A stretch of DNA of 64,000 nt from positions 62,001 to 126,000 of the forward strand of contig JAUIHI010000009.1 of the NCBI GenBank assembly GCA_030432295.1, written 5' to 3'. Each line of letters starts with the position of its first letter. The first letter of the stretch is position 1. Position numbers and translations under genes: made by a program. The stretch is from Anaerolineae bacterium (GTDB lineage Bacteria > Chloroflexota > Anaerolineae > Caldilineales > Caldilineaceae). Below are positions 1-64,000 of this stretch, one piece after another. The notes beneath the pieces were generated by a model, which saw only the letters and a program-made list of their open reading frames with translations, had not been told where the DNA came from and ran no database searches.

Positions 1-462
1 CTCGATGCCCAAACACTGGGCGATTGCCAACTGGCCCGGATTGTCCAACTGCCCCAGGCACCCATCGCCTCGGCAGCGACGGACGGCGGTCCGATCCATC
101 TACTCGCCACCGAAACGGGCCAGGCCAGGCCGGGGGAAGCGCTGCATTTCGTGGTATACTGGCAGGCGGAAACGCCTGTGACGACCAGCTACACAGTCTT
201 TGCCCAACTGCTCAACGAAGCCGGGCAACTGATCGTCCAGCAGGACAATCTGCCGGTGATGGGGCTGGCCCCCACCGACACCTGGCAGCCGGGAGTCGTC
301 GTGCGCGATCCTTACCGGCTGGCGATTCCCCCAGAGGCAGCGCCCGGAAACTACCGGCTGATCGTCGGGCTGTACACAGCGGCGGGTCGTGTGCCGTTGC
401 GGCTGGCCGACGGCAGCCAGTCCGATTTCGTCGAAATTTCCATACCGATTGCCAACCCGTAG
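1..462 (+). CDS. C-terminal end of a putative membrane glycosyltransferase (partial)
   Basis: The frame is open from base 1 to TAG at 460-462, giving the last 153 residues of a gene that begins left of the window. What is visible is a soluble beta-rich domain with the string QDNLPVMGLAPTDTWQPG followed by DPYRLAIP and a terminal Y-R-L-I-V-G-L-Y strand. Almost the same pattern forms the C-terminus of the next gene, so the two are probably paralogous multi-membrane-span glycosyltransferases of the GT39/ArnT-like kind carrying an extracytoplasmic C-terminal domain. That function is inferred from the neighbour, because no catalytic part is in the window. The stop codon lies inside the left arm of a perfect 24-bp palindrome (459-516). 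Confidence 0.75.
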   Translation, partial: LDAQTLGDCQLARIVQLPQAPIASAATDGGPIHLLATETGQARPGEALHFVVYWQAETPVTTSYTVFAQLLNEAGQLIVQQDNLPVMGLAPTDTWQPGVVVRDPYRLAIPPEAAPGNYRLIVGLYTAAGRVPLRLADGSQSDFVEISIPIANP

Positions 463-516
463 GGGCGCTGCGTGCTGCGCCCGTAGGCTGGAGGGCGCAG
501 CACGCAGCGCCCCTAC
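459..516. repeat. Perfect palindromic repeat, 24-bp arms
   Basis: Arms 459-482 and 493-516 are exact reverse complements, separated by a 10-base loop. The repeat begins at the stop of the upstream gene and ends 8 bases before the next ATG (525), so it fills the whole junction. It leaves no Shine-Dalgarno sequence in the usual place for the downstream gene. Confidence 0.9.
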
Positions 517-524
517 GACTTCAT

Positions 525-2900
525 ATGACTGTTTTATCCACCGACCCAACCGAACCCACACCCATCACCCGCCGGGAGCGCAGAACCGCCTTTCTTGTCG
601 CGGCCCTGCTCTTTGCCTGCTACCTGCTCACCTACACCGGTGTCATTCAGAGCAGCGACGGGCTGGCGATGTTTGCCACCACCGAAAGTATTGTGCGGCG
701 GGGCGAGGTGGACACAAACCAACTGCTGTGGATGGGTCTGCAACAGGGCAGCTTTGGGCCAGACGGCGAACTCTACAGCCGTAAAGGGTTGGGGATGACG
801 CTGCTGGCTCTGCCGCTGGTCTGGCTGGCCCGGCTTTGGCCTGCCTTGGGACTGGCCCAGACCGCGCTGCTGCTCAATCCTCTGCTTACCGCCTGGACCG
901 GTGGCCTGCTCTATCTGGCGGTGATCCGTCTGGGGTGGAGCCGATTTGCCGCTATCGCCGCTGCCTTGGCCTTCGGATTGGCGACCCTGGCCTGGCCCTA
1001 CACTCAGACTTTTTTCAGCGATACAATGGCCGGCTGGGGTCTCTTTGCCGCCACCTATTGGCTGCTGGCCTTTCAGCAGGAAAAGCACAAGCATATCCTC
1101 TTTTGGGCCGGGCTGGCCTGGGGGTTGGCCTATCTCTCCCGCTCCATCAATCTGGTTACGTTGCCGGTTTACGGCCTGGCGTTGATGGCTGTGTTGGCGA
1201 AGGGATGGGGATTGGATATTGGGTATTGGGTATTTCGCAGGCGCAGTGCTGGGAGCCAACACCCAATATCTAATACCCAATCTCTACTCTCCAATTTCCC
1301 ATTTCGGGAATGGATTCTCTTCGCCGCCCCCATTCTGGTCGCGGGGATTGTCTCGCTCTGGTGGAACTGGCTGCGCTTTGGCGCTCTGCTGGAAAGTGGT
1401 TATGTGGAGAGCGAAGCCTTCAACGGCGACTGGCTCTTCGGGCTGGCCGGTCTGCTGGTCAGCCCAGGCCGGGGACTCCTCTGGTACAGCCCGGTGCTGC
1501 TGCTGGTTCCGCTGGGCGTGGGCTGGTTTTGGCGGCGGGCGCGCTGGCTGCTGGTGAGCAGCGTGGGGCTGGCCCTGATCTATTGGCTGCTCTATGCCAA
1601 GTGGTATATGTGGCACGGGGGCTACAGTTGGGGGCCGCGCTTTCTGGTCCCGGTTCTGCCCTTTCTGCTGTTGATGACTGGGCCGGCTTGGCAGTGGATT
1701 TTCGTGGAAGAGCGCTGGGGACGGATCGGGCGTTGGCTGACGACGCTGCTGGTGCTGCTCTCCTTAAGCGTTCAATGGCTGGGAATGCTCGTTCCCTTTT
1801 CGCTGGTGCAGGACTGGCTGGACCGGACGGTCAAACCCCTTTTTGCGCCGGAGACTTTTACCCAATGGGCCTATTCGCCCCTCCTGCGCCAGTGGGATTT
1901 CATCCGGGACGACACAATCGTCTTTGCCTGGTGGCGGCTGGGGTCGCACGGGCCGGATTGGTTCGCGCTTTTCCTGCTTCTGGCCGGGTTGTCGGGCGGC
2001 ATTCTGTTGCTCTCGCGCCTGCTGCGCCCGGAAGAAGCGGGGGAAGGCCGAGCCGTCGCCCTCTACGCCGCGGCCCTGGGGTTGATTGGGCTGGTGCTGC
2101 TAGTGCGTTTTCAGCTACCCGCCAGCGGTCTGGAAAACAGCGCAGTAACTGGGGAGATTGCCCGCAGCGAAGAACCGGGGGATGCAATTCTGCATTTGCG
2201 TCCCCTGGAAACCCAACAGTTCGCCAATGCCTATCACGGCCAATTGCCCGTCTACGGCCTCTTTCCCGTGGACGATCTCTCGTCCGCCAACAGCCGCCTG
2301 CTGGACGATCTGCTGCAACGCTACCATCGGTTGTGGGTAGTCCCCGACTTTGCGCCGCCCCAGCAGTCCGACTGGGAGCGCACTCTGCGGGGCCGGGTCT
2401 TTCTGCTCGACGATCAGAGCATCCCGCCGGATGACCGGCGGCTGGTGCTCTATGCCGGGGCACAGGAGCAGCCACTGACTGAGACGGGTGTGGGCATCCG
2501 CTTTGGCGATCCGGCCTGGGTACGGCTGAATGGCTATGGGCTGCCCCGGCAAGTGCAGCCCGGTGGCAGCCTGCTCGTCGCCCTGGAATGGGAGAGTCTG
2601 GCGGCTGTCAGCCAGAACTATCAGGTCTTCGTACATCTGCTGGACAGCGCGGGCACAAAGTTGGCCCAGCGAGACGGGCAGCCGGTTCTCTGGCTGCGGC
2701 CTACCAGCACCTGGCAGCCCGGCGAACGAATTGTGGATCGCTATGGGTTGCTTCTGCCCGACGATCTGCCCGCCGGGGAGTATACAGTGGCCGTGGGTCT
2801 CTACGATTCGGCAACCGGCGAGCGCGAGCCTAGCAGCGCAGGTCCGGGCGATTTTGCGATTGAGCTGGGGCCGGTGCGAGTGGAAGAAAGTAATCGGTGA
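525..2900 (+). CDS. Putative membrane glycosyltransferase (GT39/ArnT-like), repeat-interrupted
   Basis: A 791-residue protein. From about residue 22 to 540 it has roughly a dozen hydrophobic segments, with an early acidic/aromatic loop (residues 37-70, with the SSDG and FGPDGELYSRKG motifs) and a later Y-x-W-x-G-G-Y-x-W-G-P-R-F loop. This layout is typical of polyprenyl-phosphate-sugar-dependent glycosyltransferases of the GT39/ArnT/PMT type. The last ~120 residues form a soluble domain shared with the preceding gene. The ATG at 525 is chosen because it gives a normal Met-Thr N-terminus before the first membrane segment. The open frame continues upstream only through a palindrome, and no clear ribosome site exists. 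Residues ~229-253 (bases 1210-1282) are encoded by a palindromic repeat that is intergenic elsewhere in the window. Donor and acceptor sugars are unknown; a role in cell-envelope glycans is inference. Confidence 0.75.
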   Translation: MTVLSTDPTEPTPITRRERRTAFLVAALLFACYLLTYTGVIQSSDGLAMFATTESIVRRGEVDTNQLLWMGLQQGSFGPDGELYSRKGLGMTLLALPLVWLARLWPALGLAQTALLLNPLLTAWTGGLLYLAVIRLGWSRFAAIAAALAFGLATLAWPYTQTFFSDTMAGWGLFAATYWLLAFQQEKHKHILFWAGLAWGLAYLSRSINLVTLPVYGLALMAVLAKGWGLDIGYWVFRRRSAGSQHPISNTQSLLSNFPFREWILFAAPILVAGIVSLWWNWLRFGALLESGYVESEAFNGDWLFGLAGLLVSPGRGLLWYSPVLLLVPLGVGWFWRRARWLLVSSVGLALIYWLLYAKWYMWHGGYSWGPRFLVPVLPFLLLMTGPAWQWIFVEERWGRIGRWLTTLLVLLSLSVQWLGMLVPFSLVQDWLDRTVKPLFAPETFTQWAYSPLLRQWDFIRDDTIVFAWWRLGSHGPDWFALFLLLAGLSGGILLLSRLLRPEEAGEGRAVALYAAALGLIGLVLLVRFQLPASGLENSAVTGEIARSEEPGDAILHLRPLETQQFANAYHGQLPVYGLFPVDDLSSANSRLLDDLLQRYHRLWVVPDFAPPQQSDWERTLRGRVFLLDDQSIPPDDRRLVLYAGAQEQPLTETGVGIRFGDPAWVRLNGYGLPRQVQPGGSLLVALEWESLAAVSQNYQVFVHLLDSAGTKLAQRDGQPVLWLRPTSTWQPGERIVDRYGLLLPDDLPAGEYTVAVGLYDSATGEREPSSAGPGDFAIELGPVRVEESNR
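1210..1282. repeat. Palindromic repeat of the TATTGGGTATT family inside a coding region
   Basis: The arms 1210-1231 and 1261-1282 match over 22 bp with three mismatches. The unit GGATATTGGGTATT and the following TATTTCG also occur at 10063-10132, and the core recurs at 57602-57658, both in intergenic positions. Here the element is translated as part of the glycosyltransferase, in a loop between membrane segments. Confidence 0.8.
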
Positions 2901-2951
2901 GCAGTAAACAGTTCTCCATGCACCAAGCGCGCCACGGAGGATGAAAACTTT

Positions 2952-3015
2952 GTATACACGGATAGAAGGAAACACGGATTTCCAGCTATTCAGTGTTCCT
3001 TTTTATCCGTGTATA
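2952..3015. repeat. Imperfect palindromic repeat, ACACGGAT family
   Basis: The arms around 2952-2975 and 2993-3015 (TATACACGGATA... and ...TATCCGTGTATA) pair with a few mismatches. The repeat lies between the glycosyltransferase and rsmD, and the same family recurs with perfect arms at 3675-3745. Confidence 0.75.
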
Positions 3016-3046
3016 TAAGCTATTTTTCAGGGCAGTGGAGGGAAGA

Positions 3047-3610
3047 ATGCGTGTAATCGCGGGCAGTGCCCGGGGCTTCAAATTGCGGTCCGTGCCGGGG
3101 GACTCCACCCGGCCTATCACAGATCGGGCCAAGGAGTCGCTCTTTTCGATTCTGGGCGATTGGGTGGTGGATGCCCGGCTGCTGGACCTTTTTGGCGGCA
3201 CGGGCGCGGTGGGCATCGAAGCCCTGAGCCGGGAGGCGGCTTTTGTCCAGTTTATCGACCGCAACCGGCAGGCGGTGGAAACGATCCGGGCCAACCTGGC
3301 CCACTGCAATGTGGCGGAATTTGCTCAAGTGCTACAGGGCGACAGCTTCGCGTTTTTGGAGGGCTACCGGGGCGAACCCTTCGATATTGTCTTCATTGCT
3401 CCGCCCCAATACCAGGAACTGTGGACCCGTGCTCTGCTGCTGGTGGACGGCCGGCCGGAGATGCTGAGTGAGGACGGCATTGCGATTGTCCAGATCGATC
3501 CCAGAGAGGATCAGGCTGTGCCGTTGCAAAATCTGGTGGAGTACGACCGGCGGCGCTACGGCTCTGTCCTGCTGCTCTTTTACGAGAAAGCGACAGACGG
3601 ACAAGAATAG
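3047..3610 (+). CDS. rsmD: 16S rRNA (guanine-966-N2)-methyltransferase RsmD
   Basis: A 187-residue S-adenosylmethionine-dependent methyltransferase that would modify G966 of 16S rRNA during small-subunit assembly. It opens with the family signature MRVIAGSARGFKL and carries T-R-P-I-T-D-R-A-K-E-S-L-F at 21-33. SAM motif I is LLDLFGGTGAVGIEAL at 45-60. The catalytic motif IV, usually D/N-P-P-Y/F, reads A-P-P-Q-Y at 118-122, a form I associate with the Chloroflexi/cyanobacterial branch. The ATG at 3047 is preceded by GGAGGGAAGA. The frame extends 18 codons further upstream only through a palindromic repeat, so the shorter start is preferred. Confidence 0.9.
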   Translation: MRVIAGSARGFKLRSVPGDSTRPITDRAKESLFSILGDWVVDARLLDLFGGTGAVGIEALSREAAFVQFIDRNRQAVETIRANLAHCNVAEFAQVLQGDSFAFLEGYRGEPFDIVFIAPPQYQELWTRALLLVDGRPEMLSEDGIAIVQIDPREDQAVPLQNLVEYDRRRYGSVLLLFYEKATDGQE

Positions 3611-3674
3611 GGAAATTGCGCCCGTCTTCTCACTTCTCATCCCAACCTGGCGGAGCCAAAACCAAAGAGGGATT

Positions 3675-3745
3675 TGTAAACACGGATGAAAAGGAACACG
3701 GATGGGATACAAATCTACCCGTGTTCCTTTTCATCCGTGTTTACA
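3675..3745. repeat. Perfect palindrome, 27-bp arms, between convergent genes
   Basis: The arms 3675-3701 and 3719-3745 are exact reverse complements around a 17-base loop. It sits between the ends of rsmD and the convergent sulfatase and could act as a bidirectional transcription stop. It is the same ACACGGATGAAAAGGAACAC family as 2952-3015. Confidence 0.9.
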
Positions 3746-3787
3746 AGAGATTCTCCGCTTTAGTGTACATAAAACAAGGACCACACC

Positions 3788-5278
3788 TTAAAACACATTC
3801 ACCTGCTTGGGGCGGTCGGTTGCGCCGTGGAGATTGGCGTCGCCCTCGCTGGGCCAGCGCAGGCCGTAGTGGCGCGCCCGATTCTGGCGATAGCCCGCGT
3901 TGTAGTAGACGCTGCCCGATAGCCAGGCCAGCAATCGCCCCAGCAAATGCATCTTCACTTCCGCGGCTTCAGGCCGATTCCACAGATTTTCTAACTCGTG
4001 GGGGTCTGCGCTCAGGTCGTAGAGTTCCCCCGCCTCCTGGCCGATGTAGTAGACTAGTTTGTGGGTCTGGCTGCGCATCATCACCTGATAGTTGTCCTCG
4101 CAGAAGACAAATTCTCTCGGCTCAATCGGCTCGCCGTTGAGATAGGGCAGCAGGGATTGCCCTTCCATATACGTGGGGGCTTTGATGCCCGCTGCCTGCA
4201 AAATCGTCGGTCCCAGGTCCATCAATGAGACCAGATCGGTGACAGTCGATGGATTGTCCACCGAGCCGGGGTGACGGATGATCAGTGGGATATGCACAAT
4301 CGGGTCGTACATCAGCCACTTGTAGGCCAGGCCGTGATCGCCCAGCATCTCGCCGTGGTCCGAGCAGAAGATGAGCAGGGAATTTTCGAGCCAGCCCCGG
4401 TTTTCCAGCGAGTCCAGCACCCGGCCAATCTGTTCGTCCACCGTCGTGATTTTGGCGAAGTAATGGCGCTTCATCTCGTCGATCTCTGCGTCGCTTGCGC
4501 CGCGCAGATCGATCTGGGATTCGTGGCCGGTGTTGGCGTGGAATTCCAGATGGGTGGTGTGCTGGGGTGGCTTCTCGTCCAGTTCGCCCTCTTTGAGAAA
4601 GCGAGGCGGCATTGGCCGGTCTTTGTAGAGTTCCAGGTGGCGGGGGAGCGGGTCCCAGGGTTCGTGGGGGCCGGTGAAGCCTGCCATCAAAAAGAGAGGC
4701 TTATCGCCCTGGTAGGTGTCGATCCACGTCACCGCGGAGTCGCCGATGAAGACATCGCTGTGGAAGCGCTCCTCCAGATGCCAGGGGACGCCCTGGTGCT
4801 TCTTCATCCAGTCCGGGTCTGTGCGGTTGCGGTTGTTGGGCCGGGTCTGGCCGTGGAAGCGCAGATAGTTGCCCCAGTCGTCGTCCGCGCCGCCCTGGGC
4901 GTGGGTCATATTCGTCGGGTTCTCCACAATCACCCGCTCGTGGAAGCCGCCGGGCACATCCCGCGGGCTGAAGTGCATTTTGCCGATATTGACACACCAG
5001 TAGCCGTTGTCGGCCAGGTCCTGCACCCAATTGCGGTGATCGCCCCAATCGTGAAAGCTGTAGGCCCCGGTATTGTGGCCGTACATCCCCGTGAAGATGG
5101 CCGCCCGGCTGGCAATACAGGTGGCGCCGGGGCAATAGGCCTGGCGAAAGGAGACCCCTTCGGCCGCGAGGCGGTCCATGTGGGGGGTGATCATCTGGCC
5201 GTAGCCCCAGGCAGCCAGGGTGTCGAAGCGCTGCTGGTCGGTCATAATCAGAATGATGTGGGGACGTTCGGGAAGCAT
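3788..5278 (-). CDS. Type I sulfatase, last gene of a sugar-ABC operon
   Basis: A 496-residue arylsulfatase-family hydrolase expected to remove sulfate esters from a carbohydrate or aryl substrate. It begins with the metal-binding string HIILIMTDQQR and has Y-L-x-x-G-K-M-H-F-type and F-C-S-D-H-G-E-M-L-G-D-H-G motifs later. The formylglycine site reads C-I-A-S-R (C54-R58 from this start), so the usual central Pro of C-x-P-x-R is Ala. No signal peptide is evident, suggesting cytoplasmic action on imported sugar. The ATG at 5278 is used: AGGGG lies ~10 bases upstream, and the in-frame TTG six bases earlier lacks good spacing. The gene starts only 7 bp after the permease gene, so it is probably the last gene of that transport operon. 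Confidence 0.88.
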   Translation of the reverse strand: MLPERPHIILIMTDQQRFDTLAAWGYGQMITPHMDRLAAEGVSFRQAYCPGATCIASRAAIFTGMYGHNTGAYSFHDWGDHRNWVQDLADNGYWCVNIGKMHFSPRDVPGGFHERVIVENPTNMTHAQGGADDDWGNYLRFHGQTRPNNRNRTDPDWMKKHQGVPWHLEERFHSDVFIGDSAVTWIDTYQGDKPLFLMAGFTGPHEPWDPLPRHLELYKDRPMPPRFLKEGELDEKPPQHTTHLEFHANTGHESQIDLRGASDAEIDEMKRHYFAKITTVDEQIGRVLDSLENRGWLENSLLIFCSDHGEMLGDHGLAYKWLMYDPIVHIPLIIRHPGSVDNPSTVTDLVSLMDLGPTILQAAGIKAPTYMEGQSLLPYLNGEPIEPREFVFCEDNYQVMMRSQTHKLVYYIGQEAGELYDLSADPHELENLWNRPEAAEVKMHLLGRLLAWLSGSVYYNAGYRQNRARHYGLRWPSEGDANLHGATDRPKQVNVF

Positions 5279-5285
5279 TGGCAAT

Positions 5286-6119
5286 CTACCCCTTTACAGC
5301 GCCCGTTGCCAGGCCCTGGACCACAAAGCGCTGGCCCAGATAGTAGAGCACCATCACAGGCAGGGCAGCGGAGACCGATCCGGCCATAATCAGACCCCAG
5401 CGAAAGACATCCCCGGTGATCAGATAGCTGACCGCCACGGGAACCGTCTGCTTGCTGGGCGATGTGATGAAGATCAGCGCGTAGAGCAGTTCGTTCCAGG
5501 CCCCGGTGAAGGTGAAGACGCTGACCGCGATCAGGCCAGGGGTGGCCAGGGGCAGAACGATACGGAAGAGCGCGCCCAGCCGGGTGCTGCCGTCCACCAT
5601 CGCCTGCTCTTCCAGGTCCGCAGGAATGCTGCGGAAATAGCCCATCATTAGCCAGGTACTCAACGGAGCGGAAAAAGTGAGATAGACGAAGATCAGTCCT
5701 TCCAGTTTGTTGCCCAGTTGCAGGCGGGCGATGATCACCGCCAGGGGGATAAAGAGCAGCGCGCCGGGGGTCAGATAGGTGAAGAGAATCAGCCGCCCGA
5801 TCCAGTCCCGGTAGCGGTAGCGCAGGCGGACGAGACTATAGGCGGCGAGACAACTGATAAAGACGGAAATGAGCGTGGCGGAAATGGATACGACCAGACT
5901 GTTGCGGATATTCTGCAAGAAGTTCTGTTTGGTAAACAGAACGACATAATTCTGGAGTGTAGCGTTGATGGGCAGCAGCGAGGGGCTGCGGTAGATGTCT
6001 TTGGGCAGCTTTAATGAGACGATCAACATATAGTAGACCGGAAACAGAATAAAGATTGCCAGCAGAATGAGAAGGAGATAATAAACGACTTTCTGTCGCG
6101 CGGTAAGACGGCCAAGCAT
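5286..6119 (-). CDS. Sugar ABC transporter permease, MalG/CUT1 type
   Basis: A 277-residue inner-membrane permease with six predicted membrane spans, starting at a hydrophobic span around residues 11-33 and ending with the characteristic G-L-x-x-G-A-V-K-G tail. The EAA loop that docks the ATPase reads EEQAMVDGSTRLGALFRIVL, followed by P-L-A-T-P-G. It is separated by 3 bp from the other permease and by 7 bp from the sulfatase downstream, so the three are surely co-transcribed. The imported sugar is unknown. The attached sulfatase suggests a sulfated mono- or oligosaccharide (inference). Confidence 0.9.
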   Translation of the reverse strand: MLGRLTARQKVVYYLLLILLAIFILFPVYYMLIVSLKLPKDIYRSPSLLPINATLQNYVVLFTKQNFLQNIRNSLVVSISATLISVFISCLAAYSLVRLRYRYRDWIGRLILFTYLTPGALLFIPLAVIIARLQLGNKLEGLIFVYLTFSAPLSTWLMMGYFRSIPADLEEQAMVDGSTRLGALFRIVLPLATPGLIAVSVFTFTGAWNELLYALIFITSPSKQTVPVAVSYLITGDVFRWGLIMAGSVSAALPVMVLYYLGQRFVVQGLATGAVKG

Positions 6120-6122
6120 AGA

Positions 6123-7040
6123 CTAATCCTCCTGCAGTAGCTTGGCCACAATAAAGGCCAGGAAGCCGAAAATGGGTAGCATTGAGACCGATACCGACGC
6201 GGCTTCGGCAATGCGCAGATTTTGCAGGCCGAAATAGGCCAGCACCGGGAAGGTCATTGTGGCGTTGGAAGGGCCGCCCTGGGTCATCAACCAGACCGCT
6301 TCGAAGCTGTTGGTGGTCCAGATGGTGGAGAGCAGAACGACGACCAGCACCACGTGGCGAATGCTGGGCACAGTCACGTGGCGGAAGCGCTGCCAGGGGC
6401 CGGCACCGTCGATAGCCGAGGCTTCGTAGAGTTCTTGGGGCACATTTTGCAGCGCGGCCAAAAAGGAGATGACCCAAAAAGGAAAGCCCCGCCAGAAGCT
6501 GGCGGTGATGACACTGGGCATAGCCAGGGCTTTGCTGCTGAGAAATCCTACGTGGGTTTCGGCCAGACCCGTCTGGAGCAGAATAAAGTTGAAGGCCCCG
6601 CCCTGGGGATAGAAGAGCAATTTCCAGGTGATGAATGCGACAAAGGCGGGCATGGCCCAGGGGATAAGAATCAGACTGCGCCAGAGCTGTCGCCCGCGGA
6701 TTTCCTGGTTGAGCAGCATTGCGATGCTTAGTCCAAGCACCAGTTTCATTGATTGCAGACTGACTACCAGCACAATTGTATTGCGCACAGTAGCCTGAAA
6801 GTCGATCCAATTGAACAGATAGCGGTAATTGCCCAGGCCGATAAAATTGCCGCCTTGGCCGATCATTCGGTCGGTGAAACTGATCCAGATGGCAAAGAAG
6901 AAGGGATAGATGACTAGAATAGACAGACAAATGACAACCGGTGCAACCAGAAAATAGCCCAGCATACTATCGCGCTGGTACATTGAAAAACGGCGGCGTT
7001 TGGCTTGTATTGGGGAAGGAGAGGGGGCGACTTGTTCCAT
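6123..7040 (-). CDS. Sugar ABC transporter permease, MalF/CUT1 type
   Basis: A 305-residue permease, the partner of the next gene. It has a basic N-terminus, then a first span around 30-55, the G-L-G-N-Y motif before the periplasmic loop, and an EAA loop reading ELYEASAIDGAGPWQRFRHV. The ATG at 7040 (MEQVAPSP) is chosen. The open frame extends 19 codons further only across a palindromic repeat (7058-7118). No ATP-binding subunit is encoded nearby, so the transporter must borrow a shared MsmX/UgpC-type ATPase (inference). Confidence 0.9.
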   Translation of the reverse strand: MEQVAPSPSPIQAKRRRFSMYQRDSMLGYFLVAPVVICLSILVIYPFFFAIWISFTDRMIGQGGNFIGLGNYRYLFNWIDFQATVRNTIVLVVSLQSMKLVLGLSIAMLLNQEIRGRQLWRSLILIPWAMPAFVAFITWKLLFYPQGGAFNFILLQTGLAETHVGFLSSKALAMPSVITASFWRGFPFWVISFLAALQNVPQELYEASAIDGAGPWQRFRHVTVPSIRHVVLVVVLLSTIWTTNSFEAVWLMTQGGPSNATMTFPVLAYFGLQNLRIAEAASVSVSMLPIFGFLAFIVAKLLQED

Positions 7041-7057
7041 TATGTACTCACTGATTG

Positions 7058-7118
7058 GTTGAATGGTTGGCTGGTTGATTGGACAATACGGCCCCAATCA
7101 ACCAGCCAATCGTTCAAC
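7058..7118. repeat. Palindrome at binding-protein/permease junction
   Basis: The arms 7058-7082 and 7094-7118 (GGTTGGCTGGTTGATTGG core) pair over 25 bp with two mismatches and an 11-base loop. It begins at the last base of the binding-protein stop codon and ends 17 bases before the permease ATG. A stem-loop here could protect or terminate mRNA so that binding protein is made in excess of permease. Confidence 0.85.
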
Positions 7119-8506
7119 TATTGGTACTTATCGTAGATCGCCTGGCAGGCGGTCTGAGTTTCGGCAATTGCGTCGTCGATGCTGATGCCATCCACCACCA
7201 CCCGCTGCACCATACGCGGGGTCAGGAAGTTGGATCCGTATTCGGCAAAGGCCACATTGTCCACATCCGGGTAGGCGGGCGGTGTGCCGTTCTCCACCAG
7301 ATCGAGCAGACCCACATGCACCGGACCTTCGGTGAAGATGGGCGCGTTCTTGTAGCTCTCGGCCACAGGACCGTAGATGGCGTTGTAGTAGTACTCAGCC
7401 ATAAATTCGTCATCGGCCAGGTATTTGAAGAGGTCCATTGCCAGCTCTTTGTGCTTGCTGGTGCTGGGGATCACCCGGAGGTTAGGCGAACTCATGGGGG
7501 CAATGCGCATGACCGGGCCGCCGGGCAGGGCAGAGTATTTCGTGCTGTCGCCCAGGTCCGGGTCGTTGTCCCGCATATAGAGATAGACGCTGCCGGGGTT
7601 GGCGATGAAGAGTGCGTTGCCTGACTGATAGGCCACATTGTCGCCCGCGCCGTCCCAGGTGGTGGCTCCGGGCGGGAAGAGGCCGTCGGCAAAAGCAGTG
7701 GTGATCCAGCTCAGGAAATCACGGGTTTCCTGGCTGTCGATGGTGCAGGTCTTGCCCTCATCGTCGGCAATCCGTCCACCCCAAGACTGCAACATTGTGG
7801 TAGTCAGGTTGGCATCACCCACATTGGAAAGGGCAAAGCCAATGCCGTAGGTCTCCGGGGGATTCTGGGCCTTGGCCATTTCGCCCAGTTCTTCCCAGGT
7901 CTGCGGGGCTTCCATATAGCCAGCAGCTTCCAGCACATCGGCCCGGCGGAAGAGGACATTGCCGCCGATGCCAAAGGGAATGCCGTACTGGTGGCCTTTG
8001 AAGGCGGGGACCGCGGTGAGGGCGGCAACCGATGGCATCCAGCCGCCGTGGGCCTCGCCGATCTCAGCGTAGAGATCGTCCAGGATTTCCAACTGATCGG
8101 TCTCAATCAATTGCAGAATCAGCCCTGTGCCCATATCCAACGCATCGGGCAGTGTGCCCGCTTCGATGGCCGCGGAAACCCGCTGGGTGGTCTCGTTCTG
8201 GTTGATCATCACCACATCGGTCTTGATACCCTTCTCTTCGCCCCATTGGGTGATGCGGTCCACCAGCATCTGGTTGGCCGTGTCCGAGAAGATCAGGCCG
8301 CCCCAATAGGTGAATACAGCGTCACTGTCGGGGGCTTCTGCTGCCGGAGCCTCGGCTGCTGGAGCCTCGGCCGCCGGGGCTTCTGCTTCTGCTGGTGCTT
8401 CGGCGGCTGGTTCTGCTGGGGTTGCAGCGGGCGGGCAGGCCGCCAACAACAACGCTGCCAACAAAAGCACAGGCAGCAATGAAAAACGTCCAAACATTTT
8501 CTGCAT
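7118..8506 (-). CDS. Sugar ABC transporter substrate-binding lipoprotein (family 1)
   Basis: A 462-residue exported lipoprotein that captures sugar outside the membrane and delivers it to the two downstream permeases. The signal peptide is of the Sec type without twin arginines, and the lipobox L-A-A-C puts the lipidated Cys at residue 24. It is followed by a tandem E-A-P-A-A linker (~30-60). The mature part has the family-1 pattern V-F-T-Y-W-G-G-L, a middle G-N-A-L-F-I-A-N-P-G-S motif and a C-terminal D-D-A-I-A-E-T repeat. The ATG at 8506 has AGGAGG about 9 bases upstream. A longer open frame upstream is not used, since it lacks a signal peptide. Confidence 0.9.
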   Translation of the reverse strand: MQKMFGRFSLLPVLLLAALLLAACPPAATPAEPAAEAPAEAEAPAAEAPAAEAPAAEAPDSDAVFTYWGGLIFSDTANQMLVDRITQWGEEKGIKTDVVMINQNETTQRVSAAIEAGTLPDALDMGTGLILQLIETDQLEILDDLYAEIGEAHGGWMPSVAALTAVPAFKGHQYGIPFGIGGNVLFRRADVLEAAGYMEAPQTWEELGEMAKAQNPPETYGIGFALSNVGDANLTTTMLQSWGGRIADDEGKTCTIDSQETRDFLSWITTAFADGLFPPGATTWDGAGDNVAYQSGNALFIANPGSVYLYMRDNDPDLGDSTKYSALPGGPVMRIAPMSSPNLRVIPSTSKHKELAMDLFKYLADDEFMAEYYYNAIYGPVAESYKNAPIFTEGPVHVGLLDLVENGTPPAYPDVDNVAFAEYGSNFLTPRMVQRVVVDGISIDDAIAETQTACQAIYDKYQ

Positions 8507-8698
8507 CCTACGTTTCCTCCTGGGTGATTGGGAATAAATCGAACGACAAGCAAAGACTGCTGCTGGATAAGAGCAAAAGGAGTGTGGAGTGGAGGGAATA
8601 TAAATGGGATCGCCAGATGGTGTACTTTGGGAAAATTTGGCGACCCCAATCATACACGCATCAACGAGAGAATGCAAGGGGGGCGAGGAGAAAACCAC

Positions 8699-8732
8699 AA
8701 AAAATGTGGGCGGGATCAGCGATCCCGCCCAC
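8699..8732 (-). terminator. Rho-independent terminator of the small membrane-protein gene
   Basis: A 12-bp GC-rich stem (GTGGGCGGGATC, 8706-8717 pairing with 8721-8732, loop of 3) is followed on the minus strand by a run of six T residues. It lies 30 bases beyond the stop of the 69-residue gene and separates it from the sugar ABC operon. The ~190 bases between this hairpin and the binding-protein start show no convincing minus-strand promoter. Confidence 0.85.
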
Positions 8733-8762
8733 GCATTTTATCTGATTTTGCTGGCTGGTTGC

Positions 8763-8972
8763 CTAGGAAGCAATCCGCATAATAAGCACAATCAAAAACA
8801 CCACCGCCGAGTCTATCAAAAACCACATAGACGGGGTTTGGCCGAACATCCAGGGCTTTTCCTCTGGCTCCGAGGCCGCGGGAACTGCCACTTCTTCGAC
8901 CTCTTCTGTCACTTTTTCGATCGTCTCTTCCACCATCTCTTCGACCATTTCGACGGACTCTTGTTCAGCCAT
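8763..8972 (-). CDS. Small acidic single-span membrane protein
   Basis: A 69-residue protein that I do not recognise. Residues 1-33 are strongly acidic with an E-x-V-E-E-M-V-E-E heptad-like pattern, probably a helix. Residues ~49-67 are one hydrophobic membrane span (FLIDSAVVFLIVLIMRI). The gene looks real because AAAGGAGA lies at ideal spacing before the ATG and a strong terminator follows. It is divergent from the aldo/keto reductase. It might be a regulator of a membrane complex, but nothing visible supports a specific role. Confidence 0.75.
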   Translation of the reverse strand: MAEQESVEMVEEMVEETIEKVTEEVEEVAVPAASEPEEKPWMFGQTPSMWFLIDSAVVFLIVLIMRIAS

Positions 8973-9015
8973 TGGTATTTCTCCTTTTGAATAGGTATAT
9001 CAAATCGGGCTGTCA

Positions 9016-9044
9016 TTAGCTATAAGGATATGATACAGTATAAC
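9016..9044 (+). promoter_or_regulatory. Possible promoter of the aldo/keto reductase gene
   Basis: TTAGCT and TATAAC are separated by 17 bases, 64 bases upstream of the ATG at 9108. The -10 is good but the -35 is weak, so this is tentative. Confidence 0.3.
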
Positions 9045-9107
9045 TATCGTTCCCGTTAAATATGTGGGACCGCATCCCCCATCAATACAAATGGAAGGAA
9101 GGGCCAA

Positions 9108-10049
9108 ATGGAGTTCACAACACTGGGCCGTACCGGCTTTCGGGTCAGCGTCGTTGGTATGGGCTGTGGCGGAGCCAGCCGCCTGGGCCAAAGCTATGGC
9201 AACAGCGAAGAGCAGTCGATTGCCGTCGTGCGCCGGGCAATGGAACTGGGCATCAATTATATCGACACTGCCGAAGCCTATGGCACGGAAGAGATCGTCG
9301 GCAAGGCCACCGCAGGTGTGCCCCGAGACCAGATTTTCATCTCCACAAAAAAGTCCCCCTACAAAGGCGACACACCCGTCTCCGCTGCCGAACTGATTGC
9401 GGGCTGTGAGGCCAGTTTGCGTCGGTTGGGGACCGATTATGTGGATGTCTACCACCTCCACGGACCCAAAGCGGGCCAGACCCAGCACGTGCTGGAAGAA
9501 CTGGTCCCCGCGCTGCAAACATTGAAAGAGCAGGGCAAAATCCGCTCCACCGCCATCAGCGAGCACTTCAGCACAGACACCGAACACGCGGTGATGCTCG
9601 ACCTCTTCCAGCAGGATGTCTGGGATGTGGCAATGGTGGGCTACAACATTCTCAACCAGACGGCCCGCCAGACCGTCTTCCCCATCACCCAGGCCAGGGG
9701 CATCGGCACAGAGTGTATGTTTGCTGTGCGCAAAGCCTTCAGCCGCCCGGATCACCTGCTGGCTGTGCTGGCCGATCTGGTGGAAAAGGGGGAAATCCCC
9801 GCCGCGGAGATCGACCTGGACAACCCGCTTGGCTTTGTGTTGGAGGAGAGCGACGCCGCTGATCTGACCGAAGCCGCCTATCGTTTCTGCCGCTACGAGC
9901 CGGGGCTGGACATCATTCTGATGGGCACGGGCAATATCCACCACCTGGAGACGAATATGAACTCTCTTCTGCGCCCGCCACTGCCCGCGCCCGTAACCGA
10001 ACGGCTGCAACGCATCTTCGCCCACGCCATCAGCGCGTCGGGGAGTTAG
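9108..10049 (+). CDS. Aldo/keto reductase family oxidoreductase
   Basis: A 313-residue NADP-dependent TIM-barrel reductase. It starts with the family phrase TTLGRTGFRVSVVGMG and retains the catalytic tetrad Asp53, Tyr58 (in IDTAEAYG), Lys81 and His118 (in YHLHG). The C-terminal M-G-T-G-N segment fits NADP binding. The substrate cannot be told; in this setting a sugar or sugar-lactone is likely. The ATG at 9108 has GGAAGGAAGG upstream. It is a single gene facing away from the small membrane protein and towards the ADP-ribosylglycohydrolase, with a palindrome between the two ends. Confidence 0.85.
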   Translation: MEFTTLGRTGFRVSVVGMGCGGASRLGQSYGNSEEQSIAVVRRAMELGINYIDTAEAYGTEEIVGKATAGVPRDQIFISTKKSPYKGDTPVSAAELIAGCEASLRRLGTDYVDVYHLHGPKAGQTQHVLEELVPALQTLKEQGKIRSTAISEHFSTDTEHAVMLDLFQQDVWDVAMVGYNILNQTARQTVFPITQARGIGTECMFAVRKAFSRPDHLLAVLADLVEKGEIPAAEIDLDNPLGFVLEESDAADLTEAAYRFCRYEPGLDIILMGTGNIHHLETNMNSLLRPPLPAPVTERLQRIFAHAISASGS

Positions 10050-10062
10050 GGATTGGATATTG

Positions 10063-10132
10063 GATATTGGGTATTAGATATTTCGTTGGGACGACCCTTC
10101 GCTTTCCAACGAAATATCCAATACCCAATATC
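10063..10132. repeat. Near-perfect palindrome, TATTGGGTATT family
   Basis: The arms 10063-10089 and 10106-10132 pair over 27 bp with one mismatch. It sits between two convergent genes and could end transcription from both. The sequence is closely related to the element inside the glycosyltransferase (1210-1282) and to 57602-57658. Confidence 0.9.
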
Positions 10133-10142
10133 TGTTGTCTAC

Positions 10143-11090
10143 TCATCCCCAGATTTCGTGCATTCGCACCGCCAGGGATTCGATCTCCTGGCGGTTTTCG
10201 ATTTTGTCGATCCACTCGGCGGGGATGGCCTCTGCGCCGTGGATTGTGCCCAGAATCGCGCCGGCCATCGACGCTGTAGAGTCCACGTCCCCGTCGTGGT
10301 TGGCCCCGGCAATGACCGCGCCCCGGTAGTCATCCGGGAAGCGCAGAGCACAGAAGATCGCCACGCCCAGGGCCTCCTCGCCCACCCAGCCCTCGCCGAT
10401 CTCCCGGATGGCCGGGTCGATGGCTGTGCCATTCTCGGCCAGGGCGCGGGCCTGCACCACTTTTGCCAGTGTCTCCTCGTGGCCGGGATAGATGCGCAGG
10501 GTCTCGCTGCTGCGATCCAACCCCTCATCCAAGGACAACCTATCCAGCAGATGGCCGATCAGTTCGGCCATAAAACCCGCACTCAGATAGCCCGATGGGT
10601 GGCCGTGGGTGATGACCGCATACTCTGCGCCGTGCCGAAAAGCCTCTGCGCCCCGAAAGGCCAACCCCACCGGCGCGGTACGCATGGCACCTCCACAGCC
10701 TTTGCTGTAGTTGAGAGTCGCGCCCAGGCTGCCCATTTTGCCGCTGCGCAATGCGCTCAGACAGGTGTTGCCCGGTGCGCGACGCTGGGCCGGATCGTCC
10801 TGGGTTGCCAGCCATTCCAGATAGGCCCGGTAGACCGCGGTTGCCCAGCCGTTGCCCGCCAACGGTTCGCCCGCTGCGTGCGCGGCCAGCATCCCGCGTA
10901 TCGTTGCCAATGTCATTTGGGTGTCGTCGGTGTACGAACCCGCGGGCAGGCCGTGCCAGGGGACGAGATCGGTGATCCCATCCGGGCCAAAGCGTGCGCG
11001 GATATCAGTCAATTTGTCGAACTCCACCGGTGCGCCCAGCGCATCGCCAATCGCTAATCCCAGCAGACAGCCGCGAAATTGTGTCAACAT
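10143..11090 (-). CDS. ADP-ribosylglycohydrolase family protein (DraG/ARH)
   Basis: A 315-residue all-helical hydrolase of the ARH/DraG family, which removes ADP-ribose from proteins or related nucleosides with two Mg2+ ions. The metal-binding motifs are present: G-D-A-L-G at 15-19, Y-T-D-D-T-Q at 53-58 and a C-terminal H-D-G-D-V-D-S-T-A-S, corresponding to the usual G-G-D-x-D-T. The size is normal. AAGGAG lies about 10 bases before the ATG. No partner ADP-ribosyltransferase is visible, so the substrate is unknown. Such genes are also frequent in sugar or nucleoside catabolic regions of Chloroflexota. Confidence 0.88.
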   Translation of the reverse strand: MLTQFRGCLLGLAIGDALGAPVEFDKLTDIRARFGPDGITDLVPWHGLPAGSYTDDTQMTLATIRGMLAAHAAGEPLAGNGWATAVYRAYLEWLATQDDPAQRRAPGNTCLSALRSGKMGSLGATLNYSKGCGGAMRTAPVGLAFRGAEAFRHGAEYAVITHGHPSGYLSAGFMAELIGHLLDRLSLDEGLDRSSETLRIYPGHEETLAKVVQARALAENGTAIDPAIREIGEGWVGEEALGVAIFCALRFPDDYRGAVIAGANHDGDVDSTASMAGAILGTIHGAEAIPAEWIDKIENRQEIESLAVRMHEIWG

Positions 11091-11185
11091 ATCTTCAGCA
11101 CTCCTTTTGTTCAGGTTTGATAGAAGGTAATACTACGACATATTGTTGCCTGAACCAATCGATGATGGCCGGAGAAAATCGAAAA

Positions 11186-11398
11186 GGGTGTAATTCAATT
11201 TCGGGGCAGAGTGGGTTTGCGACGACCGCTCCGGGCTAAAGACCCGGAGCTATTGAGCGACGCCCCCTAAACGGGGCTGCAAGAGAACCGAGCAGAGGAC
11301 GGATAAGCCGGATTTATCCGGCGTTGCTCGGTAGCCCGGTGTCTTTAGCACCGGGCGGCACAGACGATTCCACTTCACCCCAAATCTGAATTACACCC
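11186..11398. repeat. Composite nested palindromic element in a 510-bp gene-free stretch
   Basis: Outer arms 11186-11206 and 11378-11398 (GGGTGTAATTCA core) pair with few mismatches. Inside lie four smaller hairpins, including GCTCCGGG/CCCGGAGC, CGCCCC/GGGGC, GCCGGAT/ATCCGGC and GCCCGGTG/CACCGGGC; three of these have CTAAA or its complement in the loop. The rest of the stretch 11091-11600 holds only the promoter of the next operon, and I see no small gene in it. Confidence 0.75.
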
Positions 11399-11414
11399 AG
11401 TCGAAAAAATCGAT

Positions 11415-11443
11415 TTGACAAGTTGGTGATAATCCGTTATCGT
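11415..11443 (+). promoter_or_regulatory. Sigma-70-type promoter of the second sugar-ABC operon
   Basis: A consensus TTGACA (11415-11420) is followed after 17 bases by TATCGT (11438-11443), ~157 bases upstream of the ATG at 11601. It lies immediately downstream of the composite palindromic element. The long A/T-rich leader to 11600 has no obvious hairpin. Confidence 0.55.
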
Positions 11444-11600
11444 ACACCGGGCCGCTTTCAAACTACCCATCTTCACCCCAAAAAGTAATATTTTTCAGCG
11501 GTCTTTTCAGTTTCTAATTTCTCCAATCGCATATATTTAATCCCGTATTCGCTATCTACGCGTTAAAGTTCACCCAACCCATCTGAAGGAGAGAAGACAA

Positions 11601-12989
11601 ATGGCAAATCAGATTTCACGACGCGCGTTCCTGCGCGGCAGCCTGCTCGTAACCGGCGGTCTGCTGGCTGCCTGTGCAGCACCCGCAGCTTCGGAACCCG
11701 CACCCGCAGCTTCATCCGGCGGCGAAGCAGCCTCCGATGCGGCTGCGGCTCCTGCGGCAGAAGATATTCTGTTGCGCTGGGACACCTTCCGCGGCGTCGG
11801 CACGCCCTGGAATGAAGAGCGTATCGCCAGTTTCAAAGAGCTTTACCCCAACGTCACGATTGAGTTCCGCCCCCTGACCGACGCTGTTCAGCAGAACAAC
11901 TACGCCAAGATGTACGCTTCCCATGCGGCGGGCGATCTGGGCGAACTCTGCGCCTTCGATCCCTCCCACTTCCATTTCTGGCGGGCCATCGACAAGAATA
12001 TCATCATGCCCATCGACGATCTGGTGGCGGCGGATGATACGGATTTGAGCGAATGGTATGACGTTTTCATGGGCCTGCAATCCTATCAGGGCCAGCAGTA
12101 CGGTCTGCCCAGTTGGGGATGGGCTGGTTACGACACGCTGGTGACAAATGCCGCCCATTTCAAAGAAGCAGGCATCGAATTGCCCGACGTCAATGCCCGG
12201 GAAGTCTCGCTGGACACCATCGCCGAGTGGGCGAACAGCTTCTACAAAGAGAACGAACGCTTCGGTCTCTTTGTAGGCCACGGCGAAGGCAATCTGGTTC
12301 CCCTGACCCGGGCCTTCGGCGGCGACCTGATCAACGCCGACGGGACCCAATGCACCCTGGTGGATGATCCTGGCTCGGTTGAAGCCCTGCGCTGGGCCTA
12401 CAAACTGTCTGTAGAAGACAAAGTGCTGCCCGCGGTCGGTGTGATTGAGAATGTGGCATCGGCCCAGGTGGAAGGCAAGCTCACGATGAACTGGGGCGGT
12501 TCGCTCAATGTGCGTAACCTGGATCGGGACATCAAAGCGACTGGGACAGATCCCTCAGTGGCCGAAGTTTCCCAGATTCTGCTGCCTGCCCTGCCCGATG
12601 GCAGATTCCCGTCGCAGTTGCGCGGCGGCACATGGAACATCCGCCAGGGCAGCGAGCACGCGGACGTTGCCTACCAGTTCCTCAAACACATCGCGGGCAA
12701 AGATGGCAGCATCAGCTTCAACCTGGTGGGCGGCAACTTTGCTGCTGTGCGCCCGGACACGCTGGAAGCCCTGATCGCCGACAACCCAATCCACGAGTGG
12801 TTCCTGACCAGCCTGGAGAATGGTATGCCCGCCCATGCCCCGGCCAACTCCCGCGGCCGCGAGTACACCGACGCAGTGGTCCAATACACCGACCTGCTCC
12901 TGGACCCGAACCAGCCCATCCCCTTCGAGGAAGGTCTGCAACAGCTCCAGGACCAGATCCAGGCTGTGTTGGATATGGACCCGGCATAA
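11601..12989 (+). CDS. Sugar ABC transporter substrate-binding lipoprotein (Tat)
   Basis: A 462-residue family-1 binding protein. The N-terminus SRRAFLRG is a twin-arginine signal (R7, R8), and L-L-A-A-C makes Cys25 the lipid anchor, followed by a Ser/Ala/Pro linker. The mature domain has W-x-x-F-R-G-V-G-T-P-W-N-E-E and a P-S-W-G-W-A-G hinge-like string typical of CUT1 binding proteins. GAAGGAGA precedes the ATG by ~8 bases. It heads a three-gene operon with the permeases at 13145 and 14102, driven by the promoter at 11415. The ligand is unknown. Confidence 0.9.
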   Translation: MANQISRRAFLRGSLLVTGGLLAACAAPAASEPAPAASSGGEAASDAAAAPAAEDILLRWDTFRGVGTPWNEERIASFKELYPNVTIEFRPLTDAVQQNNYAKMYASHAAGDLGELCAFDPSHFHFWRAIDKNIIMPIDDLVAADDTDLSEWYDVFMGLQSYQGQQYGLPSWGWAGYDTLVTNAAHFKEAGIELPDVNAREVSLDTIAEWANSFYKENERFGLFVGHGEGNLVPLTRAFGGDLINADGTQCTLVDDPGSVEALRWAYKLSVEDKVLPAVGVIENVASAQVEGKLTMNWGGSLNVRNLDRDIKATGTDPSVAEVSQILLPALPDGRFPSQLRGGTWNIRQGSEHADVAYQFLKHIAGKDGSISFNLVGGNFAAVRPDTLEALIADNPIHEWFLTSLENGMPAHAPANSRGREYTDAVVQYTDLLLDPNQPIPFEEGLQQLQDQIQAVLDMDPA

Positions 12990-12995
12990 TCGATA

Positions 12996-13068
12996 GTGGA
13001 CAGTAAACAGTAATCGGTTATCAGTGGATCGTTCGACACAAAATAACTAATTACTGTTCACTGTCTAC
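12996..13068. repeat. Imperfect palindrome after the binding-protein gene
   Basis: The arms ~12996-13021 and 13043-13068 (GACAGTAAACAGTAAT core) pair with about four mismatches. It is the first of two palindromes in the 155-bp gap between binding protein and permease. Confidence 0.75.
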
Positions 13069-13080
13069 TGATAACTTTGA

Positions 13081-13123
13081 AACGTGAAACGTGAGATCGT
13101 TGGTCTATCTCACGTTTCACGTT
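13081..13123. repeat. Perfect palindrome, AACGTGAAACGTGAGAT family
   Basis: The arms 13081-13097 and 13107-13123 are exact over 17 bp. The repeat lies 21 bases upstream of the permease ATG. A related perfect palindrome is at 16633-16679, and a degenerate copy is near 47588-47630. Confidence 0.88.
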
Positions 13124-13144
13124 TTCCGCTATCAGGAGTGACCG

Positions 13145-14095
13145 ATGGCAGCAACGACAACGACATCGCGTTTTGATGTAAGGGCTGTGGTACGGCGGGA
13201 ACTGGCCCCCCGCAAGCGCTGGCAGAATATCTATGGCTATCTTTTCCTCACGCCTTGGCTGATCGGATTTCTGGGCCTTTTCATCGGTCCTGGGGTGACA
13301 TCCATCTATCTCAGTTTGACAAAATACGACGTACTCAGCGCGCCCGAGTTCATCGGCTTTGCAAACTACGTCAAGATGTTCACCGATGACCCGCTCTTTT
13401 GGCCCTCTATCTGGCGCACAGCCTATTATGCGGGTGTCGGCGTCCCTCTGGGCGTGCTGGGTTCGATGTTTCTGTCGATTCTACTCAATAACAAAATCCG
13501 CGCCCTGCCCGCCTATCGCACTCTCTTTTTCATGCCCTCTCTTGTGCCGATTGTGGCGTCGGTGGTGCTGTGGAAATGGCTGCTCAACGACGACTTCGGC
13601 ATTGTCAACCAGGGCCTGCGCAATCTGGGAATTATGGATCCCCCCGGCTGGTTTGGCGATCGGCGCTGGGCCATCCCTTCGCTGATTATGATGGGGCTTT
13701 GGCAAGGCATCGGCGGCACACGGATGATTATCTTCCTGGCCGGTTTGCAGGGCATTCCAGAGGAACTCTATGAAGCGGCCTCTATTGACGGGGCAAGCGC
13801 ATGGTCCAAGCTGTGGAATGTAACCATTCCCCTGCTGACACCCACCATCTTTTTCAATATGATTCTGGGAATTATCGGCGGTTTGCAGACCTTTACCGCG
13901 GCCTTTGTCGCCACAGAAGGGGGGCCGGGTTTTGCCACCTGGTTCTTTAGTTTGCACCTCTATAAACAGGCCTTTGACTATTGGAATATGGGCTACGCCG
14001 CGGCCCTGGCCTGGTTCTTTGCCGTCATCATCGTCTCACTGACTGTCTGGCAGATGCGACTGTCCAGCCGTTGGGTATTCTACTACGGAGGATAA
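13145..14095 (+). CDS. Sugar ABC transporter permease, MalF/CUT1 type
   Basis: A 316-residue permease with a basic, soluble first ~30 residues and six spans. The EAA loop reads ELYEAASIDGASAWSKLWNV and ends T-I-P-L-L-T-P. The ATG at 13145 has AGGAGTG upstream. The next permease starts 6 bp after its stop, so the two subunits are co-translated. Confidence 0.9.
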   Translation: MAATTTTSRFDVRAVVRRELAPRKRWQNIYGYLFLTPWLIGFLGLFIGPGVTSIYLSLTKYDVLSAPEFIGFANYVKMFTDDPLFWPSIWRTAYYAGVGVPLGVLGSMFLSILLNNKIRALPAYRTLFFMPSLVPIVASVVLWKWLLNDDFGIVNQGLRNLGIMDPPGWFGDRRWAIPSLIMMGLWQGIGGTRMIIFLAGLQGIPEELYEAASIDGASAWSKLWNVTIPLLTPTIFFNMILGIIGGLQTFTAAFVATEGGPGFATWFFSLHLYKQAFDYWNMGYAAALAWFFAVIIVSLTVWQMRLSSRWVFYYGG

Positions 14096-14101
14096 TCTGG
14101 A

Positions 14102-15001
14102 ATGGCAGCTACCTATGACACCCCATCTGCCCAGCTTGCGCCCGTGACCGTAAAGCGGCCCGGACCTTCCCATTTGGGTAAGATTCTTACATATATTGTG
14201 CTGACTGTGGGCGGGCTGATCTTTGCCTTCCCCCTCTTCTGGACAGTCTCCAGTTCTCTACAGACCTGGCAGGAGTTGCGCTCATTTACCCTGCATTTCC
14301 TGCCGGAAGTGCCCCAATGGGCCAATTATGCCAAAGTGTTCGATGCAGTGCCCTTTGCCCGCTGGATGGCCAACAGCTTTCTGCTCGTCGCCATTGCGGT
14401 TCCGGGCACAATCATCACTGCTTCCCTCACGGCCTATGCCTTCGCCCGCTTTGACTTCTTTGGCAAAAACGTCTGGTTCATTCTGATGTTGGGCACAATG
14501 ATGATTCCCACCCAGGTGACCCTAATTCCCCAATACATTCTCTTTTTCAAGCTAAAATTAATCAATACCTACGTGCCTTTGACCATCGGCGCGTGGCTGG
14601 GTGGCGGCGCGTTTATGATCTTCCTCCTGCGCCAGTTCATTATGAGTATCCCCCGGGACCTGGACGAGGCCGCGGTGATCGACGGCGCATCCCCCTTTAC
14701 TGTGCTGTGGAAGGTGCTGCTGCCTCTGATGAAACCGGCGCTGACCACCGTCGCCATCCTGGAATTCATGAATATCTGGAATGAGTTCTTTGCCCCTTTC
14801 ATCTATCTCAACCGTATACTCCTCTATCCTGCTGCCGTGGGTATGCGTATCTTTCAGGGCATTCCCCTGGAGAACACCGAACCGCGGGATCATTTGCTGA
14901 TGGCTGCCGCCGCGATTATGACCCTGCCGGTCATCCTCCTCTTCATCGTAGCCCAGCGCTACTTCATTCAGGGCGTGGTGTTGAGTGGACTCAAAATTTG
15001 A
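14102..15001 (+). CDS. Sugar ABC transporter permease, MalG/CUT1 type
   Basis: A 299-residue permease, the partner of the preceding gene. The EAA loop reads DLDEAAVIDGASPFTVLWKV and ends L-L-P-L-M-K-P, and a typical Q-R-Y-F-I-Q-G-V near the end completes the family pattern. GGAGGATAA lies at good spacing before the ATG. No ATPase follows; the operon ends at a palindrome (15028-15088) facing a convergent sulfatase. Confidence 0.9.
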   Translation: MAATYDTPSAQLAPVTVKRPGPSHLGKILTYIVLTVGGLIFAFPLFWTVSSSLQTWQELRSFTLHFLPEVPQWANYAKVFDAVPFARWMANSFLLVAIAVPGTIITASLTAYAFARFDFFGKNVWFILMLGTMMIPTQVTLIPQYILFFKLKLINTYVPLTIGAWLGGGAFMIFLLRQFIMSIPRDLDEAAVIDGASPFTVLWKVLLPLMKPALTTVAILEFMNIWNEFFAPFIYLNRILLYPAAVGMRIFQGIPLENTEPRDHLLMAAAAIMTLPVILLFIVAQRYFIQGVVLSGLKI

Positions 15002-15027
15002 GTGTGATGGGGTAATTGATGGGTAAA

Positions 15028-15088
15028 AAAGATGAGGGGATGATGAGATAATGGCGTCAAGTCCATTATCTCATCATCCCTCATCTTT
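15028..15088. repeat. Palindrome between convergent permease and sulfatase genes
   Basis: The arms 15028-15054 and 15063-15088 (GATGATGAGATAATGG core) pair over 26 bp, with a single extra G on the left. It is a probable bidirectional stop for the two convergent units. Confidence 0.85.
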
Positions 15089-15120
15089 CGTTAACGAAAC
15101 AATTTCATCTGTTCACATTC

Positions 15121-16587
15121 TTACCCCTTCAGTGCATCCGCCGGTCCCCAGGGCGCAAAGGCCACCGTGCCATAGGGGTTAAAGATGCGGTCGTCCTGGG
15201 CCGCGGCGAAACGCCACATGCGCTGCACCAGTCCCCGTTTGATGTCGGCATATGCCGGGTCTTCGGCCACATTGCGCATCTCGTGGGGATCGGAGCGCAG
15301 GTCGTAGAGTTCGTCGAAATCGAAGCCGTTGTAGACGTACTTATACTCCTTCGTCGCCACCACCCGCTGGCTGTAGTACAACTCCACCCCGTTCATCTGG
15401 GAATAGAACGCATCCGTCCAATCCTCCGGCGTCTCTCCCGCCAGGAAAGGGGCAATGCTGCGCCCGGTCAGTTCCGGCGACGGCTCGATTCCGGCCAGTT
15501 CCAGAAAAGTCGGCGCAAAATCGGCCAGAGTCACAAACTTATCCACAGCCCGGTCGGGTTGAGCGATGCCAGCGGGCCAGCGGGCCACGCAGGGCACGTG
15601 ATAGGCTTCCTGGAAGGCAGGCACGCCCTTCAGGTAGAGGCCGTGATCCCCACAGTAGTCCCCGTGATCCGATAGAAAAAGCACAAGCGTATTGTCGGCC
15701 TGCCCCGTCGATTCCAGCGCGTCCAGCACTTCCCCAAAGAGCGCATCCATCATCGTGCAATAGGCCCAGTAGTGGGCGATGGATTCCCGCACTTCGTCCT
15801 CGCTCAGTTGATCCCAGAACTGACGGCGCATACGCTGATAGATGCGGGGCTTGTCTTCCATCCGATCCGCGTAGCTGGCGGGCAGCTCGATTGTGGACGG
15901 GTCGTACATCTTCACAAATTTTTCCGGCACATTGAAGGGGTCGTGGGGACCGATGGGGCCGACCCACAACGCCCACGGCTCGTCGCCCCCGGCCAGATCA
16001 GGCAAGGCATCCACGGCAGCCCGGATGACTTTGTAGTCGTTGTCCTTCTCGTAGCCTTTGGGTCCGCCGTCGGGCAGGGTTTTGTAGACGGTAAAGGGTC
16101 CCCAGCCGGGGCGCTGGATCGTGCCTCGTTCCCGATCGTCCGGCTCCGGATCGGCGGCCAGAACGCGCCAGTCATCGACGCTGCGCCCGTGATGGGTTGC
16201 GCCGGTAGCGGTGGTGAACAGTTCCTCCCAGCCCCGATCTTTGGGGTCTTCGGTGGTGCTCACGTGCCATTTGCCGCTGAAAGCCATGCGGTAGCCCGAC
16301 TCTTTTAGCTGCTCACCAAAAGTCTGCACACCAGGCGCGAGTTCGGTGTTGATGGCCGCGTTGTTGAAAATATTGTTGAAGACGCCGTGACGGCTGGGGT
16401 AGAGGCCGGTGAAAAATGTCGCTCGCGCCGGGCAACAGTGGGCGGTGGGTGTGTAGACCTGGCGGAAGCGCACGCCATCCGCGGCGAAACGGTCCAGATT
16501 GGGCGTCAGGCAGGGGTGATCGGCTTCTACCACATCGGCCCGTTGCTGGTCGGTCATAAAGATGAGAATATTGGGTCGGGAGGACAT
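15121..16587 (-). CDS. Type I sulfatase (choline-sulfatase/arylsulfatase-like)
   Basis: A 488-residue sulfatase with the opening RPNILIFMTDQQRADV and a canonical formylglycine motif C51-C-P-A-R55. Later come H-W-V/G-K-W-H-V, W-V-G-P-I-G-P-H-D-P-F and L-S-D-H-G-D-Y-x-G-D-H-G, all expected for the Ca2+ and sulfate site. There is no signal peptide. The start MSSRPN at 16587 is preferred over a 29-codon upstream extension that reads into non-conserved sequence. The next gene upstream on the same strand is a dehydrogenase ~100 bp away, with a palindrome between them. The substrate is likely a sulfated sugar (inference). Confidence 0.9.
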   Translation of the reverse strand: MSSRPNILIFMTDQQRADVVEADHPCLTPNLDRFAADGVRFRQVYTPTAHCCPARATFFTGLYPSRHGVFNNIFNNAAINTELAPGVQTFGEQLKESGYRMAFSGKWHVSTTEDPKDRGWEELFTTATGATHHGRSVDDWRVLAADPEPDDRERGTIQRPGWGPFTVYKTLPDGGPKGYEKDNDYKVIRAAVDALPDLAGGDEPWALWVGPIGPHDPFNVPEKFVKMYDPSTIELPASYADRMEDKPRIYQRMRRQFWDQLSEDEVRESIAHYWAYCTMMDALFGEVLDALESTGQADNTLVLFLSDHGDYCGDHGLYLKGVPAFQEAYHVPCVARWPAGIAQPDRAVDKFVTLADFAPTFLELAGIEPSPELTGRSIAPFLAGETPEDWTDAFYSQMNGVELYYSQRVVATKEYKYVYNGFDFDELYDLRSDPHEMRNVAEDPAYADIKRGLVQRMWRFAAAQDDRIFNPYGTVAFAPWGPADALKG

Positions 16588-16632
16588 CAGAACGCCTTTC
16601 GGAAGTGGTTGGGTACAAATTATGTGAGGAAT

Positions 16633-16679
16633 GAAAGGTGAAACGTGAGATTGTCCGACGAGCTCACGTTTCACCTTTC
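16633..16679. repeat. Perfect palindrome, GTGAAACGTGAG family
   Basis: The arms 16633-16649 and 16663-16679 are exact over 17 bp around a 13-base loop. It sits between the dehydrogenase stop and the sulfatase start, and the arm sequence is shared with 13081-13123. Confidence 0.88.
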
Positions 16680-16684
16680 TGCTG

Positions 16685-17551
16685 TCAATGCAAAGAGGTG
16701 GCTAATGCGGCAATCATCTCCGCCAGCGATGGCTTGCCCGGATCCTCTGGGTTGCGGTCGGCCAGGGACGTGCCGCCCACAAAACGGTAGATGTCAGCTG
16801 CGCCTTCGAAAATCTTCGGCGTCAACCCCACTGCGCCAAAGGTAGCCGCGATCTCCTCCATCTCGCCCACCCAGCGCCGGGACTTGGGCGGCATCCCCGG
16901 CAGCCCGTCCATCCGTTTCAGCGCGTCGGCCTGGCTCTTGCCGAACTCCGCGGCCAGGGCTTCGGAGACGCCCAGTGCTTCGGCGGCCACCAGTAGTTCG
17001 GTGTAGAGCGCGCTCTGTCCCTTCGTCAGCGCGCCATAGCACATTTTGATGGCCGACGCATCCCCCACCCGCTCGCCCATTCCCACCACTTCCAGGCCAA
17101 AGCCGTTGAGCGTCGCCAACTCCGCCGCGCCAGGACCGGAGGCGTAGAAGCGGGGCGTATAGCCGGGGCGGGGCGGCCCGCCGATAATCGACGCGTCTGC
17201 AAAGCAGCTACCTGCGCCTGTAATCACTTGGCTGATACGCTGCACCGTCTGGGGCGCGATGGCGTTGCAGTCCGCATATAGCAGGGATGCCCCCGTGGCC
17301 GCCAACGCATCCGCCACCCGCTGGGCTGTCGCTTCGGCCTCGGCGGGGACGAGAATACAGAGGATGGCGTCCGCGGCTGTCACCAGCCCCGCGTAGTCGC
17401 CCACATCTTCAATGCCTGCCTGGGCCGCCAGCCGCCGGGTACGCTCGCTGCGATCTCCCAGCGCGGCCACCACCCGCAGTCCATTTTCTGCCAGCCGTCT
17501 GCCCACTGCGTGGCCCATATCCCCTGGGCTGAGAATACCGATTGTCTTCAA
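16685..17551 (-). CDS. NAD(P)-binding beta-hydroxyacid-type dehydrogenase with DUF1932 C-terminus
   Basis: A 288-residue protein. The N-terminal Rossmann fold has G-I-L-S-P-G-D-M-G-H-A-V-G near residue 5, and the middle I-I-G-G-P-P-R-P-G replaces the usual D-A-P-V-S-G. The C-terminal helical part fits the DUF1932 'phosphogluconate dehydrogenase-like' family. It is therefore a probable NAD(P) oxidoreductase for a sugar-acid-like compound. A TTG at 17551 with GGGAGG five bases upstream is the best start. An in-frame ATG 15 bases earlier (17566) would place that ribosome site inside the gene. It is flanked on both sides by sulfatases on the same strand. Confidence 0.82.
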   Translation of the reverse strand: MKTIGILSPGDMGHAVGRRLAENGLRVVAALGDRSERTRRLAAQAGIEDVGDYAGLVTAADAILCILVPAEAEATAQRVADALAATGASLLYADCNAIAPQTVQRISQVITGAGSCFADASIIGGPPRPGYTPRFYASGPGAAELATLNGFGLEVVGMGERVGDASAIKMCYGALTKGQSALYTELLVAAEALGVSEALAAEFGKSQADALKRMDGLPGMPPKSRRWVGEMEEIAATFGAVGLTPKIFEGAADIYRFVGGTSLADRNPEDPGKPSLAEMIAALATSLH

Positions 17552-17607
17552 TGTTGCCTCCCTCATTCACAATTCATAATTCGCTATTCACAATTCACTA
17601 TTGCTTT

Positions 17608-19035
17608 TCATTTCCTATGCCCACGCGGGTCTTCGCCGTAGGGTGTCACATCCGCAGTCTGCACGTACCAGTCGAGCAGACGCCGTTCCAATGCCGCCTG
17701 GATTTCTGCATATTCTGTTGCGCCGTGGAGATTGCGCAACTCCTGTGGATCCGCTGCCAGGTCGTAGAGTTCGCCCACGCCGGTGGGCCGATGGACGAGT
17801 TTGTGGCTGGCCGTGCGCATCATCACATCCCGGCAGACGCTGTTGGGATGGGTCTGCTGCAACTGGCCTTTGGGGTAATAGATGTGGTCTGGATTGCGGG
17901 CGAACTGGTCCCGGTGGGGCTGGCCCTCGAAGCAGTGGGGTTCGTGGGGCGCATAGCCCCCTTCACAGAAGACGGCCCGATCCGTATCGCCGGCCGCGCC
18001 GTGAAGTTGGGGTGTCAACGAGCGGGCAAAGTGGGTGTGCTGGGCTTCGATTCCGGCCAGTTCCAGGGTCGTCGCCATCACATCGAACAACTCCACCGGC
18101 TCAGCCACCGCGTGGCCCGCCGCGCCGCCTGGGATGCGGGCAATCAGCGGCACACGGGTAATCACATCCTCGGCGGCAGACGGCCACTTCTCCACCAGCC
18201 CGTAATCGCCCGCCCAATCCCCGTGATCCGAGAGTACGAAGACGGCGGTCTCGTCGGCCAGCCCGCTTTCATCCAGCGTTTCCAACAGGCGGCCCAGCAG
18301 CCAGTCCACATAGCCGGTCATGCCCAGATAGACGGCCTGAATTTTGCGCAGAATTGCCTCGTCGATACGGTCCAGATGGCGGGTCTCCCGGATCAGCCGG
18401 TGGAAGTCGGGCCGGTTGGGCAGGTCCGCAGGGCGCAGGGGCGGCAGGTCGTCGGGATCGATCAGATCGTGCCAGGGCTGAGGCGCGGAGTAGGGGCAGT
18501 GGGGCGAAGTGATGGGCAGGTAGAGGCAGAAGGGCTGCTCCGGTTTGCTCTGCAAAAAGTCGATGCCCGCCTGCACATTGGCGTAGTCGCTGTGTTCCTC
18601 AATCGGCCCGGTGTAGGGTTCGTAGAGAAAGCTGTAGTATTCCGGGTCGTCCAGGCTGTAGGGGTTGTGGCCGAACATTCCGCTGCCCCGACGCTCGGCC
18701 ACATCCACACTGTCGGCGAAACTCTCTGGGCTGAGGGTGTCGTTCTTGCCATACCAGTGGACCGCGTAGCCCGCGCTCTTCAGATAGCGGAAGAGGTTCG
18801 GCTCGTCGGGACGCAGCATATGCCAGAGGGTGCGGTGTCCGCGCACGTGGGGATACCAGCCGGTCATCAGGGAACAGCGGGAGGGGGTGCAGACCGAATG
18901 CTGCACGTGGCACTGGTCAAAGCGGGTCCCCGCCGCGGCCAGCGCGTCCATATTGGGCGTGGGCGCCAGGGGATGGCCGTAGCAGCCCACACTCTCGGCA
19001 CGCAGTTCGTCGGGCATAAAGAAGATGAAGTTCAT
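17608..19035 (-). CDS. Type I sulfatase
   Basis: A 475-residue sulfatase starting MNFIFFMPDELRAESVGCYG, with canonical C49-T-P-S-R53 followed by C-S-L-M-T-G. Later motifs are W-Y-G-K-N-D (in place of G-K-W-H), P-H-C-P-Y and L-S-D-H-G-D-W-A-G-D-Y-G. It has no signal peptide. The D-E-L variant of the first metal motif (usually D-D/D-Q) separates it from the other three sulfatases here. The ATG lies 4 bp downstream of the toxin-like gene stop, and the ribosome site is weak, so translation may be coupled to that upstream pair. Confidence 0.9.
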   Translation of the reverse strand: MNFIFFMPDELRAESVGCYGHPLAPTPNMDALAAAGTRFDQCHVQHSVCTPSRCSLMTGWYPHVRGHRTLWHMLRPDEPNLFRYLKSAGYAVHWYGKNDTLSPESFADSVDVAERRGSGMFGHNPYSLDDPEYYSFLYEPYTGPIEEHSDYANVQAGIDFLQSKPEQPFCLYLPITSPHCPYSAPQPWHDLIDPDDLPPLRPADLPNRPDFHRLIRETRHLDRIDEAILRKIQAVYLGMTGYVDWLLGRLLETLDESGLADETAVFVLSDHGDWAGDYGLVEKWPSAAEDVITRVPLIARIPGGAAGHAVAEPVELFDVMATTLELAGIEAQHTHFARSLTPQLHGAAGDTDRAVFCEGGYAPHEPHCFEGQPHRDQFARNPDHIYYPKGQLQQTHPNSVCRDVMMRTASHKLVHRPTGVGELYDLAADPQELRNLHGATEYAEIQAALERRLLDWYVQTADVTPYGEDPRGHRK

Positions 19036-19039
19036 TGGC

Positions 19040-19438
19040 TTACCAATTCTGGTCAGTGATGGAGAGGTTGTGGGTGTAGTAGGCGAAGTTCTCCGGTGTT
19101 ACGCGGAAAATGTATCCCATCCGTTGTGCTTTGGTGCGGAAGGAATTCTGGCGCAAAAGTCTGCGCAGAAGTTCTGGGACCTGCAATGCCATCTGCTGGG
19201 GAAGGACGATCGTAACGATACAGTAGCGCGGATGGGGAGCGATTTTGCGCCAGAAGTCACCCACATTGATTGTTACAAATGTGGGGGCTTGGACCTGAAG
19301 AAGCAGTCCAGAGATAGCGTCGTCTTTGATGATTGTCTGGGGCCGCAGTTCTACAATTGAGAGTACCTGTCCTCGATACCAGCGCCTGACGGAATCCAGA
19401 ATACGCGCATCGTGGATGTTCTCATCAAGAACAATCAT
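19040..19438 (-). CDS. DUF5615 PIN-like protein, putative toxin
   Basis: A 132-residue protein with the N-terminal L-D-E-N-I acidic motif and F-V-T-I-N-V-G-D-F-W string found in DUF5615/PIN-like proteins. These are small metal-dependent nuclease-fold proteins usually encoded directly after a DUF433 partner. The start is ATG at 19438, 3 bp after the DUF433 stop. The gene is ~20-30 residues longer than many DUF5615 members, with a basic C-terminal tail. Nuclease activity is inferred only from family and context. Confidence 0.72.
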   Translation of the reverse strand: MIVLDENIHDARILDSVRRWYRGQVLSIVELRPQTIIKDDAISGLLLQVQAPTFVTINVGDFWRKIAPHPRYCIVTIVLPQQMALQVPELLRRLLRQNSFRTKAQRMGYIFRVTPENFAYYTHNLSITDQNW

Positions 19439-19441
19439 TAC

Positions 19442-19738
19442 TTACGCCATTGCAACCACTTGAAGTGAATGAGCCGCTTGCATCAATGCCTCATCAGCCA
19501 GTTGAATCGCCTCCTGCACGGCTTCACGGCTTAGTCGGCTTTGTCCATAAGCGGCGATCAGTTCATTGAGCGGCTCGCCAGAAGCAATACGTGATAAAAT
19601 CAGGCTGACTTCCAGGCGAGTATATTTGAATGTGGGGCGACCGCCACAAACCCCGGGCGCGGCAACCACATACTTGCCGAGTGGAAAGTATTGGTAGGTC
19701 TCGCCTCCGATGATTTCTTGCTGCATTTCAACGATCAT
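19442..19738 (-). CDS. DUF433 DNA-binding-like protein, putative antitoxin
   Basis: A 98-residue protein. Residues ~29-45 carry the DUF433 core V-C-G-G-R-P-T-F-K-Y-T-R, followed by a helix-turn-helix-like segment (I-L-S-R-I-A-S-G-E-P-L-N-E-L-I-A-A-Y-G). DUF433 proteins are the usual antitoxin-like partners of DUF5615 PIN-like proteins. It is the first gene of the run DUF433-DUF5615-sulfatase and is divergent from the CPBP protease. A minus-strand TATAAT at 19784-19779 could be part of its promoter, but no matching -35 is seen. Confidence 0.78.
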   Translation of the reverse strand: MIVEMQQEIIGGETYQYFPLGKYVVAAPGVCGGRPTFKYTRLEVSLILSRIASGEPLNELIAAYGQSRLSREAVQEAIQLADEALMQAAHSLQVVAMA

Positions 19739-19908
19739 TGCGCTTCCCTTCTCCGCAGAAATTCACGCTCTGGAGGGCATTATAAACGACTTGTCGCTGC
19801 CGGGCTAGTTCAATTTCAGTGGTGGTCAGTACCGATTTGGTGGACGGGTGAGGGAAACATAAAATTGCAGCAGACATTGGAACAATAATCAAGAAAGATG
19901 CAAACGCA

Positions 19909-20559
19909 ATGCCATCAACTTCTGTGATCCGTTGTGGAAAATACCTGCTCGCCGTCATCGCGCTATGGACCGGCTACTGCGCGCTGATGGCGGCCTGGCC
20001 CCATCTATTCGACATTCCGCTGCTACGGGCGCTGGTGCGGGTCTCGGTGGTGCTTGTGCCCGCCCTCCTCTACTATTTGCGCGGCCCGCGCCAAGAACCG
20101 TTTGTGGACTACTTCCAACTGCGCCCCCACTGGCGGAAGGGGCTGCTGGTTGGTGGGGGTATTGTGTTGGCCTATCTTCTGCTGGGCTGGCTCAGCGGCT
20201 ACCGGGTCGATCAGAGCACATTTCAGATTCCGCACGGTTTTGCCGTCTGGTTCAATTTTATCCTGGGGTCGCCGGTCGCCGAAGAAGCCTTTTTCCGAGG
20301 CGTTCTGCTGAAAGAGCTATCTCCAGCGATCGGAACAGCCCGCTCCATAGCCGTGAGTTCCCTGGCCTTTGCCCTGTTACACCTTCCCCAGTGGGTACTC
20401 CTCAGCGACCAGTCGGGTCTTGCCATGCTCGCCTCCTTTGCCACAATCTTTGCCTACGGCATCGTTTTTGCGTTGCTCGTCGCCGCCACCCGTTCCCTGT
20501 GGGCTTCGCTTCTGCCCCATTGGGTCAACAATTTTGTGGCGCTTTCGTTGGGGCAATAG
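19909..20559 (+). CDS. CPBP (CAAX-type) intramembrane metalloprotease
   Basis: A 216-residue membrane protein with about six spans. It keeps the three motifs of the CPBP/Abi family: E125-E126-A-F-F-R130, H158 in L-L-H-L-P, and H204-W-V-N-N208. These form a glutamate/histidine zinc site within the membrane. Family members process prenylated proteins or modulate membrane regulators; the bacterial substrate is unknown. The start ATG at 19909 is taken from the onset of the hydrophobic N-terminus. The gene ends one base before the end of the convergent dehydrogenase, without a terminator between. Confidence 0.85.
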   Translation: MPSTSVIRCGKYLLAVIALWTGYCALMAAWPHLFDIPLLRALVRVSVVLVPALLYYLRGPRQEPFVDYFQLRPHWRKGLLVGGGIVLAYLLLGWLSGYRVDQSTFQIPHGFAVWFNFILGSPVAEEAFFRGVLLKELSPAIGTARSIAVSSLAFALLHLPQWVLLSDQSGLAMLASFATIFAYGIVFALLVAATRSLWASLLPHWVNNFVALSLGQ

Positions 20560-20560
20560 A

Positions 20561-21448
20561 TTACCCGTCGATGTTTGCTGCCTGCTCCGTCAACTCCCGC
20601 CAGAAGGAGGGCGCGGGCCGGTTGTCGTCGATGACCACCCGCTCCCCCGCATCGCAGAAGGCGTGGAGCCGTTCGGTGATGGGCAGTTCAAAACCGGCTT
20701 CCGCGGCGGCGTTCAGAAAATAGGGCAGTTCCCGAAACTTCACCCCCACATTCTCCCCCTCCCCGGCCACAACCCGCTGCGCGGTGCGGTTGATGTCCAC
20801 CCGCCAGCGACCCGTATTGCCCAGGGCCTGCTCGATGACCGCCGCATCCACCCCGCTGTTGACTCCAAACGACAACGCCTCCAGATAGGCAGCCTCGGCC
20901 AGCCCCATCATCAGTTGATTCACCCCTTTCACCACCTGCCCACATCCCGCAGGGCCGCAATAGGTGATGTGATCCGGTCCGGCCACTGTGTGCAAGAGGG
21001 GCAGGAATTTGCCCGCGGCAGCCTCGTCACCCCCCAGGAAGAGATAGAGCGCCGCTTTCTGCGCACCGCCAGGCCCGCCGCTGACCGGTGCATCCAGCAG
21101 AGTCACGCCCTTTTCGGCAAAGAGCGCGGCCAACCGTCGTGTTTCCGGCGGGGTGACTGTGCCGAAGTCGATAAGCACCTGTCCCAGCCGCACGTGGGGC
21201 AGAATCTCCGTCTCGGCCACTGTCACCCAGGCCTGGGAACTGGGCAGGCTGGTGGCGATGACTTCGCTGCCCTGCACCAGTTCGGCGATTGTGGCCGCGA
21301 TACGTCCGCCCGCATCAGCAATGGCTGTAGTCAGCTCGGCTTTCAGGTCGTAGCCGAGGAGGGGGTAGCCCGCAGCCAGGAGATTGCAGGCCATTGCCCC
21401 ACCCATTGCGCCCAGGCCGATGAAACCGACGGTCGGCAGTTGGCTCAT
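20561..21448 (-). CDS. 3-hydroxyisobutyrate dehydrogenase / tartronate-semialdehyde-reductase-like enzyme
   Basis: A 295-residue beta-hydroxyacid dehydrogenase. Residues 8-19 are the NAD(P) motif GFIGLGAMGGAM, 119-125 are D-A-P-V-S-G-G, and the catalytic Lys174 with Asn177 lies in G-Q-V-V-K-G-V-N. The family oxidises or reduces small 3-hydroxyacids. Next to a uronate-dehydrogenase-like gene, a role in sugar-acid breakdown such as tartronate semialdehyde reduction is plausible. Its ATG overlaps the upstream stop by 4 bp (ATGA), so the two are translationally coupled. Confidence 0.88.
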   Translation of the reverse strand: MSQLPTVGFIGLGAMGGAMACNLLAAGYPLLGYDLKAELTTAIADAGGRIAATIAELVQGSEVIATSLPSSQAWVTVAETEILPHVRLGQVLIDFGTVTPPETRRLAALFAEKGVTLLDAPVSGGPGGAQKAALYLFLGGDEAAAGKFLPLLHTVAGPDHITYCGPAGCGQVVKGVNQLMMGLAEAAYLEALSFGVNSGVDAAVIEQALGNTGRWRVDINRTAQRVVAGEGENVGVKFRELPYFLNAAAEAGFELPITERLHAFCDAGERVVIDDNRPAPSFWRELTEQAANIDG

Positions 21449-22236
21449 TCCCCCGCCTCCCGCGAATGTGTCAGCGGATGTTCCCGCAGCCAGCGCTCGG
21501 TTTCGGTCAGCCCGATGCCGAACTTCACAAATGCGTCGTCTTGGGGCTGATAGCCAACCGCGGCCCGGGTGGTCGAGAGGTCCATCCGTTTGTAACGGTT
21601 GTCCGAGATGCCGTGGACAATTGCATACTGCACATCTTCGGCTTCGATGCAGCGCACGAAAAGCTGGCAGAGGTCACGGGCGCTGACAAATGTGCTGAGA
21701 TTGCGGGAGTTGACGCTGAACTGGGCCTGGTTGTATTCAAAGCTGCCGATGCGCACGGCGATGCTGGAGAGGCCGTGGCTATGGGCGTAGACGTGGGCGA
21801 TGGATTCGCCAAAGGCTTTGCACGCGCCGTAAATGTTCAGTGGCCGGGTTGCGCCATCGGTGAGGGCCTGGGCATCCAGCGGGTAGCCTTCGATGGCCTG
21901 GACACTGCTGGCGTAGACCACCCGGCGACAGCCTGCTTCTCTGGCCGCTTCAAAAATGTTGTAGACGCCTTTGACATTATTGTCCAGATAGGATTCGTAG
22001 AAGCCGCTGCCCGTGCCTGGATCTGCGGCCAGATGGAGGACAGTGTCGATGCCCTGGCAGGCTGCCCGGCAGGCGTCCAAATCGGCGATCTGTAGCTGAA
22101 CGACTTCGCCCACTGGCGGCGTGTCGAGGCCATCAGTGCGAATATCCGCCAGACGCAGATCGTAGCGGTCAGCGGCGTAGGCGCGAAATGCACTTCCGAT
22201 CCGACCGGCTGCGCCAGTCAATAACACTTTACGCAT
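21445..22236 (-). CDS. NAD-dependent epimerase/dehydratase, uronate-dehydrogenase-like
   Basis: A 263-residue short-chain dehydrogenase of the extended/epimerase class. The N-terminal NAD motif is G8-A-A-G-R-I-G14, the active-site Tyr136 and Lys140 lie in Y-G-A-C-K, and Ser110/111 lie in Y-A-S-S-V. The short length (shorter than sugar-nucleotide epimerases, ~310+) and the R-I-G-S-F-E string resemble uronate dehydrogenases, which oxidise glucuronate or galacturonate to the lactone. That fits nearby pectin-type enzymes but is inference. The gene overlaps the following dehydrogenase by 4 bp. Confidence 0.82.
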   Translation of the reverse strand: MRKVLLTGAAGRIGSAFRAYAADRYDLRLADIRTDGLDTPPVGEVVQLQIADLDACRAACQGIDTVLHLAADPGTGSGFYESYLDNNVKGVYNIFEAAREAGCRRVVYASSVQAIEGYPLDAQALTDGATRPLNIYGACKAFGESIAHVYAHSHGLSSIAVRIGSFEYNQAQFSVNSRNLSTFVSARDLCQLFVRCIEAEDVQYAIVHGISDNRYKRMDLSTTRAAVGYQPQDDAFVKFGIGLTETERWLREHPLTHSREAGE

Positions 22237-22269
22237 GGGTATTCCTTTTCAGTTTTGGGGGATTTTTAG

Positions 22270-22320
22270 CGCAGAGGCGCAAAGATGCAAAGAGCTTCCT
22301 CGCGTCCCTGCGCCTCTGCG
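22270..22320. repeat. Small palindrome, CGCAGAGGCGCA arms
   Basis: The 12-bp arms 22270-22281 and 22309-22320 are exact around a 27-base loop. It lies between the GH43-like gene end and the epimerase start and belongs to a family distinct from the others. Confidence 0.75.
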
Positions 22321-22351
22321 TGGAGACACTGCCATTATACCCGGAAGTGGG

Positions 22352-23257
22352 TTAGAGGTGTAGCTCGGCGATGGCAATGCCATTTTCACCAGCGACGGAG
22401 TAGAGCAGATAGGTGCGCCCCGCCTCCTGGAAGATGGCCGGGTCCCGCAACTGGCGCTCCCGGCTGTGGATCGCGCCCCGCTCGGACGGTTTCAGAGGCA
22501 GATTCCCGCCTTCATACGCCATCTCCGGCAGAAGGACGGAAACCGGCTCAGTGGCCTGCCACTCCAGCCAATCCGGGCACAGATCAATCGTCGCGCAGAG
22601 AATCTGCTCCGGGCAGTCGCCGGCCTGGGTGTAGAAGACAGTGAGGGTGTCGCCGGTCAGGAGCAGAGCCGTGTGGCGCTGGTCTTGACTGAAGAGAACC
22701 GGGCCGCTCTCAAAGCCGGTGATGCCGTCCCGGCTGCGGAAGAAGATGCCCGGCATTCCCAGCGCGTAGGTCCAACCGCCGTAGGGGAAAACCCGGAAGT
22801 AGCTGGGGCCGAGGATTTCGTCGTTTGATGTGAAGTGGATGCCGTCTTCGGAGAAGGCGACAAACGTGCGCTGGCCGCCCAGAAAGGGATAGCGCTCGGT
22901 CAACGGATCGCCCACCAGTTGCTCTTTGCTCAGGGCCGGGCCGTGATAGTACATCACCAGCCGCTGGTTGGCCGCGTCGATGTGTACATCCGGGCTGGCG
23001 ATGTGGCCGAAGCAGGGCGTCTCGTCCAGTTGCAGGGTGCCAGGGGAATAGACCGTCCACGGCCCTTCCAGCGCATCGGAATAGGCCAGGCGGATGTACT
23101 GGCCCTGGTGGTGGCCAAAGTAGAGATAGTAGTTGCCCAGCCGGTTGGGCAGCCACTCCGGCACGCGGATCAGCGACGGGCCGTTGAGGTTCTCGCCGAT
23201 GCGCGGGTCGTGGGCAGGGGTGATGATGGGGTTTTGGGGAAAGCGGGAAGCACGCAA
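22352..23257 (-). CDS. GH43-like five-bladed beta-propeller glycosidase
   Basis: A 301-residue protein with the repeated blade phrases of family-43-type hydrolases: N-G-P-S-L-I-R-V-P-E-W, L-G-N-Y-Y-L-Y-F-G-H-H, I-R-L-A-Y-S-D-A-L-E-G-P-W and R-D-P-A-I-F. It lacks a signal peptide, so it probably acts on imported oligosaccharides. The three catalytic acids cannot be assigned without a structural alignment. The only sensible start is TTG at 23257 (AAGGA ~12 bases upstream), because no ATG lies near the conserved N-terminus. It begins 12 bp after the DUF4143 ATPase stop. Confidence 0.75.
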   Translation of the reverse strand: MRASRFPQNPIITPAHDPRIGENLNGPSLIRVPEWLPNRLGNYYLYFGHHQGQYIRLAYSDALEGPWTVYSPGTLQLDETPCFGHIASPDVHIDAANQRLVMYYHGPALSKEQLVGDPLTERYPFLGGQRTFVAFSEDGIHFTSNDEILGPSYFRVFPYGGWTYALGMPGIFFRSRDGITGFESGPVLFSQDQRHTALLLTGDTLTVFYTQAGDCPEQILCATIDLCPDWLEWQATEPVSVLLPEMAYEGGNLPLKPSERGAIHSRERQLRDPAIFQEAGRTYLLYSVAGENGIAIAELHL

Positions 23258-23269
23258 GATGGAATGTCC

Positions 23270-24421
23270 TTAGTCCAATTGCTGACGTAAAGTTGTGAGT
23301 TGCTGCAAAGGCCAAACTGTTATCTGTTCAGTCACGGGATAGGAATGCTCCCCAGGATAGATAACCCAAAGATGGGAAAGTTTCAATTCGTCAATAGCGC
23401 TCCGCATCGAGCGTGTAATAGTTGGGGTTTCTGAGAATTTGATTTCGATACCGAATGCTTTGCCTCTCTGAAAAAAGAGGAGGTCAATTTCTGCACCGCT
23501 ATGAGTCGCCCAAAAGTAGGCTTCCGGTAGCCTCAGTAGTTGTACCGCTTGTTCAAGTACATACCCCTCCCACGAGGCCCCTATTTTGGGGTGTCCGATC
23601 AGTGCCTGCCAATCGGGCAATGAGAGCAAGCGGTGCAGTATTCCGCTGTCACGCAAATATATTTTCGGCGATTTCACCTGCCGCTTGCCCAGATTGGCAG
23701 CCCAGGGCTGTAACTGCCGAACCATATAAGTGCCGGTCAATATGTCCAGGTAGGAGCGTACAGTCTTGTCGGACAACCCCAGGCTGCGTCCTAGCTCAGA
23801 AGCATTCCAGGTTTGACCGTGATAGTGTGCCAGCATCGTCCAAAAACGACGCATTGCCGCAGATGGAATGGATATGCCAAGTTCAGGTATATCCCGTTCC
23901 AGAAATGTGCGAATAAAGCCCTCTCGCCAAGCCACGCTGTCTGCATCTGACGCTGCAAGATACGAACGGGGGAAGCCACCCCGTACCCACAGGTCTCGCC
24001 AGCCATCGCCACCTGTTTCAGAAAGGTCAAAACCAGTCAATTCGATGAATTCTACTCGTCCAGCAAGCGTTTCTGACACATTTTTCAGGATATGTGGGGA
24101 GGCGCTGCCAAGAATCAAGAATTTTGTCTTGTTCTCTGAGCGATCTACAAGAACTTTGAGCACATTGAAAATTTGTGGGATATTCTGAATCTCATCAATG
24201 ACGACAATGCCTTTGAGTGAGCCAAGCACCAGTTCGGGATTCTGAAGTCGCTGCCGGTCTGTGGGTGATTCCAAATCGAAATAGGTGGACTGTTTATCCT
24301 GGACGGACAGGCGCGCCAAAGTCGTTTTGCCCGCCTGACGCGGTCCAAGGATGGCGACAATCGGGGAACGAGTGAGCGCTGTTGATAATTGTTGAAGATA
24401 AGTAGGTCGATTGAGTATCAT
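23270..24421 (-). CDS. ATP-binding protein with DUF4143 C-terminal domain
   Basis: A 383-residue AAA-type ATPase of the widespread DUF4143 family. Walker A is G26-P-R-Q-A-G-K-T-T34 and Walker B is I-V-V-I-D-E-I-Q at 72-79. A winged-helix-like segment (ASELGRSLGLSDKTVRSYLD) sits near 210-230. The C-terminal part has the nuclease-like pattern G-A-E-I-D-L-L-F and I-E-I-K-F-S seen in the family. The biological role of these proteins is not settled. The probable promoter overlaps a perfect palindrome and lies so close to the ATG that the mRNA would be leaderless (see 24428-24470). Confidence 0.85.
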   Translation of the reverse strand: MILNRPTYLQQLSTALTRSPIVAILGPRQAGKTTLARLSVQDKQSTYFDLESPTDRQRLQNPELVLGSLKGIVVIDEIQNIPQIFNVLKVLVDRSENKTKFLILGSASPHILKNVSETLAGRVEFIELTGFDLSETGGDGWRDLWVRGGFPRSYLAASDADSVAWREGFIRTFLERDIPELGISIPSAAMRRFWTMLAHYHGQTWNASELGRSLGLSDKTVRSYLDILTGTYMVRQLQPWAANLGKRQVKSPKIYLRDSGILHRLLSLPDWQALIGHPKIGASWEGYVLEQAVQLLRLPEAYFWATHSGAEIDLLFFQRGKAFGIEIKFSETPTITRSMRSAIDELKLSHLWVIYPGEHSYPVTEQITVWPLQQLTTLRQQLD

Positions 24422-24427
24422 ATCTCT

Positions 24428-24470
24428 ATTTTACCTTGAAAATTCGGAATGTCAATCCGAATTTTCAAGG
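24428..24470 (-). promoter_or_regulatory. Promoter inside a perfect 15-bp-arm palindrome; candidate operator
   Basis: The arms 24434-24448 and 24456-24470 (CCTTGAAAATTCGGA) are exact reverse complements. On the minus strand the 7-base loop contains a consensus TTGACA (24455-24450). After 16 bases, which are the other arm, comes TAAAAT (24433-24428), only six bases before the ATG at 24421. A repressor binding this palindrome would cover the promoter, so self-regulation of the ATPase gene is plausible. Confidence 0.6.
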
Positions 24471-24491
24471 TGTATCGCGTGTTGGAAGTTT

Positions 24492-26732
24492 CTACTTCTC
24501 AAAGGGATACTCATACCAGTCCAACAGCCCCCGTTCCGCGGCCGCGCCGGCAAAGAGCACCAGCGACGAATATTTGTCCGCGAAGATGCGCCCGCCCCCT
24601 TCGCCCACAATCACAGCGCCGCAGGGATCGTAGAATTTCTTGCCGTGGGTGCGGCCCACCGGCCCGACCGTCAGCGCGGCGAAGGTGTTGGCCGCCACTT
24701 TCAAATAGCGGTCGTCGCCGGTGATGCGATGGGCGTAGGTCAGGGCTTCCAGCACGTGGGGGGTGGGCGCGGTCCGCTGCAGGGAGGGCAGCTCTTTGTA
24801 GAAGAAGATGCCGTCCGGCCCCAGGCAGTGTTCGATCAGATCGTCCATCACCTCCACAATCAGCCGCTTCACCCGCTCGTCGTCGTCGATGAGCAGATAG
24901 CGGGCAAAGGAGTTGACTGTCAGGGAAATCATAAAAGGCACACGGGGCATTGTGTGGCTGGTGTAGGGCGCCAGCAGCGCGCCGTATTCGTCCCGCCAGG
25001 CCAGGAAGAGTTCGATGAGCCGGGTGGCCTCGTCCCGCCAGCGGGTGTCGCCCGTGCCCAGCCACAGCCCCACCATCGCCCGCAGCGCCCAGCCCCCTTC
25101 CCGCACGGCAGTCTCCCCCGGCTGTTTCATCGCTGGCTGGTCCAGAATGCGCAGGATATTCTCCCCTACCGAAATCGCCGCGTCCAGCCCTTCCCGCCGC
25201 CCGGTCAAAAAGTAGTAGTCGAGAAAGCCTTCGGTCCACTCGTGGGAAGGGGTGCAGCGCCCGGTGGCGTGATAGGCCGTGTGGATGCGTAGCCCGCCGT
25301 TGATCAGCGGGTCCGGGTGGTGGTGGCAGAAGTCCACGTCCAGCCAATGGCGGGCACAGACCAGCGCGGAATCGAGCGCCCGGCGCTGGCCGCTCAGTCC
25401 GTAGTAGAGGGCGCAGGCGTGGGGCCGGTCGTATTCGTTGTTCACCCAGACAATCTCGCCGCCGCCCCGCCCCTGATCCGTATAGTTGGCGTCAGGCGCG
25501 TCGCCGAAGTGCATCATTCCCATCGCGCCGGGCCGTCCGTCGTGCAACTGATTGAGGAAAGTGAAGAGCTTGCCCGGCAGCTTCTCCGGGAAGAAAGTCT
25601 CCACCCACGGGTTGTTGGTCCGATACCACTCGGCGGGCAGCTGCGGGCGATCTGGCAACTGAAATTGCAGACTGCGGCTGCTGATCTCTTCCAGTGGCGT
25701 GTCCGGGCCGTGAAAGTGAAGGAGCAGCCGGTGGGTCTTGCCCATCCCCTGCAAAATGCGGGCCGCGGGCGCGGTGGCGGGATAGAGCCAGACTACCGCG
25801 CCCTCCTCATCCACGGCCAACCGTTTGGGGAAGTTCTGGTGGGCCTGATAAACGGAGAGCGCCACCCCGCCCCGAGCATCCCGCCAGTTGGTCCAGAAGT
25901 CGCCGTAGAAGCTGTCGATGAAATGCTCGTTGGATTGGTAGAGCAGTGTCTCCGCGTCCAGGTCCATGGACAATTGATCGGTGCTCTCCTGAATCCGGGT
26001 GCGGTAGTAGCCCTCGCCCAGGGCCAATTGGGGCGTGCCCTGGGCTTCTCCGCCGATAAAACCGAGAGAGAGAGAACGCAAATTGATCTCGGCGGCCTCT
26101 TCCGTGTGCAAAAACTGATGCTCCACTTCGATGTACGGTTTGCCCGCATAGGCAGTGATGCGCCCCCGAAATTCCATATAGCCGCTGCCGTCCATGCGTC
26201 GGTGTCGGCCAGAGACGAGAACCACCGCCACCAGCGGACCAGCCTCTTCCACTTCCAGCGTAACCGGGCCGGTTGTGGCGACGGTTGCGTCCTCCGTCGT
26301 CATATGAAAGCAGGTGAAAGGCGTGTGCCACTGGGGTTCGCCGTCGATCATCACTTCCCGCACAGGCCAGAAGCCTTCGCGCGGAATCAGGAAAGAGAGA
26401 GGGCCAGTCTCCACACGCACGCCCTCTTCTCCCTCAGAAATGGTCACACGCCGGGTGGCTGGCGGCGGCGAGTGTGCGGAATTGACGGCGAAGTGCAGGG
26501 TCTTGTCCCGATTGCCCGGCAGGTCCGGCTGAATGTGGGCCAGCAGCCACTTGATACTGCCGTCGGGCCAGTGGGCCAGCACCCGTTTCTGGGCGGGCAA
26601 TGGCATCAGCCCATCCCGGATGACCAGTTGGTCCGGGTCGGTCAAGCTGCTCTGGGCAAAAGGGATGCTGACCGTCACCGGCTCGCTGGCCCGGTCGAAG
26701 CGGGAGAGTTTTTCAAAGTAGAGGTTGTTCAT
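24492..26732 (-). CDS. Exo-rhamnogalacturonan-lyase-like protein (YetA/PcRGLX-type)
   Basis: A 746-residue protein. The N-terminal ~60 residues contain an A-x-W-P-D-G-S-I-K-W-L-L string (here AHWPDGSIKWLLAHIQ) characteristic of the RIFT-barrel domain of the PcRGLX/YetA family. The middle is beta-rich, and the C-terminal ~350 residues are helical with W-x-x-G and G-G-W-A-L-R repeats fitting an (alpha/alpha) barrel. The family includes enzymes cleaving rhamnogalacturonan chains. There is no signal peptide, so it may act on imported fragments. AGGAGATA precedes the ATG. It shares strand and spacing with the sulfatase, DUF6807 and transporter genes upstream. Substrate assignment is tentative. Confidence 0.65.
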   Translation of the reverse strand: MNNLYFEKLSRFDRASEPVTVSIPFAQSSLTDPDQLVIRDGLMPLPAQKRVLAHWPDGSIKWLLAHIQPDLPGNRDKTLHFAVNSAHSPPPATRRVTISEGEEGVRVETGPLSFLIPREGFWPVREVMIDGEPQWHTPFTCFHMTTEDATVATTGPVTLEVEEAGPLVAVVLVSGRHRRMDGSGYMEFRGRITAYAGKPYIEVEHQFLHTEEAAEINLRSLSLGFIGGEAQGTPQLALGEGYYRTRIQESTDQLSMDLDAETLLYQSNEHFIDSFYGDFWTNWRDARGGVALSVYQAHQNFPKRLAVDEEGAVVWLYPATAPAARILQGMGKTHRLLLHFHGPDTPLEEISSRSLQFQLPDRPQLPAEWYRTNNPWVETFFPEKLPGKLFTFLNQLHDGRPGAMGMMHFGDAPDANYTDQGRGGGEIVWVNNEYDRPHACALYYGLSGQRRALDSALVCARHWLDVDFCHHHPDPLINGGLRIHTAYHATGRCTPSHEWTEGFLDYYFLTGRREGLDAAISVGENILRILDQPAMKQPGETAVREGGWALRAMVGLWLGTGDTRWRDEATRLIELFLAWRDEYGALLAPYTSHTMPRVPFMISLTVNSFARYLLIDDDERVKRLIVEVMDDLIEHCLGPDGIFFYKELPSLQRTAPTPHVLEALTYAHRITGDDRYLKVAANTFAALTVGPVGRTHGKKFYDPCGAVIVGEGGGRIFADKYSSLVLFAGAAAERGLLDWYEYPFEK

Positions 26733-26767
26733 CGGCTATCTCCTGGGGGAAAGGAAGAACAAGAATA

Positions 26768-26893
26768 GAACGCGGACGACGCGGATTTGGCTGATTTGCG
26801 CGGATTATTTTCTGGTTCGCAATAAATGTAAGATCGCACGCTGATTTTTGGATGAATCCGTGTGCATCCGCCCGATCCGTGTTATCCGCGTTC
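26768..26893. repeat. Imperfect long palindrome overlapping the sulfatase stop codon
   Basis: The arms ~26768-26805 and 26856-26893 (GAACGCGGA...GCGGAT) pair over 38 bases at roughly 70 percent. The right arm encodes the last residues and TAA of the sulfatase gene that ends at 26882. The sequence resembles the GCGGAT/GCAGAT units of 29389-29460 and 59584-59658. Confidence 0.65.
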
Positions 26894-28351
26894 CATCTGC
26901 TGTGCAAACCAGGCCACCCGTTCGGCTCGCTGGCGTTGCGCGTCGGGATCGGCGGGCCTGTAGACGTTTTCTCCGGCAATGATCGGCGCTGCTTCGTCCA
27001 GATGCACCGGGCTGGGCTGGTCGAACAACGCCCAGTCCAGCAGGCGATCTCGCAGGTCGGCAATCTCCACCTGACAGGCCGGATCGTGGAAGCGATTGTC
27101 CAGTTCCAGCGGATCACTTTGTAGATCGAAAAAGAGCGACTGGTCGGGGTACGCGGTCAGTAGCAGTTTGCGCGTCCGAGTGCGGGCCATATATTCGTGG
27201 CCCCCGCCTGACTCAGCGAAGATCACCTGTCGGTCGATGCCGTCGGTCAAGTCCGCGCCAGCCCAGCTTTTCGGCGCGTCACAGCCCGCCCAGCCCAGCA
27301 GCGTCGGCGCCACGTCCAGGCTGTTGACCAGTTCCTCCGACACCTCTCCCGCCCGTGCCTGTCCAGGAAACTTCACAATCAGCGGCACTTTGACCAGCGG
27401 GTCGTACATCCGGTTGCCTTTGAGCAGCAGGTGATGGAAGCCCAGATATTCGCCGTGATCGCTGTTGTAGACGACGAGGGTATTGTCATACAGCCCCTTC
27501 GCTTTGAGCAGATCGAGCATCCGCCCCACCTGAAAATCGATGTGGGAAATGGTGGCGTAGTAGTAGGCCATCACTCGGCGCAGGGCCGCTTCGGTCAGGG
27601 CGGTGTTGTCGAAATAGCCTGGGCGGAAAGCCAAATCAGCGGGCAGACAGGCGTCGGTCCAGCCGGGTAGGAGGGTCAGGGCGTCGGGATCGTACATCCG
27701 GCTCCAGGGCGCAGGCGGGTCGAATGGGTGATGTGGTTTGATGAAACTCGCCATCAGCAGGTGGCCGCCGTCGTCCCAACCGTTCAACCCCTCCAGCGCA
27801 CGGTCGCCGATCCACGTCGTCGAATGGTGGGCCTCGTCCAGGTCTGATTCCAGCGCGCCGAAATTCTGCCAGTAGTCGTCGGGCGCTTGCTGGCGAAACT
27901 CCCGCTCCTGGTCCACCAGATCGATCCGGTTTCCCAGTCCTTCAGCCCGCAGCCAGGCGTGATAGTCGTCCTCGTAACGGCCTGCTCCGTTCTGCTCGGC
28001 CAGTTGCATCCGCTCAAAGCCCACGTCCGCATAAGTCGGTGTGAAGTGCATTTTGCCCACCGCCGCGGTGCGATAGCCGCTGGCCCGCAACACTTTGGGA
28101 AAGGTGGGCAGCCCCGCGGGGATTGTGCAGTGGTTGCTGCCGCCCAGATGCTGGCGGGGATAGAGGCTGGTCAGGAAGGAGTAGCGGGAGGGGGTGCAGA
28201 CGGGATAGGGGCAGAAGCTGTTGTCATAGCGCACGCCATCCGCGGCCAGAGTGTCGATGTGGGGCGTGCGCACGTCCGGGTTACCGTACGCGCCGATGCA
28301 GTCCTGGCGGTGCTGGTCGGCCTGAATGATAAGAATATTGGGACGGGTCAT
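26882..28351 (-). CDS. Type I sulfatase
   Basis: A 489-residue sulfatase with RPNILIIQADQHRQDCIGAY at the start, formylglycine motif C52-T-P-S-R56, G-K-M-H-F-T-P and N-S-D-H-G-E-Y-L-G-F-H. It has no signal peptide. The ATG at 28351 is preferred over an in-frame TTG eight codons upstream, because the family normally begins within two residues of R-P-N-I-L. It lies between the lyase-like gene and the DUF6807 gene in the long minus-strand run, pointing to a sulfated, possibly pectin- or algal-type glycan. The C-terminus M-E-R-G comes from a repeat arm. Confidence 0.9.
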   Translation of the reverse strand: MTRPNILIIQADQHRQDCIGAYGNPDVRTPHIDTLAADGVRYDNSFCPYPVCTPSRYSFLTSLYPRQHLGGSNHCTIPAGLPTFPKVLRASGYRTAAVGKMHFTPTYADVGFERMQLAEQNGAGRYEDDYHAWLRAEGLGNRIDLVDQEREFRQQAPDDYWQNFGALESDLDEAHHSTTWIGDRALEGLNGWDDGGHLLMASFIKPHHPFDPPAPWSRMYDPDALTLLPGWTDACLPADLAFRPGYFDNTALTEAALRRVMAYYYATISHIDFQVGRMLDLLKAKGLYDNTLVVYNSDHGEYLGFHHLLLKGNRMYDPLVKVPLIVKFPGQARAGEVSEELVNSLDVAPTLLGWAGCDAPKSWAGADLTDGIDRQVIFAESGGGHEYMARTRTRKLLLTAYPDQSLFFDLQSDPLELDNRFHDPACQVEIADLRDRLLDWALFDQPSPVHLDEAAPIIAGENVYRPADPDAQRQRAERVAWFAQQMERG

Positions 28352-28385
28352 TGGGGGATTCTCTTCGCTGTGCAATAAGGGAGAA

Positions 28386-28516
28386 GACCAGCGCCGGTTG
28401 AGTAGGCGGTGCTGTTTCCCGCCGTATCGAAACCTAGCGGGTACACCCTCAATACTGGTATTACCCGTTCGCTTGATTTCGATACGCTTCGCTACTCAAT
28501 CAGCGCTCACTGGTCC
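28386..28516. repeat. Long palindromic element, GGACCAGTGAGCGC family, copy 1
   Basis: The ends GACCAGCGCC...GGTTGAGTAG and ...CTACTCAATCAGCGC...TGGTCC are complementary, and an inner CGTATCGAAA pairs with TTTCGATACG. A second, larger copy is at 42392-42560. This copy fills the gap between DUF6807 and the sulfatase. Confidence 0.75.
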
Positions 28517-28524
28517 GGTCAACT

Positions 28525-29337
28525 CTATAAGTGTTTGGCAACCAGCCCGTCGATCTCCGCCACCGACCGGCTGCCGTCATAGGCCAGGACGGTCTGGGCC
28601 AGGGCGAAGGATTTGCCCGGCTGCAAGCGGACCGACTGATGACGCAAGGGATTGTAGACGTGACAGCCGTAGTCCCGCGTAAACCAGGGGCAGGGCTGGC
28701 TGCGGGGCAGGAGCACGACGCCCGCTGTCTGGCCGTTGCCTGCACTGCCTTCGATAGCCAGCCAGGGAGAGTCGCTGTCAAAACAGGCAGCTTCGCCCAC
28801 TCCGCCTGCGTCGTTGCGGATGACGCCACCAAACGGCGTTTCCCAATGGGGTGGGACGCGCAGGGCCAGCCCGGCCTCTTTGGTCTGGCCGAGGGTGACG
28901 GGCCGGTCCGGCGCAGAGAATTCTGAATACCAGTCCACCCGGCTGCCATCCCCGGTGGCACTCAACCGGATCGTGCGCTGCTCGCTGAGTAGGGGCGTGC
29001 CGTCCGCCGTCTCCCAGATGACTTCGTGGGCAAAGATGACGCCGTCCTCCTCAACCCCAGGCAAGAGTTCCGCCAGCGGAGCGCGGTTCGTCTGCCGGTG
29101 GCGGGGCTTGCCGAAGCTGCCCGCGTTCCACAGGTCGTGGCCGTCGATTTCCAGCCCGGCCCAGATGCCCTGGTGGTGGGGGTGATCCGGTGGGGCTTCC
29201 TGGATGACGAGGACGCCACCGGGTGTGTAAAGGGGAAATACATACGAGCGCAGTTCGTTGGCGTTGTAGCCGCCGACAAGTTTGCCGTCGGCCAGCACCC
29301 ACCAGCGGTTGTTGTAGAAGCGGGTTTCGTAGGGCAT
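28525..29337 (-). CDS. DUF6807 / PmoA-like family protein
   Basis: A 270-residue beta-sandwich protein. The string D51-H-P-H-H-Q-G57 followed by I-W-A-G and the later N-x-G-x-F-G are the hallmarks of the DUF6807 ('PmoA family') proteins. The family name is historical and does not imply methane oxidation. These are common in polysaccharide-degrading loci beside sulfatases and hydrolases, and their reaction is unknown. The start is ATG at 29337. A repeat (29389-29460) separates it from the 861-residue gene upstream. Confidence 0.75.
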   Translation of the reverse strand: MPYETRFYNNRWWVLADGKLVGGYNANELRSYVFPLYTPGGVLVIQEAPPDHPHHQGIWAGLEIDGHDLWNAGSFGKPRHRQTNRAPLAELLPGVEEDGVIFAHEVIWETADGTPLLSEQRTIRLSATGDGSRVDWYSEFSAPDRPVTLGQTKEAGLALRVPPHWETPFGGVIRNDAGGVGEAACFDSDSPWLAIEGSAGNGQTAGVVLLPRSQPCPWFTRDYGCHVYNPLRHQSVRLQPGKSFALAQTVLAYDGSRSVAEIDGLVAKHL

Positions 29338-29388
29338 TAGAGATTCTCACAAGTTCGGAGGGTAGATGTAGCGACAGAGAATAAAAAA

Positions 29389-29460
29389 GGACGCAGATAA
29401 ACGCTGATAGACGCTGATCCAGAGACAAAAATCCGCGTGCATCTGCGTTTATCTGCGTCC
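29389..29460. repeat. Palindrome, GGACGCAGATAAACGC family
   Basis: The arms 29389-29418 and 29431-29460 pair over 30 bp with about five mismatches. It is the intergenic sibling of the element inserted in the U32 gene (59584-59658). Confidence 0.85.
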
Positions 29461-29469
29461 CGCTTCTCC

Positions 29470-32055
29470 CTACGAAAAGTCCAGCCGCACCAGCAAGTCC
29501 ATAAACTGGAGTTCCATCTTTTCGTCGCCCAATTTCATCTGAGCGTAGGGGCTGTCGTAGTGGGCGAAGCCGGTGATGGGCTGCTCCCGCTCGTTGACCA
29601 GCAGAGGACCCTCCCAGGCAAAGTCTATGCTCTCCCCGCGCAGGGTATCGGCCTGGACAGACAACCCGGAGAGACGCACATCCAGCGCCAGTACTTTGGC
29701 CTGGAAATCGGCAAAGCTGCCATCGATGGCGGCCCGGCCCATCTGCACCAGCCAGCCATTTTCGTGGCCGTAGGAGCGCAACTCCTGATAGGCGCTCTTC
29801 CCCTGCTTCGTCAATTCGATGCCCTGGCCCGCGGTAATCGCCAGATAGCCGTCGCCGACTTTGGCGAAAGCCCAGCCCCCTTCCAGCGCCCATTCGTCAA
29901 AGGCGTAGGTGGGGAAATAGGCGTGGGTGAAGCCCAACCAGTCGTCGGCAGGCAGATTGTGGATGGAGACCAGCACATCCTTCCACTGGGCCGTGCGGGG
30001 CAGAACCACATTGCCGTGCCAGAAGTTGGGGCGATGGGAGCCTTCTTCGTTGATGCAGGGCGGGTGGGTGACAAAGACGACAGCCTCCGGGCCGAGGGTG
30101 GCCTGCCAGATGTGCTGCTGGTAGCCGGGCTGGCCCGGTTGCCAGTCCTGGGCCGAGGCCAGCATATAGTCCGGCGTCTTGTACGTGACTTTGTTGATCT
30201 CCCAGTCGCCCTCGGCCACATCGCACCACTGCTCCAGCGTGCCGATGTGACGCTCCCGGCTCCAGATTTCCTCTGCCGGGTCCAGGGTGATGGCTTCGAT
30301 TACCGGCGGCAGCAGATAGCCGACCGCGCAGGCCAGACTGACTGTGCCCACGATGTGATCGTTGAAGATGCCCGTGCCCCAGAGCAGCCGGGAGATGCCG
30401 GAGGTCGGCTCCAGGTATCCGCCTTTGAGGAAGGGGGTGTAGCTGCGCCCGTGGGTGGAGCCAAAGACGCCTTTGTAGGAGTTGACGGCCAGATTGAAGA
30501 GCAGTTTGTCGAGGACGACCGTCGCCAGTTCCCGCAATTCGTCGTTCTCGGCCAGATCGGCCAGATGGGAGAGAGCCAGCACATCTTCCTCAAAATAGGT
30601 GTTGGAATCCCACTCGCGAAAGCCGCCCCTGGCCCGTTTGCGCAGCCAGGAGAGGGCCATCCGTTCGCCCTTTTCCCGGTGCTCCTCGCCGCTCATCCCC
30701 GCGTTCGTGAAAGTCTCGTCGGGCAGCAATTGCCCGGCCAGCACTTCGCAGGTGTGGAAGAGAATCTGGTGATTCTCCGACCAGAAGCACATGGCGTCGC
30801 TGCCCGGCTCGTCCATCCAATAGCGGAAGTTGAGAAAGCACGCCTGGAGTGGATCGACCAATTCCTGGGGAAAGCCGGGGGTCTCAATGTAGCGCCCGAC
30901 CATTCCCAGCAGACCCACCAGATAGAAGTCGCTGCAATCGGCCCGGCGGTTGACCATCGCGATTGTGTCGAGGATCGGCTTCTGGTCGACCAGATCGAAC
31001 CAGCCCAACTCCATTTTGGCGATCTCGGAGAAGACGTTGACGCCCCACTGGGCCGCGGCTTTCAGGGCCTCTTCCCGCCGTTCGGGGTAGGTTCCATAGC
31101 GTTCAGCGGAATATTTGTGATTACCCACAATACGCAGGGGAAGAAAGCGCTCGACCCGCAGCCCCCGTTCGTAATAGTCTGTGGGATGGGGGAAGAGCAT
31201 CACTTCGTATTCGCCGGGCGGGAATTGATAGGTAATGCCCAGGTTCTGTTCCTGGAGTTCCCTGCCGTTGGTGTGATGTTCGGAGTAGATGCGGCCATCC
31301 TTGTGGCGCAGACGCAGGGCGAAATTGTCTTTGGCGGGTTCGCCCTGCGGCCAATGGACGACGATATTCTGGTCCCGGGTGTAGATGTCCTGGGTCAGAT
31401 AGGCTGCGGCAAAGAGAGCCTCCAATTTTTTGCGCCGGGTTTCCGATTGAACCGTCGTGGGCAGGGAGATGCTCAGGTCTGCCCCGTCGAGATGGAGCGC
31501 CATCACATACGGACATTCGCGCACGGCCACGCCCTCAAAACGGACCAGCACTTCGTTGAGTCCTGCTTGCAGCGCCAGTGTGCAGGTGGAATGGCCGGGC
31601 AACTGGTGATGGAAATGTTCCACCCGGTGGACGTGAACGCCGTTGAGCCAGATATCGCCGGGTCCGTTGGTGGTGAGGGTTGCGGTCACATCCTGCGCGC
31701 TGAGACTTTCAACTGTGCAATAGGCCCAGGTGTGCAGGTGGTGGCAGGTGTGATGGAAGACTGACCGATCCACAAAGTGGTCATCCTCGGCCCGGTATAT
31801 CTGCCAGGTAAGCTCAGTTTCGCCGCCAAAGGGGGCAAATTTCAGCAACTCGGCGGGAGCAGCAGAAAGACCCGTCTCCGTGTGGTAGCGGTGGCGGGCA
31901 ATCTGAGATTTGAAATCAGCGCCGGGAAAGTCGTCCAGATTGGGAACGGGGGAAGCCAGTGGGCCAGCCACCAGCCAGTGATGGATATACCCATTTTGCA
32001 GCGCATACTCCAACTGCAAAAGGGACGGTTCTTCGACGGTTTTTACATTCGTCAT
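29470..32055 (-). CDS. Unrecognised 861-residue protein, possibly carbohydrate-active
   Basis: I do not recognise this protein. The first ~330 residues are beta-rich with Y-I-H-H-W-L-V-A-G-P-L near residue 23 and G-D-I-W-L-N-G-V near 150, resembling sandwich domains that precede catalytic modules. The middle (~340-600) has many Trp and helix-type repeats (E-L-G-W-F, W-S-E-N-H-Q-I-L-F-H, R-E-W-D-S-N-T-Y) like an (alpha/alpha) toroid of lyases or hydrolases. The last part is beta-rich again. W-S-E-N-H-Q and H-G-R-S-Y could be active-site strings. No signal peptide is seen. It lies between the oligosaccharide transporter genes and DUF6807/sulfatase, so a glycan lyase or hydrolase role is the simplest inference. 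Confidence 0.6.
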   Translation of the reverse strand: MTNVKTVEEPSLLQLEYALQNGYIHHWLVAGPLASPVPNLDDFPGADFKSQIARHRYHTETGLSAAPAELLKFAPFGGETELTWQIYRAEDDHFVDRSVFHHTCHHLHTWAYCTVESLSAQDVTATLTTNGPGDIWLNGVHVHRVEHFHHQLPGHSTCTLALQAGLNEVLVRFEGVAVRECPYVMALHLDGADLSISLPTTVQSETRRKKLEALFAAAYLTQDIYTRDQNIVVHWPQGEPAKDNFALRLRHKDGRIYSEHHTNGRELQEQNLGITYQFPPGEYEVMLFPHPTDYYERGLRVERFLPLRIVGNHKYSAERYGTYPERREEALKAAAQWGVNVFSEIAKMELGWFDLVDQKPILDTIAMVNRRADCSDFYLVGLLGMVGRYIETPGFPQELVDPLQACFLNFRYWMDEPGSDAMCFWSENHQILFHTCEVLAGQLLPDETFTNAGMSGEEHREKGERMALSWLRKRARGGFREWDSNTYFEEDVLALSHLADLAENDELRELATVVLDKLLFNLAVNSYKGVFGSTHGRSYTPFLKGGYLEPTSGISRLLWGTGIFNDHIVGTVSLACAVGYLLPPVIEAITLDPAEEIWSRERHIGTLEQWCDVAEGDWEINKVTYKTPDYMLASAQDWQPGQPGYQQHIWQATLGPEAVVFVTHPPCINEEGSHRPNFWHGNVVLPRTAQWKDVLVSIHNLPADDWLGFTHAYFPTYAFDEWALEGGWAFAKVGDGYLAITAGQGIELTKQGKSAYQELRSYGHENGWLVQMGRAAIDGSFADFQAKVLALDVRLSGLSVQADTLRGESIDFAWEGPLLVNEREQPITGFAHYDSPYAQMKLGDEKMELQFMDLLVRLDFS

Positions 32056-32121
32056 AATAGAGTGAACACCTTAGAATTGCATGAAAGTTGAATCGGGTCT
32101 GTTCATTTTGATTTGGACTGT

Positions 32122-32173
32122 GGCGTAAGCACGCCCACGTGCGGCCTGGACCGGTACGCGGGCGTGCTCACGC
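32122..32173. repeat. Palindrome, AGCACGCCCACGTG family
   Basis: The arms ~32122-32140 and 32156-32173 (GGCGTAAGCACGCCC / GGGCGTGCTCACGCC) pair with few mismatches. It lies between the permease and the 861-residue gene, and a larger relative is at 62538-62605. Confidence 0.8.
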
Positions 32174-32203
32174 CTTCAGATCATTTGAACCCACCGATTT
32201 GAA

Positions 32204-33415
32204 TTAAAGAGCGTAGGGATCCGCAGCGTCGCGCAGGCCATCGCCGACAAAATTGAAGGCCAGCACCGCAATCACCACAGCCAGGCCGGGCATGAGCAGC
32301 CAGGGCGCGGTGGCAACAGCCCGCAGATTCTGGGATTCCTGCAAGAGCACGCCCCAACTGATCACCGGCGGACGCAGACCCAATCCGAGAAAGCTGAGGG
32401 CTGTTTCGGCCAGAATCACGCTGGGAATGCTCAGCGTCAGCGACGCGATGATGTGGCTCGTGAACGAGGGAACCATATGCCGGAAGATAATGCGCATTTC
32501 GCTGGAGCCGCCGAGTTTGGCAGCCAGGACAAAATCTTCCTCGCGCAGGGAGAGGAAGCGCCCACGCACCACACGGGCCAGGCCAGTCCAGCCAATCAGC
32601 GAGAGCAGAACGGTAATGGCAAAGTACATGCGCAGGGGCGACCACTCCTTGGGCACGGCTGCGCTCAAACCCATCCACAGAGGGATAGTGGGAATGGAAC
32701 GGAAAAACTCAATCACACGCTGGATAATTGTGTCCCAGATGCCGCCGTAATAGCCGGAAATGCCCCCAAAAAAGATGCCCAGGGCCAGACTGAGCAAAAT
32801 ACCCACCAGACCGACAGACATGGAAATGCGTGTGCCATAGACAATCCGCGAGAACATATCACGGCCCAAACGATCGCCGCCCAGGGGAAAGAAGGCCGCG
32901 TTTGGATCCAGCGGGCCGAAGAGATGGCGGTCCATTTCGAACAGACCCCAGAATTTGGTTGGCTTTCCCACCGTAAAAAAGCCCAGCGGATACATCGTTT
33001 CTTCATCGGGCACAAAAACCATGCGCATGGTTTCCATGTCGCGCTCGGATTTCAACCCATAGACGAAGGGGCGCAGATGGAATGTGCCCGACGAATCGAT
33101 AAAGTGAATGCCCTGAGGGGGCGCATAGGCATATTTTTCGTCGTAGATATTGGGGTCGGCAGGTGCGATAAATTCGCTGAAGATCGCCACCAGATAGAGG
33201 ATCACCAACAGCCCAAGGGAGGCCATCGCCATTTTGTGACGACGAAAACGCCACCAGGTCAACTGCCATTGGGTGGCCGTATAAATCTTGTCCCCCTGAT
33301 CTTCCAGATAGCTCAATGCCAGGGGTGGTTCAATGTCTTCATCTACGGTTGTGCTAAAGAGTGCATTTCCTACAGGAGGGGATGCGGGACGCGGCTTGTT
33401 GATTTCCTGTGCCAT
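32204..33415 (-). CDS. Peptide/oligosaccharide ABC permease, DppC type (set 1)
   Basis: A 403-residue permease with an ~60-residue cytoplasmic N-terminus, a first span around 64-83 and five C-terminal spans. The EAA loop includes F-V-L-A-A-K-L-G-G-S-S-E-M-R-I-I-F-R-H. An unusually long periplasmic segment (~85-185) contains I-H-F-I-D-S-S-G and H-L-F-G-P-L-D-P before the usual G-x-D-R-L-G-R-D-M-F-S-R. Ordinary DppC proteins are ~300 residues, so this is an extended subfamily seen again in set 2. The gene ends the transporter run and overlaps nothing. Confidence 0.88.
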   Translation of the reverse strand: MAQEINKPRPASPPVGNALFSTTVDEDIEPPLALSYLEDQGDKIYTATQWQLTWWRFRRHKMAMASLGLLVILYLVAIFSEFIAPADPNIYDEKYAYAPPQGIHFIDSSGTFHLRPFVYGLKSERDMETMRMVFVPDEETMYPLGFFTVGKPTKFWGLFEMDRHLFGPLDPNAAFFPLGGDRLGRDMFSRIVYGTRISMSVGLVGILLSLALGIFFGGISGYYGGIWDTIIQRVIEFFRSIPTIPLWMGLSAAVPKEWSPLRMYFAITVLLSLIGWTGLARVVRGRFLSLREEDFVLAAKLGGSSEMRIIFRHMVPSFTSHIIASLTLSIPSVILAETALSFLGLGLRPPVISWGVLLQESQNLRAVATAPWLLMPGLAVVIAVLAFNFVGDGLRDAADPYAL

Positions 33416-33444
33416 AATCAGTCCTTCCGGCAGCTTTCTGGCCG

Positions 33445-34428
33445 TTATTGATAGCGAATCCGTGGGTCAAGCCAGGCCAGCAGAATGTCCGATATGAGGG
33501 TGCCGATGATAGTAAGCGCGCTCAGAATCAGAATAAAACTGGCGGCCAGATACATATCCTGGGCCAACAGGGCATTCAGAAGCAAGGGACCGGCTGTGGG
33601 CAGACTGAGAACGACCGAAATAATCGTCGCACCGTTGATCAGCCCTGGCAGCGCCCAACCAGCCGTGCTGATGAATGGGTTGAGGGCAATGCGCACGGGA
33701 TAGCGCAGCAGCAATCGCCGCTCCGATACGCCTTTGGCCCGGGCCGTCTCCACATAAGGTTTGCGCAATTCATCCAACAGATTGGCGCGCATAATGCGGA
33801 TGAGACCGGCTGTCCCACCAACGCCCAGCACAATCAGAGGAACCCACAGATGTTTGAGCAGATCGACAAATTTGGCAAAGGACCACGCGGCTGTCTGATA
33901 ATCTCGGGAGAAAAGCCCCCCGACATTGGTATTGAAATAGCGAAAGCCGATCCACAGCAGAACCAGCGCCAGCAGAAAGTCGGGGATGCCCAGACCGATA
34001 AAGGAAAATGTAGTGAAAAGATAGTCGCCAAACGAATACTGGCGCACCGCGGAATAAACGCCAATGAGAAAGCCTAGAACCCACGTCACTATCAGCGCGC
34101 TGATAGAGATAGCAAACGTCAGCCCGATGCGCTCCCAAATCAGCTCAGAGACGGGTTTGTTCCACACAAAGGAATAGCCGAAATCCCCGTGCAGAATGTC
34201 CCAGGTCCACTTCAGATAGCGCTGATAGATGGGCAGATCCAGGCCAAACTGTTTGCGCAGAGAATCCAGCCGCGCCTGATCGACCGAATCACCGGAGGAC
34301 GCTAATGTGGCCGCGTAAGCGGTAACGTAATCCCCAGGCGGCAATTCGATGATTACAAAGGAGACGAGGGATACCGCCACCAGAGTGATCATCATCAACA
34401 GCAGACGCTGAATGATATATTGAAGCAT
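33445..34428 (-). CDS. Peptide/oligosaccharide ABC permease, DppB type (set 1)
   Basis: A 327-residue permease with first span M-L-Q-Y-I-I-Q-R-L-L-L-M-M and the DppB signature F-S-F-I-G-L-G-I-P-D-F. The EAA loop contains Y-V-E-T-A-R-A-K-G-V-S-E-R-R. The ATG at 34428 with GGAGAACTCGC upstream is preferred to a 17-codon extension that lacks a ribosome site. It pairs with the DppC gene 29 bp downstream. Confidence 0.9.
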   Translation of the reverse strand: MLQYIIQRLLLMMITLVAVSLVSFVIIELPPGDYVTAYAATLASSGDSVDQARLDSLRKQFGLDLPIYQRYLKWTWDILHGDFGYSFVWNKPVSELIWERIGLTFAISISALIVTWVLGFLIGVYSAVRQYSFGDYLFTTFSFIGLGIPDFLLALVLLWIGFRYFNTNVGGLFSRDYQTAAWSFAKFVDLLKHLWVPLIVLGVGGTAGLIRIMRANLLDELRKPYVETARAKGVSERRLLLRYPVRIALNPFISTAGWALPGLINGATIISVVLSLPTAGPLLLNALLAQDMYLAASFILILSALTIIGTLISDILLAWLDPRIRYQ

Positions 34429-34518
34429 GCGAGTTCTCCATAGATTGGCGAGCGGGCTCCGGTAGACACCGCCCGCCAATCTTTACACAGGGGTATTGCA
34501 CATAGCAGAAGGAGAATC

Positions 34519-34553
34519 AGAAGTTCGGCTTTTGCAGAAAAAGCCGAACTTCT
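34519..34553. repeat. Perfect hairpin, AGAAGTTCGGCTTTT family, at a binding-protein/permease junction
   Basis: The 15-bp arms 34519-34533 and 34539-34553 are exact around a 5-base loop. It lies 7 bases past the binding-protein stop. Near-identical sequences recur at 40177-40209 and, more diverged, 39074-39109. Confidence 0.88.
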
Positions 34554-34559
34554 ATCTGC

Positions 34560-36575
34560 CTATGCCTGCCGTTTGAAGTACTGCTCGACGTTCGTGTTGC
34601 CTGGGGTCTGCTGCAACCAGTCGGAGACAGCGTTTTCCGGCACGTTGCGGAAGTTGTTCTTGACGATACCCACGTGGGGCAGATCGCCCACAGTGCCGAT
34701 GAACCAGAGATTCTCGGAGGCATTATCGAAGAATTGCTGGGCCAGTGCGGGCAGGGCATCGGGTGATGCACCACGGATCTGGTCATACAGAGCGTACTGA
34801 TCTTGGACTTCTGTGGGCGGTTCCTCGCCCTGTGCGCCCTGGCTCTGATACCAATCCCACCAGAGACCACCTGTGGACGGCGGCGTCCCTCCCCGATAAG
34901 GGAAGAAGGACCACGGCTCGATCAGGGGTGTCAGACAGCGGTCCATAATCCAGATGCCCATATCCATCTCTTCGCCAGCAGTACCGCGTTGGGAGAAGAG
35001 GGTGCGGTCTTCTTCTTTGGGGATGGCACGAATTCCGATCTCTTTCCAGGAATCGGTGATCATCTGCACTGCATCGCGCCAGGGGCCAAAGATGGGGGCA
35101 TACTCGATGGAGATGCTGAGGGGAGTGCCATCTGCGCGCAGGCGATAGCCTTCATTGTCCTTTTCGGTCAAGCCAATTCCATCCAGTAATTGATTGGCCT
35201 GGGCCGGATCGAACTCGGCGTAACGGATCGCATTCTCTTCTTTATAGTAGGGACTTTCTTTGATCACCGTTGCCTGGCGGCCGGTACCAAAGCCCTGGTA
35301 GGCCAGTTCGGCGATCTGGCTACGGTTGATACCTACCGAGAGAGCGATCCGGAAGTCTTTGGTGCGGAAAAGGTCGCGCAGACCTTCATCCGTGTGATTG
35401 TAGTTGGGGTGAAGCAGGCAATTGGACCCTTCGGCCAACGCCCACCGCATCACCCGGTATTCGCCCTGTTCCATATTTTCGATGAAGAGGGGGTAGTTCT
35501 GCCACAGAATGTGACGGAACTGGCAGTCGATCTCACCTGCCACTGCTTTGAGGTTGGCCAAATCAGCGTTCTCGACCACATCCCAGGTGATGCTGTCCAG
35601 GTAGGGAAGTTGATTGCCTTCTGTATCCACTTTGTAGAAGTAGGGATTGCGCTCGGCCACCACTGGCACGTCCGGCGGAACCCGTGTGGGAACCCATGCC
35701 CAGATGTGGGGCTGCTCTGGGTTCTGCCAGTTGCGCTTCTGCCCAAAGAGCTGGAACCATTCGTCAAAGCCCGCGTCTGCGGTCAACTGGGCCAGAGTTG
35801 CCTCGTCCGTATAGCTAGGATGGAATTGGGTCAGATAGTGTTTGGGGTAGTCGCTGATCGAACTGCTGGACGGTCCCGCCAACATCTGGAGAAAGAGGCC
35901 ATAGGAATTCTCAAACTTGAAATTGATCGTAAAGTCATCCACCTTTTCGATCACCCCCGGATTGGCCGTGACCGGGTCTTTGAACCAACTGGGGATGCTC
36001 GGTGTCAGGTCTGTGTTCAGCAACACATCGTCGTGCCAGAACATATAATCGTCGGCTGTAAACGGCTCGCCGTCGGACCAGTGCATGCCCTGCCGCAGGT
36101 GCATCGTGAAGACCGTCGCGTCGTCGTTGACTTCGTAGCTCTCGACAATGTTGGCGACCACACCGCTGCCATCTTCGTTCCAGCGCAGCAGATTCTCATA
36201 GGAGAGACGATTTGTGATGGTTCCGGCGTCGCCGGGGCCGACAGCCACCCGATACCAGGTTCCGCCATATTCGCCGATCTCTTCGACCACCGGGATGACC
36301 CGGGGATTCTGGGGCAGGCGCTCATCCACCGGGGGCAATGAACCGGCATTGACCATTTCTGCCAACATCGGTGCTTCCTTGTACTGGGAAGCAGCAGCAG
36401 CGGGCGCCGCTTCACCAGCAGCCGGGACTGCCGTCGGCGCAGCAGGCGCTGCTGCCGGCGCTTCTGCCGCGGGTGATGAGCCACAGGCGGCCAACAGCGC
36501 GCTTGCCGAAGCAACCGCAGACAGTTGCAGGAACTGCCGTCTGGACACACGTTCGGACTGCGTTTTCATTCGCAT
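34560..36575 (-). CDS. Family-5 ABC substrate-binding lipoprotein (set 1)
   Basis: A 671-residue extracytoplasmic binding protein. Twin arginines R12-R13 in S-R-R-Q-F-L-Q-L, then A-L-L-A-A-C make Cys31 the lipid anchor. An Ala/Pro linker (32-65) follows. The mature start A-P-M-L-A-E-M-V-N-A-G-S-L-P-P-V-D-E-R-L-P is nearly identical to that of the set 2 protein. W-S-D-G-E-P-F-T-A-D-D is the family-5 motif. Ligand could be peptide or oligosaccharide; the glycan-degrading neighbours favour the latter. The ATG at 36575 has AGGAGA six bases upstream, better placed than the second Met two codons on. Confidence 0.9.
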   Translation of the reverse strand: MRMKTQSERVSRRQFLQLSAVASASALLAACGSSPAAEAPAAAPAAPTAVPAAGEAAPAAAASQYKEAPMLAEMVNAGSLPPVDERLPQNPRVIPVVEEIGEYGGTWYRVAVGPGDAGTITNRLSYENLLRWNEDGSGVVANIVESYEVNDDATVFTMHLRQGMHWSDGEPFTADDYMFWHDDVLLNTDLTPSIPSWFKDPVTANPGVIEKVDDFTINFKFENSYGLFLQMLAGPSSSSISDYPKHYLTQFHPSYTDEATLAQLTADAGFDEWFQLFGQKRNWQNPEQPHIWAWVPTRVPPDVPVVAERNPYFYKVDTEGNQLPYLDSITWDVVENADLANLKAVAGEIDCQFRHILWQNYPLFIENMEQGEYRVMRWALAEGSNCLLHPNYNHTDEGLRDLFRTKDFRIALSVGINRSQIAELAYQGFGTGRQATVIKESPYYKEENAIRYAEFDPAQANQLLDGIGLTEKDNEGYRLRADGTPLSISIEYAPIFGPWRDAVQMITDSWKEIGIRAIPKEEDRTLFSQRGTAGEEMDMGIWIMDRCLTPLIEPWSFFPYRGGTPPSTGGLWWDWYQSQGAQGEEPPTEVQDQYALYDQIRGASPDALPALAQQFFDNASENLWFIGTVGDLPHVGIVKNNFRNVPENAVSDWLQQTPGNTNVEQYFKRQA

Positions 36576-36677
36576 AGCTTGTCTCCTAATCTCTTGACTG
36601 AATGATTTGTGAGCAAGACACAACTGAAACTATCTATAGAGAAGTCAACAATCCGACTGACTTCTTTACAAAACACG

Positions 36678-37754
36678 CTATTCGTATAGCACGCACCGCA
36701 CTTTGTGGCCGCCTTCCAGTTCCAGAAAGGGAGGACTTTTTACATCACACACGCCCTGGATGGCCTGGGGGCAGCGGGGATGGAAGGGACAGCCCTTTGG
36801 GATGGAATAGGGATCGGGCACTGTGCCGCGGATGGCAGTCAGGCGGCTGGTCTGGTGTTGGGCAGATTTGCGCCCCAGCATTGGGATAGAGCGCAGGAGT
36901 GAACGGGTGTAGGGATGTTTGGGGTCGTAGAAGATCGTGTCCACATCTGCCATCTCCACCACTTCGCCCAAGTACATCACCACCACATAATCGGCCATCT
37001 GGGCGATGACGCCCAAATCGTGGGTGATGAAGATAATTGCCATGCCCAACTCTTCCTGCAAGCCCTGCATCAGCGTCAGAATCTGGGCCTGGGTGGTCAC
37101 GTCCAGGGCGGTGGTCGGTTCATCGGCGATGAGCAGGGCCGGACGGCAGGAGAGGGCCATTGCGATCATCGCCCGCTGGCGCATACCGCCGCTCAACTGG
37201 TGGGGGTAGCGGTCCACAATCCGCTCCGGGTCGGGCATACCCACCTGGCGCAGAGTGTCGATGGCAATCTGGCGGGCCTCGGCCTTCGTCACTTCCTGGT
37301 GGAGCAGAATAGCTTCCATAATCTGGTCGCCTACTGTATGCACAGGACTGAGGGAGGTCATCGGCTCCTGGAAGACCATCGAAATTTCAAAGCCGCGGAT
37401 AGAGCGGGCCTTGTCTCCCATCGGGTCCAACTGCGCCATATCCACGACTTCTTTGGTCGTGCTGCCAGCCTCGCCGTGGGTCAGGTGAAAGAGAACTTCC
37501 CCTTCTACAATGCGGCCCGGCGGGGGCACAATCGACATCACCGAGCGGGCCATCACTGACTTGCCGCAGCCGCTCTCCCCCACAATTCCCACTGTCTGGC
37601 CTTTGTGGACCGTAAAATCGACATCCTCGACCGCGCGCACAACGCCCTGCTGCAGGAAGAAGTGGGTCTTCAGCCCCTTCACTTCCAACAGAACGTCTGC
37701 ATTATTTCCAACTATCGTGCGACTTTGGGGATCGCTAACGGGCACTGTTGCCAT
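36678..37754 (-). CDS. Oligopeptide-type ABC ATPase, DppD/OppD type
   Basis: A 358-residue ATPase. Walker A is G59-E-S-G-C-G-K-S66, the signature is Q-L-S-G-G-M-R-Q-R and Walker B is A-L-L-I-A-D-E-P-T-T-A-L-D. The C-terminal C-P-F-H-P-R-C-P-x6-C-x7-... motif is the iron-sulfur-like oligopeptide extension. It sits between permease set 2 and binding protein set 1. It is the only DppD-type gene for both sets, so it probably serves two transporters. Confidence 0.92.
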   Translation of the reverse strand: MATVPVSDPQSRTIVGNNADVLLEVKGLKTHFFLQQGVVRAVEDVDFTVHKGQTVGIVGESGCGKSVMARSVMSIVPPPGRIVEGEVLFHLTHGEAGSTTKEVVDMAQLDPMGDKARSIRGFEISMVFQEPMTSLSPVHTVGDQIMEAILLHQEVTKAEARQIAIDTLRQVGMPDPERIVDRYPHQLSGGMRQRAMIAMALSCRPALLIADEPTTALDVTTQAQILTLMQGLQEELGMAIIFITHDLGVIAQMADYVVVMYLGEVVEMADVDTIFYDPKHPYTRSLLRSIPMLGRKSAQHQTSRLTAIRGTVPDPYSIPKGCPFHPRCPQAIQGVCDVKSPPFLELEGGHKVRCVLYE

Positions 37755-37836
37755 TGGGGTCTCCTAAAGAAAGTAATTCACAGATTGAACTGGTGTGGGA
37801 ATGGCGGCTTGCCGTTCGTCACTACGCACCACGTGT

Positions 37837-39018
37837 CTATTTCGCATACGGATCCGCCGCATCCCGAATGCCGTCACCCAGGAAGTTGAAGGCGAGAACA
37901 GTCAAAATAACAGCCAGGGCAGGCAGCAGCACCCAGGGGGCCAGGGCCACCGAACGCAGATTCTGGGCTTCTTGCAGCAGTACACCCCAACTGATGGCGG
38001 GGGCGCGCAATCCCAGCCCCAGGAAGCTCAACCCCGTCTCCGAAAGGATAATGCCGGGGATAGAGAGGGTCAGGCTGGCGATGATGTGACTGAGGAAGGA
38101 TGGCATCATATGGCGCAAAATGATGCGCATTTCGCTGGAACCGGCGAAGCGGGCCGCCATGACGAAATCTTCTTCCCGCATACTCAGGAAGCGCCCGCGC
38201 ACCACACGGGCCAGCCCCGTCCAGCCCACAAAGGCCAGAACGATTGTAATCCCAAAATACAATTGTACGACCGGCAGATCTGCGGGCAGGGCCGCGGCCA
38301 GGGCCATAATCAGCGGGATTTCCGGAATCGAGCGGATGAATTCGATGAGACGTTGGATAACGTTGTCGATCGTCCCACCGTAGTAGCCGGAGACGCCGCC
38401 CAACACAATTCCTACCACCAGGCTAACGACGACAGCTACCAGCCCAATCGTCAGAGAGATGCGTGCGCCGTAGCAGACACGGGAGAAAAGGTCCCGCCCC
38501 AACCGATCTGCGCCAAGCAGAAAGAAGCCCATCTCGTCTCGGGGCGCATCCACGCCAAACAGGTGAGTAGTGGCATTCCAGCGTCCCAGAATTTCGTACT
38601 CTGGCCCTTGTACAAAGAAACGAATGGGATAGATCGTCTCCGTGTCTTCCACATAGTTGTTGCGCAAGGTTTCCGGGTCCCGTTCCCGCAGGGTCTTGTA
38701 GATGAAGGGGCGTTGTAGCTTGCCGTTCGTATCTACAATGTGTATCTGGGTGGGCGGAGCCAATTTGAACTGCACAAAGGAATTGTCTGGATTATAGGGA
38801 GCCACGAATTCAGCAAAGATAGCTACCAGATAGAAAAGAATGACAATTATTGCGCTGATCAACGCCATCTTGTGCTTGAGAAAACGCCACCACATCAACT
38901 GCAAATAAGAGGCGACAAAAATCTTCTCGTCCCCCTTGACTTCCTCAATGAAGTCCTGTTCGGAAAGGGGGGTATCTTCATCGGCCCGTTCGAGCCAGGA
39001 TTTCTCTACTCTCTGCAT
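37837..39018 (-). CDS. Peptide/oligosaccharide ABC permease, DppC type (set 2)
   Basis: A 393-residue permease closely related to the set 1 DppC, with the same long periplasmic segment (I-H-I-V-D-T-N-G, then H-L-F-G-V-D) before G-A-D-R-L-G-R-D-L-F-S-R. The EAA loop includes F-V-M-A-A-R-F-A-G-S-S-E-M-R-I-I-L-R-H. The ATG at 39018 (MQRVEK) has GGAGAAACGCT upstream. An in-frame TTG 12 codons earlier lacks one. The similarity to set 1 indicates duplication of a binding protein-DppB-DppC cassette. Confidence 0.88.
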   Translation of the reverse strand: MQRVEKSWLERADEDTPLSEQDFIEEVKGDEKIFVASYLQLMWWRFLKHKMALISAIIVILFYLVAIFAEFVAPYNPDNSFVQFKLAPPTQIHIVDTNGKLQRPFIYKTLRERDPETLRNNYVEDTETIYPIRFFVQGPEYEILGRWNATTHLFGVDAPRDEMGFFLLGADRLGRDLFSRVCYGARISLTIGLVAVVVSLVVGIVLGGVSGYYGGTIDNVIQRLIEFIRSIPEIPLIMALAAALPADLPVVQLYFGITIVLAFVGWTGLARVVRGRFLSMREEDFVMAARFAGSSEMRIILRHMMPSFLSHIIASLTLSIPGIILSETGLSFLGLGLRAPAISWGVLLQEAQNLRSVALAPWVLLPALAVILTVLAFNFLGDGIRDAADPYAK

Positions 39019-39073
39019 AGCGTTTCTCCGCAGATAGTCTACCGTTTTCGACAATTGTTACGACGAGTCCGCT

Positions 39074-39109
39074 GCAAAGTTCGACTCTTGTGAAAAAATC
39101 GAACTTCGC
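39074..39109. repeat. Hairpin of the AAGTTCGA family between two permease genes
   Basis: The arms 39074-39084 and 39099-39109 pair over 11 bp with one mismatch. It is a weaker member of the family found at 34519 and 40177. Confidence 0.65.
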
Positions 39110-39114
39110 ATTTG

Positions 39115-40101
39115 CTACTGAAGCCGAATGCGTGGGTCCACCAGGGCCAACAGGATGTCCGAAATCAGCGTACCGATGACTGTCAGTACACTGAGGAGCA
39201 GAATGAAGCTGCCCGCCAGATACATATCCTGGGTGGTGAGGGCACGCAACAACATCGGCCCGGTGGTCTGCAAACTGAGTACCACTGCCACCAGTGTGAC
39301 ACCGGAGACGAGACTGGCCAGGGACCAGCCCACTGTGCTGAAGAAGGGGTTGAGGGCCACCCGCACCGGATATTTCCAGATCAATTTGCTCTCTTTCACA
39401 CCCTTGGCCCGGGCTGTCTCCACATAGGGTTTGTTCAATTCATCCAGCAGATTGGCCCGGGTGATGCGGATGTTGCCCGCAGTACCGTTGACGGCCACAA
39501 TCGCCATCGGGACCCAAATGTGCTTGAGCATATCCACCACTTTGGCCCAGTTCCAGGGCGCGTTGATATACTCTTCTGAAAAGAGACCACCCACATTCAT
39601 CCCAAACTGGTTCTGAAGTACAAATAAAACGATAAGGGCTAACATAAAGCCGGGCGTACCCAGCCCAATAAAACTGAACGCGGTCATTGTATAGTCAAGT
39701 ATCGAGTATTGATGGGTCGCCGAATAGACCCCAATCGGTATGGCTATAAACCAACTGACCAGCAGGGAAGAGAGTGAGATGATCATTGTCAACCCCAGCC
39801 GCTCCCAGATCAGCTCCTTCACGGGCTTCTGCCAATCCATAGACTGGCCCCAATCCCCGCGCAGAAAGATGCCGGATATCCACTTGCCATATTGGACGTA
39901 GACCGGCTCACCCAGACCATAACGCACCCGTAATGATTCTAGTTGAGATTCGTCAATAATATCCCCCTCCTGACGCAACTGGGCCACATAAGAGGTCAGG
40001 AAATCACCCGGCGGCAACTGGATAATCACAAAAGAGAGGATCGAAATGGCGATCAGTGTCGGGATCATATACAACACACGCCGTATAATATAGATTGTCA
40101 T
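39115..40101 (-). CDS. Peptide/oligosaccharide ABC permease, DppB type (set 2)
   Basis: A 328-residue permease with the same architecture as the set 1 DppB: F-S-F-I-G-L-G-T-P-G-F and the EAA loop Y-V-E-T-A-R-A-K-G-V-K-E-S-K. GGAGAGCATGAA precedes the ATG at 40101. It pairs with the DppC gene downstream at 37837. Confidence 0.9.
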   Translation of the reverse strand: MTIYIIRRVLYMIPTLIAISILSFVIIQLPPGDFLTSYVAQLRQEGDIIDESQLESLRVRYGLGEPVYVQYGKWISGIFLRGDWGQSMDWQKPVKELIWERLGLTMIISLSSLLVSWFIAIPIGVYSATHQYSILDYTMTAFSFIGLGTPGFMLALIVLFVLQNQFGMNVGGLFSEEYINAPWNWAKVVDMLKHIWVPMAIVAVNGTAGNIRITRANLLDELNKPYVETARAKGVKESKLIWKYPVRVALNPFFSTVGWSLASLVSGVTLVAVVLSLQTTGPMLLRALTTQDMYLAGSFILLLSVLTVIGTLISDILLALVDPRIRLQ

Positions 40102-40135
40102 TTCATGCTCTCCAGAAGATTGCGAAGTGTTACGA

Positions 40136-40209
40136 GAGACCTGCCAGATTCTAGAAATCTGGCAGGTCTCGCCTTTAGAAGTTCGACTTCTCCGAGAAGC
40201 CGAACTTCT
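40136..40209. repeat. Two adjacent hairpins at the set 2 binding-protein/permease junction
   Basis: The first hairpin has exact 15-bp arms 40136-40150 and 40156-40170 (GAGACCTGCCAGATT). The second has arms 40177-40191 and 40195-40209, AGAAGTTCG family, one mismatch. Together they fill most of the 124-bp gap between the binding-protein stop and the DppB ATG. Confidence 0.88.
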
Positions 40210-40225
40210 ATTTTCTAGTGTCTAC

Positions 40226-42244
40226 CTATGCTTCCCAGTAGTAGGTCTCGGTGTTGAGCAGGTGCTCGTCACCGGTCGGGTCGTCCACGGGGAAACCAGG
40301 CAGATAGTTCTTCACGCCATTCTTGACGATAATCAGCGTGGGGCCTTCGCCCAGGTAGCCAACCATTGGCAGTTCTTCGGCCCAGATGTCGAGAATCTGG
40401 AAGAAGAGTTCATTCTGCTTGGCGGGATCGGCCTCGGCCTGAATCTGGTCCCACAGACCCCAGATATTCCAGACCCAGTGGTCCGCTGGCGGTTCTTGAC
40501 CTGTGGGGTTTGTGCCATTGGTGGTTTTCCACAGCGCCCAGGCCGCGGCCCAGGGGCGATCCGGCTGTTCGCAGGTCCAGATGATCGGTGCCGCCAGGGG
40601 CACGACTGTGCGGTCGCCGCCCCAGAAAGCCGCTTCGATTTCATTGGCCTCGTAATGGGCAGTGTAGAGGGAACGCTCGGAGTACTTGTAGGCTGCCGAG
40701 ATACCCACTTCCGCGTAGTACTTGACGATCTGGTTCACAGCGTCTTCAGTGACGGAGCCAGCTGCATCCGTACCTTCGATGATGAAACTGATCGCGTCAG
40801 ATGTGCCGGGCCAGACCCGCATCCCGTCTGCGTTCTTTTCCGCATAGCCGGCGCCATCCAACAGCGCGTTGGCCGCATCCACATCATACTCGATGTGGGC
40901 GTTGGCCTGCTTGGGATAGGCCTGGGCCGATACGCTCAAGGGGCTGTACTGGCGGGGAATCATCAGGCCGTCGTAGACCAGTTCGTTGAGTGCATCGCGA
41001 TCCACAGCAATCGAGAGAGCGATACGTACATCCCGCTTGTTGAAGAACTCGCGCAACTGGTCATTGGGTGTGGTCAGATTAAGCTGCATCGCCACGTGGC
41101 CGGAACTCTTGCCCACAAAGACCTGATAGCCGCCGTCTTCTTCGCTTTCCTTGTAGAGGGTGAAGTTAGGGGTCTGCACGTGGCGGGACTGGAAGTCAAC
41201 CTCGCCGTTGATGATGCGCAGATCGAATACGTCGTTGGCTTCAAAGAAGCGGTGGCTGATCTTATCCACATAGGGCAATTGCTGGCCCTCTGCATCCACT
41301 GCAAAGAAGTAGGGGTTGCGCTCCATCTCGAAGAGTTCACCAGACAACTCGTTCATGGCTCGCCAGCCGCCCAGCATAGGTGTCTCGCCACCGCTATACC
41401 AGTAGCGCTTGGCATCGAAGAGTTCGGTCCAATCATTGAGACCGGCTTCGTTGACGGCGGCTTCCAGCGCGGCTTTGTCTTCGGTCAGATCGTTGTGGAA
41501 CTGGGCCAGGTAATGCCCCGGCGCAAAGAAGTCCCGATTCTGACGGGTCAGACTGTACGGCAGCAAAGGCTTGGGATCTGCATAGCTGATCTTGACTGTA
41601 TAGTCGTCAACAGCTTCCACTGTGGCCGGTGTGTTTTCAGCACCGCTGGTCATCCAGGCAGATGGGCCACCAGGCTGGACTTCGCTGTTGTTCTGGATAT
41701 TGTCCCACCACCACATCACATCAGCTGTGGTCAGGGCCGTGCCGTCGGACCACTTCATCCCTTCGCGCAGATGGATAACCCATTCGCTACCATCCGAATT
41801 GACTTCCCAGGACTCGGCGATGCGGGGTTGCAGGTTCAGGCTCTGATCGTACCAGACCAGCAAACGGTCGACGTGCTTCGTGGGTCCCCAGCGATCAGAG
41901 ACGCCCTTGAAGCCCCGGCGGAAAGTGCCACCGTAGGTGCCGATGGATTCGGCCACAGGCATGACCATTGGGTTCGAGGGCAGGCGTTCGTCCACCGGGG
42001 GCAAAGAGCCAGCCTGGACCAGTTCTGCCAGCATTGGAGCCTCGGAATACTGTGAGGTTGCTGCGGCAGGCGCAGCGGCGGGAGCAGCAGCAGGTTCTGC
42101 GGCTGCGGGGGCGGCAGGTTCTGCCGCAGCGGGGGCCGGTTCACCGGCTGAACCACAGGCTACGGTGACAACACCTGCGCCGGCCAACGCCGAAACCCGC
42201 AGGAACTCTCGCCGTGAGACGCCCCGATTGACGAGCTTTCTCAT
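40226..42244 (-). CDS. Family-5 ABC substrate-binding lipoprotein (set 2)
   Basis: A 672-residue binding protein. The Tat signal is R11-R12 in S-R-R-E-F-L-R-V, with a lipidated Cys30 in T-V-A-C, then a linker rich in A-A-P-A-A repeats. The mature start S-E-A-P-M-L-A-E-L-V-Q-A-G-S-L-P-P-V-D-E-R-L-P and the W-S-D-G-T-A-L-T-T-A-D motif match the set 1 protein. The ligand pocket region differs (W-W-W-D-N-I-Q, R-Y-W-Y-S-G-G-E-T-P), so the two probably bind different oligomers. GGAGGTATTCC lies directly before the ATG. It heads the set 2 cassette. Confidence 0.9.
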   Translation of the reverse strand: MRKLVNRGVSRREFLRVSALAGAGVVTVACGSAGEPAPAAAEPAAPAAAEPAAAPAAAPAAATSQYSEAPMLAELVQAGSLPPVDERLPSNPMVMPVAESIGTYGGTFRRGFKGVSDRWGPTKHVDRLLVWYDQSLNLQPRIAESWEVNSDGSEWVIHLREGMKWSDGTALTTADVMWWWDNIQNNSEVQPGGPSAWMTSGAENTPATVEAVDDYTVKISYADPKPLLPYSLTRQNRDFFAPGHYLAQFHNDLTEDKAALEAAVNEAGLNDWTELFDAKRYWYSGGETPMLGGWRAMNELSGELFEMERNPYFFAVDAEGQQLPYVDKISHRFFEANDVFDLRIINGEVDFQSRHVQTPNFTLYKESEEDGGYQVFVGKSSGHVAMQLNLTTPNDQLREFFNKRDVRIALSIAVDRDALNELVYDGLMIPRQYSPLSVSAQAYPKQANAHIEYDVDAANALLDGAGYAEKNADGMRVWPGTSDAISFIIEGTDAAGSVTEDAVNQIVKYYAEVGISAAYKYSERSLYTAHYEANEIEAAFWGGDRTVVPLAAPIIWTCEQPDRPWAAAWALWKTTNGTNPTGQEPPADHWVWNIWGLWDQIQAEADPAKQNELFFQILDIWAEELPMVGYLGEGPTLIIVKNGVKNYLPGFPVDDPTGDEHLLNTETYYWEA

Positions 42245-42391
42245 GGAATACCTCCTCTGAAAATTGGAAAAACCTAAGCGTACAACCTACTGTATCGTGA
42301 CGTGCCGTGGATGTGGGGGTGGCACACACGGAACGGTACAGCCGAAAAACGTACTGCGTAAGGTGGCGAAGCCACAAGCGACGTGCAAATC

Positions 42392-42560
42392 GGACCAGTG
42401 AGCGCCGGTTGAGTAGCCCGGAATCTGCGGAGGGCGTATCGAAACCAAGCGAACGGGTGTTGAGAAGAAGCTTCCTCTACCCGCTGGGTTTCACTTCGAC
42501 AGGCTCAGTACAAGCGATACGGCGGGGAAAAGCACCCGCCTATTCAACCTGCGCTGGACC
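42392..42560. repeat. Long palindromic element, GGACCAGTGAGCGC family, copy 2
   Basis: The outer ends GGACCAGTGAGCGCCGGTTGAG and CTATTCAACCTGCGCTGGACC pair imperfectly; inner CGTATCGAAACC and an AGCGATACG segment also pair. It shares long stretches with 28386-28516. The 320-bp gap 42245-42565 contains this element, and I see no gene or clear promoter in it. Confidence 0.75.
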
Positions 42561-42565
42561 GATCT

Positions 42566-44446
42566 TTACTCCGTCATCCTTTCCGCCTCCGGTATCAGCC
42601 AGGGCGGATGGGGCTGGCCCTTCTCTGGCAGATAGCTGGCATAGAGGAAGCGATAGACATCGCTGACATAATATTGGGGATAGGATTTGCTGGGCAATGA
42701 CTCCAAAAAGCGGTCGTGGACCAGCTCGGCCATCTGCTCGTTCATCCCCGACACCACTTCGTAATCGAAGTAAATCGCCAAATCTTTCACCGGGTCTTCA
42801 ATAATGCGCTTGACGTGGAAGGATTCCGGGTAGCGGTGGGCGGGCGAATAGCGTTCCATCAGAAAGGTGCCCATTGCCGCCGAGTTGATATAGGGTTTAT
42901 GGGCGTAGAGAAAGTTGACTGTGTCCTGGGCGTTTTCGATAGTTTCGCCGGGGAAGCCAAAGAAGAAAAAGGTGTGGTTCCAGATGCCCGCTTCCGAGCT
43001 TTCCCGCAGAATCCGGCTCATATGGGGCAACTGCGTGCCCTTAATCATATGGTCAATAATCGCTTCCGACGCACTCTCCAGGCCAAAAAGAATCATCCGG
43101 CAGCCGCCCGCCACCATCGAATCGAGCAGTGGCCGGTCGATGATCTTCTCAAAACGCACACAGCCGCCCCAGGTCACGGGACTGCCCTCAGCCTGCAAAA
43201 TTTTGGAGAGGTCACGCAGGTTGCGGGGCGTCACCGCTTCGTCGGAGAAGAAGATGTGGTTGACGCCATACTTTTCGTGCAGGGCCAGCATCTGATCCGC
43301 CAGAGCCTGGGCACGCAATTGGCTGAAGGATTCGGCCTCGCCGTAGCCCACATTGCAGAAGGCGCATTTGCCAAAATAGCAGCCTCGGGCCGTGAGTAGG
43401 GGCAGGGCCAGCCGGGGGGCCAGATAGCGGTCCAGGGGCAGGTCGCTGAAATCGGGCATTGGCAGATTGGCGATCTTCTCCGGCTCTTTGCGGGAAGTCG
43501 TACGAATCTCCGCCCCGTCCCGGTAGACCAGATTGGGAATCTGATCCAGTTCGCCGCGATTTGCCACTGCCTCGGCCAGTTGGGCCAGAGAACGCTCCCC
43601 GTCGAAAATCACCGCACTGTCGATGAGTTGGAACATCGCGGGGACTTTGGGCAATTCTTCCCGCAGCATACTGATGTGGGGGCCACCGATGGTAATGTGG
43701 CACTTCAACCCGGCCTCCCGCACCAGCCAGGCCGCGGTCAGCCCCGGCAACATCTGGGCCATCGACGGGATGGAAATCCCCACCACATCCGGCTGCTCGG
43801 CCACAATATCCGGCAACAAAATGCGCCGGTATATCTCCAGAAAAATGTTGTGGCGGGGGTCTTTCACCCCTTCCAGCAGAAAATGGCTGCTGTCGGAGGG
43901 GCCGTGGGAGACGTAGCCCTGCAAATGCAGATTGGTCGGGTGGAAAGGCAGGGAGGCGATTTCCAGACATTGGGTCACAACCTGAAAGTTGCGCAGACCA
44001 ATCGGCCCATCAAAGAAGGCGTCGCTGCGCAGCACATCCTTGGCCTTCTCCACCTGGCGGGCCAGCCGGGGGCCGCTCTCCAACGCCCAGCGCACCATCT
44101 CTGGCGGCGGCGCAGCCCGTCGTGGCGCATTGCCCCGGGGACCAAAAGTCGCCCGCACCCGCTCTACCGATTCCTCGACGAATTCACGGGTCAAAATGTA
44201 GTCAAAGACTTCCACATTCAAATCCCGCTGGATCACCTCAATCCCCTCCTGGCGCAGCCACGCGGTCAGCGTGGGCAGGGCCAGATGGGGCATTGTCGGT
44301 GTCCAGTTGGGCGGGAAGAGCAGCATCACCTTCGGCGTGCGTCCTGCCCGCGCCGGTCGGGAGATGGGCAACTCAGAAGTGGGCAACTCAGAGGTTGCCA
44401 GCCCTTCCAGTGTGATATTGCCGTTTGTGGGGTGCTTGCCGTTCAT
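42566..44446 (-). CDS. B12-binding-domain radical SAM protein
   Basis: A 626-residue protein. Residues ~35-320 form a cobalamin-binding-like Rossmann region, with V-M-L-L-F-P-P-N and a later I-T-I-G-G-P-H-I-S. The radical SAM cluster motif is G-C-Y-F-G-K-C-A-F-C (C356, C361, C364), i.e. C-x4-C-x2-C with one extra residue, a form seen in some B12-type members. The C-terminal radical-SAM barrel contains F-G-L-E-S-A-S and F-F-G-F-P-G-E-T. The reaction is unknown; relatives methylate or rearrange carbon skeletons or act in lipid or pigment synthesis. Residues ~16-27 hold a short tandem repeat (ATSELPTSELP) that may be repeat-derived. ATG 44446 is used, one codon after an in-frame TTG; the ribosome site is poor. 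Confidence 0.82.
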   Translation of the reverse strand: MNGKHPTNGNITLEGLATSELPTSELPISRPARAGRTPKVMLLFPPNWTPTMPHLALPTLTAWLRQEGIEVIQRDLNVEVFDYILTREFVEESVERVRATFGPRGNAPRRAAPPPEMVRWALESGPRLARQVEKAKDVLRSDAFFDGPIGLRNFQVVTQCLEIASLPFHPTNLHLQGYVSHGPSDSSHFLLEGVKDPRHNIFLEIYRRILLPDIVAEQPDVVGISIPSMAQMLPGLTAAWLVREAGLKCHITIGGPHISMLREELPKVPAMFQLIDSAVIFDGERSLAQLAEAVANRGELDQIPNLVYRDGAEIRTTSRKEPEKIANLPMPDFSDLPLDRYLAPRLALPLLTARGCYFGKCAFCNVGYGEAESFSQLRAQALADQMLALHEKYGVNHIFFSDEAVTPRNLRDLSKILQAEGSPVTWGGCVRFEKIIDRPLLDSMVAGGCRMILFGLESASEAIIDHMIKGTQLPHMSRILRESSEAGIWNHTFFFFGFPGETIENAQDTVNFLYAHKPYINSAAMGTFLMERYSPAHRYPESFHVKRIIEDPVKDLAIYFDYEVVSGMNEQMAELVHDRFLESLPSKSYPQYYVSDVYRFLYASYLPEKGQPHPPWLIPEAERMTE

Positions 44447-44460
44447 CAATTCACATTTCA

Positions 44461-44512
44461 GTAGGGCAGGTTTTTCACCTGCCAGCGCTGGCAGGTGAAA
44501 AACCTGCCTTAC
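44461..44512. repeat. Near-perfect 52-bp loopless palindrome
   Basis: Halves 44461-44486 and 44487-44512 (GCAGGTTTTTCACCTGCCAG core) are reverse complements with one mismatch and no loop. It lies 14 bases upstream of the radical SAM start and the same distance from the ATPase stop. Confidence 0.9.
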
Positions 44513-44525
44513 GAACCAAGGAGTC

Positions 44526-45596
44526 CTACGCTACCACCCCGCGCAGGTCCAATTCACCTGCATAGTGACAGCGCACAAAATGGCCCGGCTCCATCTCCCG
44601 CAATTCGGGCGTCTCTTTCTGGCAGCGGTCTTTGTCGTTGTACTGGCAGCGGGGGTGGAAGTAGCAGCCACTGGGCGGATTGGCAGGGTTGGCTACGTCA
44701 CCTTCCAGCACAATCGGTTCGCCCCGATCTCGGGGGTCGGGCTTGGGCACAGCCGAGAGCAGGGCTTCGGTGTAGGGGTGCATGGGCTTGGTGTAGAGCG
44801 TTTCGGTCGTCGCGCTCTCTACCAGCATCCCCACGTACATTACCGCCACCCGGTCGCTGATGTGTTCCACAACGCTCAGGTCGTGGGCCACGAAAATATA
44901 GGTCAGATTGAACTGGTCCTGCAGATCTTGCAGCAAGTTGAGAATCTGGGCCTGGACAGAGACATCCAGCGCGGAGACCGGTTCGTCCAACACCATCAAT
45001 TGGGGATTCAGCGCCAGGGCACGGGCCACGCCGATGCGTTGACGCTGGCCGCCGCTGAAGGCGTGGGGATAGCGGTTCATATACTCCGGGCGCAAACCGA
45101 CCACCCGCAGTAGTTCCGCCACCCGGTCTTCCAATTCTTTGCCGTTGGCGATTCCATGCACTAGCAGAGGTTCGCCCACATTTTGCAGCAGATTCATGCG
45201 GGGGTTGAGCGACGAGTAGGGGTCCTGAAAGACCATCTGCATATTGCGGCGATAGCCCTTCATGTCGCCCTCTTCCACATCGGCCAGGTTGATGCGCCCG
45301 TGGTCCTGGTCGTCAAACCAGATTTCGCCCCCTGTGGGGACATAGGCCCGCATAATCACCCGGCCTGTGGTCGTCTTGCCACAGCCGCTCTCGCCGACCA
45401 AACCCAGCGTCTCGCCGGGACGCACATAGAAGCTCACGCCGTCCACCGCTTTCACGTGGCCGACAGTCTGGCTGAAGAGTCCCCGTTTGATGGGGAACCA
45501 CTTTTTCAGGTCTTTGACTTCGAGCAGGGGTGGCTTCTTCTCGTTGGCAGTCGAAGTTTGGGGTGTGGTTGGGTCAATCTTTGTACGCTGGCTCAA
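44526..45596 (-). CDS. Oligopeptide-type ABC ATPase, DppF/OppF type
   Basis: A 356-residue ATPase with Walker A G68-E-S-G-C-G-K-T-T76, signature A-F-S-G-G-Q-R-Q-R, Walker [13 protein letters not shown] and the C-terminal C-Y-F-H-P-R-C-Q-Y extension. It starts at TTG (45596), eight bases after AGGAGA; no ATG is near. It pairs with the DppD-type ATPase 7 kb downstream, separated from it by the radical SAM gene and cassette 2. Confidence 0.92.
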
Positions 45597-45648
45597 CTGT
45601 CCGTCTCCTGAGAAATGGATGACAATTGCATGGGGATAAACGGCCTAT

Positions 45649-46008
45649 TCAGAATGTCTGGATAAGGTATGAAAGAGCGATGGCAATCGTTGGAATGAGG
45701 AACAACTTACCTGTATACACAAGCAAACGGCCCTTTTCTACGCCTTTGCGCAGGTAGCCTTCGGAGAGAAAGATACCCACTACCCAGCCTGCACCCATTA
45801 TCCAAAGAGACCATTTTTCGATAGCCTGCAACTGCCAGGGGTTAACCCGACCAAAGAAGATGCTATCTACCAAAACGGCATGTACACGCCAGAGCGCAAA
45901 AAATGCAAGGGCACAAAAGAGGAACCAAAGAAGATAGGCTAGTATATATTGGGCGATGGTGGCCCAACGGGGTAAGCCTGAATCGGTTTTGACCGATCCA
46001 CGATTCAT
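45649..46008 (-). CDS. Small membrane protein of unknown function
   Basis: A 119-residue protein with three hydrophobic segments (about 20-45, 65-85 and 95-115), probably three spans. There is no recognised family. The ATG at 46008 has AAAGGAAAAATTCC upstream, a better start than an in-frame GTG eight codons earlier. It precedes the DppF-type ATPase by 52 bp on the same strand and could be the first gene of that run. Confidence 0.65.
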   Translation of the reverse strand: MNRGSVKTDSGLPRWATIAQYILAYLLWFLFCALAFFALWRVHAVLVDSIFFGRVNPWQLQAIEKWSLWIMGAGWVVGIFLSEGYLRKGVEKGRLLVYTGKLFLIPTIAIALSYLIQTF

Positions 46009-46032
46009 GGAATTTTTCCTTTGCGGGTTCAC

Positions 46033-46448
46033 TTCGTCCCGTTCGAGCAGACGAAAGATCGAATCGCACTCCGTACCACAAAAATAGTGGGCAACAGAAT
46101 TATGTAGTACTGACTACGTAGGGAAAGTCACTCGTAAGAGGTCTGATTGCACTGGGCGGCTGTCAACTGGGGAATGACGAGACGATCGGGCGCAGATGCA
46201 AGAGACAGGAGAGGACTAGTGAATAAGATAACCCACTTTGCAAAAGCTGTCAAATGAAGCGGCGTTGAAGTCGGTGGTGGTTCAGAATGGGGCAAAATGT
46301 GGAACGGCGTCAGGGTTGGCGTTCTGCGTCAATCCAACTGTCGGGACCGCCTTCGGTATGACCCTGAAAAACGGTTTGCGCTCTGGCAGGGCAAAAGGTA
46401 TACTGTCCCCGTCTGTTCACAATCCCCTCTCTTACCCGGAAAACTCTT
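46033..46448. other. Gene-free stretch between divergent operons
   Basis: No coding frame here resembles a real gene. A short palindrome-like TATGTAGT...ACTACGTA lies near 46101-46121, and the plus-strand promoter of the dehydratase gene is at 46376-46404. I see no clear minus-strand promoter for the small membrane-protein gene. Confidence 0.6.
46376..46404 (+). promoter_or_regulatory. Promoter of the dehydratase/aldolase operon
   Basis: TTGCGC (46376-46381), 17 bases, then TATACT (46399-46404); the GTG start at 46449 follows 44 bases later. This is a good match for a housekeeping promoter. Confidence 0.5.
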
Positions 46449-47585
46449 GTGAAAATCACCGAAATCAAAACCTACTTAATGCAAGCGGGCGTGACCGGCG
46501 GCGGATGGTCCAAGCGCAATTGGCTTTTCGTCAAAATTTTCACCGACGAAGGCATCTATGGCGTGGGCGAGGCCAGCGGCTGGCCCCGAGTCGTGGAGAC
46601 CGCCATCCACGACCTGACCCCTCTTCTCATCGGCGAAGATCCCTTCGCCATCGAAAAACTCTGGCAGAAGCTCTTTATTGCGATGATGGGCCACGGCATG
46701 ACCGGCATTGTGGGCGGCGGCGCGCTCACCGGCATCGATATGGCCCTGTGGGACATCAAAGGCAAAGCCCTGGGCGTGCCTGTCTACGAACTGCTGGGCG
46801 GCAAAATTCGCGACACCATCCGTCTCTACGCCCACGCCCACACCCCCGAACGTTCGTTGGAATTGGTGGAGCGGGGCTTTACCGGCCTCAAGACTGGTGG
46901 GGTTCAGGACCCGCTGCAACGCATCAAACGCATTCGGGAAGCCGTGGGACCAGAGATAGACCTGATGGCCGATGTGCATGGCCCGCCCTGGCTCACAGTG
47001 CCCGACGCCATCCGTCTCGGCAAAGCGCTGGAGGAGTACGATCTCTTCTTTTACGAAGACCCGGTGGCCCCGGAAAATATCGAAAACATTGCCAAAGTGG
47101 GCCGGGCGGTCAATCTGCCCATCGCTGCTGGGGAGCGCCACGCCAATATCTATGGCGTGCGGGAGCTGATCGAGCGGGAACTCGTGGATGTGATCCAGCC
47201 CGACACTGGGCGCGCGGGTGGTCTGTTGCAGATGAAGAAACAGGCAGCGATGGCCGAAGCCCACGGAATTATGTTCGCTCCCCACGACGGCTCACTGGGG
47301 CCGGTGGCCGAGATGGCCGCTGTCCATCTGCTCAGTACCCTGCCCAACTTTCTGATTCTGGAGCATCTGGAAGACGACGCGCCCCAACGCTATGAAGTGA
47401 TGCAGCCCCAGCCCACAATCGTCAACGGATCAATCGTCGTCCCCACCGCGCCCGGTCTGGGGATTGACATTGTGGAGGATGCTATCGCCCACTACCCTTC
47501 CACCGGCAACGTCTCCGATCCACAGATGGACGAATACGTCTATGTGCAGGCGAAGTCCGGTCGGGCCGCGTGGCTGAAGGATTGA
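46449..47585 (+). CDS. Enolase-superfamily sugar-acid dehydratase (mandelate racemase type)
   Basis: A 378-residue mandelate-racemase/muconate-lactonising-family enzyme. Mg2+ ligands are Asp175 (L-M-A-D-V-H), Glu203 (F-Y-E-D-P) and Glu229 (A-A-G-E-R). His279 in A-P-H-D-G is the likely catalytic base, and H177 next to the first ligand fits galactonate/gluconate-type dehydratases. It would remove water from an aldonate to give a 2-keto-3-deoxy sugar acid. It starts at GTG (46449), 44 bases after a good promoter. The RraA-like gene follows after 70 bp, suggesting a dehydratase-aldolase pair. Confidence 0.9.
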   Translation: MKITEIKTYLMQAGVTGGGWSKRNWLFVKIFTDEGIYGVGEASGWPRVVETAIHDLTPLLIGEDPFAIEKLWQKLFIAMMGHGMTGIVGGGALTGIDMALWDIKGKALGVPVYELLGGKIRDTIRLYAHAHTPERSLELVERGFTGLKTGGVQDPLQRIKRIREAVGPEIDLMADVHGPPWLTVPDAIRLGKALEEYDLFFYEDPVAPENIENIAKVGRAVNLPIAAGERHANIYGVRELIERELVDVIQPDTGRAGGLLQMKKQAAMAEAHGIMFAPHDGSLGPVAEMAAVHLLSTLPNFLILEHLEDDAPQRYEVMQPQPTIVNGSIVVPTAPGLGIDIVEDAIAHYPSTGNVSDPQMDEYVYVQAKSGRAAWLKD

Positions 47586-47655
47586 TGATGTGAGATAGTC
47601 GGCTGTTCTCACGTTTACCATTTCACGACTCGTTTTCAAAAGGAATCTATACCAA

Positions 47656-48387
47656 ATGACCGTCTCCTCTTCCCGTCCCCATCTGCTCTCAGACGAGGCA
47701 AAGGAAAAACTGCGCCAGGTCTCTACGGCTACGCTGACCTCCCAATTGCAGAAGCACGGCTTTCGCGACACCTTTTTGGCCGGCATTTATCCCCTGCGCC
47801 CGGACCTGCGGATGGTGGGCTATGCTTTCACCCTGCGCTTTATTCCGGCCCGGGAAGACCTGGCCGATGAACTCTACGACAACACCAAAAACGTCCAGCG
47901 CCTGGCCGTGGAAGCCGTCAACCCGGAGGATGTGCTGGTGATCGACGCCCGCAGCGAGACGGGTGCGGCCTCCTTCGGCCACATTTTGGGCACTCGCATC
48001 ACAGCCCGGGGCGCGGCTGGGCTGGTGACAGACGGTGCACTTCGGGATACACCCGGTTTCCGCCAACTGGAACTGCCCTCCTACATCCGGGCCGCCCACG
48101 CCACCACCTCCTTTGTCGTCCACCACCCGGTCGAGATGCAAGTGCCCATCGGCTGCGCGGGGGTGGCTGTGGTTCCCGGCGATGTGCTTGTTGGGGACGG
48201 CGAAGGGGTTGTCGTCATTCCCAGCCAGGTGGCCGAATCTGTCGCCCACGCCGCCCACGAGCAGGAAGTCCGCGAACGCTTCTTTCAGGAAAAGATCGCA
48301 GGTGGTGCAAGCATCCTGGGCGTCTATCCACCCAATGAAGCTACTTTGGCTGAATTCGAGCAGTGGCGCAAGAAAAACGCAATCTAA
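47656..48387 (+). CDS. RraA-like aldolase/demethylmenaquinone-methyltransferase-fold protein
   Basis: A 243-residue protein of the RraA fold. The active-site string G-L-V-T-D-G-A-L-R-D (R130, D131) is the G-x-x-x-D-G-x-x-R-D motif of pyruvate aldolases such as HMG/CHA aldolase, and V-G-D-G-E-G-V-V-V-I-P is the second family signature. The old 'menaquinone methyltransferase' name is a misannotation of this family. Placed after an enolase-type dehydratase, it probably cleaves the 2-keto-3-deoxy acid to pyruvate plus an aldehyde (inference). AGGA lies ~11 bases before the ATG. Confidence 0.85.
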   Translation: MTVSSSRPHLLSDEAKEKLRQVSTATLTSQLQKHGFRDTFLAGIYPLRPDLRMVGYAFTLRFIPAREDLADELYDNTKNVQRLAVEAVNPEDVLVIDARSETGAASFGHILGTRITARGAAGLVTDGALRDTPGFRQLELPSYIRAAHATTSFVVHHPVEMQVPIGCAGVAVVPGDVLVGDGEGVVVIPSQVAESVAHAAHEQEVRERFFQEKIAGGASILGVYPPNEATLAEFEQWRKKNAI

Positions 48388-48464
48388 ATTTCTTGGTGAT
48401 CTTGGTTTTCTGGAAAAATGCTTAGTATTCAGGCGAAAATAGCCCTGTTTTGCATTTCCGCCAG

Positions 48465-48493
48465 TTGACGCCTTTTCATTTCTCTGTTATAGT
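48465..48493 (+). promoter_or_regulatory. Strong promoter of the third sugar-ABC operon
   Basis: TTGACG (48465-48470), 17-base spacer, TATAGT (48488-48493). The GTG start of the binding protein is 216 bases downstream, leaving a long leader with a symmetric site at 48516. Confidence 0.65.
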
Positions 48494-48515
48494 TTGCCCG
48501 CAGACAATCACCAGG

Positions 48516-48535
48516 GTTTTGTCTCAAGACAAAAC
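48516..48535. promoter_or_regulatory. Candidate operator, 20-bp palindrome in the leader
   Basis: GTTTTGTCT and AGACAAAAC are exact inverted arms around CA, about +16 to +35 from the expected transcription start. A wider partial pairing (TCACCAGG with CCTGGTTGA) surrounds it. The size and place suit a LacI- or GntR-type repressor, or alternatively an mRNA hairpin. Confidence 0.5.
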
Positions 48536-48708
48536 TCCCCATTTCCTGGTTGATGGAAGCCATCCCATTTTAAGTATCCCCAGAAGTTAGAACGATTAAT
48601 TTGTCGCTCGCAACAACAGGCACTCTGTTTTGTTGTTGTACTTTCAGACGCTCTCGCGTTTGGTTTTCCCTATCTTTGTTCCATTTGCATGTCTTAAGGA
48701 GGCAAACT

Positions 48709-50121
48709 GTGGACCGAAAGACTCTTTCCCGACGTTCCTTTCTTCGATTGGCTGGCGGGGCTATCGGCGTAACGGCCTTGGCCGCTTGCGCAGCCCCCGC
48801 CGCACCTGCCGCCGCCCCCGCTGGTGGTGAAGCTGCCTCTGCCGCTACGGCAGTCCCCGCCGCGGAACCTACGACCCTTTGGGTTCTGCACAAACAGGAC
48901 TTCCAGCCCGAGTATAACGACTTCATGCGGGCGCACATTGTGCAGTTCGCCGAGTCCAAGGGACTAACCCTGGATGTCAATTTCACGGCTGGCTTCCAGA
49001 CTGGCGGCGACCTGACAATGATTGCAGCGTCTGTTCAGGCCGGGGATCCCCCCGATGTCTGGATCGACAACGTCAACCCCTTCCAATTGCAGCAGTTGGG
49101 CGTGCTGCAACCACTGAGCGACTTGCAGGCAGAAGTAAGCGCCAAGTATGGCGAACCCAATCCCCGGCCCAAGAAGGAAACCTTCCTGGATGGCGAGTAT
49201 ATGGGTGTCACTTTGCACTGCCGCAGCGACGGCGGCTGGGCCCGCAAGGATGTCTTTGAGGCAGCCGGTATCGACGTTGTGAGCCTGCGCACCTACGAGG
49301 AACTGCGGGACGCGGCCATGACCATCTCCGATGCTGCTGCCGAAATGTGGGGATGGGGAATCACCGTCAACCGGGGTGGCGACGGCGGCTGGCTGGTCAG
49401 CCGAGTTCTCAACGGCTGGGGTGCCACTTGGGCAGACGAAACCGGCACCAAAGTCACCATCGATTCGCCAGAGGCCGTGTCCGCGGTGGAATGGCTGGTA
49501 GACACCTATACCAACCCTGCCTGGGAAGCTATGCTGCCTCCCGGTGTATTGAGTTGGACTGACGGCTCGAACAATGAGGCATATCTGGGCGGCAAGGTGG
49601 CCTACACCCAGAATGCGGGTACTGTCTACGCCAAAGCGGTGATAGATGGCAACCCGGTGGCTCCGCTGACCGCCTTCGATCCGCCCAAGGGTGGCCCGGT
49701 TGTGCAAGACTTCAACGGACTGGGCGGTATGTATATGCACCTGATCAAGGGCGCTAAGAGTGCTACCAGCGGTAAGGAATTGATTCTCAGTTTTACAGAA
49801 GAGGATGTACTCAAGGGCCTCTATAAAGCGGCCACAGCCTACGCTGTGCCTGGCTACGATGCCATGTGGGATTGGGAAGAGATCACCAACGAACCCATCT
49901 CCGTCGCCCTGCGAGCTGTGGCCCTGGATCCCTCCGCCTGGACTGGCCTCTCCTGGCCTGGCCCAACCACGGCACAGATGGGCGCAGTTGGGACGGCCAG
50001 CCTGCACACGGATATTATCGCCAATGTGCTTAATGGTCAGATGACCGCAGCCGAGGCGGTCGCGGATGCTGCCGAGAAGTCTGTTGCCATCTTCAAAGAG
50101 TTTGGTGTTGCTGGCGAATAG
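48709..50121 (+). CDS. Sugar ABC transporter substrate-binding lipoprotein (Tat), third system
   Basis: A 470-residue family-1 binding protein starting at GTG 48709, with TAAGGAGG six bases upstream. A 36-codon open extension upstream is not used. The Tat signal is S-R-R-S-F-L-R-L (R8-R9), and the lipobox A-L-A-A-C gives Cys27 as the anchor. The mature domain has W-V-L-H-K-Q-D-F and G-D-P-P-D-V-W-I-D-N, typical of CUT1 proteins. Its operon follows the dehydratase and aldolase genes, so a uronic-acid-containing ligand is likely (inference). The permease gene follows after a stem-loop. Confidence 0.92.
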   Translation: MDRKTLSRRSFLRLAGGAIGVTALAACAAPAAPAAAPAGGEAASAATAVPAAEPTTLWVLHKQDFQPEYNDFMRAHIVQFAESKGLTLDVNFTAGFQTGGDLTMIAASVQAGDPPDVWIDNVNPFQLQQLGVLQPLSDLQAEVSAKYGEPNPRPKKETFLDGEYMGVTLHCRSDGGWARKDVFEAAGIDVVSLRTYEELRDAAMTISDAAAEMWGWGITVNRGGDGGWLVSRVLNGWGATWADETGTKVTIDSPEAVSAVEWLVDTYTNPAWEAMLPPGVLSWTDGSNNEAYLGGKVAYTQNAGTVYAKAVIDGNPVAPLTAFDPPKGGPVVQDFNGLGGMYMHLIKGAKSATSGKELILSFTEEDVLKGLYKAATAYAVPGYDAMWDWEEITNEPISVALRAVALDPSAWTGLSWPGPTTAQMGAVGTASLHTDIIANVLNGQMTAAEAVADAAEKSVAIFKEFGVAGE

Positions 50122-50144
50122 ACGCCGTTAATATGGACCAGTAG

Positions 50145-50187
50145 GAACATGCCCGGCGCCCGCCCAGTTCGAGCGTCGGGCATGTTC
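50145..50187 (+). promoter_or_regulatory. Intercistronic stem-loop between binding protein and permease
   Basis: The arms 50145-50155 and 50177-50187 (GAACATGCCCG) are exact over 11 bp, with further G-C pairing inside. There is no T-run after it, so it looks more like an mRNA-protecting hairpin than a terminator. Confidence 0.7.
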
Positions 50188-50262
50188 AAATAGTACACAA
50201 TATCACGATTGCCAGCGCCCAGAGCGACTGGAAAGCCAGAACAGGCAAGGAGAAGGGGATTT

Positions 50263-52230
50263 ATGAGCCAGACGACCCATGTTGGGCCGAGCATCGCCGA
50301 AGATCGACAGCGCAGGACGACAAGAACTTACCTGCGCGATCTTCTGGGTCGGGATTGGGAAACGGCCTACGTCTTTGTCCTGCCCACCGTCATTCTACTC
50401 GGTGGCCTGATTGCCTATCCATTTCTGAAGGCGCTCTACCTCAGCTTCACCAATACCATCTCGCTCGAGACAGGTCCATTTGTGGGGTTGGCCAATTACA
50501 CATCACTCTGGGCCGACAGTGTCTTTCGTCAGTCGGTGGGCAACACGGTGGTTTATACGCTCAGTGCCGTCTTCTTCAAATTCTGGTTGGGGCTGTTGGC
50601 CGCTATCCTGCTCAATCGGCTCAAACGCTTTCGCGAAATACTCACGGCCCTGGTGCTCCTACCCTGGGTCGTGCCCTCGGTCGTGATTGCCATTACTTGG
50701 CGCAATCTGCTGGACCCCATCTACGGCGGCGTTAATCAATTCTTGCTGCAACTTGGACTGATCGATAAAGGCTTCCCCTGGCTGGGAGACTACAGCACGG
50801 CCATGCCTTCGGTCATCATGGTCAATATCTGGCAGGGCATTCCTTTTTTTGCTATTATGATGTTGGCTGGTCTCAGTTCCATTGACGCCGAACTCTATGA
50901 GGCGGCGCGCATCGACGGTGCCAGCGCCTGGCGGCTCTTCCTGCATGTGACCCTGCCCGGTCTGCGTTATGTGATTATCGTTGCTACGCTCCTCTCCACC
51001 ATCTGGACCTTCAACGGCTTTACGGATGTCTTCCTACTGACGAATGGTGGTCCAGCTGGCGCCACCCGTGTCTACTCCATCTTGGCCTTCGAATACGCTG
51101 TGCAGGCATTTCGCATTGGGCGTGGTGTGGCTGTGGCCATGACAATGGCACCCTTCCTGGGGATAATTATCTTCTTCTTAGGTCAGTATATGTCACCTGG
51201 TGGTGCGATCGAGGCGAAGAGCAAGGCAGCAAAGGATGGGATAGGCACTGGGCTGGGTACGCTGATCTCTTGGCCCTTCCGTATGGTTCTGCGACTTGTC
51301 CTGGCCTTATTCTGGTTGGTAAACAACGCCGTTGAAACCTTTTTTGACACTCTGGCCCGCAATATGCGCCGTACGACGAATCAGCGCAAGCGGGTCTCCC
51401 GCCCCGGCATGGGAATAGGCATCGTTTCCGGGGTCGCACTCACGATTATCTTGCTTTTTGAACTCATCCCCTTTTACTGGGTGTTGATCACTGCCTTCAA
51501 AACTACAGTTCAATACACCACCTTTACATCGGTCTTCTGGCCCGATCCTTGGTCCATGGAGCAATTTGAAATCCTCTTTGGTCCGACCCGGGCCTTCGTC
51601 CTCTGGTATCAGAACACGATTGTTGTGGCGTTGGTCAGCACTGTGGTCTCTGTCGTGGTGGCCTCTTTGGGTGCCTATGGGCTAACCCGGTTGCGTTGGC
51701 GGGGTGCGAATTTCTTTAGCAGCATTGTACTCATCGCCTATCTGATGCCACCCGTACTGATGTTCATCCCCATCTATCAGATATTCAGTACTCTGCGTCT
51801 GACCAATAATCTAGTCGGGCTGATGATCGCCTATCCCACATTCTCTTTGCCCTTTGCTACTTGGCTGATGATGGGCTATTACGCCTCCATTCCCCAGGAA
51901 TTGGAAGAGGCTGCCCTGATCGACGGCTGCAACCACTTTGAGGCTTGGTATCGCATTGTGTTGCCCCTGGCCGCGCCGGCGTTGATGGCTGCTTCTCTCT
52001 TTTCCATCACAGGGGCCTGGAAGGAATTCATCTTTGCCTATGTCTTCCTCTCCAAAGAGAGGCTTCTGACCCTTTCGGTCGGGCTAGCCAAGATGATTGT
52101 GGGCGACATTTTGCCCTGGGGCCAGTTGATGGCCGCAGCTCTGTTGATGGCTATTCCCGTCGTTATTTTGTATATGTTCGGTCAACGTTTTATGGTGGCT
52201 GGTCTGACGGCCGGTGCCGTGAAGGGATAA
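50263..52230 (+). CDS. Fused two-domain sugar ABC permease (MalF-MalG in one chain)
   Basis: A 655-residue permease equal to two complete CUT1 subunits joined head to tail. Half 1 (about 30-312) has an EAA loop at 213-233 (EAARIDGASAWRLFLHV, then L-P). A basic linker with an extra hydrophobic segment (~313-385) follows. Half 2 (about 386-655) has its own EAA loop at 549-569 (EAALIDGCNHFEAWYRIVLP) and the closing A-V-K-G of the MalG type. AAGGAGAAGG precedes the ATG at 50263. The other two sugar systems in this window keep separate subunits. A strong terminator follows. Confidence 0.92.
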   Translation: MSQTTHVGPSIAEDRQRRTTRTYLRDLLGRDWETAYVFVLPTVILLGGLIAYPFLKALYLSFTNTISLETGPFVGLANYTSLWADSVFRQSVGNTVVYTLSAVFFKFWLGLLAAILLNRLKRFREILTALVLLPWVVPSVVIAITWRNLLDPIYGGVNQFLLQLGLIDKGFPWLGDYSTAMPSVIMVNIWQGIPFFAIMMLAGLSSIDAELYEAARIDGASAWRLFLHVTLPGLRYVIIVATLLSTIWTFNGFTDVFLLTNGGPAGATRVYSILAFEYAVQAFRIGRGVAVAMTMAPFLGIIIFFLGQYMSPGGAIEAKSKAAKDGIGTGLGTLISWPFRMVLRLVLALFWLVNNAVETFFDTLARNMRRTTNQRKRVSRPGMGIGIVSGVALTIILLFELIPFYWVLITAFKTTVQYTTFTSVFWPDPWSMEQFEILFGPTRAFVLWYQNTIVVALVSTVVSVVVASLGAYGLTRLRWRGANFFSSIVLIAYLMPPVLMFIPIYQIFSTLRLTNNLVGLMIAYPTFSLPFATWLMMGYYASIPQELEEAALIDGCNHFEAWYRIVLPLAAPALMAASLFSITGAWKEFIFAYVFLSKERLLTLSVGLAKMIVGDILPWGQLMAAALLMAIPVVILYMFGQRFMVAGLTAGAVKG

Positions 52231-52260
52231 GGGTTTGGATTGCAAACGCCCACCGCAAAA

Positions 52261-52294
52261 AAAGAGGGGAGCCACAATGGCTCCCCTCTTTTTT
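52261..52294 (+). terminator. Rho-independent terminator after the fused permease
   Basis: The stem AAAGAGGGGAGCC (52261-52273) pairs with GGCTCCCCTCTTT (52279-52291) and ends in a run of T (to 52294). It closes the operon that begins at 48465 or 46376. Confidence 0.92.
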
Positions 52295-52441
52295 GTTTGG
52301 CGACCTTTTATTGAAGGTGACGAGGAATACTACAGTCAATCTTGGGATGCAGGCCAAGAATCAGCCCCTGTTCGTACCAGAGCGGTTCAACCTGGCTGTT
52401 CAATAGGAAGGGTGGTGTCCAGTTATCTGGCATCGCAACAG

Positions 52442-52470
52442 TTGGCTTTACACTCTGCCACATCTATAAT
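52442..52470 (+). promoter_or_regulatory. Promoter of clpS
   Basis: TTGGCT (52442-52447), 17 bases, consensus TATAAT (52465-52470); the clpS ATG is 40 bases downstream. Confidence 0.6.
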
Positions 52471-52510
52471 ATACAAAACTTGATACCCAACCCAAACCGA
52501 TTCTCTGCAC

Positions 52511-52834
52511 ATGACTCACCCTACCCACGAAACCGACATCGAAACCATCCAGCGCCCGGACATCGACCTGCGCACCGCGGGGGAAGAGCCGTGGCTGGTG
52601 TTGATCCACAATGACAACGTCACCACCTTCGAGTTTGTCATCGACATCCTCCAGCGCATCTTCCACCTCTCCAAGGAGATCGCCGAGCACATCGCCTGGG
52701 AGACCCATACGAAAGATGTCGCGCCGGTGGTGACCAGGCCCAAGTCTGAGGCCGAGCGGCTGGTCGGCCAGGCCCACACCGCGGCCAGAGCCAATGGCTT
52801 TCCCTTGACTTTTACAATCGAACCAAAGGAGTGA
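52511..52834 (+). CDS. clpS: ATP-dependent Clp protease adaptor ClpS
   Basis: A 107-residue ClpS. After ~25 disordered residues the core begins P-W-L-V-L-I-H-N-D-N-V-T-T-F-E-F-V, continues with H-T-K-D-V-A-P-V-V-T and ends with A-N-G-F-P-L-T-F-T-I-E. ClpS hands N-degron substrates (bulky N-terminal residue) to the ClpA/ClpC-ClpP protease. The gene is of normal size and follows a good promoter. The next gene begins 6 bp after its stop, although a functional link with it is not evident. Confidence 0.9.
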   Translation: MTHPTHETDIETIQRPDIDLRTAGEEPWLVLIHNDNVTTFEFVIDILQRIFHLSKEIAEHIAWETHTKDVAPVVTRPKSEAERLVGQAHTAARANGFPLTFTIEPKE

Positions 52835-52840
52835 CCGCCT

Positions 52841-53356
52841 GTGGAGAACCCCCACCCCCGACCCCTCCCCCATTCTAGGGGAGGGGAGCTACACACCCAC
52901 GACCCTCTGCGACCCCACAGCCACGACCCCAACCCCGCGCCGCCTTCTGCAAGTCCCGATTTCGTTTTGGCTCTGCCCGACGGCAGTCAGCAGAGTGTGA
53001 CACCTGACGATTTGAGCCGCCTTCCCCAGACAACAGTGCCCAACTGCTATATTGTCAGCACTGGTCACGGCACATCCGGCCCTTTCGCTTTTACCGGTGT
53101 GACGCTGGCCGATTTTGTCGGCCATTACTGGACCAGCGAATGGGAACAGACAGAGGTCATCAGCGCCGACGGTTTTGGCGCTCGGCTTTCCGCATCAGAA
53201 GTCAACGGGACCACAGCACGTCCGGTTCTGCTGGCCTATGCAATTGACGGTCAGCCAATGGCACGCGCCGCCGGTCTTGTCCGGCTGATTGTTCCCAGCG
53301 AGACCGACGACGCGCTCAAGCAAGTGAAATGGGTGGGGGAGATACGAATTCTATGA
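52841..53356 (+). CDS. Molybdopterin-oxidoreductase-domain-like protein with repeat-encoded N-terminus
   Basis: A 171-residue protein starting at GTG. Residues ~41-171 resemble a compact sulfite-oxidase-type molybdopterin domain: D-F-V-L-A-L-P-D-G, V-P-N-C-Y-I-V-S-T-G-H-G, F-T-G-V-T-L-A-D-F, D-G-F-G-A-R-L-S and A-R-A-A-G-L-V-R-L-I-V-P. The Cys of the Mo site may be Cys70 in N-C-Y. The first ~40 residues are low-complexity and derive from a C/T-rich palindromic repeat (52862-52886, P-H-P-R-P-L-P-H-S-R-G-G-E). The real start of the ancestral gene may therefore lie inside. It overlaps hyuA by 4 bp. Confidence 0.65.
   Translation: MENPHPRPLPHSRGGELHTHDPLRPHSHDPNPAPPSASPDFVLALPDGSQQSVTPDDLSRLPQTTVPNCYIVSTGHGTSGPFAFTGVTLADFVGHYWTSEWEQTEVISADGFGARLSASEVNGTTARPVLLAYAIDGQPMARAAGLVRLIVPSETDDALKQVKWVGEIRIL
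52862..52886. repeat. C-rich palindrome inside the N-terminal coding region
   Basis: CCCCTCCCC (52862-52870) pairs with GGGGAGGGG (52878-52886). The peptide it encodes (P-R-P-L-P-H-S-R-G-G) is a familiar product of this repeat type in other genomes. The related, diverged element at 53491-53562 is inside hyuA. Confidence 0.75.
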
Positions 53357-55461
53357 AACTCATCGGCATTGACGTCGGCGGCACATTCACTGATTTTGTC
53401 CTGCTGGAAGACGGCCACATCCGTGTCCACAAATCCCCCACTACCCCGGACGACCAGAGCCGGGGGATCGTCGCTGGACTATCTGAACTTTCGTCCTTCC
53501 CTTCTCTCTCGGAAGCCCCTTCCCCCCTCTCCCAGAATGGGGGAGGGGTGGGGGGTGGGGGGCTAATAGTCCACGGCACGACAGCAGCCACGAATGCCCT
53601 CCTGGAACGCAAAGGCGCACGAACCGCTCTCCTTACCACTGCCGGTTTCGCCGATGTCATCGAAATCGGACGCCAGAATCGGCCCCATCTCTACGCCCTG
53701 CACCAGCAGCGCCCACCTCAATTGGTCCCCGCCGAACTGCGCTACGAAGCAGTCGAGCGCCTGGATGTGGATGGCAATTCACTCATCCCGCTGGACGAAG
53801 CCGCGCTGGAAGCGTTGGTCCGGCAGATGGCCGCGGCCCAGCCGGAAAGTGTGGCCGTCGTCTTTCTCTTCTCCTACCGCAACCCGGCCCACGAAGAGCG
53901 GGCCGCCGAAATTCTGCGCCGCCACCTGCCCGACGCCACCTTTTCCCTAAGCAGCCACATTCTGCCCGAATACCGGGAGTACGAGCGCACAGCCACGACT
54001 GTCGTCAACGCATACGTGCAACCCTTAGCCGAGCGCTATCTGCGCCGACTTTCCGCCGCGCTGGGCGGTATACCCATCCGGGTGATGCAGTCCAACGGCG
54101 GCGCGATTGGGATCGACCAGGCCAGCGCAGAACCGGCCCGCCTCGTCCTCAGCGGACCCGCGGGCGGCGTCGTCGGCGCGTTTGCAGCCGCTGCCCAGGC
54201 GATGGAAAGCGATGCACCCCACATCATCACCTTCGATATGGGCGGGACCAGCACGGATGTGGCCCTCTGCCCCGGCCAGATTCCCCGTACAGGCGAGAGC
54301 GAAATCGCGGGCCTGCCTCTGCGCCTGCCCGTCATCGACATCCACACTGTTGGCGCGGGAGGTGGCAGTCTGGCCACTGTGGACGCGGGGGGTGGGATGC
54401 GGGTGGGTCCACAAAGCGCGGGAGCAGTGCCCGGCCCGGTCTGCTATGGACGGGGCGGCACACAGGCGACTGTCACCGACGCCAATCTTGTGCTGGGGCG
54501 GCTGGATGGCGGCAATTTCTTGGGTGGAACCGGCGCTGTGGGCTTGGACGGGGAAGCAGCCCTGGCCGCGTTGACCCGCCTGGGAGACGAACTGGGCGGC
54601 TATTCGCCCCAGGAAGCCGCGCTCGGCGTCATCCGCATCGCCAACGCCACAATGGAACGCGCCCTGCGCCGGGTCTCTGTAGAGCGGGGCCACGACCCGC
54701 GCAACTTTGCCCTCATCCCTTTTGGCGGCGCGGGGCCGCTCCACGCCTGCGATCTGGCGAGCAGTCTGGGCGTACAGAAAATTCTGATTCCCCCCAGCCC
54801 CGGTGTACTCAGCGCGCTGGGGCTGCTGATGGCGGATGTGGTCCACGAAAATGCCCAGGCTATTCTGCGCGAGGCAGAGGAATTGGGTGCAAAGATCGAC
54901 TTTTTGGCCGCCCATTTCGAGCGCTTGGCCGAGCAGAGCCAGGCGGTTCTGACGGCAGAAGGGGTCACCGATCCTCGGCTGGATGGGGCGCTGGATATGC
55001 GCTACCGGGGACAGAGCTACGAATTGACTGTGCCGCTTGCCACGCCCATCAGCCGGGAAAGTCTGACGGATGCGGTGGCTGGGTTTCACACACTGCACGA
55101 GCAGCGCTACGGCTATGGGATGGCTGACGCAACCGTCGAAGTCGTCACCCTCCGTCTGCGGGGCAGCGGACCCGGCGCGCAGCCCGAATTTCAACGCCAG
55201 TCCCTGGGGCCGGCAGATGCGTCACCGGCCTTTTTGGGCGAAAAGCCCGTCTGGTTTCAGCCCGACAGCCCGACGCCCACCGCCACTTATGACCGCAGCC
55301 ACCTCACTCCCGGCAACCGCTTCACTGGCCCGGCTATCGTCTACCAATTCGACACCACAACCGTCATCCCCCCCGGCTGGGCCGCGCGGGTGGATGGGTG
55401 GGGGAATTTGTGGGTGGAGCAGCCAGCGACGGCGGACGGCGGACAGCAGACCCCGGGGTAG
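53353..55461 (+). CDS. Hydantoinase/oxoprolinase family subunit A (HyuA-like), with repeat insertion
   Basis: A 702-residue ATP-dependent amidohydrolase subunit of the N-methylhydantoinase/acetone-carboxylase A family. The nucleotide motif I-G-I-D-V-G-G-T-F-T-D lies at 4-14, and H-G-T-T-A-A-T-N-A-L begins at 74. It continues with F-D-M-G-G-T-S-T-D and G-G-G-S near 285-340, and the C-terminal D-T-T-x-V-I-P-P-G-W. Residues ~47-70 (SFPSLSEAPSPLSQN...GGGG) interrupt a normally short loop and come from a G/C-rich palindrome. The last ~11 residues are also repeat-derived. ATG 53353 overlaps the preceding stop. It pairs with hyuB after the S23-like gene. The substrate is unknown. Confidence 0.88.
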   Translation: MKLIGIDVGGTFTDFVLLEDGHIRVHKSPTTPDDQSRGIVAGLSELSSFPSLSEAPSPLSQNGGGVGGGGLIVHGTTAATNALLERKGARTALLTTAGFADVIEIGRQNRPHLYALHQQRPPQLVPAELRYEAVERLDVDGNSLIPLDEAALEALVRQMAAAQPESVAVVFLFSYRNPAHEERAAEILRRHLPDATFSLSSHILPEYREYERTATTVVNAYVQPLAERYLRRLSAALGGIPIRVMQSNGGAIGIDQASAEPARLVLSGPAGGVVGAFAAAAQAMESDAPHIITFDMGGTSTDVALCPGQIPRTGESEIAGLPLRLPVIDIHTVGAGGGSLATVDAGGGMRVGPQSAGAVPGPVCYGRGGTQATVTDANLVLGRLDGGNFLGGTGAVGLDGEAALAALTRLGDELGGYSPQEAALGVIRIANATMERALRRVSVERGHDPRNFALIPFGGAGPLHACDLASSLGVQKILIPPSPGVLSALGLLMADVVHENAQAILREAEELGAKIDFLAAHFERLAEQSQAVLTAEGVTDPRLDGALDMRYRGQSYELTVPLATPISRESLTDAVAGFHTLHEQRYGYGMADATVEVVTLRLRGSGPGAQPEFQRQSLGPADASPAFLGEKPVWFQPDSPTPTATYDRSHLTPGNRFTGPAIVYQFDTTTVIPPGWAARVDGWGNLWVEQPATADGGQQTPG
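53491..53562. repeat. In-frame palindromic insertion in hyuA
   Basis: A pyrimidine-rich block (CCCCCCTCTCCCA near 53523-53534) pairs with TGGGGGAGGGG (53538-53548). The 24 codons from 53491 to 53562 have no place in the conserved hydantoinase loop. It resembles 52862-52886. Confidence 0.7.
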
Positions 55462-55958
55462 GGCACATTCAATGGGTACAGGTGACAGAATGGCGTACAA
55501 ATTTGAGCAGTTGGATGTTTGGAAACTGGCGCTGGACTATATCGATCTCATTTATGCGTTGGCAAATGAGCTTCCCAAATCGGAAGAATACAATCTTAAA
55601 AGTCAACTCACCCGTGCTGCCACCAGTATTTCATTGAATGTCGCAGAAGGTTCGACCGGATTGAGCGACGCCGAACAATCGCGCTTTCTGAGCATTGCCA
55701 TCCGCTCGCTCATTGAGACGGTCGCCTGTCTGCACATCGTCCACCGGCGTGGCTATTTGGCTGATCCAGAACCCCTACGCGCCGCCTATCGAGCCAGCGA
55801 AATCCTCTTTGCGAAATTACAAGCCTTTCGCAAATCACTCAGTTTAGGACAACTGCATGAAGATTCTGCAGATTACCAGACCGATTTTTCCACTCCCTTT
55901 TAGATCGACAGATAGAGACACGCCACTTCCCGCTGTCTGCCGTCTGCGGTCCGCCGTC
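55428..55958. repeat. Inverted repeats flanking the S23-like gene
   Basis: The left arm 55428-55452 (GACGGCGGACGGCGGACAGC) and right arm 55932-55958 (ending GGTCCGCCGTC) are inverted relative to each other. They share an exact 10-bp end plus further matches. The gene at 55490-55903 is the only content between them. The left arm overlaps the last codons of hyuA, and the right arm is 19 bases before the hyuB ATG. Confidence 0.65.
55490..55903 (+). CDS. Four-helix-bundle protein (S23/IVP family)
   Basis: A 137-residue protein with the family phrases F-E-Q-L-D-V-W-K-L-A at the start, L-P-K-S-E-E-Y-N-L-K-S-Q-L-T-R-A-A-T-S-I-S-L-N-V-A-E-G in the middle and F-L-x-I-A-I-R-S-L-I-E-T near 80. Members are small four-helix bundles first found inside intervening sequences of 23S rRNA genes; their function is unclear. 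The start ATG at 55490 (MAYKFE) has AGGTGACAG upstream. The open frame to its left runs through hyuA in another frame and is not coding. It lies between hyuA and hyuB, flanked by inverted repeats, suggesting a mobile origin. Confidence 0.85.
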   Translation: MAYKFEQLDVWKLALDYIDLIYALANELPKSEEYNLKSQLTRAATSISLNVAEGSTGLSDAEQSRFLSIAIRSLIETVACLHIVHRRGYLADPEPLRAAYRASEILFAKLQAFRKSLSLGQLHEDSADYQTDFSTPF

Positions 55959-55977
55959 ACATCACAGGCATCATTCG

Positions 55978-57600
<1,623 letters not shown>

Positions 57601-57601
57601 A

Positions 57602-57658
57602 GGTATTGGGTATTGGATATTAACGAGCGCACATCTCTAATATCCAATACCCAATACC
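57602..57658. repeat. Perfect palindrome, TATTGGGTATT family
   Basis: The arms 57602-57622 and 57638-57658 are exact over 21 bp. It lies between the convergent ends of hyuB and the aldo/keto reductase, and its core is shared with 1210-1282 and 10063-10132. Confidence 0.9.
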
Positions 57659-57663
57659 GTCCT

Positions 57664-58626
57664 CTACCAGGCATACGCCTCGGGTGCTTCGCCGCCGGGA
57701 CCGGGCCAGATAGCGTCCAGCCGCGCCAGCGCGTCCGCATCCAATGAAATCTCCAGCGCGCGCAGGCTTTCCTCCAACTGGGCCATTGTGCGGGGGCCGA
57801 TGATCGGCGCTGTGACCACCGGATTCGCTAGCATCCAGGCCAGGGCCACATCCGCGGGCTTCTCGCCCAACTCGGCGCAGAAGGCTTCGTACTCGGCCAG
57901 ACTGGCCAGCGTCTGCTCGGACGCCGCGGCCAGACGGCCCTTGGCCCGGTCACCGCTGGCGAATTCGCTGCCCGCCAGCAGTCCGCCGCCCAGGGGACTC
58001 CAGGGGATCAGCCCCAGCCCGTACTCCCGGCAAGTGGGGATCAACTCCAACTCAATCATCCGCATATTCAGGCTGTATTTGCTCTGCTCCGAGACCAGCC
58101 CCAGAAAGTTGCGCTTTTCCGCGGCGTGTTGGGCCAGACCGATGTGCAGCCCGGCGAAATTGCTGCTGCCCACATAGAGCACTTTGCCCTGCTGCACCAG
58201 CAACTCCATCGCCTGCCAGATTTCCTCCCAGGGGGTGTTGCGCTGGACGTGGTGCATCTGGTAGAGGTCGATGTGATCGGTTTTCAGGCGGCGCAGACTG
58301 TCCTCGCAGGCCTGGCGGATGTGATAGGCAGAGACGCCCCGATCGTTGACGCCTTCGCCCATCGGACCGAAGACTTTCGTCGCCAGCACAATCTGCTCCC
58401 GGCGACCGCCCTGGGCCAGCCAGCGCCCGATCACCTCTTCGGTGAAGCCGTTGCTCACGTCCCGCCCGTAGCGGTTGGCCGTGTCGAAAAAGTTGATGCC
58501 CAGTTCCAGCGCCCGATCCATAATGGCGTGGCTGTCGGCTTCGCTGGTGCGTGCGCCAAAATTCATTGTGCCCAGGCACAGGCGACTGACGGAAAGGCCA
58601 GTGCGGCCCAAGTTTGTGTATTGCAT
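57664..58626 (-). CDS. Aldo/keto reductase
   Basis: A 320-residue NADP-dependent reductase with M-Q-Y-T-N-L-G-R-T-G-L at the start and catalytic Asp48, Tyr53 (D-T-A-N-R-Y-G), Lys84 and His125 (Y-Q-M-H-H). The C-terminal P-I-I-G-P-R-T motif fits NADP binding. It resembles the YajO/Tas-type subgroup rather than the reductase at 9108. The ATG at 58626 has CGGAGGATTTCT upstream, and a 14-codon extension is ignored. The substrate is unknown. Confidence 0.88.
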   Translation of the reverse strand: MQYTNLGRTGLSVSRLCLGTMNFGARTSEADSHAIMDRALELGINFFDTANRYGRDVSNGFTEEVIGRWLAQGGRREQIVLATKVFGPMGEGVNDRGVSAYHIRQACEDSLRRLKTDHIDLYQMHHVQRNTPWEEIWQAMELLVQQGKVLYVGSSNFAGLHIGLAQHAAEKRNFLGLVSEQSKYSLNMRMIELELIPTCREYGLGLIPWSPLGGGLLAGSEFASGDRAKGRLAAASEQTLASLAEYEAFCAELGEKPADVALAWMLANPVVTAPIIGPRTMAQLEESLRALEISLDADALARLDAIWPGPGGEAPEAYAW

Positions 58627-58713
58627 AGAAATCCTCCGAGTTGTGTGGTGTCGAATATTGGGTGTCAAAGTGTCAGGTGTCGGTACATTCGTCCAATCCG
58701 CGTTCCATTTTTC

Positions 58714-61260
58714 TCACGCCACGGCCAGGGGAATCTCCAGAAAGTTGGGCGGCACAAAGAGGCTGCCTTCGGTCACGCCAGATGGGACGAACCCGGCCAG
58801 TTTGCGGCTGAGTTGAGCGGTGGATTGCTCCCCGGCCAGTGTGGCGGCAAAGGCGCGAGTGATCTGCGCCACCTCTTCCCCACTCTCGTGGACAAATTCC
58901 AGCCGGTAGTGGCGGATGCCCCCGGCCAGCCAGCCGTCGAGAAAGTGGCTGGCTTCCTGGGCTTCGGCCCCAAAGACAGTATTGCGGCAGCCCACATCCG
59001 CCATCACCGGATGCACCCGGCCTTTCTCATCCCGCAGCCCCACCCGGTGCTCCTCGCAGGGATGACCGCAATCTTTATAGCTGGTCCCTGTGGAGAGGAA
59101 GCGGGCAAAGACGCAGTGCTCTGTGTGGAAGACGGGCAGGTGCTGATAGGCGATGACTTCCAATTTCTCTGGCCCCACCAGCCGGGCCATCTCGCCCACC
59201 TGGGCCGCGTTAAGGTCGTGGGTGGGGGTCAGCCGTTCCAGCCCCATCTCCAGAAAGAGGCGGGCGCTCAGTTCGTTGGCCGCGTTCAGGCTGAAGTCGC
59301 CGCTCAGGGATGGGTGTTCTTCTTCCTGCAGGGCGTGGAGCAGACCCGCCGAGCGCACGAGAATCGGCGCACCCAACCGGCGCAGAAAGTTGACGATGCG
59401 CTGCTCGTTGGGTTTCAACACCCGAGGCGATGCCACCCGCACGTCGATCCCCGCCGCCTGTACAGCTTCCACCGCCGGTCGCAACCCGTACAAATCCAGA
59501 TAATCCAGTGTAATACTGGCCGGGCGCACGTCCAGGGCCGCGGCCAACTGCTCCGGGGTGCGGACGAGGAGATGCAGAGAGGGCTGGACGCTGATAAACG
59601 CAGATGAACGCTGATTTTTATCTTCTATCTGCGTCAATCTGCGTTTATCAGCGTCCAGCATTTCTTGCGGGTTGTGGACGGGGCCAGCCGGCGGGCGGCT
59701 TTGCAGGGCAGAGAGCTGCTCTACAGCGTCCCGGCGCAGTTGGTTGAGCAGAGAGGCTGGGGCGAAGGGTTCGCCTTCCACATCGACGGTTAGCCTGCCC
59801 AGGCTGTAGGGCGTATTGCCCAGCCGCCCCAATTGAGCAGCCAGATATTCCTCGTCCAGCGCCCGATTCTGCGCGGGAGCCAGCGGCTCGGCAGAATGGA
59901 CAGTCACAGTCAGATCGGGGCGGGCGGGCAACGTCCAGCGGGTTTCCAGCCGTGCGCCGACGCGGGCTACCACCGCCACATCCAGCGGCTGTTTGTGAAT
60001 CGGCCCGGCGTTTTGGGTGAAGGGCCGGGCCGCTTTGTCCACCTCCGGGTCGTGGCTGCGCCAGAGCAGATCGCCCGCCCGGATGCGGCGGAAGTCCAGC
60101 GCGCCATTGCCAAAGCGAACCTCCACCTGTCCGCGCTTGCGGGGGACAATTTCGTAGACCCGTCCCCCCTCTTCCTGCTCCTGGGGGCTGCGCCAGTCCG
60201 CGGCGTCAAAGACTACCCCGTCGCCGGGCTTCAGCGGCGCAACCTCCGCCACCGACCCATCCGGCGCAAGCACAATCCCATCGCCCAGCACCTCTACCAC
60301 CCGACCCATCAGCACCCCCCGGTGGCGGGGTGCGCGTCCGTTGACGACTGTCTGGTGATTGGTCCCGCTGACAAAATGGGGGCCGAGACCCCTCGAGTAG
60401 ACCTGCTCCAGCCGCAATTCGTCGGCGGGGGTGATGGAGAGGGGCAGGCCCGCCCAGGCTTCGTCCACGGCCTGGCGATAAGCCGCGGTGGTCAGGGCCA
60501 CGTAGTCCGCGTCTTTATAGCGCCCTTCGATTTTGAGCGCGCTGACGCCCAGCTTCACAATCTCCGGTATCTGTTGCAGGGCGTAGAGATCACCGGGGGA
60601 GAGCAGGTAGCGGGCGTCGCCCAGAGGACGCAGGCTGCCGTCCACAATCAGTTCGTAGGGCAGACGGCAAGCCTGGGCGCACTGGCCCCGGTTGGCGCTG
60701 CGACCGCCCCAGGCTTCGGAGGAAAAGCATTGGCCCGAATAGGAGACGCAGAGCGCGCCGTGGACAAACATTTCCAGTTCGCAGTCGGTCTGGCCACGGA
60801 TGGCCCGGATGTCATCCAGCGACAGCTCTCTCGCCAGCACCACCCGGCTGACGCCGAAGTTGCGGGCCAGGGCGATCCCCTCGGCGCTGGTAATGCTCAT
60901 CTGTGTGCTGCCGTGGACTTCCATCCCCGGCGCGATCTGGCGGGCCAGCCGGGCCACGGCCACATCCTGCACAATCACCGCGTCGGCCCCGGCCTGGGCG
61001 ATCTGGGCCAGGGCATCCACCGCCGCGTCCATTTCGTGGTCAAAGACGAGGGTGTTGAAGGTGACGTAGCCGCGCACGCCCCGGCGATGGAGTGTCTCCA
61101 TCACAGACGGCAGTTCGTCCAGCACAAAGCCGACTTTGGCACGCGCGGTGAAGTGGGTCAGGCCAAAGTAGACTGCATCCGCGCCGGCTTCGATGGCCGC
61201 GTGGAGTTGGGGCCAATGGCCTGCGGGACTCATAATTTCGGGTTTCGGGTAGTTGATCAT
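58714..61260 (-). CDS. U32 peptidase family / RlhA-like 23S rRNA hydroxylase, repeat-interrupted
   Basis: An 848-residue protein of the U32 family with collagenase-like N-terminus (P-E-I-M-S-P-A-G, V-Y-F-G-L). Cys171, 178, 194 and 198 in F-V-H-G-A-L-C...R-G-Q-C-A-Q-A-C are the four U32 cysteines. A later DUF3656-like section and C-terminal repeat of the U32 part follow. Relatives (RlhA, YhbU, TrhP) hydroxylate cytidine 2501 of 23S rRNA or tRNA uridine rather than digest collagen. Residues ~535-559 (MLDADKRRLTQIEDKNQRSS...) are encoded by a palindrome of the GATAAACGCAGAT family. A -10 like TACAAT sits six bases before the ATG, so the message may be leaderless. Confidence 0.85.
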   Translation of the reverse strand: MINYPKPEIMSPAGHWPQLHAAIEAGADAVYFGLTHFTARAKVGFVLDELPSVMETLHRRGVRGYVTFNTLVFDHEMDAAVDALAQIAQAGADAVIVQDVAVARLARQIAPGMEVHGSTQMSITSAEGIALARNFGVSRVVLARELSLDDIRAIRGQTDCELEMFVHGALCVSYSGQCFSSEAWGGRSANRGQCAQACRLPYELIVDGSLRPLGDARYLLSPGDLYALQQIPEIVKLGVSALKIEGRYKDADYVALTTAAYRQAVDEAWAGLPLSITPADELRLEQVYSRGLGPHFVSGTNHQTVVNGRAPRHRGVLMGRVVEVLGDGIVLAPDGSVAEVAPLKPGDGVVFDAADWRSPQEQEEGGRVYEIVPRKRGQVEVRFGNGALDFRRIRAGDLLWRSHDPEVDKAARPFTQNAGPIHKQPLDVAVVARVGARLETRWTLPARPDLTVTVHSAEPLAPAQNRALDEEYLAAQLGRLGNTPYSLGRLTVDVEGEPFAPASLLNQLRRDAVEQLSALQSRPPAGPVHNPQEMLDADKRRLTQIEDKNQRSSAFISVQPSLHLLVRTPEQLAAALDVRPASITLDYLDLYGLRPAVEAVQAAGIDVRVASPRVLKPNEQRIVNFLRRLGAPILVRSAGLLHALQEEEHPSLSGDFSLNAANELSARLFLEMGLERLTPTHDLNAAQVGEMARLVGPEKLEVIAYQHLPVFHTEHCVFARFLSTGTSYKDCGHPCEEHRVGLRDEKGRVHPVMADVGCRNTVFGAEAQEASHFLDGWLAGGIRHYRLEFVHESGEEVAQITRAFAATLAGEQSTAQLSRKLAGFVPSGVTEGSLFVPPNFLEIPLAVA
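59584..59658. repeat. In-frame palindromic insertion in the U32 gene
   Basis: The arms 59584-59615 and 59627-59658 pair over 32 bp with about four mismatches. The 75-bp element equals 25 codons and is the coding sibling of intergenic 29389-29460. Confidence 0.88.
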
Positions 61261-61272
61261 CTCTCTATTGTA
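61261..61272 (-). promoter_or_regulatory. Possible leaderless promoter of the U32 gene
   Basis: On the minus strand TACAAT (61272-61267) is followed by AGAGAG and then the ATG at 61260. A matching -35 is poor (TTCGTT). The arrangement copies that at the DUF4143 ATPase (TAAAAT-AGAGAT-ATG). Confidence 0.4.
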
Positions 61273-61409
61273 CTGTGAAGGGTGGGAAAAACGAAATCGG
61301 CCTAATTTTTGCTGTTTGCATAAAACCGTAATCTATAGATAATGAATTCACCGCTGTAAACGGACTGGCGTCCCGTTTCTGTTTTGACGCCTTTTCAAGG
61401 AGAAGAGCA

Positions 61410-62417
61410 ATGGAATTGGTAAGTCGTCGTCCATTCAAAAGAGTTGGTCTTTTGCTGCTGATGGGTGTCGCCCTGTTGTTGGTGATAAGCGCGTGCGCTG
61501 CCCCAGCTGCGGCCCCGGCTGCCGAACCTCAAGCCGTGGCAGAGACCCCCGTCCCTGTCGCCGAACCGACAGAAGCTCCGGAGGCAGAACCGACCGCGGT
61601 TCCCGAACCAGAACCCACCGCGATTCCAGAAGCGGAGCCGACTGCAGCGCCTGAACCGGAAACATCTGCAGGTGATCCAGTGGCCGGGGAATATATCCTT
61701 AGCGCGGCCATCGGCTGTGGCTGCCATTTCAACAGGGACGCGGGTGGTCTGGCCGGTGGCAACAAATTTGAAGGTGGTTTCGGTCTGGTCTACTCGCGCA
61801 ATCTGACCCAGGATGTAACGGGCATTGCTGGCTTGAACGATCAGGAAATTATCGATGCCTTCCGGCTGGGCAAACGGCCTGGCGGCGGCAATCTGGCAGT
61901 GGTTATGCCCCGCTTTGCGTCGATGTCTGATGAGGATGCGCTGAATTTGGTCGCCTATTTGCGCAGTCGGCCCGCTCTGGCCAATGAAGTAGCCGATCCC
62001 CAATTGACCAGCGAACCGGCTGACTTCACGCCGAATCAGCCACCCCCCGCGGTGGCCCCGACCGAAGGCGCGGCCCGAGGCGGCTATCTGGCCGCGCTTG
62101 CCCGCTGTGGCAATTGTCACACCCCGCGCACCGAAACCGGTGGCTTCAACAACGATCTTTTCCTGGCTGGCGCGCCCTATCAGGACACAGTGGCCCCCAA
62201 TCTGACGCCGGATGAGGCGACCGGGTTGACCTGGACTGAGCAGGAGATTGCCGATTTCCTGGGGACGGGTATCTATTCCGATGGACTGGAAGCCCACGCC
62301 GGGATGAAAGGCACAGTCGATCGGGGCCTGGGCAAGCTGACAGAAGCGGATCGGCTGGCGATTGCCGCCTTCCTGAAGACACTGTCACCGATTCAAAACG
62401 CACCGGCAGCCCAATAG
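61410..62417 (+). CDS. Di-haem-type cytochrome c lipoprotein with one atypical haem motif
   Basis: A 335-residue exported protein. The lipobox V-I-S-A-C gives Cys29 as lipid anchor, then a Pro/Glu/Ala linker with E-P-T-A-x-P repeats (~48-85). Two cytochrome c domains follow. The second has a normal C233-G-N-C-H237 site, but the first reads C103-G-C-H106 (C-x-C-H), one residue short. Likely Met ligands are in V-V-M-P-R-F and A-G-M-K-G. It probably passes electrons at the outer membrane face, for example between a dehydrogenase and oxidase. AAGGAGAAGAGCA precedes the ATG. Confidence 0.85.
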   Translation: MELVSRRPFKRVGLLLLMGVALLLVISACAAPAAAPAAEPQAVAETPVPVAEPTEAPEAEPTAVPEPEPTAIPEAEPTAAPEPETSAGDPVAGEYILSAAIGCGCHFNRDAGGLAGGNKFEGGFGLVYSRNLTQDVTGIAGLNDQEIIDAFRLGKRPGGGNLAVVMPRFASMSDEDALNLVAYLRSRPALANEVADPQLTSEPADFTPNQPPPAVAPTEGAARGGYLAALARCGNCHTPRTETGGFNNDLFLAGAPYQDTVAPNLTPDEATGLTWTEQEIADFLGTGIYSDGLEAHAGMKGTVDRGLGKLTEADRLAIAAFLKTLSPIQNAPAAQ

Positions 62418-62465
62418 GTCTGCTTGCCAGAAAGACTCTGGCAGAAAAATCATAGCGAGAAGAAA

Positions 62466-62491
62466 GGGGGCGAATCATCCGATTCGCCCCC
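62466..62491. terminator. Hairpin after the cytochrome gene
   Basis: The exact 11-bp arms GGGGGCGAATC (62466-62476) and 62481-62491 surround ATCC. Only a short T stretch follows, so termination efficiency is uncertain. Confidence 0.6.
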
Positions 62492-62537
62492 TTGACGTGG
62501 TTCATCTGGGCAGTTCGGCATCTTTACAAACCGGTAC

Positions 62538-62605
62538 GAGGAGTAGGCACGCCCACGTGCCGGTCGCAGTCGAGTCACAGCCGCACGTGGGCGTGCTCAC
62601 TCCTC
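62538..62605. repeat. Palindrome, GGCACGCCCACGTGC family
   Basis: The arms 62538-62560 and 62583-62605 pair over 23 bp with two mismatches. It lies in a 359-bp gene-free stretch (62418-62776) that also holds the cytochrome hairpin, and no gene is seen there. Its relative is at 32122-32173. Confidence 0.85.
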
Positions 62606-62776
62606 TCGGTGTGCCTACCCCTATCAAATTGTAAATATCGTTCAATGGCAAAATGAATCACGCCGCCCCCTTTCTTCGTCCGGTGGGTAAAAAAGAGCTT
62701 GCGCCCTTGCAGACCTTTCGAGTACACTTGACAATCATTACCGCTTCCCATTTTTGCCACCACCGGAGGAACTCCA

Positions 62777-64000
62777 ATGCAGCCGGTTTCGCCCCACTTC
62801 ACCCCTATCGATCTGACCGACGCCTACAACTGGGACCGGGAACTGCTCCCCAGCACCCAGGAAACACCAGCCGGTCACGGGCCGCTGCGGGGCAGTCAGT
62901 CCTTCAGCGGTATTCCCTTTGCACTGGCCCAGGAAGGCGCGCAGGAGAATGTACTCTGGCTCGACGCTTCGGAGGCCGCTATTCCTCTCCACGACAGCCG
63001 CGCCACTTGGCTGATCTTTCTCCACGCAGCCGAGGACAAGCCCACCAACTATCGGCGGGACTTTGCCGACAGCGATGTGGACGGCAACGAACTGGGCGAT
63101 CACGTGGCGGATTATATTCTGGAATATGCCGACGGCAGCATCCACGAGACGCCCATCCTGCGCCGTTTTGCCATCCAGCAGGGCCGCATCCGCTGGGGAG
63201 CCAGCCCCTTTCTGGCTGTTCCTGCCCTGCCCAATCTGGTCATCCCCACCGGGGCAGAGGACGCAGCCCTGGGCCGTCCGGCCCGACCCTATGGCCGGGG
63301 CGAAACCCGTGTGGCCGCGGGCCGGGACCGGATAGCCGAGAAGCTCTGGCTCTACGCCTTGCCCAACCCCCACCCGGACAAGCCCATCCGCCGGTTGATT
63401 CTGACACCGGTCCAAGAGCGGGCTGTCGTCTATGCAATCACAGCGAGCCAACTGGACGAGCATCCCCTGCGCCCCGGCCTGCGTCGCAAAGTACGGGTGA
63501 CACTGCCGCCGGACGTAAACCTCAACGCGCTGGGCGAATGTGAGGAACTGTCCATCGATCTGGGCACAGTTATCTCGGCGCGGGCCGTCCTGGAGTATGA
63601 CCACATGGCCTGGCTGAGTGGGGAAGCGGTGGACGTGCAACCCCAGCGCTCAGAGCGGGAGATCGTCGTGGAATACTCGGCCCATCCCGCAGCTCGGCTG
63701 CACATCGGCACAGAGACAGTCTACGATCTGGCCGCGCTGCCGGAAGAGGGAATCGTCGAAGTCCCGCCCGCTTATCGCCCGGTCAACCTGCGGGTGGTGG
63801 AAAAGGGCAGCGGGCGACAGGTGGCTGTGCGCATCCACTTGCACGGCAGCCACGGCGAATATCTGCCGCCCAGGGGCCGCCATCGCAAAGTCAACGCCCA
63901 CTGGTTCGAGGACAACTACGGCGAGTTCGTCAACGGGCGCAACCAGTACAGTTACATCGACGGCCACTGCGAAGTGGACCTGCCCATCGGCGAGGTCTAC
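62777..64000 (+). CDS. Large beta-rich protein, N-terminal part (partial, possibly CehA/McbA-like)
   Basis: Reading from ATG 62777 the frame is open for all 408 codons to the window edge, with CGGAGG eight bases upstream. The start M-Q-P-V-S-P-H-F-T-P-I-D-L-T-D-A-Y-N-W is followed by beta-sandwich-like sequence (F-S-G-I-P-F, A-T-W-L-I-F-L-H-A). A later H-L-H-G-S-H-G-E-Y-L-P-P-R-G-R and G-H-C-E-V-D-L-P-I-G-E-V-Y resemble the N-terminal domains preceding CehA/McbA-type metallohydrolase modules. That assignment is weak because the catalytic part lies outside the window. Competing frames (for example 62653-63543) lack a ribosome site and a plausible protein. Confidence 0.7.
   Translation, partial: MQPVSPHFTPIDLTDAYNWDRELLPSTQETPAGHGPLRGSQSFSGIPFALAQEGAQENVLWLDASEAAIPLHDSRATWLIFLHAAEDKPTNYRRDFADSDVDGNELGDHVADYILEYADGSIHETPILRRFAIQQGRIRWGASPFLAVPALPNLVIPTGAEDAALGRPARPYGRGETRVAAGRDRIAEKLWLYALPNPHPDKPIRRLILTPVQERAVVYAITASQLDEHPLRPGLRRKVRVTLPPDVNLNALGECEELSIDLGTVISARAVLEYDHMAWLSGEAVDVQPQRSEREIVVEYSAHPAARLHIGTETVYDLAALPEEGIVEVPPAYRPVNLRVVEKGSGRQVAVRIHLHGSHGEYLPPRGRHRKVNAHWFEDNYGEFVNGRNQYSYIDGHCEVDLPIGEVY

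Follow-up and report, generated by a model that had tools for sequence, protein, structure and literature searches.

What is an S23/IVP gene flanked by inverted repeats doing inside a hyuAB operon, and did it arrive there as a mobile unit? In the window (the 64,000-nucleotide stretch of Anaerolineae DNA analysed here) hyuA (hydantoinase/oxoprolinase A, caprolactamase-alpha-like; Pfam PF05378, PF01968 and PF19278) occupies 53353..55461 and hyuB (hydantoinase/oxoprolinase B; PF02538, E 1.6e-208) 55978..57600, both on the forward strand. Between them, on the same strand, is a gene for a four-helix-bundle protein of 137 aa (55490..55903; start ATG at 55490, stop at 55901-55903), which is the cargo of the unit and belongs to the S23/IVP family. 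The protein matches both family profiles, Pfam 23S_rRNA_IVP (PF05635; E 2e-26, 92.7 bits, cut-off 33.8) and NCBIfam TIGR02436 (E 2e-26, 92.3 bits, cut-off 24). To its left is an arm of tandem heptads, GACGGCG GACGGCG GACAGCA GAC (55428..55457, forward strand), whose purine-rich strand reads inward. The right arm (55929..55958, reverse strand), located by an inverted-repeat search, carries the same GACGGCG-type heptads on the complementary strand. Profiles, arms and Hyu domains therefore agree with the original prediction of an S23/IVP gene that lies between inverted repeats and parts hyuA from hyuB.

The two arms, of 30 nt each and 471 nt apart, are 83% complementary (25 of 30 positions). When 5.0 million similarly spaced pairs of 30-nt stretches were tested in 464 kb of the window's genome, only one reached 25/30, and chance is therefore excluded for this pair. 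The predicted arm duplex has an energy of -52.3 kcal/mol, compared with a mean of -29.4 (sd 4.1) when one arm is shuffled. The left arm was also said to take the place of the end of HyuA, and this is confirmed by insert-free relatives: their HyuA ends in ..WVEKN or ..WVEKE, and its stop codon overlaps the start of hyuB (TAATGG), while that of the window ends in ..WVEQPATADGGQQTPG, mostly arm-encoded. The hyuA-hyuB site in the window is too diverged for any target duplication to be read.

The unit is not an isolated case. Of the nine IVP genes in the window's genome, eight are clearly flanked by inverted heptad arms, and every gene has a heptad of its own. With an arm score of at least 26 as the threshold, arms were called for 93 of 134 surveyed IVP genes compared with 11 of 1800 random positions, a difference which, like the figure of 1 in 5.0 million pairs, leads us to reject chance arms. 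With short flanks, about one third of the surveyed genes miss the threshold; some of them, several in number, have arms farther out and others have none. Arms were also found at 45 of 54 further IVP genes from Patescibacteria and other phyla and at all 11 IVP genes of cyanobacterial plasmids. They are not a trait of any small gene: on two annotated plasmids, only 2 of 84 CDS other than IVP genes reach a score of 26. One IVP clade, in the family genus g3, appeared armless at first look and was considered as the Avd of a diversity-generating retroelement (DGR), but the neighbouring ORFs, inspected by eye, give this no support and the clade has heptads that are direct rather than inverted. A complete arm-gene-arm unit measures about 400-550 nt, and each arm contains 2-12 tandem units, of 7 or occasionally 8 nt. 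IVP genes are the cargo in Chloroflexota, Cyanobacteria, Patescibacteria (where S23/IVP proteins occur in 161 of 287 genomes sampled), Acidobacteriota, Elusimicrobia and Planctomycetota, and some lie within hyuAB, cmr2-cmr3, cas6-cas4 and VirB10 operons.

Evidence of movement comes from sites that are empty in one genome and filled in another. As anticipated, relatives with an uninterrupted hyuAB exist: hyuA and hyuB are directly adjacent in two members of the genus (G003 and G006) and in four outgroup genomes (G037, G031, G033 and G036). Arms are present at the junction in G000, G002 and G005, and in G002 the gene has decayed with its arms kept. Relatives thus have either an empty site or a gene with its arms, rather than the gene kept without repeats. 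Two units at different places, one between pth and mfd (L018) and one beside solA (L024), share 85% identity across 454 nt, both arms included, and have no likeness outside; in other species their sites are empty or hold gene-less hairpins.

Cyanobacterial plasmids provide the cleanest case, a recent event. The unit is present in Trichormus/Scytonema and absent from Nostoc linckia and Tolypothrix, with backbones 97.6% identical. The empty site reads AAAAGTAATTAACAAATAAATATG and the filled site AAAA-GTAAT-[423 nt]-GTAAT-TAACAAATAAATATG, that is, a clean insertion that has duplicated a 5-bp target, GTAAT. This is the only unambiguous target duplication; a second candidate, TTCTA (L233), may belong to the arm, and another insertion (L232) has lost about 40 nt of target and shows no duplication. 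The two filled plasmid copies differ by exactly 14 nt, or two heptad units. Comparison of 50-kb plasmid segments for indels revealed, besides the IVP unit, a single unrelated indel of 94 nt, and no indel of a gene-less hairpin. Gene and arms move jointly and insert cleanly, usually between the genes of an operon. These empty sites, the L018/L024 pair and the polymorphic plasmids, together with the clade-matched arms described below, support the proposal of a repeat-gene-repeat mobile unit acting outside rRNA, and the mobility of the arm-gene-arm unit is well supported.

The window is also dotted with short gene-less hairpins of the same style as the IVP arms, a feature that, like the heptad make-up of the arms, the original prediction had missed. 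One, GGTATTGGGTATTGGATATTA (57602..57658, unstranded), lies directly 3' of hyuB and exemplifies the small form, with arms 100% complementary and a loop of 15 nt. Another (1206..1279, unstranded; unit GGGGATT/GATATTG) is similar to the arms of a resident unit, L001 (score 33), and a third, AGTGGACAGTAAACAGTAATC (12995..13069, unstranded), matches the arms of a sister-species unit, L022, with no resident match. Such hairpins are found alongside the gene-bearing forms, whose units they match or resemble. In G000 they score 23.3 against the resident arms, compared with 13.2 when shuffled, and 13 of 29 reach at least 24; for the commonest gene-less flavour there, GTATTGG, the loci fetched include no close partner with a gene. 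Period 7 is the top among those tested for tandem arrays in 464 kb, with 50 arrays. Hairpin density, as a correlation over few genomes, goes with the presence of IVP genes: per 100 kb there are 21.6, 11.5, 28.0 and 38.3 hairpins in the IVP-bearing G000, G002, G037 and G029, compared with 1.0, 5.6 and 1.6 in the IVP-less G026, G007 and G036, where the heptad hairpins number 1, 0 and 0, respectively.

Since sister species have gene-less hairpins at the sites in question, and flavours are common to gene-bearing and gene-less forms, heptad hairpins could be the older partner: slippage products, terminators or regulatory elements that served as hot spots and gained IVP genes by homologous recombination, the arms then being landing sites and no part of the unit. 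This is very unlikely, given that hairpin-free empty sites exist beside filled ones (hyuAB in G003/G006, solA in G000 and the VirB10 operon in six plasmids), that IVP-less genomes are nearly without hairpins and that the homology of moved copies takes in both arms.

The arms have no terminal sequence in common; each IVP clade has its own unit. Mean arm similarity at differing sites is 19.2 compared with 11.2 after permutation (maximum 13.25 of 2000 permutations). The signal remained when pairs with homologous flanks were taken out, and we therefore reject vertical inheritance alone as the source of the match between flavour and clade. Base composition was rejected as its cause because arm similarity with reverse polarity is at noise level, host composition being only partly modelled. 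Even where two sites are unrelated, the heptad follows the clade of the protein and is specific to it. Because the arms match the protein clade in this way they are not chance copies of a common intergenic repeat, a reading on which the original prediction would have failed, even though they do belong to such a class of repeats.

This specificity also weighs on the idea that the unit is a non-autonomous MITE, its arms read by an ordinary DNA transposase encoded elsewhere in the genome and its IVP gene a passenger. Like a MITE, the unit is small, has terminal inverted repeats and many gene-less copies and encodes no transposase of its own; at one recent insertion it also shows a short (5-bp) target duplication. 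It differs in that no parent transposase is recognised and that the arms, as stated, share no common end. Dozens of flavours would each need another transposase, always tracking the IVP protein, and the cargo is one gene family across six phyla (Chloroflexota to Planctomycetota). We regard a MITE as unlikely. A mobile IVP unit that is REPIN/RAYT-like in its logic, with clade-specific arms and with gene-less forms served in trans, is in our view the probable explanation.

What the protein itself contributes is less certain. Its AlphaFold model (pLDDT 90) is all-helical, and the closest structure to this predicted model is 2gsc (Xcc0516; Z 19.9, rmsd 1.1 over 117 residues). Avd structures (8ub7 and 4dwl) follow with Z about 14; pectin methylesterase inhibitors and other helical bundles (Z 9-12) were discounted as generic helical matches. 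We know of no catalytic activity in the IVP protein family and its role in movement is for this reason unproven: the protein could regulate, act as an RNA chaperone or be carried along as a passenger.

The likeness to Avd of DGRs, which extends from the fold to PF05635-like sequence (PMC10053308), raises another route, in which the Avd-like protein binds the hairpin transcript and a reverse transcriptase turns it back into DNA, making the unit kin to DGRs or group II introns. Avd is a partner of reverse transcriptase and RNA, the folding of the unit as RNA is unusually good (z -3.97), RNase III cuts 23S intervening sequences (IVSs) out of RNA (PMC4990558) and, on two plasmids, the unit has group II intron reverse transcriptases in its vicinity. 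However, the unit encodes no reverse transcriptase (nor a transposase or integrase), and no RVT_1 protein was found in the window's own genome (completeness 100%) or in G029, both rich in units and hairpins, so that we reject a reverse transcriptase partner there. The divergent IVP genes that do stand beside a reverse transcriptase (L118 and L119, from a sister species) have no arms and are probably true Avd. We consider RNA-level mobility improbable.

In 23S rRNA, IVSs with an S23p ORF are known from Leptospira and Coxiella, and that of Coxiella, with its stem of 28 bp, is excised by RNase III (PMC4990558). The IVP units resemble them in protein family (PF05635/TIGR02436), in their stem-forming terminal inverted repeats and in size (about 400-500 nt), and could be imagined as true 23S IVSs that escaped from rRNA and are still excised from transcripts by RNase III. 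They differ in that they lie between protein genes, clade-wide, that their arms are clade-specific tandem 7-mers and that small gene-less forms are abundant. For rRNA IVSs mobility has been proposed in the literature and not shown, whereas insertion polymorphism is documented for IVP units. An Rfam scan of 60 related loci placed none in rRNA, nor was a copy inside rRNA seen among the loci fetched, including 300 Patescibacteria genomes, an absence from a sample that proves nothing. The description 'IVS-like' in the original prediction has the protein family and the terminal inverted repeats as its basis. A link between IVP units and rRNA IVSs is unproven, and escape from rRNA seems to us hardly credible. 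Clade-wide presence between protein genes suggests instead that rRNA is only one of many landing places.

The chemistry of movement that we infer for the REPIN/RAYT-like unit is as follows. The IVP protein would form a small oligomeric helical barrel with the Avd/Xcc0516 fold and would recognise the repeated unit of its own arms when this is folded as a hairpin. With host replication or repair enzymes it would then promote insertion of a copy at a staggered break, and would serve gene-less hairpins in trans as RAYT serves REPINs. Arms would gain or lose units as wholes, and one arm would be copied from the other. At the present locus, the unit would have entered the hyuA-hyuB junction in an ancestor of the window's genus, the arm now supplying the HyuA C-terminus.

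A wider, joint reading can be drawn, although we lean slightly against it. IVP genes and their heptad arms would constitute a widespread transposable class without a recognisable transposase, reverse transcriptase or integrase, in which a non-enzymatic four-helix protein reads clade-specific heptad hairpins and hijacks host enzymes. The orphan heptanucleotide repeats of bacteria, among them cyanobacteria and Xanthomonas, would derive from this class; rRNA intervening sequences would be copies that landed in rRNA; and GxxExxY would be a second gene family with the same architecture and units of about 10 nt.

Seven-letter tandem repeats of cyanobacteria, known as STRR, have been reported since about 1990, with later reports from Xanthomonas and giant sulfur bacteria, and there is also work on very small mobile repeats of cyanobacteria. 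We know of no agent of spread for the heptad repeats of cyanobacteria, Xanthomonas and giant sulfur bacteria and, to our knowledge, S23/IVP proteins are common small proteins without an assigned function. A link between IVP genes and heptads would give both an explanation, arm-gene-arm units offering a source for the heptads of cyanobacteria and Xanthomonas. It would also explain the IVP genes within the operons listed above, establish a mobile element that has no known transposase and in which a change of protein brings a change of recognition sequence, and give a natural set of protein-nucleic-acid specificity pairs. A search of the open-licence literature found no report of arms at IVP genes, although priority is not certain.

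Among known systems, REPIN/RAYT shares with the IVP unit inverted pairs of short repeats, dispersed and many of them gene-less, a gene flanked by them and a repeat type that follows the protein clade (PMC3116915). It differs in that RAYT is a Y1 (HUH) nuclease, whereas the IVP protein, all-helical and with 23S_rRNA_IVP as its sole Pfam match, is a four-helix bundle without a known catalytic site, and in that REPs are single palindromes, whereas IVP arms are tandem heptads. Heptanucleotide repeats, described as orphans (Rehm et al.), include GGGAATC in Xanthomonas, with 70-75 convergent pairs per genome, GGGGATT in Nostoc (PMC4692102) and TAACTGA in Beggiatoaceae (PMC4679880); neither paper draws a tie to an IVP gene. 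Like the IVP arms, these are intergenic tandem 7-mers in many copies, often as inverted pairs, and words of known heptanucleotide repeats (GGGGATT, GGGAGTA and GGGAACA) also flank IVP genes in our survey.

The genome to which the window belongs is 6.7 Mb in 61 contigs. Its S23/IVP four-helix-bundle gene (IVP gene; window 55490-55903, 137 aa, PF05635 and TIGR02436 both at E 2e-26) lies between hyuA and hyuB and, as the original prediction stated, is flanked by inverted repeats. These arms (window 55428-55457 and 55929-55958) are 30 nt each, 471 nt apart and 83% complementary, with no equal among 5.0 million tested pairs at similar spacing. They consist of tandem heptads (GACGGCG GACGGCG GACAGCA GAC) whose purine-rich strand points inward. 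The right arm is followed by 20 nt and then the start of hyuB. The left arm contains the end of hyuA, also as predicted: hyuA stops within it, and G003 and G006, two genomes of the same genus without the insert, read ..WVEKN*.

Neither of these two genomes has a gap between hyuA and hyuB, which abut or overlap (..WVEKN* TAATGG). HyuA of G003 is 90% identical to that of the window, and a HyuA tree places G003 and the window genome as sisters (SH-aLRT 91). Four outgroups (G037, G031, G033 and G036) also lack the unit (arm-gene-arm), with gaps of a few to about 40 nt, so that the unit-free operons which it had been proposed to seek in relatives do exist. Arms are present at the junction in the window genome and in two congeners: in G002 other hairpins have overwritten a truncated IVP gene, the outer arms being kept, and in G005 the left arm has expanded to about a dozen units. 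The empty relatives and outgroups indicate that adjacency is ancestral and that the unit was added later, either by a single insertion in the genus and its later precise removal from G003 and G006, or by repeated insertion. Conservation of the junction across the family is not strict: two loci of family genus g3 (L330, L333) carry an unrelated membrane-protein-like gene there. Palindromic repeats also occur within the hyuA and hyuB reading frames (window 53503-53565 and 56303-56365; they add in-frame residues SPLSQNGGGVGGG.. and GARGETDSSQPAPRLS..), the one in hyuA having an inverted copy at window 52849-52886.

The same architecture recurs elsewhere in the genome, where the original prediction had suggested looking for it. 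Of nine PF05635 genes, eight show inverted arms clearly (arm scores 31-62 against a background median of 17 and 99th percentile of 25-27.5), each with a heptad word of its own (GGGGATT, TTGATTGG, GACGGCG, GACGACG, AAGGCAA, GGGGCGA, GTGCTGC or GAATGCG); the ninth (L009) has weak GAGCGNN arms, identified by eye. Using a threshold of at least 26 (arm thresholds are our own choice), arms were found at 93/134 IVP genes compared with 11/1800 random positions. This non-redundant set draws on the genus, the family and 42 named contigs; the locus sets are biased towards best-scoring hits, over-represent the window clade and retain a few duplicates (for example, L033/L036 and L062/L270). A further 54 genes (mainly Patescibacteria, but also Acidobacteriota, Planctomycetota and others), including a few repeats of earlier loci, gave 45 above threshold, and arms occur at all 11 IVP genes inspected on cyanobacterial plasmids. 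Only 2/84 other CDS, on two annotated plasmid segments, reached the threshold. Most lineages have a 7-nt repeated unit; in the relatives from Melainabacteria, Endomicrobium and Elusimicrobia it is 8 nt long. In Patescibacteria, 161/287 genomes carry IVP genes, with up to 13 copies per ~1-Mb genome. In one g3 clade (L120-L126, L142-L144) CAGTGGT heptads surround the gene as direct, not inverted, repeats. Three proteins of ~548 aa (L107, L109, L114) have an N-terminal IVP-like domain and CGCGGAT-type repeats 3' of the stop, possibly a domesticated or fused form.

Neighbours in the protein tree have the same word. Near relatives of the window protein (Chloroflexota, Planctomycetota, Acidobacteriota) have GAC-S-R-N-N heptads: among 103 units, in which GAC is invariant by definition, position 4 is G/C in 97 and position 5 is G/A in 101. 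For pairs at different insertion sites (without homologous flanks; protein distance <0.9), mean arm similarity was 19.2 against 11.2 when permuted (sd 0.55; maximum 13.25 in 2000 permutations), and with reversed polarity it was 7-9 at all distances. Both word and direction thus follow the protein, beyond composition alone.

Mobility outside rRNA, the central proposal of the original prediction, is supported by comparisons of sites. Two units, L018 (pth-mfd gap of G003) and L024 (next to solA in G005), share 85% identity across 454 nt, the homology beginning in the left arm and ending in the right. The mfd site is occupied by gene-less hairpins in other species. The solA site is empty in the window genome and holds heptad hairpins without a gene in G001 and G006. 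Conjugative cyanobacterial plasmids from Trichormus variabilis and Scytonema NIES-4073 have the unit within a VirB10 operon; it is absent from Nostoc linckia, Tolypothrix and four further plasmids ~97.5% identical to the filled ones. The junctions (filled AAAA-GTAAT-[423 nt]-GTAAT-TAACAAATAAATATG; empty AAAAGTAATTAACAAATAAATATG) reveal a target duplication of 5 bp, for which this is the single clean case. One of the two filled copies is exactly 14 nt, or two heptads, longer than the other. Nostoc C052 carries a degraded copy whose 3' half is gone, apparently through a microhomology deletion. Presence and absence were confirmed at two further sites (L233, L232), where the duplication is ambiguous or lost. 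These alignments place the unit boundaries at the arms and show joint movement and clean insertion.

A second gene family has this architecture. GxxExxY genes (PF13366, PDDEXK_3) of the same genus (L205-L223) lie between inverted arms of ~10-nt units (for example, ACGCNGATnn), with 13/20 loci scoring at least 37 compared with 3/1800 random positions. Gene-less hairpins of this type occur at window 26765-26896, 29389-29460 and 59583-59659. G006, which has no insert between hyuA and hyuB, carries an armed GxxExxY gene (G006:C29:9432-9785) directly upstream of hyuA.

In 464 kb of the window genome we found 100 short hairpins, 29 with heptad arms (shuffled window, 0), and period 7 predominates among tandem arrays. 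The arms of gene-less hairpins are similar to resident unit arms (mean score 23.3, shuffled 13.2; at least 24 in 13/29); three match a unit found only in a sister species, and a GTATTGG type is an orphan. Hairpins are more frequent where IVP genes exist (21.6, 11.5, 28.0 and 38.3 per 100 kb, against 1.0, 5.6 and 1.6 in family genomes without them, which contain 1, 0 and 0 heptad hairpins), a trend and not a census because the seven genomes were sampled over stretches of 54-464 kb.

The window protein is confidently predicted as a four-helix bundle (AlphaFold pLDDT 90.4). Its nearest structure is Xanthomonas campestris Xcc0516 (2gsc, Z 19.9), a pentamer of four-helix bundles according to the title cited in PMC3936711, followed by BT_0352 (2rld, Z 16.4) and DGR Avd (8ub7, 4dwl, Z ~14). 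It matched no catalytic family. No RVT_1 protein was found in the window genome, so a resident reverse transcriptase is unneeded, at least for persistence. Two highly divergent IVP genes (L118, G006:C216:10687-10998; L119, G006:C40:14966-15265) without arms have RVT_1 matches within a few hundred bases and are probably true DGR Avd genes.

Judged from sequence, unit and protein have co-evolved, accompanied by gene-less copies, and arms change by whole units. The IVP protein would bind its own word in the folded arms, host enzymes would make a staggered cut and fill it in, and gene-less hairpins would be served in trans. Because there is a target duplication and no reverse transcriptase, we tentatively prefer a DNA hairpin as intermediate. 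Selection is the probable reason why units lie between genes of an operon, where insertions are tolerated; arms often provide a stop codon or short tail (to hyuA in the window, to pth at L018 and to the gene that lies upstream of L024).

Intervening sequences of 23S rRNA that carry an S23 ORF and end in inverted repeats have been interpreted as possibly mobile or as remnants of transposons (PMC4990558), and in CPR bacteria IVP ORFs have been seen within insertions of 16S and 23S rRNA (PMC11270868). IVP ORFs have also been reported from the cmr3-cmr2 gap and the vicinity of other cas genes (PMC3936711); armed IVP genes in cmr2/cmr3 and cas6/cas4 gaps of cyanobacterial plasmids (L225, L226) explain such reports of a CRISPR-associated gene. 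Work on the heptad repeats of Xanthomonas and Nostoc dealt with their quadruplex formation and stated that they have no general association with mobile elements (PMC4692102), and TAACTGA repeats were assigned no transfer mechanism (PMC4679880). We found no paper in the openly licensed literature joining IVP genes with heptad repeats. Although the IVP unit is not a member of REPIN/RAYT, because its gene is no Y1 transposase, it is alike in logic to that system (PMC3116915).
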